Assembly (NCBI RefSeq): GCF_020085105.1
Contig: NC_058046.1
Location: 8,718,675 to 8,782,674 of the forward strand
Source: Siniperca chuatsi
Lineage: Eukaryota; Chordata; Actinopteri; Centrarchiformes; Sinipercidae
Length of the DNA stretch: 64,000 nt
Direction of reading: 5' to 3'
Shown here: positions 1-64,000 of the stretch, piece after piece
Position numbering within the stretch: position 1 is the first letter of the stretch
Layout of the letters: each line of letters opens with the position of its first letter
Position numbers and translations under genes: made by a program
Notes under the pieces: generated by a model
The model's input: only the letters and a program-made list of their open reading frames with translations
What the model was told of the DNA's origin: nothing
Databases searched by the model: none

Positions 1-46
1 ACATTATACTCGAATTACTTATAAATACTATAACAGTGCATCTTAC

Positions 47-2110
47 TCAGGCAGCTTAGTGTCTATTTCAAGAGGGCACCATGAGAGCACTTCACAGGTC
101 CGGACAGTCGTGGAATAGTTCTCACACAGCCCTGTCTGTATACCTGAGTGGAAAATGAATGTCAGGTGGTGTTTGCTGTATGGTGTCACATCATTTACAG
201 CTGATGTATTAACACATATCAATCTGATGAAACCCAATGAGGAAGGCCTACCATTGCCTTGAGGATCACTGTGTCCCTTGATACAGTCACAATCATCCAC
301 ACAAGTAGTTGATGGGTTTGGAAGCTGGAGGAGAAATCACGAGTGTTAATCCGTCAACTGATGTGATGCTGTTAGCATGAGGCAACATGTACATCCATAT
401 CAGAATGCCTTTTAAGTGAAGTTATTGGCCTGAGCAGGTCAGTGTTTATCCATCTGTAACATTCTATGATTTCCATAACAAGTGGAAACACTGGGTGCTA
501 CATCACAGAGAGGTCAGAAGTCCCTTTATGCTACACAACAGCAGCCCTGACACTCAACCAAAGGGTACTTTAGCAGGCTGGAAGTTTGCCAACGTGAGGG
601 CCCTTTGGTTGCCACAACACCCCGCTGTCCCAAGTGGTCTTCTGCTTTATACTGAACAGTCCACATGATGAGACATGATCAGACATGATCAGACATGAGA
701 CATTTAAGAAACAAAATGAGGTACAACTCATCAGATTGTTCTTTAATTGTTTTGGCATTGGTGTTTCATCCATTAATCTTCAATATATCAGAGTATAATC
801 AAACTGCATACAAATCTGTGTGACTACGGAGACCCTACGAGACTACATGGGGGAAAAAAATGGGTCCAATAGGGTGCCAACTTACTGGCGCTGAAATATC
901 TAGACGATTAATTGATTTGCAATCGACAAAAAATTAATCAAAACAAAGTTGATGGTGATGCTAGAGGAAGAGTCAGGGGGTCACCAAAGTCATTAAGATT
1001 CCTGGTCTAGGCACCATGAATGTTTATGGAAATCCATCCAATAGTTGCTGAGATATTTCAGTTTGGACCTAAGTGGTGGACATTGGGATATTGGATTATC
1101 TGGTTTCAGCTTTCCAAAAGTGAGGATTACATAATCCTATTTAGAGGATGTGTTTGGGTTGTGTGCTATTGGTTGGACAAAACAAACAATTTAAAGACGT
1201 GGCCTTGGGCTCTGGAAACTTGTGATGGACATTTTCAAAATTAGTTTCTGACACATTAGACTAAATTATTAATCGATTCGTTGGGACAATAATTGATAGA
1301 TTAATCAGTAATGAAAATAATCATTAGTTGCAACTCTAAAAGACCTAAACTCTAATGACATGTTGTGAATCAACAAACCATGTTCACCCTAGAAATGTCT
1401 GAGCAGGAACATCATAGGATGTCATATCACGTAGCATCAGTGACTCACCTCAGGACAACGGGACTGAGTTTGACGGGGGGTAACAACCATATTTGTTAAC
1501 ACAAAGAATGAATTATCACCCTGTTGAAGAGAAGCACAAGGCAATGAAAAAGTCTTACTCACACTCATAGTAGGACCAACTGTGTAGATCAGTTTAGCAC
1601 AATGGCCACATACTACAGATGATAAGTTAAAGTGGAGAGTGGTCATTAAATTTATGTGCGCGTTTTTGTAGTAAAGATAAAATATATGTTTACCTGAGGT
1701 GGGATAACATAATCAGCCACATCCCAAAATCGGGGGTCCATGTCAGATGTGTTGGTGAAGGCAAAACCTTTCACTTTGGTGGAGACGGTACTGATGACAG
1801 AGTCTGTCTCCTGGTAGGCCTTCTGCACCACACACACATACCTGCAGGTTTACAGCACTATGATACTTGCACAAATCACCAGGCAGCTCATTACAACAGT
1901 ATATCCACATTTGACCAAATCCCCAACCCAGAACAGTGGCAACACCATGCTCCCCCAGTCTAAGCTTTTTGTTACTTACCCCACCACATACAGCACCACC
2001 AGAAGTTGGGTGAACCTGAAGACACATCCTATCCGTACGTTTGGAATAACCAGTGTTTTTGGTGTTTCATAATGCAGACAGCTCTGGCAGCAGCCTGCAG
2101 TCCTGCTCAT
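47..2110 (-). CDS. P2X purinergic receptor, P2X4/P2X7-type, 5' part (cut by window edge)
   Basis: Ligand-gated cation channel subunit opened by extracellular ATP. Five coding exons are visible on the minus strand: 1980-2110, 1694-1841, 1449-1520, 252-324 and 47-143; the rest lies beyond base 1. The start MSRTAGCC at 2110 is followed by an intracellular YETPK segment and the first membrane helix ([12 protein letters not shown]). The ectodomain then shows TKVKG, whose lysines belong to the ATP site in this family, [11 protein letters not shown], and the cysteine-rich stretch [12 protein letters not shown]. All are P2X hallmarks. YQETDSV resembles P2X4, while DPQGNGIQTG and NSFFVLTN resemble P2X7, so I leave the subtype open. 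The missing part should hold the lower ectodomain, second helix and C-terminal tail. Exons 1-3 are compact; the intron between 324 and 1449 carries a degenerate MITE. Confidence 0.88.
890..1341. repeat. Degenerate hAT-type MITE plus second dispersed repeat inside the P2X intron
   Basis: Bases about 1085-1341, read on the minus strand, begin TTTAGAGTTGCAACTAATGA and continue with the ATTAATC-rich ends typical of a widespread teleost hAT MITE. The left flank (about 940-1085) instead matches another dispersed repeat of this window (AATCCATCCAATAGTTG; also near 19600, 23980, 30250 and 62780). It looks like one repeat inserted into another, both decayed. No open reading frame of note. Confidence 0.55.
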
Positions 2111-3948
2111 CGTTGCACCACACACCAGTGATGGACTGTGCAATAATGATGAGTGGACACAGCTGCCCTTATTCAAATCATTGTATTCAAATCATATTCA
2201 CTGGTGCATGGACACATCTTCAGCATGTTTTACATATAGTGAACATATGGACAAACTATATACAGTATAGGCTGGACAATAACACTTTCTACATTTTCTG
2301 ACCGTACTAAAAATGGTGCGTCAGAGATGATTCAGTGCAAAAATAAGTTTGCATAGAGCTGGTCAGCGTCATAGTTGCACGTTGAAAAGAGAAGGTGAAT
2401 TTTACAACCACTTTCGATCTTAGCAGCGCGGTTACACTGATTCAGAGAATCTAAAATACATAAAGTAAGTTACATGTAACAATAGAAGAAGACAGAGTGG
2501 AATTGGCAACATTATTATCGTCCTTTCACCAGTGTTTGACCACAGTAATAACTGTTATGTAAATGTATATGCATAAATATTATCATCTTGATATTACAGT
2601 GTTTAGACATGTCTAGGTATATTGGTGTGGCTTGCATTTTAACATTATTTTGGTATTGTAAAGTAGCCATTAATTAAATCTTGCCTGAGACTACAATTGA
2701 ACACTTGCCATTTTGCTAATTTCAGCACATGTGCAGAGATATGTAGAGTACATTGAAATACTTTAGCTGCAACATCATCAGGACATACTGTACATGATAC
2801 TATATATTCATATGGATGTGAAAATGCCAAACACACTGCACTAACCACACATTGTTGGACAACCTATTACTCAGTATTTGGTCTCTGCTGTGAACTCTTC
2901 TTTAATAATCTATTCACTGGTCTGAAGATACTCGACAAAATATACTGCAGCAGACACAATGAAACTTTGTTAAAACTCACCACACATTTACATGCTGGTT
3001 TCAGACACTCACACTGCAATCTCTAACTGATTAAAAAATTGTAAAACAGAGCCTGCACACTGAGGAAAGGAATAGCTGAAACATTTGTGCCTGTTATTCT
3101 TCTGCATCGCAAAGGAATATCTGCGCAATGAGAACTCAATTCAATCTTATCACTACATTGGAATTTTGTTTTTAACATTTATTTTCCACACAATTTAACA
3201 TCAAGAAAGCAGTATTTACATTTTGGATGAACTATATTTCCATAAATATTGAATGCTGATGTGCATGACTGGTAGAGAGAAGTGTGTAACAATGACAACA
3301 CTTGAAACCAACATTGATTAAGAGTCAATTTTTAATTTCCTAGCACACACTGACTTCCATGAACACAGGACAGATACAATGTCACTTTGGTCCAATAGTA
3401 CCTCAGATATAAAGTCTGTATAAAAGAACCATTTCAGTTCACATAGACACTTTGGCATCCCATTTCTCACTGGTGTAGCTTGCCTTCAATAAAATATTTT
3501 TCAACCCTCCCGCTTTCAAGTTTCTTTTAGTTATGAAGTTCATGTTGTGATATTCACACAGGTAAGAAAGAAAGGCTACAGTAGACTGTATACACAATAT
3601 ACATGGATATTTTTCATTGGACAATGTAGACACAAAGACGTGTTAATCATCATCAATAAAACTAATGAAGTACAGTCATTATGTTGTGATTTCAGTGCTG
3701 AATTTTCAAGTACGATATGAAAGCATCTACAAAAAAGTCCACAGTAATGAAGCTACAGTGAAATGTAGACCAGTTAAATCCATCAGAATGAGGCTGACAT
3801 TTTGGGAAACCAGCCATCATGTTCACTCATCTGCCCATCTTTAATAATGCAATCGTTGGCTTCTCACACAAAGAATAACAGGCTCTATGCTCCATCTTCC
3901 TATAAACTGTCAGTTTCTTGAACTGCTAAATTTAGGATGACTCGTAGG
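2111..3948. other. Intergenic stretch, nothing recognised
   Basis: AT-rich sequence between the P2X start and the hAT-like element. I see no conserved exon, RNA gene or long open frame. It should hold the P2X promoter and possibly distal zbtb26 3'UTR, but no signal fixes either boundary. Confidence 0.5.
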
Positions 3949-6369
3949 TAGGGCTGTCACAATTATTACATAATCGCCTGATTGCGATTATTTGAGCCGA
4001 CCGCGATCATTTTACATCATTAGAATCGTTTCCATTCACCTGTATAAAAAGACGACGCCATCCGCGATCGATTAACTAATGTTTAATCTCCCCTCGCTTT
4101 CACCCCTCCCGTGCTGTCTACTGACAATCACACATGCTCTGCAGAGAAACACACACAGAGAGAGTCTCCTGTTTAATGTTGGCCTACTTATGCTGCTTAG
4201 TAAAAGCTTGTAAGTGCACCTGTTGGTGCCGGTGTCATTGGTAACACGTTGGTTTTGATTGTGTCAAAAGGCAACGTCATTAACAACAAGCCTCCTCCAC
4301 AGGTCGCCCAAAGTTTTTTGGGCGACATTATAAAACATACTGCTGACAGAGAGAGTCAACGGAGAAAGAGGTGGAGCGGGGCAATCCGGTGAGACAGAGG
4401 TGTAGTAGGTGTGTGTCTGCGAGTGTGTGTGGGGAAATGAGAACTGAAGGGAAAAGCAAGGGGAGCAGATTAAAGTCATTTGTGAGTAAACACTAACATA
4501 AGGTGGTGAATTAAAATGGTGAAATAATGAATAACCTACTAGAAATAGGGTAAAGTGTTCTTTCAAACCCACATACACACACACAGTGGGGCAAAAATGT
4601 ATTTAGTCAGCCACCAATTGTGCAAGTTCTCCCACTTAAAAAGATGAGAGAGGCCTGTAATTTTCATCATCGGTACACTTCAACTATGAGAGTTAGAATG
4701 GGGGGAAATAATCCAGGAAATCACATTGTAGGATTTTTAATGAATTAATTGGTAAATTCCTTGGTAAAATAAGTATTTGGTCACCTACAAACAAGCAAGA
4801 TTTCTGGCTCTCACAGACCTGTAACTTCTTCTTTAAGAGGCTCCTCTGTCCTCCACTCATTATCTGCATTAATGGTACCTGTTTGAACTCGTTATCAGTA
4901 TAAAAGACACCTGTCCACAACTGTCACACTCTAAACTCCACTATGGCCAAGACCAAAGAGCTGTCAAAGGACACCAGAAACAAAATGGTAGACCTGCACC
5001 AGGCTGGGAAGACTGAATATGCAATAGGTAAGCAGCTTGGTGTGAAGAAATCAACTGTGGGAGCAAGTATTAGAAAATGGAAGACATACAAGACCACTGA
5101 TAATCTCCCTTGATCTGGGGCTCACCCCGTGGGGTCAAAATGATCACAAGAACGGTGAGCAAAAATCCCAGAACCACACGGGGGGACCTAGTGAATGACC
5201 TGCAGAGAGCTGGGACCAAAGTAACAAAGGCTACCATCAGTAACACACTACGCCACCAGGGACTCAAATCTTGCAGTGCCAGACGTGTCCCCCTGCTTAA
5301 GCTAGTACATGTCCAGGCCTGTCTGAAGTTTGCTAGAGAGCATTTGGATGAAGAAGAGGATTGGGAGAATGTCAGATGGTCAGAAGAAACCAAAATAGAA
5401 CTTTTTGGTAAAAAACTCAACTTGTCGTGTTTGGAGGAGAAAGAATGCTGAGTTGCATCCAAAGAACACCATACCTACTGTGAAGCACGGGGGTGGAAAC
5501 GTCATGCTTTGTGGCTGTTTTTCTGCAAAGGGACCAGGGCGACTGATCTGTGTAAAGAAAAGAATGAATGGGGCCATGTATTGTGAGATTGAGTGAAAAC
5601 CTCCTTCCATCAGCAAGGGCATTGAAGATGAAACGTGGCTGGGTCTTTCAGCATGACAATGATCCCAAACACACCGCCCGGGCAACGAAGGCTTGTGGCT
5701 TCGTAAGAAGCATTTCAAGGTCCTGGACTGGCCTAGCCAGTCTCCAGATCTCAACCCCATAGAAAATCTTTGGAGGGAGTTGAAAGTCTGTGTTGCCCAG
5801 CGACAGCCCCAAAACATCACTGCTCTAGAGCAGATCTGCATGGAGGAATGGGCCAAAATACCAGCAGCAGTGTGTGAAAACCTTGTGAAGACTTACAGAA
5901 AACATTTGAGCTCTGTCATTGCCAACAGAGGGTATATAACAAAGTATTGAGATGAACTTTGATTATTGACCAAATAATCATTTTCCACCATGACTTGCAA
6001 ATAAATTCTTTAAAAATCAGACAATGTGATTTCCTGGATTCTTTCCCCCCATTCTGACTCTCATAGTTGAAGTGTACCTATGATGAAAATTACAGGCCTC
6101 CCTCATCTTAAGTGGGAGAACTTGCACAATTGGTGGCTGACTAAATACTTTTTTGCCCCACTGCATCTATAAAAAAATAGATGCGCCCCCCCCCAATGTA
6201 CACGTTCCAATGTTCAATGACAAAAGGCTTTTCCTCTTAAGTTGTATGTGTATTATGATACTCTTAGGCATATACTATAATGGCATAAAATGAACAGAGA
6301 CAATAAAATCGTTAATCAGTTATTTGTACAACAATAGTCAACTAATATTTCATAATCGTGACAGCCCTA
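3949..6369. mobile_element. Non-autonomous hAT-like element (host of a nested Tc1 copy)
   Basis: The ends are inverted repeats: TAGGGCTGTCACAATTAT at 3949 and its near complement ending ATAATCGTGACAGCCCTA at 6369. They are flanked by 8-bp direct repeats CTCGTAGG (3941-3948) and CTCATTGG (6370-6377), which agree at 6 of 8 positions, as expected for an old hAT target-site duplication. Without the Tc1 insert at 4584-6163 the element is about 840 bp and has no transposase, so it is a MITE or deletion derivative. It begins 76 bp past the zbtb26 stop and so probably lies in the 3'UTR. Confidence 0.7.
4584..6163 (+). mobile_element. Tc1-family DNA transposon, broken transposase
   Basis: Long terminal inverted repeats begin CAGTGGGGCAAAAATGTATT at 4584 and end in the complement at 6163. 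The transposase would start near 4943 ([15 protein letters not shown]) with the paired-like helix-turn-helix, then the DDE region: [37 protein letters not shown] and [15 protein letters not shown] are visible. Frame is lost at about 5112 (stop TGA), near 5405, near 5590 and near 5690, so the copy is dead. Both flanks read CA rather than the expected TA. It is nested in the hAT-like element. Confidence 0.9.
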
Positions 6370-6445
6370 CTCATTGGAGTAATCTCCCATCTGAGGGAAA
6401 GTCTGCATCATGCCCATTTCAATGACTGATGGCCTCCAACAAAGC

Positions 6446-7753
6446 TTATAAAAACGAGTCAAGCCCCCCGTCGTGCAGGTTGCCTTCGTTTGCGTTGTCA
6501 AAGCTGTTCTTCCCGTGGATCTGTTTGAGGTGCTTGCGGAGAACTGGTTTGTGAGCAAAAACCATGTCACAGTAGTTGCAGCGGTGTGGCTTGTCCCCAC
6601 TGTGCAGGTTTAGGTGATCCAGCAAAGAACACTTTTGGGTGAAGGTCTTACCGCAGATTTTACACTGGAAGGGCTTGATGCCGGCGTGGACGCGCATGTG
6701 TCGGTGCAGGTTGCCCTTCTGTGTGAAGGTCTTGCCGCACAGGAGGCACATGAACAGCTTGTGCATCTTGAGGTGGTTGGCGTAGTTCTCCAGCTGGCGG
6801 AAGACCCGGGCGCACTTCGGGCACTGGTGGTACCACTGCAGAGGTTTGTCGTAGTTCCTCTGGTGCCCACTGTGTTTCTCTGCTGGAGGAGATGGAGGAG
6901 GGGGACTGAGCGGGTATCCGGCCACGCCCGGTGGAACCGCCATCTCACTGCCACGACTGTCCACAGTGGAGTTGATGAGGGAGTGCTGGGGCTCAGGAGA
7001 GTGGAGGGCAGCAGGTGGGCTGGTGGGGAAGTGACCAGTGATAGAGTTTTCTGCTACGTCAGACACAGACTCCACTTTTACTATAGTAATGTCACTCTCC
7101 ACCATACCTGGCCTTGGACGTCTGCCTAAGATCTGGAGAGGGGACTTAGGCTGTATGATCACATCATCGTCGTCGTCGTCATCATCATCATCGTCATTGT
7201 TGTCATCCCCAACCTGATCCTCCACCTCCTCCTCCTCCCCCTCCTCCTCAAGGACAGTCCGAATCTGAGAGCGCTCTTGCTCTCTCTGAGCCTGGGAGGA
7301 TAAACCCTCCTCCCTCTTCTCCCTCCTCATATCTACATCCACCTCCAGCTGACGTGCAGGCTGAGGTTTGATGAACTTACTGAGAGCTTGAGTGCACTGC
7401 TCCACAATATGACCCATCTGGAGGAAGCTGGCCACTGTCAGGTAATGCACCAGCTCCAGCTCAGGAAACTCCAGCTGACCAGTGTAGCAGGACAACAGCA
7501 GCTGCCGGCCCACCTCCGCCTCCTGGATCATGGAGATCTGGACCTCCCTGGAGTCCTGCTGAAGGATGAACTGGTCCCTCAAGAAAGAGGAGCCGGCAGC
7601 AAACACTACCTTGTGACCAGGGACCTCCAGCTGGTTGATGCGCACAGTAACATCACAGAAGCGCCTCTGGTGTCGTAGGAGGTTCATCTTCTGCAGCATG
7701 GAGTCCCCAAATGTGGCGAAGCGGAACTGCAGGATTACCTGGTTCTGGGCCAT
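6446..7753 (-). CDS. zbtb26: Zinc finger and BTB domain-containing protein 26
   Basis: Nuclear DNA-binding factor, probably a transcriptional regulator like other ZBTB proteins. It is a single coding exon of 435 residues. The BTB/POZ domain spans about residues 8-133 (FCDVTVRINQLEVPGHKVVF, LLLSCYTGQLEFPELELVHY). An acidic linker follows with an 11-aspartate run encoded by a GAT/GAC repeat, then the conserved ALHSPEPQHSLINSTVDSR block. Four C2H2 fingers lie at about residues 308-415, with LFMCLLCGKTFTQKG and FAHKPVLRKHLKQIHGKNSF nearly as I recall them in human ZBTB26. I chose the ATG at 7753 because a splice acceptor (AAACAG before 7781) separates it from the upstream in-frame ATG at 7831. 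Human ZBTB26 is about 441 aa; here the tail after the last finger is shorter and the linker longer. A hAT-like element starts 76 bp downstream. Confidence 0.95.
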   Translation of the reverse strand: MAQNQVILQFRFATFGDSMLQKMNLLRHQRRFCDVTVRINQLEVPGHKVVFAAGSSFLRDQFILQQDSREVQISMIQEAEVGRQLLLSCYTGQLEFPELELVHYLTVASFLQMGHIVEQCTQALSKFIKPQPARQLEVDVDMRREKREEGLSSQAQREQERSQIRTVLEEEGEEEEVEDQVGDDNNDDDDDDDDDDDVIIQPKSPLQILGRRPRPGMVESDITIVKVESVSDVAENSITGHFPTSPPAALHSPEPQHSLINSTVDSRGSEMAVPPGVAGYPLSPPPPSPPAEKHSGHQRNYDKPLQWYHQCPKCARVFRQLENYANHLKMHKLFMCLLCGKTFTQKGNLHRHMRVHAGIKPFQCKICGKTFTQKCSLLDHLNLHSGDKPHRCNYCDMVFAHKPVLRKHLKQIHGKNSFDNANEGNLHDGGLDSFL

Positions 7754-7781
7754 AGTGAACCTAAGGCCAGCAGCAGTGCAC

Positions 7782-8990
7782 CTGTTTAGGACAAATACAG
7801 AGACTGCATCATCTCTCCCGAACAGTCGCACACTATAAATTGTGTGAATTTGATATTTTGTCTGTAAATATTAGACAACTGTAGCCACTCCTCACATTAA
7901 ACTCTGCTTCATAGACATAGAAAGGAATCATTCTACATTCAGAGACACAGTCGACATTTTAATTAAAGATAAAGAGCTGATTTATGTTACTCCCACCACC
8001 TGCGTAAATCACATTTATCACTATAAGCTTCATCAAACGTGGCGCGTGCTGACAGAGAACGTAGAACCAAACTCAGTTCGAAAACCTGCCAATTTAACAC
8101 GAGCATGCGTGTCTGTTTCATAAGCTAGTTAGTTAATTAAATACCGTTGTTTCAAAATATTTTCAGAAAAACTGTCCGCTCTTCAGTTCGGCGTTCATGC
8201 ACTCAAACAAATAGTAACAACAAATTTTAACTGTAGCAACTTCTAAAGTTATAACTAAGTGGTTTGCCTGGTGGTAACAGTGGTGAGCAACGTGTAACGT
8301 TAAGCGAAAAAGATTAAATATTGTTGAATAATGCTTAACGTTACAGCTGAAAGCCGAATTACATTAAATGGTAAAAAAAAGATTACGCTATATTAGTTAT
8401 AGAGTTGCTAAGGTTTGCCGATAAACAAGACATTAATGCAAAACTGTCTGAACAATTCTTAGCGGACAATGGCACTTGGTTTTCGCTGTCCGAGTTGAAT
8501 TGTCTGAACCTATGGCCGCATCAATGTTAGCTTAGCTCCACCGGTAACGTAATGTTAACATATTAGCTTTCTTTTGAGGAAAATAGGTAGCCTGGGCATT
8601 ACTCTTCGGGTTACAGAAAGACAAAAAAGTTATCTTGTATAAAGTGACTCTCCATGTCTAACGTTAGCTATAACGTTATATGTAAACAATCAGTCACAAG
8701 TCGCCTCCCTATTTCCCTTTGGCCTAACGTTACTCCTCCACTCTTTAGCCGACATCTCAGGCTGTCTGATAACATGCAACACACAGCTAACTAACTAGCT
8801 ATATTATCATGTTTTACTTTAGTTGACACAGTAATTAAGTGTTGTGTACCTGTTAACCCCTTGTAAACACACCCGTTAAAGGCGGGTTGTCATCGGAAGG
8901 ACACTTGCTTGTGTCTGACTGGGGATATAAAGGAGCTGCTCCGGATGCAAAACCAATTTAAAGGCCCAGTACAATTTATATGATCGCCTC
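7782..8990 (-). promoter_or_regulatory. Probable zbtb26 5' region with TAACGTTA motif cluster
   Basis: No coding exon is visible. The palindrome TAACGTTA occurs five times, at 8295, 8336, 8659, 8671 and 8725. A possible untranslated first exon ends at 8850 (GGTTAACAG before GTACAC on the minus strand), which could splice to the acceptor at 7781. That splice is a guess from consensus only. Confidence 0.35.
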
Positions 8991-9000
8991 TCATCCTCTA

Positions 9001-10140
9001 GTAAGGCGAAGTTGAAAATATATTCGCAGATTTGAACTTCCCGGATCAATAACTCATAAGCGAAACATTGTTAAAACAAACGACGGCGACGCCTCTTTCC
9101 AATCTTATTAAGGTAGACAACGACGAACTACAACCTAAGTTTCACCAAAACGAGCCGTCCTCCTGGACAATAACACTGGTCTCTATGTTCAGCCGGCTGT
9201 GAGACACAGGGACAGACCGAAAAGAGATACTACAAAAAATATTCAATAACTTCACTCTAAATACAGTGTAGAGTCACCACAATCGCTTCACACATAACTG
9301 GTCTCCTGTTGGTCACAACACTTACTATAATTTGAAAAACGTCTTCGTTTTTCAATCACTCAAAGCAGCGGCCTTGGGGCATGAATTGGGACTCAATTCA
9401 ATAAACTACAGCAACAAACACGATATGTTTTGATGCAGTAAAATACCACACATCTATCAAGAGTCAAAAAGTAAAAAAAAAAAAAAGAAAACTATGGACA
9501 GATGTTCATTTCAGTTGCACAAATCTGGTTTGTTTCTTTTTTTTGTTGCTTCACTTCATGCTTGTTTTGACAAACTTCAGCTTCACTTATGCCTGTTTGA
9601 AATCTCTTGTGGCTGGACTAGATTTTCCCTGACATGCAGTTTATAAGTGTACTACTACCTTTGGATCCCTAAATTCTCCAGACCTAAAGTTAACCACATG
9701 AAAACAAAATATATGTAACAAAATTCAAATCCCCAAAATTATACAAAAAACTTTTTTCTCTCAAACTGTGTTGTAGTATAATCAACAGGAGACTGTGTAT
9801 GTGTGAAGTGATTTTGGTGACACTATATTTGATTGACTATTTTGATTGTATATCTTTTCACTTATTGGTCATAAAAACAAATGGAGGTTCACAAATAATT
9901 TCCTAAAAAACATTTTTATTTTGGGACTGTAATGCACCAATAAACTGTTCAGAGTGTACCCCACCTTACAACTACTGACCACTGGGAAGGGCTCACTTTC
10001 ATCCTTCTCAGAAGAAGCAGTTTAGTAAATATATGATGGATTGTGTGTGTCAATTCATGAAGGCAGCCTAAAGCAATGTTCTGGTTTATGACTTATTGAT
10101 CCGGGAAGTTCGAAATCTGTGAATGTATTTCCATCTTTAC
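9001..10140. repeat. Fold-back element with separated inverted arms
   Basis: Segment 9027-9060 (CAGATTTGAACTTCCCGGAT...) is the inverted match of 10085-10118. Segment 9258-9320 (AGTGT..GTCACC..AATCGCTTCACACATA..GTCTCCTGTTG) is the inverted match of 9783-9830. The pairs are nested in the correct order for one large palindromic element of about 1.1 kb. The sequence between the matched segments is diverged and no open frame is present. It could be a fold-back or MITE-type DNA element. Confidence 0.6.
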
Positions 10141-10289
10141 TGAACTTCATCCTCTCTTTAAATACTTTTCCTAAATTCAAGCCAAAATTACTGTTATAAC
10201 ATAACATCTAACTCAACTGGGGGCTTTGGAGTTTGGAGCTCCTCTGGAATGAGTCTCGTCAGTTTTGAACCTGTAGGTTTTTGGAACTC

Positions 10290-10310
10290 AGATATATATA
10301 TATATATATA
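10290..10310. repeat. (AT)n microsatellite
   Basis: A short run of alternating A and T, just beyond the putative susd1 poly(A) site. Confidence 0.8.
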
Positions 10311-10467
10311 TCATGTCCTAAACAGGGCCGAAATTAACACTCTGAGAACCAACCATGCCATCACATTTGTGGTGAGTACCACGTACCACGTTCCAAGTAC
10401 ATATTCACATCCAATAATCATTCAAGGATTCATTCAGTACATATCCAAGAGTTACCGAAAAAAGATT

Positions 10468-10473
10468 TATTAA
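10468..10473 (-). terminator. Candidate susd1 poly(A) signal
   Basis: AATAAA on the minus strand, about 735 bp after the susd1 stop. It is the best-placed signal I see, but usage is unproven. Confidence 0.35.
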
Positions 10474-10637
10474 AATTATTTACAAAAAGTACAAAACAAA
10501 ATGTACAGGTAGGAAGTCAAGACTCATCAGAACTTAGGAGTGTCGTGTCTTCTTGACACACCTGGAAAAGAAGACAGAGGGAAACCAGGTCATTAAATTA
10601 TAATTATAAGTACTGTGCAGTGTTTTACCTGAACTTG

Positions 10638-10898
10638 TGCTAAACATCAACCCAACCAGCAGTGGAAGCGACAGATGGCCGCCCACCCTGAGTCTGGTTC
10701 TGCTCGAGGTTTCTGCCTCTTAAAAGGAAGTTTTTCCTTGCCACTGTTGCCAAGTGCTTGCTCATGGTGGGAATTGTTGGGTCTCTGTAAATAATATTAT
10801 AAAGAGTACGGTCTAGACCTGCTCTATAGGAAAAGTGCAATGAGATAAATTCTGTTATGAATTAGCGCTATATAAATAAAATGTAATTGAAATTGAAT
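10638..10898 (+). mobile_element. L2-type LINE 3' end fragment
   Basis: The sequence has the typical 3' tail of teleost L2-like LINEs: GGAAGTTTTTCCTTGCCACT, then GTCTAGACCTGCTCTATAGG, and finally GCGCTATATAAATAAAATGT with a TTGAA end. It lies antisense in what is likely the susd1 3'UTR. The GTCTAGACC part recurs at 63563-63640. Confidence 0.75.
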
Positions 10899-11206
10899 CT
10901 GTGTCTACAGTAGCCTACAGTCATTCATTAGTGAAATGTAACAGGCCACTTTCACTGTATACAGGATTACTGCATTTTGTCACCAAAAACAAAATAAAAA
11001 TGAACATTTATGTGTGATTACAATCCCTACTATGTTAATAAATAAAACGTATAATATATTAAAACTGAAATATCCAGAGCATGCATGTATTTCATTTTTG
11101 AAATTCTAGAAACACTAGAATGACTTTGGTCTGTGAACATTTATGTCAATGTTGTTTCACACATAAAAAAAAAACATTAACAGGGTGGGTAATGCACCGT
11201 ATTGTG

Positions 11207-14200
11207 CTATCTTCCATACCAGGTGTAACTGTAGCCACCCAAAGTGACCAAGGCAACCAGTCCTATTGACGCAGCAGCAGCAGACAGAGATGAAACCCTC
11301 AGAACATAGGATATACCTGGCACAAGGAAATGCTGCGTGTGAGTAACTGGCAACTTTCTACATCTGCTTGTTTTTTGCATTTTACACTGCATTTTAAAGT
11401 CCTTTCTCTAATTTTAAAAATTACACTATAGGGTTTGGGTAGTTTGGCCAGTGAAGTACCTCTTACTTTAGCCCACAGGACACAGGAACTTTTTAAAGCC
11501 TAGGAGAGAAAACATTCAGGCATTTTAACAAGTAAACTGTAAAGTCTGATGCAGTGTCTCAGTCATTTTATACCATACTATATAGTAGTTGCACCCACCA
11601 TTTTCCACTGACTGACCGCTCGTAAGATGATATAATAGTCCTTGCCATTCTCCAGTGGGGCATTAAAGAAGCCTCCATAGTGGAGTTCATCCCCTACAGT
11701 AAAGTTCATCTCTGTACCAACATGTCTGACATCAATCTGAGCAGTGATGTACTCTGTTGAGGACTTTACTTTGCTTGAGGGGTCTGAGCTCGCCGGAGAG
11801 GAACAGTCAAATATCACAATCCCCTCTACATGAAGCACAAACACTTGGTACAAACTGCCAAAGGAAGAACAAAAAAAATCACTTATTTTGAAGGTGCAAC
11901 AAGCAACATTTAAACTTGAATATACAATGGCCATATTTATTTGGGATGAAGATTTGGGTAAACAGGGTTTTTTTTGTAAATGTGGTCTTTTTTAGATACA
12001 CTGTGATCTCTTTACTATGATCTTTACATAAAGTAATAAAACCAGTATACACACAATTGATTTGAAAGAGTTATACTGTATATTTAGGTTTATTAGTATG
12101 ATGATATACATTTTCAGTGGCTTTACAATTTACAAATTAATATCCTACTATCCATATGGCCATAAATAAAGATACGTTAACACATGAATTTCTTTACAAG
12201 AAAGATTTGTAACACCTGAACATAGCGACCGATACTGGATTTTGTGGCCGAAACTGTTATCGATATGTGGGAGTTTAAAAGATCTGATAACGATATAGCG
12301 GCCTATAGTAATTTTTTTTTTACAACATAAACACATAACATAAACAAGCAATCTTGATATGGATCCCTTAGATTTGTTTTTAAAGAACTGATTAAGGAAC
12401 ATGCTACAATGGACAAACTATGTAATGCTGACACTGTCTCTAAATTAACTCAAACCTAGTTTGGCATTTCTTTACTGCAAAATCTTGTCATTTATTGGCC
12501 AACATATACACAGATACTGATATACATGTACAATAAGCTAATATCAGCTGAAACATTGACCTGGCTGATTTATTGGTTTAGCTCTAGCCCTTATACCTGC
12601 TTCTCTGTGGTGTTTGGGTGTCATGAATGTGGTATGAACTAGATTTATTATGATGTTTTATAAATGATTACTTTTTTTTTTAAAGTTTATGTTTTTTAAG
12701 TAAAAGTACAGTAAATTATGTGCATTCGTGGGCCAATCTGAATCAAGTATTCAACAAAGCTGCAAGTATTGTACTGAATCATAAAGATTCAACCACCATT
12801 ATAAATTAGGGACATTGGTAAGTCATTTGAAGCATGACTGTCTATTTTATCTCATAAGGTGTTAATGAGAAATTTGAGAAATATTTCACAAAATATCATG
12901 TACACTGAGACCTCCCAGTTCACATCCCCAATCAGTGTGTTCCATTGCCTGCAACATATGAGTCCAATACTGTATCTTGCCATCTTACCTTATTGGGTCC
13001 AGTGTGTCGGGTGATCTGTGTAGCCTCAAAGTTGGTACAGGAGTCTCAAATTCTCTGTAGTAGACAACTGGTGCTGGAGGCACTGTCAAATGTTATAATA
13101 TTTAATGTGCAATGCTCAGTATAAAAAAGACTGCATCAAAGGAAATATAATTATATTAGACCTAAATATTTCCAGAAAGCTGATAAAACATTTAGTTAGA
13201 GTAGAGTAAATTTAAGGCTGTACAATGATACCTGGTAAACTGGTGTTAGTGGTGATGGTGGCCGTGTATCTGGAAGACACTGCAGTGATTGAAATGCTGT
13301 AGTTTGTGACTGGAAGCAGGTACAGACAGAGTTCCAGCTGGTCAGCCTTGGAGCTCAGAAACCGCTTCCTTTCATCATGAAAAGACCTCTGATAGTCTCT
13401 GGATCCTATATATGTCACCTGGAATGGTTACATCGAATGTGGCATCAGTCAGGGTTACAAAACCCTCCATAGATGAAGATTAAAAAAAAACAGTATGGTA
13501 ATTGCATGGTAAATGCTAAACTGTCTATACACATTCACATACAGTGCCTTGCGAAAGTATTCGGCCCCCTTGAACTTTGCGACCTTTTGCTACATTTCAG
13601 GCTTCAAACATAAAGATATAAAACTGTAATTTTTTGTGAAGAACCAACAACAAGTGGGACACAATCATGAAGTGGAACGAAATTTATTGGATATTTCAAA
13701 CTTTTTTAACAAATCAAAAACTGAAAAATTGGGCGTGCAAAATTATTCAGCCCCTTTACTTTCAGTGCAGCAAACTTTCTCCAGAAGTTCAGTGAGGATC
13801 TCTGAATGATCCAATGTTGACCTAAATGACTAATGATGATAAATAGAATCCACCTGTGTGTAATCAAGTCTCCGTATAAATGCACCTGCACTGTGATAGT
13901 CTCAGATGTCTGTTTAAAGCGCAGAGAGCATCATGAAGAACAAGGAACACACCAGGCAGGTCCGAGATACTGTTGTGGAGAAGTTTAAAGCCGGATTTGG
14001 ATACAAAAAGATTTCCCAAGCTTTAAACATCCCAAGGAGCACTGTGCAAGCAATAATATTGAAATGGAAGGAGTATCAGACCACTACAAATCTACCAAGA
14101 CCTGGCCGTCCCTCTAAACTTTCAGCTCATACAAGGAGAAGACTGATCAGAGATGCAGCCAAGAGACCCACAATCACTCTGGATGAACTGCAGAGATCTA

Positions 14201-17200
14201 CAGCTGAGGTGGGAGACTCTGTCCATAGGACAACAATCAGTCGTATACTGCACAAATCTGGCCTTTATGGAAGAGTGGCAAGAAGAAAGCCATTTCTTAA
14301 AGATTCTTGGGAGACACACCAAACATGTGGAAGAGGGTGATGAGCAATGCAAAACGTTATGTTTGGCATAAAAGCAACACAGCTCATCACCCTGAACACA
14401 CCATCCCCAGTGTCAAACATGGTGGTGGCAGCATCATGGTTTGGGCCTGCTTTTCTTCAGCAGGGACAGGGAAGATGGTTAAAATTGATGGGAAGATGGA
14501 TGGAGCCAAATACAGGACCATTCTGGAAGAAAACCTGATGGAGTCTGCAAAAGACCTGAGACTGGGATGGAGATTTGTCTTCCAACAAGACAATGATCCA
14601 AAACATAAAGCAAAATCTACAATGGAATGGTTCAAAAATAAACATATCCAGGTGTTAGAATGGCCAAGTCAAAGTCCAGACCTGAATCCAATCGAGAATC
14701 TGTGGAAAGAACTGAAAACTGCTGTTCACAAATGCTCTCCATCCAACCTCACTGAGCTCGAGCTGTTTTGCAAGGAGGAATGGGCAAAAATTTCAGTCTC
14801 TCGATGTGCAAAACTGAGACATACCCCAAGCGACTTACAGCTGTAATCGCAGCAAAAGGTGGCGCTACAAAGTATTAACTTAAGGGGGCTGAATAAATTT
14901 GCACGCCCAATTTTTCAGTTTTTGATTTGTTAAAATTTGAAATATCCAATAAATTTCGTTCCACTTCATGAGTGTCCCACTTGTTGATTCTTCAAAAAAT
15001 TAGTTTCATAGCTTTGTTTGAAGCCTGAAATGTGGCAAAAGGTCGCAAAGTTCCAGGGGACCGAATACTTTCGCAAGGCACTATATAACCAGAGAATAAG
15101 GTTAAGAAATTACTGAAAGCACCTATTTACTATATGCTGGCAATTAAATACAAATATGGTCAAAGATAAACAGCAACTACAGTGAAAGGATAATCAAATC
15201 TCCTTTTACCTTGTAAACTTCTGTGTCCTCCTCATACTTCTCTGCTTTCCAATGCAGACAGTTTTCATTGAGGACAAATAGGTGATTGATAGGTGGCTTT
15301 ATTTCTGTAAGAGATACGGGAATGAAAATAGAGTGATGGTACACCTTACCTTCACCTTTTGTCATTACAAATACCTTTACAGATATGCAAATCAATAACA
15401 TCACACAAGCATCATACCTATTCAGGTGCTTTTATTTTGTGAGGCCTAATGAACATTGCAACTTACAGATGTTCCTAGCGGGGTTATGTTTTTACTCACC
15501 TATGCATCTCAGTGTAGCTTTCTGCCACACCCCAGAGCTGCCACACAAAGAGACGTTGCTGCCCCTCCAGCTGTGATATCCATCCACACAGCGGTGGATC
15601 ACAACACTTCTGTTATGCCACACCACCTCCGAGTTGGCAAGGAAGGGAACCGGGCCACATTTAGCTAGGAAAACAATTGCACTGATTGGTTAACTAATTG
15701 ATTGAAGTATTGTGGGACTTTATAAGCATGGTTATATACAGAATACACGTATCTATGTCTATCTTTGTTTGGGTTCCCAATGCCTTCCGCTGGAAGAATC
15801 AGCCATTGCTGAGTGAAGTCAACATCACATGCAACATTCCTCAACATTCATTCAGCAGTGGATGGACCCACAGAAAAATTTTTGGATAATGTGAAAAGTT
15901 ACAAAACATTATCAACTCAACTCAATTTACCTCAAAAGCTACAACAAGCACAGAACATAGAGCCCAAGCAGGAATATACAACAGAGCCTCTAACCACAAC
16001 TGAAGCAATGTAGAACTGAGCATCCATCAGTTACTTAGCAGATAAATGAAAACATGTTAATGTTGTCTATGTATGAGATTATCACTGTACCTTTGCACTT
16101 TACAGATACTTTCTCCCACTCTCCTGACAGTAAACATGTTGAAATATTATTTCCACTCTCCTGGTAAAATCCATCCATACACTCATACAGCGCCACACTG
16201 CCCGGCCTACTGGTGCGATCCCACAGGAGCTTATTATGGGGGAGCTTTAGTGGGGGACCACAGCTTATTTCTGCATACAGACATGAATTAGCACAGACTG
16301 TGTGCTATTAACAGGTATATTTATATCACAGAGAAAAACACAACATAAAGAGAACTAGTGGCAAATTCTATTCTGTGTACATATTACACTTATGTGTGCT
16401 TCATATGCAAAGAATAAATCCTCAAATAAATATGCAAGTTTATAGAGTACAGTATTGGGACTCTACTACGTTTGCATATCTCAACTAGGCATTTACAAAG
16501 CAATATAGGCCTACTAATACTTATATTTTAAAGCAAGAGTTTGATATTTTGGGAGATATGCTTATTCAATTTTATACCGACAGCTATATGAAAAGATCAA
16601 TATCACTCTCATGTCTCTACGGTAAATATGAAGCTACAGCTAGCAGCCAGTTAGCTCATCTTAGCATTAAGACTGGAAATAGAGGGAAACAGCTAGTATG
16701 GCTCTGTCCAAAGGTAACAAATGTAAAATCTCTAAGCTTTTAAGGTGCTGCTGATTTTGCTGAACAGAGCCAGGCTAGCTATTTCCCTCGGTTTCCTTTC
16801 TTTATGCTAAGCAAGGTTAACTGCCTTCTGGCTGTAGCCTTACATTGAACGGACAATTTCAAGAATCTTCTCATCTAACTCTCAGCAAAAAAAAAGAAAA
16901 GCTAATTAGGATATTTCCCAAAATGTCAAACTATTGCTTTACATATTTTGTTCAAATTGCTACAAATATTCTGAAATTAAAAGTAGTTTATCAATATATC
17001 TGTCATCAGACATTGCACCTTCACACCATAGATCAATATCCTCCCACAGTCCATTCTCTCCACATACTGAGTAGTTTCTTAGGCTCCTGGTGTAATATCC
17101 TTCCTCACATTGGTAATACACCACACTGTCAATGTGTGATGTGCCGTTCCATAGCATTTTAGCATGAGGTTTAAAAACAGGCTCTTGACAATTGATTTCT

Positions 17201-20200
17201 ACAACAAAAAGACAAGTCATTGTAGCATTGTAGATAGATGTCAAAATGTTAAAATCTATGAGACAAGATACAATACACACTTGAAATAATGGTTGAAATG
17301 GCAGATGAATGATGACAGTAACATTCATACTGTTCAGTTACAGCATGCAAATTATGATGTATTGTCAACATTTGAGATGATTGCATCATTACTTTTATTT
17401 GAGGCAGTTAACCCAATACTCTGTTGTGTAGACTAATGTCATTATCACCTTGACAGAGCAGAGAGGCTCCATCCCATTCTCCGCTGGCAGTACAAACTGA
17501 CACATTTCCCTCTCTAACGTTGTGATATCCGGAGTCACACTGATAAACAACCTGAGAGCCCACAGTAGAGATATTATCCCACAGCATGATTGAATGAGGG
17601 ATGGGTGGGGGCACACCACAGTCAACTTCTACAAGGATGGATATTGCATTATTTAATTGAGGGAAAACAGTTATTATTTGACTCTGGACAATCGCAATGG
17701 AAACAAAACCAACCACAGCATTAACAACAATTTTGAGCAAGTTGTTACCTTTGCATGAGATGTTTGGTTTTGTCCAGTAACCATTAATTGTGCACAATGA
17801 TATGTTATTTCCTCCAGTGTGATAAAATCCTACTTTACAGTAGTAAGTCACGGTGCTTCCAGGGTTGGAGCAGCCATTCCACATTTGCCCTGTGTGAGGC
17901 AGTACAGGAGGATCCCCACATAATATCTCTGGGACAAAAATTATACACACAGGGGGGTTATACATATTTCCAAAAATTATGAAAAAAATTTAAAAAAACA
18001 TTTTGAGTACATAAAATACAAGTTTTATTCTCATGAACTGCTATAAATTTGAAACAAATGGTAGTTCTGTTCACATAAGGATCTCTGCCCTGCACACCAA
18101 TTCCATAATACAGACACACAGGTGATTTCACTTGTGTTGATTGGCTCTTCTCAGGACTGTGTGGGCATGCACAGACTAATAAACCAGGATAAGTGAAAAC
18201 ACCGGTGTGGGTGTGCAGGCCAGTGTCATTTTTTTGTAAAGCACTTTTAATTTAGTAATAATTTCGCCTAAAACTAGCTACACAATAAGACATGACAGAA
18301 AGCACTAGAAATAGTTTCCTGCCTTTTCATATTTGAAAAGAAAACCATTTCATTCATTGTATAAATTACCTTGGCACAACAGAGTTGGGTGGGTCCATTG
18401 ACCGTTTTCATTACAGATGGATACATTATGTCCTCCTTTGTTATGAAAGCCCTCTTTACAAAAATAGAGTACAGTGCTGCCAGGGGTTGAATTACTGTTC
18501 CACACCTGCTCAGTGGATTCAATTATAGGAGGACTTCCACACAAGATCTCTACAAGGAATAACAGGCACCACAACCACGTAACATGAACACTGGAATTCA
18601 GATTAGTTTCCTTTCAGTTTACTCTATTCAGGTATTTAAATGTGCAAAGAAAAAAAAAGGACGATACCGTATATTTGTGTGCGTTGGATCAGTTTGTTTG
18701 TCAAAACTCTAAAACAATCTAATAAAACAGTGATTGTACCTTGACAGAGCATGGACGGTCTTTCCCACTGTCCAGCAGCAGTACAGATGGATACATTGCC
18801 CTTTCCAACATTATGATATCCAGGGTTACACTGATAAAGCACCTCAGTGCCCATCCTTGACCTCTTATTCCACAGCACATAAGAGTGAGGGAGGGCAGGG
18901 GGAGAGCCACAGTCAACATCTGAGAGCCAAAGCAGTGACATGCTGCATGAAACCATATTCATTGGATAATCTCCAGGTATTCTGTCTGACAGGTCACTTT
19001 CATGATACCTGTGCTCACTAAAAACCCTGCAGTCAGTAGTGGGAGATTTATTGGGCTATATTATCATTCCCTTAAGGCTTAAAGGATAAGTTCATGATTT
19101 TTCAAGTTTGTCTTAAAACAATAGTTAGGTGCCCATATAAACTTTTAATCATTTATCCTGTTCATACTGGCCATGAAGAGATCTCTTCCTAATGTGATTG
19201 CAATAGATATGATGGAGGACAAAATCCACAGTCCTATTGTTTTAAGAAAGACTTTGAAAACTGTGAACCTATCCTTTAAAAAACACTCATCATGCTTGCT
19301 CTTTTATTTATAGGCACTAATAATTGCTTACATCGTATTGTTGTAACTGTGAGGTCAATTTATGTGCTCTTTGTGTCTTTGTAGAAATTATGTCTACAGC
19401 CATATTAGAGGCTCTGTGAGACTGTACTTAGGAAAAGCGGTGCTTTAAGCTAATTGCTAACATTGGCATGCTAACATTCTCACAGTGACAATGCTAACTT
19501 GCTCATTTTTACCATCTTAGTTGATGGGAATGTCATTTGTTTTTGCAGGTATTTGGTCATAAACCAAAGTATTGGACAAATTTTAACCTGATGATGGTGC
19601 TAGATGAAAAGTTAATTAGTCATTAAAATTATTGCAATTCATCCTAAGGGAAACATTAATATTGACAGACAGATTGACATTGCAATGCTGCTAGTGTGGC
19701 TAAAAATACTTATTGTTACAATTTTTATTATGATACAATTTATCGAGATACATTTGACAATTTATCAAGATAGATTTGAGATCAACCAACCCTTGTGTGT
19801 TTCACATTTACCTTAAAAACATTTAGCTGACACTGTTAATAAGTCCTGAAAAGACACACAATCAAATAAACACACCTTTCTAGATCATGAATGTTACCCA
19901 AGAGCAGAGAAAGCAAAGTACAGACTTGCAACGTGCCGATGAATAATCATGAATATTTATATAATGTTAGAAGGGGAAAAATTATTTAACAATTTTTTTT
20001 GCTTGTGTTTTGTTACCTTCACACACCTTTCTAGATCATGAATGTTACAAGCACCCAAAAGCAGAGAAAGCAAAGTACAGAGTTTTTGCTTGTGTTTTGT
20101 TACCTTCACAGACCATGGTGGGTTCTTTCCACAGTCCATCAGCTCCACACACAGAGCTGTTGTCTCCACTCCTCCACACAAAGCCTTCATCACAGACAAA

Positions 20201-23200
20201 CATGGCCACACTGCTGTATGTGGTCCCTGTGACTGAGAGCAGCACCGTGTCCTCCACTGAGGCAGGCTGGCCACAGTCAACCACTGATTGGAACAAGAAC
20301 ATACAAAACTCACTCAAAAGATTTCACATTCAAGACGGACTGTCACTATTATACCAGCCAGGACCAAACTGAGGGGTACACACACTACTGACATTAAGGG
20401 ATCTAAAAAGCGCAACTAGGTTAGAATGTATTTGCAATTAACTCCAGGTGCTTCTTTGGAGTACAATTTATGTGGAGCAACAGGCAAAATACATAGTAGG
20501 AATATTTTGTTTTATAAAGGGTTTGAAAGTCTATCTAGCATACTGCCCCTTGCTTGATGTTTTCAAAATCCCAAATCCATACCACATACTAAGCAGGTTT
20601 TGAGTATGTAGTGTATTCATATTCACGCTGGAAAAGCGACAAAATTGAATGTACTGTCAGTATGCTTATCCAAATCCCATTAATGCGGTTTTACCTTTGC
20701 AGGAAGCTTTGTCTCTGTGAGGGTGGAAGGGCTCCACTCCGTTGTGGATTTGATATCCCAGCTGGCAGCTGCAGTCAAAACTGCCCTCAAGATTCCTGCA
20801 TTGACCCCCCTCTCCACACAGGCCTGGGATCCTGCACTCATCAATGTCTGCACAACCAATGGTAAATGAGTATGTGACATAAAAATGAAAAATGTCTGTA
20901 ATAATTTCTCATTTTTAGTCTACATTTTTTAATCTCTTATGTGTGACTCTATTAATGTAATTATGTTTCACATACCTACCTTTTGGATGACTCACATGAC
21001 AGTTTTTGGCCTATTCCCTTTTCTTTAGTTTACCCCTTTAACAGCCCTTGTTAAAAAATTTCCTTGGCATGACAGAGTTGGGGCGGGGGGGTTCCACTTA
21101 CCTTTTCATTACAGATTGATACATTATGTCCTCTTTTCTTATGAAAGCCCTCTTTACAAAAATAGAGTACAGTGCTACCAGGGGTTGAATTACTGTTTCA
21201 CACCTGCTCAGTGGATTCAATTATAGGAGGACTTCCACACAAGGTCTCTACAAGGAATAACAGGCACCACAACCATGTACCACCTGCATTCAGATTTGTT
21301 CCCTTTCAGTTTACTCTATTCAGGTATCTCAATGTGCAAAGAAAAAAACGAAGATAACGTAAATCTGTGTGCCTTGGATCAGTTTTTCAAAACTCTAAAA
21401 TGATCTGATAAAACAGTGACTGTACCTTGACAGTGTTACGATGAGCTTTGAAAGCTGGACTCAAACGCAGGAGGTTTATTAGATAATAGGAGAATGATGG
21501 TGGATGAAAGTAAACGGGAGGCAGACAGGCAAGCAAGCAGTGATCAGGGCACAAAACACACACACACTGTCATGGCCGTGACAGTAGGGGGTAGTAGGGC
21601 TGCCCAAGCATCCTTCCAGACCTTACGGCAACGATGAAGGTGGGCTTGGACAGAGAGAACCGAGACTTTATCCTCCTGGGCTGGGAACAAGCAAGGTTGT
21701 AAACCCATGGCACAGAGAAATGGTGGCATACCTGTGGCAGCGATTGACAGCGAGTTGTGGGTGTACTCAACCCAAGCCAGCTGAGTACTCTAGGAGGAGG
21801 GGTTTCCGGAAAGCCACACAGTGAAGGGCAGCACTGAGGTCTTGCTTGGCTCGCTCCCCTTGACCGTTGGTCTGTGGGTGATAACCAGAGGACAGAATCA
21901 TTGTGGCTCCGAGGGTTTGACAGAAGGCTTTCCAAACTTGAGAAATGAACTGGGGTCCGCAGTCTGAGATGATGCCGGTGGGGATCCCATGGAGGCGGAA
22001 GATGTGGTTAACCAGGAGGTCTTATGTTTCCAGAGCTTAGGGGAGTGTAGGCAGACCCACAGAGTGTACTGCTTTAGAAAATCTGTCCACAATGGTGAGT
22101 ATGGTGGTGTTACCTTGGGAAGGGTGAAGTCCAGTAATGAAGTCTAGGGTGATATGGGACCAAGGTCGACCAGGAACCGGTAGTGGGCGGAGGAGGCCAG
22201 CAGGAGGTTGGTGGGAGGCCTAGATGTGAGCACAAACAGTTCAGGCAGAGATGAAGGCATGGGAGTCTGCAACCATGGTGGACCACCAAAAACGCTGCTT
22301 CAGGAGCGACAGAGTGCTTCAGGAGCGCCAGAGTGCGACTGATGCCAGGGTGACAGGAAACCTGAGATGTGTGTGCCCACTGCAGGACCTGGGAGCGTAC
22401 AAAGTCAGGAACAAACAGGCGGTTTGGAGAAGTGTTACCTGGGCTTGGCTGGGTCTGCTGGGCGTCCCTGACCAGGGACTCAACGTTACAAGTTACTGCT
22501 CCCACCATGCAGGAGGCAGGGAGGATGGTCTCAGGGTCAGAAGAGGACGCTGCGTTGGTGAACTGCTGGGAGAGAGCATCTGGTTTTTTGTTTCGGGGCC
22601 TGGACGGTAAGTAAGGGTGAATGAGAACCAACCAAAGAACAGGGCCCAGCGAACTTGCCGGGAGTTCAGCCATTTGAATGTAGACCAGGTTCTTGTGGTC
22701 TGTCCACAAGATGAATGGTTGTTCAGCTCCCTCCAGCCAGTGCCTTCATTCCTCCAGGGCCAGTTTGATGGCCAACTGCTCCTGGTACTCAACGTCATAA
22801 TTTTTCTCAGCTGGGGTCAGGTGTCAAGAGAAGACACAAGAGTGGAGCTTCTGGTCATCAGCAGAAGGCTGAGAGAAGACAGATCCAACCCCAGTGCTGG
22901 AAGCGTCCACCTCCACAATGAACTGGCGTGAGGGGTCAGGGTGGACGAGCACAGGGGCTCATGTGAAACGTGACTTGAGTTTAGTGAAAGCTGCCTCGAC
23001 CTCTGGGGTCCAAACAAAGGGGACTACTGGGGAAGTAAGTTTAGTCAGGGGTGCTGCCACTCTATTGTAGTCATAGATGAAGCGACGATAAAGGTTGGCA
23101 AAACCAAGAAACTGCTGGAGCTGTTTGACTGAACTGGGTTTGGGCCACTGTACCACTGCCTGGATCGTTTCTGGGTCCGTCTTCACCTGCCCCTATTCAA

Positions 23201-26200
23201 TGATGTAGCCCAGGAAAGAAACAGAACTGACATGGAACTCACATTTTTCTGCTTTCACAAAAAGCTTGTTCTCCAGGAGTCTTTGAAGCACCTGTCTGAT
23301 GTGCACCACATGTTCTTCTGGGTTGTCGGAACATAGATGTCGTCCAAATACACAAAGACTGAGTGGTTGAGGAAGTCACGCAGCACGTCATTGACGAGAG
23401 CCTCGAAGACAGCGGGGCATAGGTGAGTCCGAAGGGCATCACCAGGTATTTGATGTGGCTGAGGGGGGTGTTGTAGGCTGTCTTCCACTCATCTCCTTCT
23501 CATATTCTGACCAGATGGTAAGCGGTCTGTAGATCCAGTTTGGAGAAGATGGTGGCTTCTTGAATGGGTTTGAAGGCTGAGTTGATACAGGGCAAGGGGT
23601 ATTTGATTATAATGGTGATAGCATTGAGACCACGGTAGTCAATACAGGGGCGGAGAGAACGGTGTTTCTAAGCAACAAAGAAGAAACCTGCACCCACTGG
23701 GGAAGAAGACGGCTGGATGATGCCAGCAGCCAGAGAATCGTGGATGTACTTCTCCTTGCAGGACGAGACAGGTTAAACAGACGACTAGAGGGCAAGGGGG
23801 CTCCAAGGAGAAGTTCAATGGGACAGTCGTAAGGTTGGTGGGGAGGAAGGGAGAGAGCATGCTGCTTACTGAAAACCTCACTGACGTTATGATACTCAAG
23901 GGGAACGTTGGACACATCGGGAGGCTCGATAGAGGGTGGAGAGGTAGTGGCCTCTACAGAGACAATGTCTTTACCAAATTTTATGGGAATCCATCCAATA
24001 GTTGTTGAGACATTGACAGACAGATTGACATTGCCATGCTGCTAATGTGGCTAAAAATACTTATTGTGATACAATTGATCGAGATAAATTTGACAATTTA
24101 TCAAGATAGATTTGAGATTATATCAACCAACCCTAGTGTGTTTCACATTTACCTTATAAACATTTAGCTGACACTGTTAATAACTCCTGAAAAGACAAAC
24201 AATCAAATAAACACACCTTTCTAGATCATGAATGTTACAAGCACCCAAAAGCAGAGAAAGCAAAGTACAGAGTTTTTGCTTGTGTTTTGTTACCTTCACA
24301 GACCATGGTGGGTTCTTTCCACAGTCCATCAGCTCCACACACAGAGCTGTTGTCTCCACTCCTCCACACAAAGCCTTCATCACAGACAAACATGGCCACA
24401 CTGCTGTATGTGGTCCCTGTGACTGAGAGCAGCACCGTGTCCTCCACTGAGGCAGGCTGGCCACAGTCAACCACTGATTGGAACAAGAACATACAAAACT
24501 CACTCAAAAGATTTCACATTCAAGACGGACTGTCACTATTATACCAGCCAGGACCAAACTGAGGGGTACACACACTACTGACATTAAGGGATCTAAAAAG
24601 TGCAACTAGGTTAGAATGTATTTGCAATTAACTCCAGATGCTTCTTTGGAGTACAATTTATGTGGAGCAACAGGCAAAATACATAGTAGGAATATTTTGT
24701 TTTATAAAGGGTTTGAAAGTCTATCTAGCATACTGCCCCTTGCTTGATTTTTTCAAAATCCCAAATCCATACCACATACTAAGCAGGTTTTGAGTATGTA
24801 GTGTATTCATATTCACGCTGGAAAAGCGACAAAATTGAATGTACTGTCAGTATGCTTATCCAAATCCCATTAATGCGGTTTTACCTTTGCAGGAAGCTTT
24901 GTCTCTGTGAGGGTGGAAGGGCTCCACTCCGTTGTGGATTTGATATCCCAGCTGGCAGCTGCAGTCAAAACTGCCCTCAAGATTCCTGCATTGACCCCCC
25001 TCTCCACACAGGCCTCGGATCCTGCACTCATCAATGTCTGCACAACCAATGGTAAATGAGCATGTGACATAATGAAAAATGTATGTAATCATTTCTAATT
25101 TTAATCTACATTTTTTAATCTCTTATGTGTGACTCTATAAATGTAATTATGTTTCACATACCTACCTTTTGGATGACTCACTTTACAGTTTTTGGCCTAT
25201 TCCCTTTTCTGTAGTTTTACGCCTTAAACAGCCCTTGTAAAAAAGACCCAGGTCCAACTTAAACTCACCCAGGCAGTGGGTTCCATCATTTGGGATGAAG
25301 ATGGACATGTTGTTAGAAGGGCTGTAGCCAGTCAGGCAGGTACAGTAGTAGCTGCCAAATGTGTTGTAGCAGGTGGTGTGCAGCCCACAGATCTTACCGG
25401 CTCCTATGTGACACTCATCTTTATCTGGAAGAAAAAAGTATTTATTAAACTTCTACATAGAAGAGCAGGAGTTGAAATAGTAATAATAATAATAATGTTG
25501 TTAATTCCATTTGTGCTTTTCCTTCCAAAATGTCTTATGTGAAAAAGGACTATAGGATGGATTGCCACGAAATGAAGCTAGACTTTTCATCTAGCGCCAT
25601 CATCATACTTTTGTTTATGATTAAATACTTACTAAACTAATGGCATCACCTCAGCTGTATTTTGCTAAACTAAGATAGTGAATATGATAATGCTTCGTTA
25701 AGATCTGCGACACCTTTCACATTACACATAGTCATTCGATTAATTATTAATATAAAAATATTAGTTAGAGAATTTGATTAATTGCTTTTTTAAACTTTGA
25801 ATTCAATATTTAAACTCTGCAGTTCTTATTGCAAAACCTTTTCTCATTGGAAAAAACATGAACAGACTTCATTTAACTTCACATGATAAATAAATATACA
25901 CGCACAAAAAGTTTTTTCCTACCTTGACAGAGGGTTCTCCCATTTCCAACAAACCCATACTTGCAGTTACAAACTTTGCCAGAGCCGTCTGACTTGTCAT
26001 CACATGAGGCGTTAGCATGGCAGGTGGCACACACATCCAGAGTATGGCGTTCTGCTAGCATACCTGAGAGGATAGAATTAACATCCATCAGTCAATATCT
26101 TTAAAGGTTTTTCACCCCTTCTCCAGTTATCAGATTTTGAATATAATCACCAAAAATTGTCATCAGTATTCTCACCTGCTATGACACAGAGCAGAAAGAA

Positions 26201-26230
26201 CACGCTCATTGTTCTGTTACTCTCGCCCAT
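11207..26230 (-). CDS. susd1: Sushi domain-containing protein 1, expanded sushi array
   Basis: Single-pass membrane protein; function poorly known. Coding exons, 5' to 3': 26176-26230 (signal peptide, [10 protein letters not shown]), 25923-26063 (EGF), 25269-25424 and 24885-25037 (calcium-binding EGF, DxDEC), 24294-24473 (sushi), 20695-20847 and 20104-20283 (duplicate EGF and sushi), then sushi exons 18740-18919, 18370-18549, 17749-17928, 17449-17628, 17019-17198, 16091-16270 and 15500-15664. The fibronectin-like/C-terminal exons are 15210-15304, 13232-13418, 12989-13082, 11599-11854 and 11467-11499, and 11207-11332 holds the membrane helix ([11 protein letters not shown]). [20 protein letters not shown] closely matches my memory of human SUSD1. 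The sum is 3054 bp, in frame, 1017 aa; without the duplicate pair 906 aa. Human SUSD1 has only two sushi domains. Almost all EGF and sushi exons are phase 1-1, so they can be duplicated or skipped without frame loss. Confidence 0.9.
12180..12595. repeat. Degenerate MITE in susd1 intron
   Basis: Begins near GCGACCGATACTGGATTTTG and ends near ATTTATTGGTTTAGCTCTAG, with internal CGATAT motifs. I recognise the pattern as a widespread teleost non-autonomous repeat; the family name is uncertain. No coding content. Confidence 0.45.
13542..15083 (+). mobile_element. Tc1-family DNA transposon in susd1 intron
   Basis: Inverted ends CAGTGCCTTGCGAAAGTATT at 13542 and the complement at 15083, flanked by TA on both sides (13540-13541, 15084-15085). 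The transposase starts at 13933 ([15 protein letters not shown]), has a helix-turn-helix ([15 protein letters not shown]) and continues from about 14307 in another frame with [19 protein letters not shown] and [20 protein letters not shown], then [18 protein letters not shown]. Short internal losses around 14308 and 14340 remove part of the first catalytic block, and the C-terminus shifts frame near 14815. It is broken but rather complete. It is inserted between susd1 exons 15210-15304 and 13232-13418, in antisense. Confidence 0.92.
16528..16935. repeat. Dispersed repeat with inverted arms, copy 1
   Basis: Left arm begins GATATTTTGGGAGATATGCT; the right arm is the inverted match, ending CATCTAACTCTCAGC and ATTTCCCAAAATGTCAAAC. 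The core has TTAGCTCATCTTAGCATTAA and AGGGAAACAGCTAG. Other copies: 32680-33150, 33795-34340, 56240-56660 and part at 59000-59200. Confidence 0.65.
18740..18919 (-). CDS. susd1: susd1 sushi exon lost from the partner duplicated block
   Basis: 180-bp phase 1-1 exon with four cysteines ([43 protein letters not shown]). It resembles the exon at 17449-17628 by eye. In the second, right-hand copy of the duplicated block the position of this exon is occupied by the retroelement fossil, so only this copy survives. Confidence 0.85.
19380..19700. repeat. Dispersed repeat related to 62470-63025
   Basis: Shares GAGGCTCTGTGAGACTGTAC, the GCTAACATTGGCATGCTAAC core and the ACAGACAGATTGACATTGC end with the copy at 62470-63025. 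Partial relatives lie at 940-1085, 23965-24060 and 30170-30370. No coding content. Confidence 0.6.
19655..21050 (-). repeat. Left copy of duplicated susd1 EGF+sushi block
   Basis: Aligns by eye along its whole length with 24005-25235. The sushi exon 20104-20283 encodes the same peptide as 24294-24473. The EGF exon 20695-20847 differs from 24885-25037 by one visible codon (CRIPGLC against CRIRGLC). Splice sites are preserved in both. An extra internal tandem duplication, 19873-20020, lies in this copy only. The two coding exons together add 333 bp, 111 codons, so splicing both in keeps frame. Confidence 0.85.
21055..21430 (-). pseudogene. Decayed duplicate of susd1 sushi exon 18370-18549
   Basis: Matches 18364-18740, including the intron piece leading to the next exon (AACAGTGACTGTACCTTGACAG). 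The coding part 21063-21240 has lost its splice donor (GTAATT became GAAATT), carries an inserted G-rich stretch near 21085 and other changes, and cannot be read as a sushi domain. The similarity stops abruptly at 21430, where the retroelement fossil begins. Confidence 0.75.
21432..23964 (-). mobile_element. Ty3/gypsy-type LTR retroelement fossil, partial
   Basis: Minus-strand pol remnants: reverse transcriptase (about 23000-23900, with FVYLDDIYV and [15 protein letters not shown]), RNase H region (about 22600-22990) and part of an integrase (about 21800-22500). It is clearly broken, with at least several breaks and no long open frame. I see no convincing pair of LTRs, so it looks like an internal fragment. 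It sits within the second copy of the susd1 duplication, where a sushi exon would be expected. Age: old enough to be heavily decayed. Confidence 0.8.
24005..25235 (-). repeat. Right copy of duplicated susd1 EGF+sushi block
   Basis: Partner of 19655-21050. It carries sushi exon 24294-24473 and calcium-binding EGF exon 24885-25037, next to the single-copy EGF exon 25269-25424. This copy lacks the internal 19873-20020 duplication. A unit of roughly 2.7 kb (about 18360-21050) probably duplicated once, with 21055-25235 as the second unit. Collapse or duplication during assembly cannot be excluded from one sequence. Confidence 0.85.
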
Positions 26231-27970
26231 CCTCTCCCTGTTCTCTTCACTTCACTTCACCAGACACTGATGATGTGAGGACAATGAGCGGGTTTGATAA
26301 CCAGGATTGAGAGGATGCTGTGAGTGGGTGAGCTAAGGTCACTCTGGGAAATAGCTCCTTTTCTCAATGGTCTTCTTGGAGCTGGTGGTTTTGTGGTTTC
26401 ATCTGTCATTCTCTGACACATTCAGATACACTTCACATGCGTTGTTGATATGCTCACTGCTCACTATGGTGAACTGCGCACTCATGCTGCGGTGACTGAT
26501 AACGGCTATATTTGGCCCAATGAACCTGCTGTGTGCCCTCTTACAAACATTGTGGCATTTTGTAAGACATGACTGTGTCTTTTAAAAGCACATTAACCAG
26601 ATCATTACTATGTGTGCAAACATATAGTAAGGTAAGGGTCTTTAATTACATGACTTAGAAACTACATCAAGTACAAGTTAATATTAATGACTGGCACTGT
26701 TATTGTAGACCAAACATTTCATGAATATCATGGTGCAGCTTACCCTTTGTCCAATGTATTTAAAATAGTTTGAAACCCTTAAATTAAAATGAAAGGTGGT
26801 TCAATTGATTGTTTATTATAGTCCATAAATGTATAAGTGGTGTTTTAAGTCAATGGAACCAACACCCCTCCTCGTCCTACCACAGGGTCTGTAGTGGATG
26901 CTGAGGGGGTGTCAGTTGGCGTGATGTGGTAGGGGGAGATAAGTCTAGTGAGCTGCTATCTTTCTGCCCAGCAGGGTCCTTAGTGGGGTCTCTCTGTCAC
27001 TCAAACCAACAAGCTACCGCCTCACATTAGTGCCTGGACTGGACTGATTAACCCTAGTCTGTCCCTCAGAGCAGACTGACTGAACGGTATGTCTTTATGT
27101 GGGCCCAAATCTGACTAGAACAGGACATGATACAGTGCAAATAAAAGTTTCAACAATAATTCTAAGACAGCAGGAAGCTATGGTTATTAAACCAGTTTAT
27201 TTTTTATCTTGTTGTCATCTTTAGGACTAAACACTCATGGCTATTTCTGCACTGCATTTTCCAAGAGATCCCTGATTAGTGAAAGAGCATGTCAGTAGTT
27301 CACTTCTTTTCTACTGGATATGCTTTGTTACTTGGTGTCTATTACTATTCTTGCTAATTACCCAGTTCAGTAGGAAACCGCAAAACCTCTAGTTCAGTCA
27401 GAAACACTTACATCATTTATAGCAAATGGTTATTGAGTTAGATTTGACGGGAAAGGTTCTGCTCTTTGAGGGAGCTCTCAAATACGCATCATCATGGATT
27501 CTGTTGGAAGAACTAATCCCCCTTAATAAAAACTCATGTACAGGCCCCAGTGCAACCACGCTGCCTGCACTGTCTATATTTACGGCCCGTGACCTTACCA
27601 CCACTGTTGATCAGTGGGACAGTGTGAAACCATCGGCAGGACTTTGTATTACATCTCCCGTGTGCTTGTGTGCGTGCCCACGTGCACGTGCATTATGCAA
27701 AATGGGGAGCCACTTGTAAAAACATTGATCCATAGCGCTACAGTACTAGAAGGCAAAGACTCCATAGGGTAATCCTTCAGTGCAACCTGAACCAAAATTG
27801 CTGGGCCCACTCATTGCATAATACTTTGTCATAATGATGCAATCATTGTGCATTCTTAACATTGTTGTATTTTTTGCAGTACAGTTGTGGTTGGTGTTAT
27901 CCCACATTCCATGACCAAACAAAGTGTGTATATAGAGAAAGTAATTTGGTTGGTAATTGGCTATTGAAGA
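26231..27970. other. Intergenic: susd1 promoter side and paralemmin 3' side
   Basis: No exon, RNA gene or known repeat recognised. The susd1 promoter must lie just above 26230. A candidate AATAAA for the minus-strand paralemmin gene is at 27975-27980. Confidence 0.4.
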
Positions 27971-28545
27971 TATCTTTATTTTTTGTTAGCACCTGATCTT
28001 TCTAGACCTTCTGTGTAGTCACAAAGTCTGTCATTCAGATCAAATATTACAGGAACATGCATTTTTTAGTATCAAATTTTTATAATAGACTTCAGAGATG
28101 TGTTTGCTAAACTGTTAAATGATTTTCTTAGCCTGCATGATCAAATTCTTTAAATGTAAATCAAACAGAAAGCATTACACCTCTCAGCATACATACATGC
28201 CATAATTACGTAAATGAGGAGTCTTACAAAAACACATTAGTGGCTGACGTTTCAGACAAACAAAAATATTTTTGCTGGTTGAGTGCTTTTAATGTCAAAT
28301 AATGGCTCTGTAAAATCAGTGCCAGAAAATTGGATTAAAAGAAAAGCTGTATAAGAAAACAAAATGACACTGTGTATGTCACTATACCTAGAAATGTGCT
28401 CTGTGCTTCAACAGGAACACATACAGTATATAAGCCCAGTTGAGTGATCAGAACACAGAGTTGTCCAGGACATCTTCACAGTCCTAAACTTGGACACACA
28501 AACTGCTGCAGGGTTCAAAACTATGATCCTTCACGTCCTGGTTGG

Positions 28546-31500
28546 TCATAAAACAGTGCAGAAACAGCAGCGTTTCTTTTCATATGCAGTCTCAACTTCC
28601 TCAGGTGGAGGCGCGCCAGGAGCCGGAGATTCCTCCTTATACTCAGACTCTGAGCCACTGGAAGTGGACAACAACCTCCCACACACCAGGTCAGCAGCTT
28701 TTCCATCCATGACGGACAAGTCTGTCACCGTTTTCTCTCTTAGTGACATGTCTCCATCATCATCATCATCTATCAGCACAAACTCCTTAAGGTAAACCAT
28801 CCTCACCACGTGGAGGCTGTGGTTCTCTGCTGATTCCTCCATGGTGAGGGCATCCACAAAGGTCAGAGTTGAAGTCTCTGTCATTGTCTCATGTGGGTCT
28901 GTGGAGTTGTCCTCCGGCCCTGAATAGGCCTGGCTGCTTGAATCCATCATCCACGTGGAGTTCCTTTCAACACTCTCATCTTTCATGCTGTATCTCTGGT
29001 CCTGGCTGGTCGAGATGATGTCTGGAACAGAGGACATCTTGCCTGTACCATCTTGGCTGGTGACCTGGTCTCTCCTGGTGTGAGAACCGTTTTCTGTAGC
29101 ATGACCATTCCCAGGATACATCTTAAAAGCCACCTTCTGGTAGTCATGATAGACCTGCACACTGCTGCTCCCTGTTGGGGAAGAGAGGGGGTTGCTGGCA
29201 GTGTTGCCTTTTCCTTGCTTCTTCATGTGTTTTCCCTTGCCACGCTGAGACAAAACAGAAAATTGGAAGTCAATTCTTGACCTTCGAAATAATTGTTTGA
29301 AAAAAACTTAATATCAAGCTCTATTTAGTCTGCTGCTTTATCGAATATATTGAATATGCAGACCGTAAGATATGGTTGAAAGCTCCAGAAAAAGATTTTT
29401 CAACAATAGAAAATCACAGACGTACTGTGGCACACTAATTACAGCTTTTGGACCTGACACAATCCTTAATGTAAAATTATTACTATGTAAGACAGTATCT
29501 GACTATTGGAAGTGAATAGAAAATAGTGGATTATAGTGGAAATAATTATGACTGAATATATACTAAGTACATGTACATAAGTATTCACAGCCTTTGCCAT
29601 GATCAACTCAAAATTGAGCTCATCATGGACCTCAGACTGGGGCGAAGGTTCATCTTCCAACAGGACAACGACCCTAAGCACACAGCCAAGATAACAAAGG
29701 AGTGGCTACGGGACAACTCTGTGAATGTCCCTGAGCGGCCCAGCCAGAGCCCAGACTCGAACCCTATTGAACATCTCTGGAGAGATCTGAAAATGGCTGT
29801 GCACCGACGCTCCCCATCCAAACTGATGGAGCTTGAGAGGTCCTGCAAAGAAGAATGGAAGAAACTGCCCAAAAATAGGTGCCAAGCTTGTAGCATAATA
29901 CTCAAAAAGAGTATGAGGCTGTAATTGGTGCCAAAGGCGCTTCAACAAAGTATTGAGCAAAGGCTGTGAATACTTATGTACATGTGATTTTTTCGTTTTT
30001 TATTTTTAATACATTTGCAAAGATTTCAAACAAACTTCTTTCAAGTTGTCATTATGGGGTATTGTTTGTAGAATTTTGAGGACATTTTTTTTAATCCATT
30101 TTGGAATAAGGCTGTAACATAACAAAATGTGGAAAAAGTAAAGCGCTGTGAATACTTTCCGGATGCACTGTATATAATGGTGGAACTCGGAAAAGTCAGG
30201 AGATCACCAAAGTCAGTAGGATCCATCCTATGGGGACTATGCATATCTCTACCAAATTTCATCGCACTTTTGACAGTTGTTGAGATATTTTAGTCTGTCC
30301 CAAAGTGGTAGACCAACCAACCGGCCGACATGGCCATCCATAAAGCCACGCTAATAGTGTGGCTGAAAAACAAACATTTTCATCTGATTATTTTCTCAGA
30401 TGAATTTTCAGAAAATGTACTGTATCAGGCTAGGTGACCAATTGAAGCCCATCACTTACCCAATACATTACTAAGTGTCTTAGTAAAGTGTTGGGCCATC
30501 ATGAATCTCCAGAACAGCTTCAGTGCTCCTTGACATTGTTTCCATTTGAACTCTACTGGAGGAATGAACACCATCCTTCTAAAAGAGATTCCCTCATTTG
30601 TTATTTTAATGATGGTGGTGGTCTAACTATTTGCTCCAAAATCTCCCATAGGCGTTCATCTGGGTTGAGATCTGGTGACTGTGAAGGTTATAGCACATGA
30701 TTCATGTCATTTTCATACTCATCAAACCATTCATTGAGCCCTGTGGGGAAGCATCTACATTTGTTATCATGTTATACTAATCTATTCAGATTTGTCCTTT
30801 AATTTTTCACCATTGCAAATAACATACACTGTGACAGACAATTCTATCCATATCACTCAACCCTAGTATACATGGTACTTTTGTGCAGTTGCAGTATTAA
30901 TATTATTCACAAATTTCACTAACACAGCTATTACTAAATGGAGCAGGTAATAGTAAGTGCAGTGGACTTTTTTATAAACAACAGTAAGAGAGAACAAGCT
31001 GTCATTTAGAATTGGCCTGTCTGAATAAATAAATGAAGCTAGTACTTTTAAAAGAAGCAAAAATAACTTAAATTCCCTGAGGATTAGCTCTTTGAAGGAG
31101 ACAGATGAACTCCTCTAAAGTGCTCTAACCAAGGAAGGAGTGTGTGTGTGTTTTATCTCTCTGAAACACACACACACCCTCCCCTTCTCAACACAGAAAC
31201 AACATTTCAGATGAAGTGATGCATGCATCACTCTGAGCAACTTTAGAACGTACTTTAGGCAGAATGTCAGGTTTTTTAAAAGGTACATACTGTAGAAATC
31301 AGCCAAAGCTACAGTATCGGAGAGTAGTGTTGCTGAAAAGTTCATGTTTAAATTTTGTTTTGTGCAATAACATTTAAAGATGAACACAAAGACAAATGAT
31401 GTTAAAACAAATGAGATATTTACACTAAATACAAGATTAAAAGACTTCTTCAAGTTTCCACTTCACCTCTCTACATGCTAAATGCAATACACTCTGTACA

Positions 31501-32151
31501 GGAGCTTAACAGACTGACCCTCTTACACTTGACTGACTCATATGCGTGACAGAATCAGGACTCTATAAATGAATAATAACAGCAATGTACATGTTCAAGT
31601 GAGCGTCAGCATGCTCCATTCCTTGTGTGGCTTGTGGTGGTGATGGAGCAACAATAGATGAAAAGTAGATTTGCTTTAAACACACTCAATGGATTACCGT
31701 TTTAGTTTGTACTTGGTTGGTGGCTGTTTTTGTCTCAGCAGTGACTATGAAAAGGTTAACAGCCGCTGTTAGTTGACCATCTAAACCCTCAAATCAGTTT
31801 CTTTACAACAACATATCTATCATCCAACTCTAATCTCTTGAATTAACCCTGTCTTAAAGACTCAAGATTCACCTTAGTATGAATAACTTCATTGCCAACC
31901 ATGAGTTGAAGCATTTCATTAACAAGTTCCTTTTGTAGAGTGACAGAAAACTAGTCTTTTTCGGCAAGAAATCAGTCAAATCAGTGTCACTGCTGGTAGT
32001 TACACAACATATTCAGCACTGCCCTATGCACTAACAAGAATAGATACACGATCATACATACAGAAATCTACATGTTCTCAAAAATCCACTTCAGATATTT
32101 AAAAAATGGTTTTACCTTAAGCCTTCCACAGTTGACCTCTTCCCCAAGTTG
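28546..32151 (-). CDS. Paralemmin-family protein, C-terminal exons (PALM2-like)
   Basis: Paralemmins are lipid-anchored proteins of the inner plasma membrane linked to cell shape. The last exon, 28546-29244 (232 codons plus stop), follows an acceptor TTTTGTCTCAG. It has [20 protein letters not shown], matching the VKVYDDGTKVVYEV block, then [20 protein letters not shown], matching the [17 protein letters not shown] signature as I recall it in PALM2. It ends CCFCTVL. CTVL is a CaaX box whose final Leu favours geranylgeranylation, and the neighbouring cysteines could be palmitoylated. A 36-bp in-frame exon at 32116-32151 ([12 protein letters not shown]) fits upstream. I do not find the N-terminal coiled-coil exons in the window, so the 5' end is unresolved. 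A human paralemmin (PALM2) lies on 9q31 like SUSD1, which supports the call. Confidence 0.75.
29566..30170 (+). mobile_element. Tc1-family transposon, 5' truncated and internally deleted
   Basis: The right end, GAATACTTTCCGGATGCACTG followed by TA, is intact at 30170. The left terminal repeat is missing: the copy begins near ACATGTACATAAGTATTCAC and jumps within about 50 bp from 5' leader sequence to the last third of the transposase ([38 protein letters not shown]). No active copy can result. It lies in the paralemmin intron. Confidence 0.88.
30176..30800. repeat. Two dispersed repeat fragments
   Basis: 30176-30370 matches the repeat seen at 62780-63000 (CCAAATTTCATCGCACTTTT, GACCAACCAACCGGCCGAC). 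30480-30800 resembles another common teleost repeat (TCATCTGGGTTGAGATCTGG, TCATACTCATCAAACCATTC). Family assignment is uncertain. Confidence 0.4.
30801..32115. other. Paralemmin intron, nothing further recognised
   Basis: AT-rich sequence with short CA-rich runs near 31140-31180. No exon or RNA gene recognised. Confidence 0.4.
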
Positions 32152-32679
32152 CTGTAATGAAAATCACATGGCAGAGTTGGGATGACCCAGTGTGTCCCTC
32201 TGATCTGTAGTAGAGCTGGTGAAACTGATTTCTCCTCCGTCTGGACGTCTATAAAGAGACTCTTCACACACGCCCTCCCCTCATCTTACAAACTACAACT
32301 GCTCACAGTGTGTGCAGGGAGGCAGTCACGGGATGCTCCACTGATTGCAATCACACCGGCAATACTGCCTGTTTTTTTGTTTTGTTATTTGGGCTTTTGC
32401 TGAACCTGTGTTTTTTCCCAAGAAGAATGATCTTCACATTCATACAGCTGCATATATTTACGCCTGGAAACTATCAGTATCCACAGAACATAAAATAGAC
32501 ATTCACTTTGGGGACGAATGTTCTCATTAAACAAGAAGGAAAGGCAATATAACAAAAAGGTAACATACCAAGAGATACATACTTTCAAACAGAAGGTATG
32601 GAGAGACTGAAGACAGAGGGTACAGCCAGTATGAAATGCTAGCTTTACCTAAAAAGATACCTGATTTAATTCATTAAAA

Positions 32680-33150
32680 AAATAGTTCGACATTTTGGGA
32701 AATACATTTATAATAATCTTACTTGCGGAGAGTTAGATGAGAATATTGATACCACTCTCATATTTGTACAGTAAATATGAAGCTAAAGCCAGCACCCAGT
32801 TAGCTTAGCTTAGCATAAAGGCTAGAAACGGGGGGAAACAGCTAGCCCTGACAAAATCTGCCTACCAGCACCTCTAAAGCTCACTAATTAACATGTTATT
32901 GCTCCTTTGTTTAATCCATACAAAAACCTTAGTGTGAAAACAATACATGGTTTTATGGGCTGTTATGTGCAAGACTATTTAACATAACAAACCAGACATG
33001 GCATGCTAATTTGTGAGATTTAGAGGGGCTGGTAAGTGATTTCTTTGGCTGTAGCTTAATATTTAGCATGCAGACATGAGAGTATCCTCTCATCTAACTC
33101 TCGGCAAGAAAGCAAATATGTGTATTTTCCACAATGTCAATCTACTTCTT
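32680..33150. repeat. Dispersed repeat with inverted arms, copy 2
   Basis: Left arm ATAGTTCGACATTTTGGGAA; right arm ends TCTCATCTAACTCTCGGCAA and GTATTTTCCACAATGTCAAT. Same family as 16528-16935. Confidence 0.7.
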
Positions 33151-33794
33151 CAATATATTGTTAAAAATACCAACCTGAATTTTTAATGCTATTTTCTATC
33201 ATATTAAAGGGAATGAGCAAATGGAGTAGTTATCTTGACTAAACCTGACCTTTAATCCTTTTCTGGTGAATGTGGAAAAAGTCCATTTCTCTTCAAACCA
33301 TCTTGGAAAACCACAGATTAAACCTCTAGTCTTCCCCCCCCTCTTGTACTTGAGAGATCATGCTAGAAACCATCTCCCTTATTCCTTTATGAAATGTTGC
33401 GGCGGTGCAGGGGTGCATGAAAAGCCACTTCTTTCAGTCCCATGCACTGAATGTGTTCGTATAAATAATACAGGAGGACAGACCTTTACATACATGGAAG
33501 CTGCAAACAGGACTATCGGAGGGATCAAATATTGAAAAGTCTTTATTCCCTGTAGGAATGCATTAGCCTAGTATAGTCAACCAGTAGAAATGGCCTCTGA
33601 CAAAGTGCTCATGTACAGTAGATCTATCGAACCTACAGCAAAAAGTCCTGCTGATAAAACGAATCAGAAATCTTTAAATTCAAATTATTTCCCAGCTATT
33701 ATGATCCTTTTAGGTGCAAAAGAATATCTGACAAGAACACAATAATGTAAGTAAAATGACTGATACACTTGAATGGAATGAAACCATAATTTAA

Positions 33795-34340
33795 GGAACA
33801 GTTTGACATTTTGGGAAATACATTAATTTGCTTTCTTGTTGAGAGTTAGATGAAAAGCACTCAAATCAAAACCACTCTTGTGTCTGTATGGTAAATATGG
33901 AGCAATAGCCTGCAGTAGGCGATTAGCTTAGCTTAGCATAAAGACTCAAAGCAGGGGGAAATAGCTAACCTAGCTCTATTCAAAGTTCAAAAATACTGTA
34001 CATCTACCAACACATCTAAAGCTCCCTAATTAAGAGGTTGTATCTCATTTATTTATTATGAACACAGAAAGAAATGTAAAAAAGGACAAGTTGTGGTTTT
34101 ACGGGGTGCAACTATTTCTTGCTGAGCAACTGCCATACGCAGGTATTAGTAGGAGTTTTGTTTTTTTAACCTTGGATAGAGCTAGGTTAGATGTCTTTAT
34201 GCTAAGCTAAGCTAATCGCCTCCTGGCTACAGCTCAATACTTAGCACACAGACATTCAAGTGGCTTTGAGCTTCTCATCTAACACAAAACAAGAAAGCAA
34301 AAAAGTGTATTTTGCAAAATGCTGTGCTATTCCATTTTAA
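33795..34340. repeat. Dispersed repeat with inverted arms, copy 3
   Basis: Left arm GGAACAGTTTGACATTTTGG, core TTAGCTTAGCTTAGCATAAA, right arm CATCTAACACAAAACAAGAA. It lies about 650 bp from copy 2. Confidence 0.7.
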
Positions 34341-34825
34341 TGTTATTAATACAACTTTTTAGACACATCTAAATGTTTGTCATGAAAAGGCATATTTGAT
34401 GTATATATATCCAGAAAATATGGCCTGTAATATTTAGATGAAAAGGTGTTATTTATTGTAAACACTGGTATATTTCTAACCCTAAATTCTTGAAGTTTAA
34501 CATGCTCCAGTTACTCTAGGCTGTGCCAACATGGTATGACAGTACAACACACCAAACTTTGCTTTTTGGGGGTTCACATTAGACTCTTTGTTACACTCAC
34601 AACATTCCCCCATACAAAATAATAGTGTGGTGTACTAGTGTACACTCACTTAAGGTAAACTGTGATAGCTACAGTAACTGAGGTTACACAATTATGAAAT
34701 GTATTTACATCATGAGTATAAATTGCACAACTTCGTCAGTCAGTTCATTTTGAGTCAGTGTTGTTAATGACAGGAGAATATTCTGTATATATGTATCCAC
34801 AACATACATATATATATGTTGTAAG

Positions 34826-35285
34826 TGTTGGTAGATTACAGAGACTGGAAAATTTAATAGACATTAAAGGAACCGCACTAAGCTGGTTTAAATCCTATCT
34901 ATCAGATCGATCTCAGTTTGTACATGTTAACAGTGAACCCTCCGCCAAAGTTAGTCACGGAGTTCCACAAGGTTCTGTGCTTGGACCAATTCTTTAGGCA
35001 ACATTTTTAGGAAACACTCCATAAACTTTCATTGTTATGCAGATGATACCCAATTATTTCTATCGATCAAGCCAGATGAAGCTAATCAATTAAATAAACT
35101 TCAAGCATGCCTTAAGGACATAAATACCTGGATGACCTGCAATTTTCATATGTTAAACTCTGACAAAACTGAAGTTATTGCACTTGGCCCCAAACACCTC
35201 CGAGACACATTATCTAAAGATATAGTTACTCTAGATGGCATTGCCCTGGCCTCCAGCACCACCGTAAGAAACCTCTGAGTTATCT
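34826..35285 (+). mobile_element. L2-type LINE reverse-transcriptase fragment
   Basis: ALSWFKSYLSDRSQFV, HGVPQGSVLGPIL and, in other frames, HCYADDTQLFLSIKPDE, LNKLQACLKDINTWM and LNSDKTEVIALGPK match the RT of fish L2-like LINEs. The frame is broken after GSVLGPIL and again near VRNL. Both ends are truncated. Confidence 0.85.
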
Positions 35286-36165
35286 TTGATCACAACCGCT
35301 ACAATAAACGCTATTATTATTATCCAAGATAACTTCATACAAATATAACAAATTATCCTCACATCCTTTGAGCTGGCAAACATCAGATGGGTTTGGACAG
35401 GTTTCAAAGAGCAGGGCCCAAATGGTTGAGAAACAAATGAATACATACCACAGACAATCTAACTACAGACTCCAGATTTTTTATACGTTTGTTTGTATAG
35501 TCTACCTGAAAGGCAGCACCTCACTAGAATTGGTGTGCATTTTCTTCCTTTGCTTTTTCACTGTGATAGATTAACCATGTAGAGCAGGTTGCAAATCTCT
35601 CTGAAAGGTGATTGACATCTGTTATATCTATATCTGTTTATATAACAACTCATCAAAAATAAACTTCAGGCTTGCACAAAAAAGTGATTCAACATGTATT
35701 TAAATCAGTTCTTCTTATGCATCTGGACATGGCACTTTTTATTTTACAGTGGAGGTTTTTACAGTGTAGTCTTAGGAAAAAGTCTCTTTTTATCGGATGA
35801 CATTGACCTTTAAATATTGTCGAATCTATCTATTCTCATATTTAAAGAAATCAGCCTTGTCTGTAGAAGAAAACTCCAACATCATCATAGGTATTGAAGT
35901 GGTTGCACTCAATGAAACTGAAAACACCATTAACAATAAAAGAGGTGTCCCAGAGGCAGATACATCTATTAATACATGTTCTTATGAGAATATATTTAAT
36001 TCAAATTTACAATAAATCAACCTTATTTTATGATCATGAAAACATATTTTAACATTGAATGTCGATTAGCTGATTGTCTGGACCAACCCCGTTGCATTTA
36101 ATTGATTACACACTGTGTTGTCCAAATTGAAACAGAGCAAAACCGAATAAGTACAAAACCAGCAT
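35286..36165. other. Intergenic, nothing recognised
   Basis: AT-rich sequence between the LINE fragment and the 3' end of the hotdog-like gene. No conserved exon seen on either strand. Confidence 0.4.
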
Positions 36166-36171
36166 TTTATT
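36166..36171 (-). terminator. Candidate poly(A) signal of the hotdog-like gene
   Basis: AATAAA on the minus strand, 45 bp after the stop codon at 36216. Confidence 0.5.
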
Positions 36172-36215
36172 TTGTTTTGACAAAACTACAAATATCAGCC
36201 TTCTATGTTAATCAA

Positions 36216-37845
36216 TCACCTAGAAATCAATCCAGTCATATGAGATATGCTGCTTCCATGTTGCTGCATGTGGAAGCTGAGGCCTTGGGCAGAAGACTGA
36301 GCCCCGTTTTTGGTTGTCTCCCAAAACTCGATCGCCACTTTGCCTGGTACCAACAGAGGCTCCTTAAACTGGGCTGTGACATTGATAGGAGCTGTGATGA
36401 CTCCAACCCCTGATAACACAACAGAGCAATGAAAAGGTCTGACCACTACTGGTGAAAACACTCCACACAATAACTATAGACCTTTTTCACAGCAGACTTT
36501 TTGACTTGCCATAGCAGGAAAAGGAAGATGCAAGAGAAGGAGAGGTCTGCTGTTGTTGGTCTGCTTTCATGAACTTGCTGAAGGTTCAATTACTACAATG
36601 TTACATCAACCTATCAATCAGTTTTGTCTTGTCCATAAAATCTATTACCTTTGTGCTTTTCTATTTCAGCCAAGCAGACAGAGAGCATCCAGAGACTTGG
36701 TGCGGTCTGCGACCTGTAGCCAAAGAGCCTGGCTGGTAGAGAAAGTAGCCGGCAGGGGAAGTAGTCAGAGAAGGACCATAAACACTGCAGGCCGGTAGTC
36801 CTGGGAACTCTGAGCTCTACCTGCTTCCTATTTTCTGGCACAGGCTCATCTGGTTGGGCTGTCAGAACAAGGGAACATAACCAGAAAGAGTTTGAGTCTG
36901 CAAGTCTAGAAACATTCTTAGCAGAAATCACCATAACACTGCTCACTCTCGTTTTCATTCTTGGGGGAGCATCTGCCGGCTTTGTGGAGCTTGTTTTTGG
37001 AGAGCAGTGTCAGGACGCTCTCCCACACTGGGCATCCAGAACGAGAAGTGGCAGACAAACAGATGTCCACCTCCACCTCTGCATCAATTTGCCGGTACTC
37101 CAGGACTCGAACCTGCAGCGTGAACGGACCCTTCTTCAGTTCATCAACTGGCTGAAGGGTTTTCAAACTCTGACGCACACAAACCAAACCTAAAACAACA
37201 AAAGTAATTCATACATCATATCACCACCATTTTCTAACCTTTTATCATAAGCACACCAATAAAACATGGGAATCAGGGCAGTGGGGACAAACTAATTATA
37301 ATGTGCTCAACAAGTTTGTTTGTTTGTTTGTCTTACCTGCTGGGCTGAGCCTTAACTTTTCATCAGTTAGCACCATAAGCAGCAGTCTGCCACAGAGGAA
37401 CTCTGGGAAGCATAGTGGGATGTCTCTGTATTCACTGTCTGGATAATCCCAACCATAACCTGCAGCACTGCAGAACCTCCTCAACAGTTGAATCTCCAGC
37501 CTTAGAAAGACAAATACACTGACGCATAATGTGGATGACCAGCAGTCAACACTTTCAGACAGTTAAAAAAAGCTTCCCCCTTAAAACGTAAATGGAAGTG
37601 GGCCATGCTTACCTGCAGTTCAGGACCGTGTAAACAACTTCACACTTCTTTGTAGTTGCTGTGTACAAGTAGCCCGTCCTCCGAGTCGCAGCTTTGGCCA
37701 AATATTTGATGTAAAGATACACTAAACTTGGAAGTCTCTCGTTGCTGAGTACATTTGTTTTTAACAGCTTATGAGAACGGTAAATGTAAACATAAACTAA
37801 ATACACAGTGAGGGAGGCAACGATGCAACTCTGCGCACGCCCCAT
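36216..37845 (-). CDS. Membrane-anchored hotdog-fold (MaoC/acyl dehydratase-like) protein
   Basis: I do not know its vertebrate name. Five exons splice cleanly: 37613-37845, 37337-37500, 36947-37189, 36649-36858 and 36216-36409; total 1044 bp, 347 aa. The N-terminus has one hydrophobic helix (CIVASLTVYLVYVYIY). The middle reads IPLCFPEFLCGRLLLMVLTD, then GLVCVRQSLKTLQPV and LQVRVLEYRQIDAEVEVDI. This resembles the pattern of bacterial MaoC-like acyl dehydratases, where a proline- and leucine-rich segment precedes a GLVH(V)xN/Q strand. The last exon (VTAQFKEPLLVPGKVAIEFW) fits a second hotdog half. The usual catalytic Asp/His pair is not evident: the position matching His in GLVH is Cys here. 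Role in fatty-acyl metabolism is only inferred. Confidence 0.55.
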
Positions 37846-38515
37846 TATTGCTCAAAACAAATAATTACAATGCAACTGAGCGAGTTTAACAAACATCAAC
37901 ACTCCGTATCACTACATATTATTTCACTTCACAAGTCTGGACCATGAAGTAAACAGTCAGCGACGCTGGTTAAAAGTACAGCGTGCGAACTGGGACAAAC
38001 AACACACCTTCGACTATTTCGGGAAATGAAACGCATTAACACACCTAGTTAAAGTTTAAAAAACTCTTTCTTTTCGAGCATTTTAACAACCATAGGACGT
38101 ATTAAATCAAGAGTTAATTTACATGTTTTGAGTGTATAAATCACAAACAGCTTCTTTGTGACAGTTATGTTTTTCTCAGAAAAGTGTAAAAACATTTGTT
38201 TTTCATATCAATATTTTAATCAAAAGCAAATGTGTTCACTATTCAGCATTTTATTGTACTATTCAAAAGAAGAGAGAAGTTAACCATACTAAGTAGCTGT
38301 ATTTACATATTTTGAATTACTGTGCTGTATAAACAAGCCTTAACAAATATCCCATGTATTGATGTGGAATATCAAGGGACAACATTCATATTCAGGCTGA
38401 CAGGAGACATTCTGTGTTTCAGCGAGATGAAAATGTTTCAGCAGAAGGGTTCCTGAGGTGATGGAGATTTTCTCCTGACAGCAGACTGGCTGGTCCCATC
38501 TTCACTCACTCCTCT
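37846..38515. other. Short intergenic gap and ier3ip1 3'UTR
   Basis: Holds the promoter of the gene ending at 37845 and the 3'UTR of ier3ip1, with a candidate minus-strand AATAAA at 38250-38255. Nothing else seen. Confidence 0.4.
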
Positions 38516-39370
38516 TCATCCAAACAGAAGCAGCAGCACAATGCAGACTGAATTCACTGCAATCAACGGCACTGCAGAGCAAAAAAAGACATATGTAAGT
38601 ATATGACAAGATCAGAGCCAAGAGGAGTCTCACTAGGCTTGTTTGTCACTCACCCTTAAACAAACTGTGTGTGTGTGTGTGTGTGTACTAGAGTGAACAC
38701 CCACCTCTCATTACTGTCCTCACAGAGCGGATAAGGTTCATTAGCTGCACTTTGATGCCTGGTTCATCACCAAAACCTCCGACACTTTGGTCTACTCCCC
38801 AGCCAACTACAGGTGGTTAAAATGCACAGTCACAGATAGATAGATATATAGATTAACATACATGTATGTATGTTCATTATTAAAATAAAACATTATTTGA
38901 CTACTGTTTTCTTTAAATAAAGATATTTTAGAAATTGTCGTCATTGTATTTTGTTAGATACTGTTATAGTTGTTATACCACTTTAATTCCCCACCTTTTG
39001 TTACGTCATGTCTGATTGATGCACATTGTTAATAAAGTTGTTGCTTTCAAAAGTAGGAGATTGTAACAAATAATCATTAGATTTAAAGGGTGGACAACCT
39101 CTCTGTCACACAATTATAGCCGTTCATTAGAGGCTGGTAACGGCACCCTTCGCCGATAAATCCCACAGGTTTTTATGTTCTTACAATTTTTTAAGTTATT
39201 AGCTAGTTAGCATTAGCTAACCTATTTCAAATTTCACATGATATGTGGAGGGCATAAAATTCTAACTACAGCCACTTACTTTTACTCAGAAATCTTTCTT
39301 CATGTAATACAGCGACAGCATTGACGCACAGGACTGCTGCTTGAATGAGAGAGTACAAAGTAAAGGCCAT
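38516..39370 (-). CDS. ier3ip1: Immediate early response 3-interacting protein 1
   Basis: Small endoplasmic-reticulum membrane protein involved in ER function and secretory traffic; loss in humans causes microcephaly with diabetes. Three coding exons: 39280-39370, 38705-38806 and 38516-38571, sum 249 bp, 82 aa, which matches the human length as I recall it. The sequence begins MAFTLYSLIQAAVLCVNAVA (first hydrophobic helix), continues LHEERFLSKIGWGVDQ, GGFGDEPGIKVQLMNLIRSV and ends with a second helix VPLIAVNSVCIVLLLLFG. All three junctions have GT/AG and restore frame. In human it lies close to SMAD2 on 18q21, as here. Confidence 0.97.
38668..38687. repeat. (TG)n microsatellite
   Basis: About ten TG units in the second intron of ier3ip1, about 20 bp from the donor of exon 2. 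Confidence 0.85.
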
Positions 39371-39544
39371 GTTGTCTTAACAAGTAGCTAGCTGTAGGTT
39401 AGCAGACAGTATTTACGTCTGACGTAGCCTACGGTGGCTGAGGAAGGACAAACCCAATGACAGCTAGTTCTGCTTGTCGGGCATGATTGACACACAGGAA
39501 GATGCAGTTATCTTGTGCAATGTGCTGTTACCTTATGAACAGTA

Positions 39545-40300
39545 GCAGGTGGAGGAAGTATTCAGACCATTGACCACTTGAGTAAAAGTAGAAAAACCAC
39601 CCTATCAAAATACTGTATTAAAAGTAAAAGTATACTTATATATAAACTTATTTTTTCGTACATACAACTGTTTTCCTCTCCCTCCTTTTAAAAACTCGGG
39701 ATTATAAATTAATTTGTTACTCCCCTCATCCCCTGGCCTTTTCGGTAGGTAACAACAAAGTACCATGAAAATGGAAACACTCAAGTAGCGTACAAGTACT
39801 TCAAATTTGTACTTGAGTACAGCTTACAGTGATTAAATGTACTTAGTTACATTCTACCACTGTTTATCAGTGGTGAGAAGTACTCACACCCTTTATTAAA
39901 GTAGTAATAACACAATGTATTCTTAGTCCTGTATTCAAAATTAGGCTATATGAAAGTATCATCAAGTAAATCAATAAGCATTACCTGCAAAATATACAAA
40001 GTATGTGGATTATCATTATTAATGCAATAAAGTGTTAGTAGTGTTTCACTGTTGAGTAGCTTGATGTGTAAGAAATGAATCATATTTTCTAGGCCAATCA
40101 TATGTTTTGTATAGCAAATCAGAATCTGCAAACTATGGCTGTCAGATAAATGTACTGGAGTAAAAAGTAAAATGTTTGCCTCTGAAATGTAGTTAAATAC
40201 AATTATTAAGTAAAATACAATAAAAATATTCAGAATCTCAAATTTGTACTTAAGTACAGTATTTGAGTAAATGTACTTAGTTACTATCCTCCGGTGCTTA
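39545..40300. repeat. Two adjacent copies of a teleost MITE-like repeat
   Basis: Copy one, about 39545-39863, starts GTGGAGGAAGTATTCAGACC and ends AATGTACTTAGTTACATTCT. Copy two, about 39868-40300, starts AGTGGTGAGAAGTACTCACA and ends AAATGTACTTAGTTACTATC. Both carry the GTACTTGAGTA / AGTAAAAGTA motifs typical of this repeat. They fill most of the gap between ier3ip1 and smad2. Confidence 0.6.
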
Positions 40301-40565
40301 AAAGGTGTAGATATAATATTAGTATGTGCACTACTCAGCAATCATTGAAACACTTGAGGGTTATGGACCGAGGAGTTAAACCAAGATGAAATTGTGTAAC
40401 AGAAGCACCATGTGTTCACTTGTGAAATAATAATAGGTAAGCAGTTACTGTAGACTAAATCTACATGTCTACCTACCAGTCTTCATCATGTTATCAGTGA
40501 CAAATATCCCTAATATCTACATTCAAGAAACACACACAACAGACAGAATCATGAGAATAAAAATC

Positions 40566-40571
40566 TTTATT
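40566..40571 (-). terminator. Candidate distal smad2 poly(A) signal
   Basis: AATAAA on the minus strand, about 2.2 kb after the smad2 stop. Several other AATAAA words occur nearer the stop, so the choice is uncertain. Confidence 0.25.
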
Positions 40572-42536
40572 AGTGTTTTATGAAGTCTGCATAATATGCC
40601 ACACGCCTGAGAAGCTTATGGTCAGAAACAAAATAAAATAAAAAAAAGAACTGCTCTATCAATACCGCCCTCTACTGGTAAAACAACTGCGACATCTACT
40701 GTACTGACTGCTTTGCAAAAAGATTACTGTTAAATACACACATACTGTACTACTGTTATGTATATGTACGTCTGGTCCACGTCAGTTTTTGTAATGTATT
40801 TTTTCACATTCATATGTTGTAGGCCAAAGATAAAAACAATGTAACACTGGACCCTAACACATGGTTCAGTTCCCCAAATCCAAACTTCACTAGGTGCACT
40901 TAAAGTACAATCACTAGTGCCATAAGGTAAACACATTTACATCAAATAGAAGGGAGGAGGGAAAACGTGTTAAACTCGCAACAGCCACGTAATGACAACA
41001 ATGGCAGAGTTTAAGCTAATAGTCTTGTTGTAAATACTGTATTTTATAGACAGAACAATTACAATACACATATTAAAAACAGAATGTCCCAGTGTGCAGG
41101 CACATTCGCTCTTCTTTTCTCACAGAAGAAAACTTCTCTCCTCCCATGTTTCTGTAACATTTTAAAAGCCAATTATATCTGGTTGACCTTAACCCGCTTG
41201 ACTAAGCACCAAAAGGCTACAAGAGGTCACGTGTGTTTTTCAAAAAAAGTGAAGAGATGAATGAATGAATGGCCATTACAAAAGTTTTACATGCCTCTGG
41301 AATCATTAAAACCATTACAGGAAAGTAGATTTTAGGTTTCAGGCAAATCTGCTGTTTTGTGTACTTTAAATGCACCAGATTTCTTTGGAAAAACAAAGGA
41401 TTGAAACAGGCTACACATCATGTGGGGCAGTGATTTTTTTTTAAATTTTCTTTTTTTTAACCAAGACAAAAGAGCTGCAATTGGAAATGAATTCAAACAG
41501 AACCTTTTGGGTAAAACGAAGGAATGATCCATGCCCTCCATGTCACTTTAAAAACAGCTGTGGTCTTGAAAATATTACTTTAATAAAAAGTGAACGACAG
41601 AAAATTTTAAGTATATTTATATATAAAAATACATGAGAATACAAAAAAGTAGCAAAACAATGGGGATATAGGCTAAAAACAGAATGAATTCATTGATACC
41701 TTCAATTTCTCCTGGTGAGACGTTTAATGCTTCACCTCGGAGAGCCCCAGGACTCCCAGTGTGTGTTAAAGAGAGAAAAAAAAAGCTTTTGATAACAACT
41801 GATATTCTCTGGTCCCTGCCCAGTGCACCTTGCAAAGCCTGGCCAACATCTCATTAGCTTTCACACCAGGCTGTTCAGTGGGGATGTACATCAACTAAAG
41901 TGTAGAGTGCCATATAATGACAAAGAAATAAACTACAGCCAGATCGAGCTTGCAGTTTGTTTGGGGTTTTTGAATATTTATTTTAAAAGTGACATTCCTA
42001 TTTGTCCGTTAAGTATGTCTTATAACGACACACTTCGAGAGTTACAAAAAGGGCCATTCTGGCAAAGTCAATTCAATCAAATTTCATAAACACATTGTGG
42101 CGTTTCCTTCAGAGGACAACGGCCACCAAGGCCATTGATTCTTCACCAAGCCACCTCCCCCTGACAAAAGATGGGGCCAAGTTTCCCAGAGAAAAGTAAA
42201 CTTAGGCTCAGAACAATGTTTGGGGTGGGCTGGAACAAAAATCATTTTAGCATTCAAGCTTGTGTTACTCATACAAGCAATCCTCAATACTGAGAAACTA
42301 TTCACAGATATTTTTGGTATTTCCCCTACTTCCTGGACTAAAAACCAATATACATTTTATTTGTACCACAAATAGATCTAATATTAAGGATTTGGGGAAA
42401 AGCAATTTAACAAGGTGCATGACATAGATGGGTAACAAAGTGCCAATTTTTTTTTTTTTACTGAAAAGTCTGTGTGTGTGTGAGAGAGTGTGTGTGCGAG
42501 TGTGACAGTGAGGGTGCATTTGTTCTTTTGTTCTTT

Positions 42537-42540
<4 letters not shown>

Positions 42541-42623
<83 letters not shown>
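42541..42623. repeat. Long (TG/CA)n microsatellite in smad2 3'UTR
   Basis: About 41 uninterrupted TG units. On the transcript strand it is a CA repeat starting about 160 nt after the smad2 stop codon. Confidence 0.97.
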
Positions 42624-42626
<3 letters not shown>

Positions 42627-42784
42627 GTTAAGAGGGATGTGGAAATACCACAAATACTATGAAGAATGTTACAGAAAATTCATTCTGTGGGGGTTTCCAT
42701 TTTTTTCATGAAAGGACTCACAAGTTTAGAATTTAATGATCATGTAATGGGCTGCGTTTTTTTGGGGGGCGTTTCCTTAGCTGT

Positions 42785-50560
<7,776 letters not shown>

Positions 50561-51086
50561 TACGTACTAGCTCTTAATCCCTCCTATTCTTGAACTGATT
50601 GGAGGATTATGTAAAGACAATACTGGTTATTATTATTATTGTTTATTTGACAGCATGGGTTTATATCTGTAAAAAAAGGGTTTATATCTGTCATTCAGAG
50701 AGGTTTGGAGGCAAAAGCTTTTTTTTATTCAGCATTTTCACAGGACATGAACTCATTGGTTACATTTTCACCAATAAAACAGCAGATTAAAAGCAAATAC
50801 AAAAAAACAACAAAAAAAGAAAAATAAAGAATGTCAAAATCAGGTATAGCTATTTCTTATTTGAGGAGGCCCAGAATGACTTAATGTTCATAATGTATTT
50901 CCTCCCATTTATATATGACATAATAACAATTACAACTGCTCAGGATAATATATATGGCAAGAAGCAATAGCTCCTCCCCTCACTCAGGTGTTCAATTAGG
51001 TTGTATTGGCATCACCTGGCATCATTATAAAATGCTACACTTTCTGTACTTTGCAGAAGTTGGGCTGTTTTATTTTATCTGTGGTG

Positions 51087-54000
51087 ATGGGTGGACGTTT
51101 GTTTCTTTGTGCAGTTCTGTTGCAGTTGTCAGGGCACTTGCAAGGTGAGCCAGGTGTACCAAAACTGCTTTTACAACATCTTCAAAAATATCCTGATTAG
51201 ACTTTATGCATTATAATTTATTCAAAGTGATGTTTCTCAGTTCAGACACAGAATGAGGTATTCATTATCAGCTATAATCCTTACTTTAGTAGTGATATTA
51301 TGTCCTTTTCTGCTTACTTGATCCAAACAGTTGTTTCAGCAGGAAGTGGTCCTTTGAAGTGTGGCCTGGGCTCTAAACTGTGCGACGATGGCTCAGACTG
51401 TGTCTTCTACAGCCATGTGTGTGATGGAGAGCCTGACTGCAGGGATGGTTCAGATGAAGTGGACTGTGCATCAGGATGCAATGAAGGTACTGGAGTATAT
51501 CCACAGATAATGTATGGTGAAGTCAAATATTACTTTCTGAGGTTTGTTTTGATGTACTCAGTCAGATGGATAGTGTTTGCCAAACAGGACAGTTCTGTGA
51601 ATGATTAAATGTTATGACCATCATTAAAAATAGTCGCATTAATTCATTATACCAGATAAAATAACATATCTTGAATGATATTGATTCAAACAAAATTAAC
51701 AATCTGCAAATTACTGTGATTGAATCTGATCGGTATTATGATTTTTCATCTTGTTTAAGAATCTAGAGGATGATGCTTTATGGGTTTAAAAACAAAAAAC
51801 GCCTCCATAGTCGAGCGCTACGGAAACTCTTACAGTACACAATGGATAAAGTCAACAGGCACTGTCATCAGCTGGAATGAATTACATGTGTTCATATGGT
51901 TTATATTGTAGAGGGACACAAAATAAAGTCATTTAAAAAAAATAAAATAAAAAATCTGGTTCACGTTCCTGCCAGTAGAATCAAATGCAATGCAACACAA
52001 CATCCTTAAATTCCTTTAAAAAAATAAAAAACCCTGTTACTGTCAAGGAAACTAGAGTTGTAAAGTACCTAGCTAAAAGTTGAATCCTGTCAGATTCAAT
52101 GGGGCAAAATACACTCAGTTTTCAGTTTATAACATACAACAAGCTAAAACTAATGTAGTCAGTTTTATTTATTTTTTTTGTGTTGAAACCGTTTTTAGAA
52201 GTGTCGCTTTGCGAAAGTGTGTGGTAGAAATTTAATGGCCATAACAGAATGCTTTATTTGGAGGATGCAGCTTGTGGTGGTGTTGAATTGTATTGTTATA
52301 CTGACAAGTGTCTATTATTTTGCCCACCCTGTTTTTATCAGGCTAAAACGCCCCTCAGTGTAATGCAATACAGTTCAACATCACAACAAACTATAGCCTC
52401 CAAAATGATCATACAGTTGAATCAACACTTGAACCAGTTTCAACACAAACTGAACATTATAACCTTCATGAAGGTAGGATTTATTGCAGGACTATTATAT
52501 TAGACTGCATTGGTTTAAGGTAGAGGTACCTAATAAACTGGTAACTGAATGTCTATCATTATATTAAGTCAGTTTGGCATCCAATCAAACTTATCAGTGA
52601 TTTTTACATACAAGCAAAAATGGCTGTAATAAACTTTGTTTAGGTCATAACCATAACTTGTCTTAATGTCAATTGCCTGCATACAAACAGATCAGTTCCA
52701 GTGTGCCCATGGGAAGAAGTGTATAGGCAAGGACCAGGTGTGTGATGGTACACCTCAGTGTCAGGACCGTTCTGATGAACTGCAGTGTTCGGAGCAAACT
52801 GAGGGCTGTGTTCACCAGTGTGACAGCAAGAGTCGCTGCTTGCCTGCAAACTTCCTGTGTGATGGCGAGAAGGACTGTTTAGACGGCACAGACGAGGCCA
52901 ACTGTGGTAGGTTGAAATGATTTGAGAACACAGAGCTCTTGGAGGTAATCACATCCATATTTCATACTTGCATAATATGCAGTCTTGAATAATTTTACAC
53001 ATTTACATTTCGCATCTGCATCAGAGGACCAAGAGGAAGACGGACATGAAAAGGAGGCTGGGACTACGCCCTCTGTTGGCTCATCGACCACCATCAAGTG
53101 TCCTTTGGGCTCTAAACCCTGCAAGGACATGGCAGAGTGTGTCCTCTATAACCACATCTGTGATGGAGAAGCAGACTGCAGAGATGGCTCGGATGAGGAA
53201 GACTGCTTACCATGTGAAGCAGGTAATCTGATGGCTGGTTTGTGTGGGTGTGATCACCTGTACATGGGTTAAGAATGACATTACTGCCCTCTAGTGGGTA
53301 GCATTCATTCTAATTGTTGTGTTAGCACATCATAATCATACCTTCAAAGTACATTAAATGCACAGGATGTTGCTTCAGTGATGTTAGTGACATTGAGTGA
53401 ACGCCATTAGTAAATGTAACTGTATTGACCTGAATGTAGTCAAAACACATGGATGGATTATATTGTCAAGACAAATTCCTTACAACTCAGTTGTATGGCA
53501 ATAAAGTGTTGAATCTTAAAGTGTGTAATTGCACAAGTCATTCATGGGTAGTGAACATAAACAAATGGCCTTATGTAGAACAAGGGGAGCTCTATACTAT
53601 AGAGGAAGAGTCCAGATATTTGGGGTATGTTTACAGTATTTATGGAGAAGAGTTAAATCCACTAAAGCTGGGAACACACTACACAATTTGAAGCCCAATT
53701 ATTAGCCCAGTCCTGTCAACCTCCTGACCATGCCATGTGTTCTCTTCAGACCAGTTCCAGTGCGCCCATGGAAAGAAGTGCATAGAGCGGAGCCAGGTGT
53801 GTGATGGCGTGCATCAGTGTCAGGACCGCTCAGATGAACAGGGATGTGCAAAGCACATGGACGGCTGCTCTCACCAATGTGATGACAATAGCCGCTGCAT
53901 TCCTAACAGCTTCCTCTGTGACGGGGAGAGGGACTGTTGGGATGGCAGTGACGAGGCGAACTGTGGTACATAGTCATTGAACTAGGATATTAAGTACTCA

Positions 54001-54300
54001 CTGTATTAATCAGCTCTGCTTGTATAGGACACCTTTGTGATCCTTGTCCCCCCCCTTCTGTAGCTGATGAGGGCTGCAGTGCCACTGAGTTTAAGTGTAC
54101 CAGTGGCCAGTGTGTGTCGGCCACAATGCGTTGCGATGGTCACCCAGACTGCTGGGACCGCTCAGATGAGGAGAGCTGCACCAACGCACCTGTTTGCACC
54201 ACCAAACACCGCTGCCCCCAGAGCAAGGAATGTCTGGTGCAGGTCTGGATCTGTGATGGAGATCAGGACTGCAAAGATGGCACAGATGAGAAGGTGACTG

Positions 54301-54340
<40 letters not shown>

Positions 54341-57300
54341 ATTTCATCTTTTATATTAAGCACTAAGCATTCAGGAGCAAGATAAATACAATCCTAACAT
54401 GTGAATCAAATTTGAGTGGACTTTATTTTTTTATTTTATTTTTTGTGTGTGTATATGTTCATCTTTCAGAATAGTTTCATACTCATTTGCCAAAGGTCAG
54501 AACGGCACTTGTGGAGCTTGCAGGGTTTCTGTGTGTTAAGTACTTCATTTAGGCAAAAGCTTGATGGCGCAGTGGTTTAAAACCTGGTACTCTGATGGTC
54601 TAAACATTCACCTGGCCCTCCCTGTTTTGTCAACTTTCAAATCAAAAGTTCAGTGTGTCGTACCAGTTTAGATGACTGTTAAAAAAAAAAAAAAAGAAAA
54701 TGATCCATTGGCTTCTCCTTTTAGGATTGTCCTGTGGTTCCACTAAACTGTGGTGAGTTCCAGTGGCCATGTAAATCAAAGTCCAAGTGTATTCCCACAT
54801 CCTGGAGGTGTGACGGCATGAAGGACTGTGACGATAGCAGTGACGAGACTGAATGTGAGTAGTTATGCAACATGAAAGAAGTGGGAAAAGAAACTAAACA
54901 ATGCTTGAGTCGAAGTGAAATCAGGGTGTCATCATAGCCTAGTAACTGCACCATCTCCAGTGTTACAGGTGCTCTATATTCATAGAAACTGAGCAATTCC
55001 AGTTTTACTACCTGCTACATTTGCGTGCACTGAAATTCAACCTCAGTTTCACTGTAAACTTTACATGCAATAACCAAATGGCTATTGGCAAAAATAAGGA
55101 ACATGGAAGATGCACGCACACACCTCTTCTTACTACTATTCTTTTTGTATTTAAGATCACTGAGAACAGAATACATTCTAAATTTCAGAATACAAAACGT
55201 CACCACTTGCAGTTCAATCAAGATACTTGAGATTTTATCAAACCTATGTATTCAGCTGATATGTGAAAACAAAGGCAAACCTTTTTATTTTTTTATTGTT
55301 AGTAAAACACTTTTCAGGGTAAGACCAAAATAAAACATGTAAAACCTTTAAACATGTTAACTTTCAGTTTTCCTTTATTTCAAAATGCAGCTGAATATTT
55401 GTAAAATTCTGTATTAAACATGAAAATTGTGTGTGTACACACACTAGGTGGGGTGGAGACATGTCTCCCTAACCAGTTCCAGTGTGGCAGCCAGGAGTGC
55501 CTGGATCCAGTCCTGGTGTGTAACGACATTACCGACTGCGCAGACGGGTCAGACGAGGGAGGCAGCTGCCGGATAAACTGTGCAGATGCAGATAACAGCC
55601 GCTGCTCTCAGAGCTGCTACAGCACGCCACAGGGAATGGTGAGGACCCTGTATCTCCAACTTCATGTGTGATTGAAGTTAACCAATTAAGTCAAGGTCTG
55701 TCTGGCAAGTCAGTGGCTTAAAATAGGGGAAAAAATAAAGAGAAATGCAGTAGAAACTGAACTGTGAATGTAGTAGTACAATGAAGTTTCTGAAAGACCA
55801 TTCTGGATTAACAAGTGTTAATTTTTTTTTTTTTTAAATCAAGCAATATGTATGTTGCATATTATGACTGTATGATGGCCTCTGATAAGTGTATAATGTA
55901 AATGTTGCAGCGCCTGACTAATTCTATGATAAGAATAAATTCTTATTCTCGGTTCTGGCTGTGTAGCGTTGTCGCTGTGCAGCAGGGTTCAGGCTCATGG
56001 AGGATGGCCTAACCTGTGCTGATATTGATGAGTGTGAAGGCCAGAACCCAGGGGTGTGCAGTCAGCTGTGTATAAACACTCCAGGCTCATACCAATGTGA
56101 CTGCCACCCAGGCTACATAATGGAGGCAGGTGGACACCACTGCAAGATCACTGGTAAAGTACTTTATTTATTTTTTGGTAGACAAGATACTTTTTTTTAA
56201 TAGGTCATAGAATAGTGTTTTGGAGGGGAAGCATTATAGAAACAAAATGATACAAAGTCAACTTCCTTGCTGAGAGTTGGATGAGAAGATAGATGCCACT
56301 CAGGTTTGTTTAAATATGAAGCTACAGTCAGGAGACGCTTAGCATAAAGACTGGAAGCAGGGGGAAACGGCTAGCCTACCTCAGGCCGAAGATGACATGA
56401 TCAACCTAGGAGCGTCTCAAACTGAAATTGTTGCGACTTGATGTATGTGCTGGAATATATCTTGGCCAGGCACAGTGTGTACCTTGGACAGAGCCAGGCT
56501 TGCAGTTTTTCCCCCCACATTCCCAGTCTTTATGCTAAGCCAAGCTAACAGCGTCTTGCTGTAACTTCGTATTTAGCAACAGATATTAGAGTGGTATCGA
56601 TCGTCTCAACTCTTTTGCCAAGAAAGCAAATGAGCGTACAATATGTCGAACATTGAATGAGGAACACCACTTTTGAAGATTGAATGAACTTTTTGTCATG
56701 TATCTGCATGCTGCCTAAAAAGTCACTACAAAAACATGAAATTTTAAGTTTTGTACATTTTTAGCAAAGTAGTTCAATAAATAAATCTACTGTTAGACCA
56801 TCCTTATTTTAACAAACTATCATAAGAGGGGGCCAAAAATAACTTGTATCACTAGAATGATTCTCCTCCCTTTTCATCCCTCAGGTGAACCCTTCCTGTT
56901 GTCATCAGTCCAAACAGACCTCCTCTTGTTCGGCCTGCGCAGTGGCAGCCTAGATATGTTGTCTTCATCTGCCAAGAAGGCCATCCTCTCCCTGGACTAT
57001 GACTGGAGGGAGCAGAGGGTCTTCTGGGTCAGTCTGGACACTGATAGCATCAGGTGGTCCTCGCTGGACCAGAAAACCACAGGAACTCTGATTAAAGGTT
57101 GGTGCAACACAAATGTGGTTGGAGCATTGTAGTTGACTGCCATCTAAATGTATTAATACTGACGTAAAGAGGTAGGTGCTCTGCATAAGGATACCTCAAG
57201 ACATGTGATGCCATTTGTTTCCACAGGTGTCCGGGCTGATTCTGTAGCTGTGGACTGGCTCGGGAGGAACCTGTACTGGATTGATGGTGTCAACAGTCAG

Positions 57301-60300
57301 ATTGTTGCCATCAGACTGGCCACCCCCACTGTGAAGTCAATGGACCACAGTGTCATCCTGGATGAAGACCTGGATCAGCCTCGCTCTCTGGCACTGCTGC
57401 CACAAAAAGGGTCAGCATGACTTTGGAGAGTGAAATAAACTATCATACAATGCTCATTTAAAAACTTAAGACTCGAAATACTGGTCTTGAATTTTTCTAC
57501 CAGGCTGATGTTCTGGACAGAGATTGGTAATGTAGTGAAGATCGAGCGTGCTGGGATGGATGGGTCGGAGAGGATGGCAGTGGTGAACTCCAGTCTGGGC
57601 TGGCCAGGCGGTGTGGCTGTGGACACCATCTCTGACAGAGTCTACTGGACAGATGAAAGGCTGAGGGCGATTGGCTCTGCAACACTGGATGGAGATGACA
57701 TTCGGGTGAACTATTTTTGGGAAGGGGATGTTGTCCTTGCTTAAGCTTTTGAATGAATGTTTCCCTTCAGTTTTTAGATGAAAGCTTGTTGCAGACTCTT
57801 GAAACTCAATTTTAACGCTACAACTCAAGGCTAAATCTACCAGCAGAGGGTCATTTATAATGAAGTACCCCACAAGTGGCACCTCCATGGGCCAGAGCAT
57901 GGATGGATGAAATTTCATGTAAAAATGGCAAGACACTTAAAGCTAAACAAACCCAAAGTAACACCAAGTCACATGGCTGAATAATAAATGTCCTATGTCG
58001 AAATGTCTTTTTCAGATTCTACAGATGAAAGAGACCACCAACCCATTCTCCCTGGCTGTGTTCAATGACATGCTCTATTGGTCTGATGCCAAGAAGCGAG
58101 TTGTGCAAGCTGTTAATAAAATTTCTGGCAAAAACCGCCAAGTTCTCCTGAAAAGACCCAGACAACCTTTTGGTGTGAAGGTGAAGTGAATTAAGGGTGT
58201 TTAGGCACGGGTGGAAATGGATGGTTTTGTGTAATGGAGCCACGGTAACTAAATGTGGATCACTTAATGTGTGTGTGAAGTGCTCACAGCAGGTTGCTAA
58301 ATTGCCCACGCACAGTTATGACATTGTATGTTTGAAGCTTTCCACGTATAGAAGATATGAACTTTTTTTTTTGGTACAGTTTTGTCATTGCTTGATGGGG
58401 GGGAGTGCAGAACTTTATTATTTATTTTTTGGAATTGTAAGGTGCAAAAAGCATTAAAACACTTTTCTGTTCCCTGCTTGGTTTGCAGATCATCCACCCA
58501 TTGCTCCAGATGGGCATTGAGAGCCCCTGTGACAAGATGGACTGTTCAAACATGTGTGTGTTGGCCCCGGGACCCAAGGCTGTGTGCAAGTGTCCCTCTG
58601 GTCTCTTACTGGCTGAGGATGGCCTGACCTGCTCCAGCCTGTTCAATTCAGCGTTCATACTGATGCTGTCTCCCTCCACTGTCACCCAGGTTTTGCTATA
58701 ATACATCGTTACACTAGGTCTAATTTTAGACGGTGTAGTCCCTCATTCGTCCAGGAGTGTTCTATCGTAGAAAAGGTTTCAGTCGTAGTCATCTGGACAC
58801 TGTTTTCAGAATCAAGGCGTTTGGCTCCCATCCGGAAGTCATTGTGCACAATTGAGAATGTGCACAATTGAGAATGACAATTGAGAATGACTTCCGGATG
58901 GGAGCCGAAACGTCTTGATTCTGAAAACAGTGTCCAGATGACTACGACTGAAACCTTTTCTACGATAGGTCTAATTTTGTTTTTATCAGAATATACTTAA
59001 AAGGAATAGGACATTTTGGGAAATGCGTCTCTTTAATTTTTTTTTATTTTTTTTTGCTGAGTTATAGGAGAAGCTTGATACCACTATCTGGAGGGTAAAT
59101 ATGCTGCTACAGCCATCAGCTACTATAGCATAAAGACTGGAAACGGGGGGGGCAATGATTAGCTTGCTCTGTTCAAAGCATTTAATCACTATAGAGGTGA
59201 GACAGATTTAGTTTCCTTTGAAGAGTTGGTCAGATTACATCTACTCCTCGCTACCAAGCATTGACGCACAACAGTTTGCCTACCGGTCCAACCAATCAAT
59301 TGAAGATGTCCTAGCACACAACCCCTATCTCACCTGGATGAGTATGGGAGCTGTGCATTTAACACCATAGTTCTCTCCAGGCTTGTCACAAAGCTCAAGG
59401 ACCTGGGATTAAACGCCTCACTATGCATGTGGTTCTTGACTTCCTGACAGGCAGACCCCAGTTGGTGAGGGTGGATGGCCACACCTCTTCCACCCTCATC
59501 CTTAACACTGGAGCACCCTGGGGCTGCATTTTGAGCCTCTCTGCTGGATGCCTTGTACAAACATGACTGTGTAGCCACTATTGACTCCAACACAAAGTTT
59601 TGGCCTGATCACAGATAACCATGAAAAGGCCTACTTGAAGTAGACCTTCCTACTCTTGAACATAAGCAAGCCTAAGGAGCTGATAGACTTTAGGAAGAAG
59701 CACAGAAGGAACTATGGCTCAGGATGAGCTTCTACTCTCAGGCAGTGACCTCATTTAGGATTGTAGTGGCCTAAGACTGCCCCCCCAATCATACACATTT
59801 TTATTACTATTCTTATATTTACTTTTTTAAATTTTAAATACACAAATTGCAGGAAAGGGCTAGATTACATTGATTGTACTTTTTTTTTTATGTATTTTTT
59901 TTTTTTAATTGATGTGACAAAGTTAGTTGATTTGAAATAAGCAGCTGCTGGCTCCTGCTACATTCGGCGTATTTCCCAAAACATTAAACTATTCCTTAAT
60001 CCCAAGATGCAGCAACATGGGGGGCCTCACAATGTAATTTGTTACTAAATGTTTGGTTATAAACACAACCCACCATCTGTTGCATAACATGATCATAAAA
60101 CAGCTTTACTTTCTGGTGGCCATAACTTATTTAAAATACACACTGTACTTAATTTTTTTTTTTTTTTTTTTTTTATTTTTTTATAAAAGATAAAATTGTA
60201 TTTAATCCCCAGTGATCTCTGTAGATCTACTTGCAGTCCCGACACACAGCAGCAGCACTGAAGGGCTGGCCTGAACATGTGGCCCTGCAGGTGCCCAGCG

Positions 60301-63300
60301 TCAATGAGGCAGCAATCATGGACTACAGCATACGTGACCACACCCTGTTCTTGGCAGACGACGGCACAACTTCACTCAGCTCCTTCAAGCTGAAGGACTC
60401 AAACTTATTCTCTCAGGGCCAGCGTCTAAAACTCCTGGGCGACACCATCACTGCCATGGCCCTGGACTGGGCAACACTTAACATCTACTGGAGCAGCAAC
60501 AAACAGCCCCGCTTGCAGGTCACCTCCTTCAAGGCTGCGCACACTGCTGTTCTCATAAAGGAAGGTATTGGTAGAGTGGAGTCCATCGCCCTCCACCCTC
60601 CCAGTGGAAGAGTTTGTTTCACCAACCTGGGCCTGCAGGGTTCAGGTACCGTGGCTACTATAGAATGTGCCAACATGGACGGTGCTGAGCAGAGTGTGGT
60701 GTGGAAGGATGCTGTCCAGCCCACATCTCTGGAATTTTCCAGTAATGGAGATACAATTTACTGGGCTGACACAGGTAAGGATTTTTTACAAATTTTTCAG
60801 TATGGTTATGGGAAGTTTTTAAGAGTCTTCATGCATTGAAAGTCAAAAATGCAGTTGAATAAATATGTAATTTTGTTTAGAAAAGCTGTAACCACTTGGA
60901 TTCTTTCCCAGGTTTAGGGACCATTGGCTCTGTCCAGCTTGATGGCTCTGGATACAGAGAGTTGAAGACTGGTGATGGCCTGGCTGCAGTGGCTCCAACT
61001 GATGATACACTGCTCTGGATGACTGTCAGTGGTAATGGCTCATATATAGTAAACTAAATGAAAGGACACCTAATGCCATGTGTGTGTGTGTACAAACTAC
61101 CAGGAAGTGGCACTGTTTGTTTCTGTACTGCATGTTTTTTTTTTCTATAAATCAGTAGCATAAGACAATGCTTGCATGACAAATGGTCTAAAAAAATCTG
61201 TCTGAAATACAACCACAGCTTGACAGAATGTTGTTACTAAAAGGTCGAGCTATGAGTTTCCAGTTGTAAATCTCTAAACTGTTTCCTTTAGATTTCTAAT
61301 GTAGCTACATTACTTTGTGTTGGCCCTTTCCTTCAGACAAGACCAGGCTCTGGTACAGAGATGAGCAGCAGCAAAACAAGTTGTGGTTTGAGGTCGGCAC
61401 AGAAGTGGTCAGCTTAAAGGCGTTCAGCAAGTCCAGTCAGACTGGTATGTAAAAGAACCACACACCATAGCAGTTCAGAGAATTTTCAAAATGTGAGGAT
61501 ACTGAAGTGGTAAATGTCATCTAGAACCAAACCTCACCCTATACAACAAACTCAAGTTGACTGACTTTTTTTTTTTTTTTCTTCCCCCCCCCACAGGTTC
61601 AAATCAGTGCACAGAAAACAACGGCAACTGCCAGCACTTATGCCTCGCCACCCCAGGAGGTCGAACATGCAAGTGTACCCATGATCACATCCTTGTGAAT
61701 GCCACCCACTGCAGCCCAGAGCAGCACTGCCCAGGGGGTAGCAGGCCCTGTCTGGATCAACTCTCATGCCAGCCTGTTGAGAAGTTCTGTAACGGGCATG
61801 TTGACTGCTATGACCACTCAGATGAGAACTGTGAGTCTTTATGCCTCCTCTCTAAGAAAGCAATAAGAACTGGAAAATATATAAATTTACTAAATTTGAT
61901 GTAATGACATTTTAATCTAAAACAACCTAAAAATGTCATGGGTTTTTGGCTGAGACTGTCCTCTCTTCTTAGGTATCAGTCTGAAGCGGTGGTCAGGAGC
62001 CAAGGTCCCTGCTCCCACACAGCCCCGCAGCTCCTCTTTTTCTCCTTCTCGCTCACCTCTCCTTCTCTCTGAAGACACTGGTCTGAACACCACCCTGAAT
62101 GTAAGCAGTCAGCTCAGGAACCTGGACACCCAGCACTGCAGCCAGAGACGCTGCAGTGGCAACGGAGCCTGTGTGGACACCAATGGAGAGACTGCATGTG
62201 TGTGTTCCCTGGGCTACAGGGGTGATTCCTGTCAAGACCATTTCCTGAACACCATGCAGGGTCCCATCATCTACAGCGCCATGGGGCTCTGTGCAGGAGT
62301 GGTTTTCATTGTTGTGATGGCGGTGGTGGTTAAGAAGAGGAGTGCCAATACAAGGTTTGATAACTAATTAAGAAGAAACCTTTGTGTTGCAACATTAAAA
62401 ATAGCTTTAATCTGTAGCTTGAAATGTCATTTCCTTGCAAGACAACTTATTTTCTTTTTTTATAAACAAGACTCCAGCCGTGCTAGTGGCTCTGTGAGGC
62501 TATACTTAGGCAGCAGTGGTGCTTAATACTAACATGATCACAGGGATGATGCTAGCATGTCTGGCAGGTATGTTTACATCTTAGTTAGCAAACTAACGCT
62601 TGCTAATTAACGCTAAACAAAGTACAGCTGAGGAATGACTTCAGCCTTGCAAGTATTAGGTCATAAACCAAAGGATTGGTCAAATTAAATTGCGACTTGA
62701 TGGTGCTAAATTGATAGTTAAGGGACCATCAAAGTAATTTATCCTGATGGGACCATGAATGTTGGACTCAAATTTCATGGCAATCCATCAGTAGTTGTCG
62801 AGGCTTTTGCTAAAAAAAACCCAAAACATTTCAACCTTTATGGTGACACTAGAGGGGAAAGTCAGAGGATTACCAAAGTCAGAAAGCTTCATCCTCTGAA
62901 ATCTCAACTATTGAGTTGATTGCCATGAAATTTTGTACAACTATTCATGGTTCCCAGTCTGGACCAAAGTGGTGGACCGACTGACCTTGCCATCCCAAGA
63001 GTTACACCTCTAGTGTGGCAAAACTGAGCCAAGGATGCATGGATGGCATAAAATGTCCCTTTTTCCTAAGCTACAGTGTCACGATGGACTGCCAACAACC
63101 AGTTTTAGAAAGCTTGCTGTGAATGTTCAGTGTATCATGTGTTAAATGTTAAATGTTTTGTATTTCCTTCCTGCAGGATAGTTAGCCCAGAAGCAGAGAA
63201 GGAAACGAGTATGACTGACCTGGACAACAAAGATAAGACCACCCCCAGTACACAAACTGCCCCAGCAGACATGGACAAACCAGAGGTGGGTCTCCCAAAG

Positions 63301-63400
63301 ACTCCATAAACTAGCAGGTTCCCATTTTATCTTGGTCTGCTTGTGGGATGACAGTCTGACTTTTCCTTCTTTGCAGGAAGTGGTATCTTCTGTGGACTGA
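51087..63400 (+). CDS. lrp13: LDL receptor family protein, lrp13-like
   Basis: Type I endocytic-receptor-like membrane protein; fish Lrp13 is an ovarian lipoprotein receptor. Coding exons: 51087-51144 (signal peptide), 51331-51486, 52691-52906, 53025-53222, 53750-53965, 54064-54293, 54725-54854, 55448-55638, 55967-56153, 56885-57097, 57227-57410, 57504-57705, 58016-58180, 58489-58689, 60225-60774, 60912-61031, 61337-61444, 61597-61830, 61973-62354, 63177-63285 and 63377-63400; 4074 bp, 1357 aa. Order: ten LDLa repeats (CxxDxDCxDGSDE), two EGF ([11 protein letters not shown]), a YWTD propeller (LYWIDG, VYWTDE, LYWSDA), EGF, a second weaker propeller (IYWSSN, IYWADTG), EGF, an 11th LDLa, a Ser/Thr-rich stretch, an EGF, a membrane helix near residues 1284-1306 and a 51-residue tail without NPxY. 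The family is certain; the lrp13 name rests on domain order and fish origin. AATAAA follows at 63427. Confidence 0.8.
54303..54336. repeat. Poly(T) run beside a splice donor
   Basis: About 34 T bases start nine bases after the donor of lrp exon 54064-54293. On the minus strand it is poly(A), so it could be the tail of an old retroposon, but no body is recognisable. Confidence 0.9.
56240..56660. repeat. Dispersed repeat with inverted arms, copy 4
   Basis: Left arm CTTGCTGAGAGTTGGATGAG, core GCTTAGCATAAAGACTGGAA with AAGCAGGGGGAAACGG, right arm CTCTTTTGCCAAGAAAGCAA and CAATATGTCGAACATTGAAT. It lies in the lrp intron before exon 56885. Confidence 0.7.
58715..58978. repeat. Near-perfect hairpin flanked by 13-bp direct repeats
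   Basis: Arms 58762-58843 and 58886-58968 are inverted copies of about 82 bp, differing by one base change and one indel. The 42-bp loop holds GTGCACAATTGAGAAT twice. TAGGTCTAATTTT occurs at 58715-58727 and again at 58966-58978. It lies 25 bp past the donor of lrp exon 58489-58689. Confidence 0.9.
59000..59200. repeat. Dispersed repeat with inverted arms, partial copy 5
   Basis: Only the left arm and core are present: GGACATTTTGGGAAATGCGT, GCATAAAGACTGGAAACGGG. The right arm is missing where the LINE fragment begins. Confidence 0.6.
59225..59720 (+). mobile_element. Non-LTR retrotransposon RT fragment
   Basis: Broken-frame pieces read [67 protein letters not shown] and KELIDFRKK. These match the reverse transcriptase of a jockey-type non-LTR element common in fish. 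It has several frameshifts and is truncated at both ends. It lies in the lrp intron before exon 60225. Confidence 0.8.
60153..60174. repeat. Poly(T) run
   Basis: About 22 T bases, 50 bp before the acceptor of lrp exon 60225-60774. Confidence 0.85.
62470..63025. repeat. Dispersed repeat, longest copy of its family here
   Basis: Begins near AGTGGCTCTGTGAGGCTATA and runs through TTTCATGGCAATCCATCAGT and GGACCAAAGTGGTGGACCGA to ACACCTCTAGTGTGGC. It is a widespread teleost repeat type. It lies in the lrp intron between 62354 and 63177. Confidence 0.6.
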
Positions 63401-63426
63401 GTGACTTTTGGGCAAGCATGTTTTTA

Positions 63427-63432
63427 AATAAA
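63427..63432 (+). terminator. Poly(A) signal of the lrp gene
   Basis: AATAAA 27 bp after the stop codon, in AT-rich sequence with a TG-rich stretch (GTTATTTCAGTGTTTACTGT) behind it. This implies a very short 3'UTR. Confidence 0.65.
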
Positions 63433-63557
63433 CATTTTGCATTTTCCATTGTTTCCTGTAAAGTTATTTCAGTGTTTACTGTTAGACCACCAATGTTGAA
63501 TTTCTGACATGACTGTAGTTGCCTGAGTTATGGCACTGACTTGAACATTATTGAAAA

Positions 63558-63640
63558 ATATAAAGGGTACGGTCTAGACCTGCTCTATAGGAAAAGTGCA
63601 ATGAGAACTTCTGTTATGAATTGGTGCTAAAATTGAAATG
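63558..63640 (+). mobile_element. L2-type LINE tail fragment
   Basis: GGTACGGTCTAGACCTGCTC and GAAAAGTGCAATGAGA match the 3' end also seen at 10795-10880. Only the tail is present. Confidence 0.7.
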
Positions 63641-63679
63641 TTCAAACTCATCAAAATAGCATTTTTCATAGATGGTGGG

Positions 63680-64000
63680 CAGTGCCAGGAGGTCAGTAGA
63701 TAATATCAGAAGTCCAATGCCCACCAGGTGAACTCTCCCTTGTAAATCATCCTGAAGTTGCCAAGAGGTTCGGGGGGGGCTGTAGCTGTAGACTGTTTTT
63801 ATCAAGTTTAGTCCTTTTTTAAAACAGTAATTATTGTAGGTGACTTCAATATTCATGTGGATGTTGAAAATAATAGCCTTTGTACTGTTTATCTCAATAT
63901 TAAATTCGATTGGCTTTTGTCATTGTGCATAAACCCACTCACTGTTTTAACCACACCCTCGACCTTGTTCTGGTATATGGCATTGAAATTGAACATTTAA
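63680..64000 (+). mobile_element. LINE endonuclease fragment (runs off the window)
   Basis: IIVGDFNIHVDVENNSLCTV matches the endonuclease domain of fish L2-like LINEs (VGDFNIHVD motif), followed in other frames by NPLTV and TPSTLF. The frame is broken and the copy continues beyond base 64000. Confidence 0.75.

Follow-up and report, generated by a model that had tools for sequence, protein, structure and literature searches.

A susd1-like gene, predicted on the minus strand of the 64-kb stretch of Siniperca chuatsi DNA analysed here (the window), carries two almost identical pairs of EGF and sushi exons, and the question that this locus raises is whether their likeness reflects a young duplication or a later copying event between two old copies. 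A profile search returned Pfam matches above cut-off for EGF_3, EGF_CA and Sushi; an additional match, to Fn3_PTPRU, was located at 11581-11991, in an exon that may belong to the susd1-like gene. Presumably, the susd1 architecture comprises a signal peptide, an EGF domain, calcium-binding EGFs, sushi repeats and an Fn3-like part. The tRNA scan of the 64-kb window yielded none, and the tandem repeat scan gave nothing relevant to the history of the exon pairs. Among the literature matches listed for SUSD1, exon duplication and gene conversion, no title had this duplication as its topic.

In this assembly, the tandem duplication is real. As shown in Table 1, a 2.7-kb piece of the susd1-like gene has a head-to-tail copy, and self-BLAST of the window paired 20021-21057 with 24211-25244 (98%), 19661-19927 with 24012-24274 (87%, with gaps) and 18363-18747 with 21056-21433 (87%). 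The initial annotation had described an extra, almost identical EGF+sushi pair generated by tandem duplication, and self-BLAST and alignments agree with it, also in the details: the two sushi exons are identical (180/180 nt) and thus encode the same peptide, while the EGF exons differ at a single codon (1/153 nt; 20826/25016), Pro in B1 and Arg in B2. Both pairs retain intact AG/GT sites, join in phase 1, amount to 153 + 180 = 333 nt and are free of stops, so that the 111 extra codons are in phase. What is found for the EGF+sushi pair is therefore an intragenic duplication of head-to-tail exons and introns with splice sites and phase kept; the other exons of the right unit, C2 and A2, are lost or broken.

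Table 1. Positions, in window coordinates, of the duplicated units, their exons and the near-identical core.
Feature	Positions	Strand	Remarks
Left unit, gene-downstream: sushi A1, sushi C, sushi B1, EGF B1	18363-21057	-	Self-BLAST and alignments
Right unit, gene-upstream: decayed A2, gypsy-like fragment replacing C, sushi B2, EGF B2	21056-25244	-	Self-BLAST and alignments
Sushi exon A1	18370-18549	-	Intact counterpart of A2
Sushi exon C	18740-18919	-	Right-unit copy gone except donor edge
Old B1 remnant left of the tract	19870-20023	-	Joined to B2-type sequence over ACA microhomology (20021-20023); alignments
B1 side of core (probable conversion tract)	20021-20870		4/850 differences to 24211-25060, 0 indel; left edge from joint, right edge within 20826-20871
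Sushi exon B1	20104-20283	-	180 nt
EGF exon B1	20695-20847	-	153 nt, calcium-binding EGF type, phase 1-1
Old right flank of B1	20871-21050		11/176 differences and 4 indel events vs 25061-25238
Decayed sushi exon A2	21063-21247	-	In-frame TGA for Trp codon, +5 nt net, normal donor GT changed to GA
Possible cryptic exon A2'	21102-21247	-	146 nt; acceptor kept, new donor AAG/GTAAGT, in-frame stop after 15 whole codons
Old, apparently 5'-truncated gypsy-like retroelement fragment	21435-23967	-	RT and integrase pieces; right edge approximate
B2 side of core, favoured conversion donor	24211-25060		Direction inferred from left joint
Sushi exon B2	24294-24473	-	180 nt, identical to B1
EGF exon B2	24885-25037	-	153 nt, one codon unlike B1 (Arg for Pro)

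The likeness of the two B copies is not uniform. They had been said to align throughout (19655-21050 against 24005-25235), but at 19870-20020 B1 is longer by about 150 bases, and near-identity is confined to a core at approximately 20021-20870, which contains the sushi exon, the EGF exon and the intervening intron. This core differs at 4/850 positions, compared with 48/814 substituted sites and 20 indel events in the aligned sequence outside it (the A part together with the left and right flanks), and thus presents as a sharp-edged tract of low divergence, introns included, set in diverged paralogous sequence, the pattern by which nonallelic gene conversion is recognised. The left flank of the core shows 9 differences in 275 sites and 6 indel events. 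The A part of the unit is, as annotated, more decayed, with 10 indel events and a divergence that depends on the alignment (28/363, 37/365 or, with BLAST, 33 mismatches). Since the left flank is less diverged than A (9/275 vs 28/363; p = 0.017), more than one conversion event is possible. When a two-change-point score was computed over the left flank, core and right flank, its best value was reached by none of 2000 permutations; the best edges, 19903 and 20825, are unlike the joint-based edges, 20021 and 20870. At 20826, the codon difference between the EGF exons may already fall beyond the tract.

These figures bear directly on the first of the two readings that the annotation had offered, a duplication of recent date in which one part was free to rot. 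According to this account, a single duplication would have been followed by unequal decay, A2 degenerating faster as a dead exon and the B pair being held by coding constraint; A2 can indeed no longer serve as a normal exon, with its stop, its frameshift and its lost donor. However, the introns, which are free to rot in both parts, differ at only 3/517 sites in the core as opposed to 37/629 across the A intron and the two flanks together (Fisher p ~3e-7, for segments picked after viewing the alignment), and dead sequence is not expected to outpace neutral introns of equal age. Moreover, the core introns (3/517) are about as alike as the core exons (1/333), so coding constraint is not the cause of the likeness, and unequal freedom to decay does not explain it either. 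We consequently rejected a single duplication of recent date and regard it as extremely unlikely; it would need strong non-coding constraint on the entire core intron.

The left edge of the core carries a scar. Along B1, the old intron continues as far as the former splice donor, in step with B2 up to 24300; the sequence then restarts at B2 position 24211, 90 bases back, the overlap at the joint being the 3-base microhomology ACA. The remnant to the left of the joint still carries a vestigial splice donor (last-exon-base equivalent at 20017, 87 nt past the live donor) together with 7 nt of old exon. A stretch of B1 is thereby present twice: its first copy differs from B2 by 1/85 substitutions and by indels of 6 and about 70 bases, while its second copy matches B2 without a difference over 390 bases, counted from the joint. 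Since the indels set the first copy apart from the second and the second is identical to B2, we rejected a recent local duplication of a simple kind within B1. The tract therefore has one homologous edge and one non-homologous joint with ACA, an arrangement that would be left by a conversion closed through microhomology after about 90 bases had been copied past the break point. Taken together, the sharp mosaic and the non-homologous joint support gene conversion, and an old duplication followed by conversion between the B copies, in whichever direction, is in our judgement very probable from the sequence. The second reading in the annotation, gene conversion keeping the EGF+sushi part alike, is supported; a single recent event may account for the apparent maintenance of likeness, and neither repeated nor selected conversion is shown here. 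It should be noted that the old copy in the re-duplicated stretch is distinguished mainly by indels, with 1 substitution in 85, which counts against this account.

As to direction, we consider it likely that B2 was the donor and B1 the recipient. The mosaic itself is directionless, and since both copies of the 90-base stretch sit in B1, a B1-to-B2 conversion that came after an older local duplication in B1 would produce the same final picture in two steps. This order of events, a variant of the conversion account rather than an alternative to it, needs one more event, whereas the jump-back joint at the tract edge is explained at once by a single B2-to-B1 repair; we hold it to be unlikely.

Because assemblers and polishers err in near-identical tracts, we also considered that the B1 core could be a misplaced or polished copy of B2, introduced by gap filling, a graph switch or a consensus error, the real B1 being more diverged. 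Against this, the old duplication (A2 and both B flanks) is required in any case and is clearly diverged, a graph switch would seem to need more than the 3 bases of the left joint, an insertion of 150 bases is not what polishing produces, the copies are separated by four differences, and the assembly comprises 718.8 Mb in 65 contigs; an artefact is thus highly improbable. A DNA search of the species' own genome (718.8 Mb; 40 of 75 candidates scored) returned 41 matching rows, 3 from this locus and 38 from a short dispersed intronic repeat, and no third copy of the EGF+sushi pair that could have served as donor was found among the candidates scored.

The following history would accommodate these observations: (i) a head-to-tail duplication would long ago have copied about 2.7 kb of the susd1-like gene, with its exons for EGF, sushi B, sushi C and sushi A, (ii) the upstream copy would then have lost sushi C to a gypsy-like element and a deletion, and sushi A its donor and frame, (iii) much later, about 850 bp of one B copy, comprising both exons and the intron, would have been overwritten by the other, most likely when a break close to the 3' end of sushi exon B1 was repaired from B2, one broken end copying B2, overshooting the break point by about 90 bases and joining the other end by end joining via the 3-base microhomology, and (iv) the gene would now be able to encode EGF-EGF-EGF-sushi-EGF-sushi-sushi..., with the 111 added codons in phase, provided that A2 is skipped. 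The duplication, the mosaic, the joint, the exon losses and the phase can be read from the sequence itself; the order of the steps, the B2-to-B1 direction, the route of repair and the presence of both pairs in mRNA are reconstructed.

The event is of a known kind, duplication and later copying within a gene, and here it has left an unusually clear scar. The pattern of one homologous end and one microhomology end resembles the non-canonical termination of gene conversion described in PMC5104497, in which one end is homologous and the other is closed by microhomology or added nucleotides; that work used a reporter in mouse cells with a sister chromatid donor, whereas the present case is inferred from one genome sequence. 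Conversion between duplicated exons of one gene is likewise described in PMC8476164 for salamander Nav1.4, where nonallelic gene conversion took place between copies of a duplicated exon; in the axolotl some 180 kb separate the copies, and the conversion is linked to resistance to a toxin, while in the susd1-like gene the copies belong to one transcription unit, the tract spans two exons plus an intron and no adaptive change is shown. The CFH/CFHR duplications also involve segments with sushi (short consensus repeat) exons, but they concern neighbouring genes and not units within one gene; the term gene conversion is used in PMC1626556 and PMC9923232. Dscam resembles the present locus in having tandem duplicated exons in one gene, and differs from it in that its exons are mutually exclusive and PMC3236188 reports no conversion between them. 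The susd1-like locus is a compact and readable case: from a single sequence one can put in order a tandem exon duplication, the loss of an exon to a retroelement and a subsequent homogenising repair. How germ-line conversion can end without homology is suggested by the joint at 20021, and the near-identity of duplicated exons need imply neither a young duplication nor selection on the exons.

The right unit contains two further elements, the gypsy-like fragment and a new splice donor in A2, both of which had been overlooked in the initial annotation. The gypsy-like fragment occupies the expected place of sushi exon C2, whose body is missing together with the adjoining intron. As for A2, it lies between the two EGF+sushi pairs and must be skipped for the extra pair to reach the protein. 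Whether both pairs enter one translated mRNA appears, from the DNA, to be evenly balanced. The extra pair would remain untranslated if a candidate exon A2' were regularly spliced in, its in-frame TGA stopping translation and leading either to mRNA decay or to a shortened protein of three EGFs and one sushi. Several features point this way: the 28 nt leading up to the A2' acceptor are identical to A1, the donor has the top score among 745 GT sites in 15000-26200 and is unmatched on either strand of the 64-kb window (both according to an approximate matrix of human donor frequencies), and a donor as strong arose from A1 in 0/5000 and 16/20000 neutral simulations scored with the same human-frequency matrix, the donor having been noticed after the fact. 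A sense AATAAA at 21480, within the gypsy-like fragment, could in addition terminate transcripts early. On the other hand, A2' was recognised post hoc and scored with approximate human frequencies, and its constitutive inclusion would abolish the full-length protein of a gene that gives no sign here of being dead. We therefore view regular inclusion, which concerns the outcome and not the history of the DNA, as rather doubtful. Still less probable is that the unit would act as a switch, with A2 alternatively spliced between the pairs, skipping yielding the protein with the extra pair and inclusion yielding either that shortened protein or decay of the mRNA.

Comparison of the window with itself returned three pairs of matching tracts (18363-18747 with 21056-21433, 19661-19927 with 24012-24274, and 20021-21057 with 24211-25244), which together define a unit at 18363-21057 and its head-to-tail copy at 21056-25244, the junction between the two lying at about 21050-21060, inside a run of A. 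The duplicated EGF+sushi exon pair described in the initial annotation is borne out in this assembly, with corrections. Splice sites, phase and cysteine content served to identify the exons, which lie on the minus strand, and EGF_3, EGF_CA and Sushi all scored above the Pfam cut-off; the gene is probably susd1, judged by its domain architecture and the earlier label. An Fn3-like stretch that may belong to it lies further downstream (11581-11991). Each copy of the pair, termed B1 in the gene-downstream unit and B2 in the gene-upstream unit, measures 333 nt. A chain of ten exons that holds both pairs stays in frame, as does one of eight that holds either pair alone (the test covering exons after the first, down to 17449).

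Exons of the susd1-like gene around the duplication, in gene order (further sushi exons lie beyond the eighth)
Order	Exon	Position	Strand
1	EGF	26063-25923	-
2	EGF	25424-25269	-
3	EGF B2	25037-24885	-
4	sushi B2	24473-24294	-
5	EGF B1	20847-20695	-
6	sushi B1	20283-20104	-
7	sushi C	18919-18740	-
8	sushi A1	18549-18370	-

Divergence between the two units, counted with a single alignment setting throughout, is a mosaic: 28/363 substitutions and 10 indel events in the segment of sushi exon A, 9/275 and 6 in the left flank of B, 4/850 and none in a core (20021-20870 against 24211-25060), and 11/176 and 4 in the right flank. The best two-change-point score over flanks and core was matched in 0 of 2000 permutations, the best edges being 19903 and 20825 (3/853 differences inside, 21/448 outside); we placed the left edge at 20021 because a joint lies there, while the right edge falls somewhere within 20826-20871. 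The initial annotation had offered either a young duplication with one part free to rot or gene conversion. Core introns (3/517) and core exons (1/333) are similarly diverged, whereas the unit's other introns (those of the two flanks and of A) differ at 37/629 sites (p about 3e-7, for segments picked after the alignment was viewed), which points to a recently copied tract, rules out coding constraint as the cause of the core's near-identity, and supports conversion but not unequal rotting. At 0.47% divergence, against 5.9% (48/814) for the duplication, the tract is roughly ten times younger. Divergence in the left flank is lower than in A (p = 0.017), perhaps through an earlier conversion or by chance.

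At the left edge of the core, B1 carries old sequence that aligns to B2 between 24012 and 24300, a span that takes in the splice donor and 7 bases of the exon; near the joint this alignment is broken by two indels, one of 6 bases and one of about 70. B1 then resumes at 20021 as B2 from 24211, with identity unbroken for 390 bases and an overlap of ACA. Hence a 90-base stretch of B2 is represented twice in B1, once by an old copy (1/85 substitutions plus indels) and once by a copy identical to B2. Most simply, a break near the 3' end of the B1 sushi exon would have left one end to copy B2, overshoot the break point and join the other end via microhomology. The repair scar is unusually legible, and its pairing of a homologous end with a microhomology end resembles the non-canonical termination of gene conversion described in mouse cells (PMC5104497). 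A vestigial donor, its nine bases identical to those of the live one, persists 87 nt downstream of the live donor, and its use would lead to read-through into a stop. Conversion between duplicated exons is a known phenomenon, seen for example in salamander Nav1.4 (PMC8476164), and this locus adds another instance; duplications with sushi exons are known from CFH/CFHR. A short dispersed repeat at about 20563-20668, in the B1 intron that separates the sushi exon from the EGF exon, accounted for 38 of the 41 rows of a search of the species' own genome (718.8 Mb, 65 contigs).

The second unit lacks sushi C, its donor edge excepted, and a minus-strand fragment occupies its place. Six of its open pieces were searched, and three hit reverse transcriptase or integrase models, each with a score below the curated Pfam cut-off. 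A 1163-base part was compared with the rest of the own genome, 40 of 210 candidates being scored: the top-scoring match is 79% identical along about 700 bases, while 84% over about 320 is the highest identity for any stretch above 100 bases. On these figures the fragment looks like an old insertion.

Between the two pairs lies A2 (21063-21247, -), the second copy of sushi exon A, dead as a normal sushi exon through a Trp codon changed to TGA, a net gain of 5 nt and a donor GT changed to GA. A2 shares with A1 the 28 nt leading up to the acceptor, and a new donor, AAG|GTAAGT, at 21102 ranks top of 745 GT sites scored in 15000-26200 by a matrix of human donor frequencies; within the 64-kb window, both strands counted, no other site has that score. 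Neutral mutation of A1 gave an equally strong donor in 0/5000 simulations with substitutions only and in 16/20000 with indels; spotted after the fact and dependent on that matrix, the site is a lead. A2, with its in-frame stop, is a possible poison exon: were the resulting 146-nt exon spliced in, translation would run for 15 whole codons before meeting the stop, and the pair further downstream would not be produced.

Within the sushi array (17447-18921, -), C and C' share 59% protein identity and A1 and A' 54%, each being mutual closest among eight sushi exons compared (B1/B2 excepted); this likeness and the gene order C, A1, A', C' suggest older internal duplications. Elsewhere in the window, Pfam matches mark a BTB-zinc-finger gene (6449-7870, -), an MH1 (Smad-like) exon (46808-47233, -) and, in another gene, an exon with an EGF domain (61954-62364, +), three further stretches searched alongside giving no Pfam match. 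A Tc1/Sleeping Beauty-like transposon (13539-15086) separates the sushi exons from the Fn3-like stretch; its inverted ends measure 220 bp (90%), and two overlapping frames encode its HTH and DDE_3 domains.
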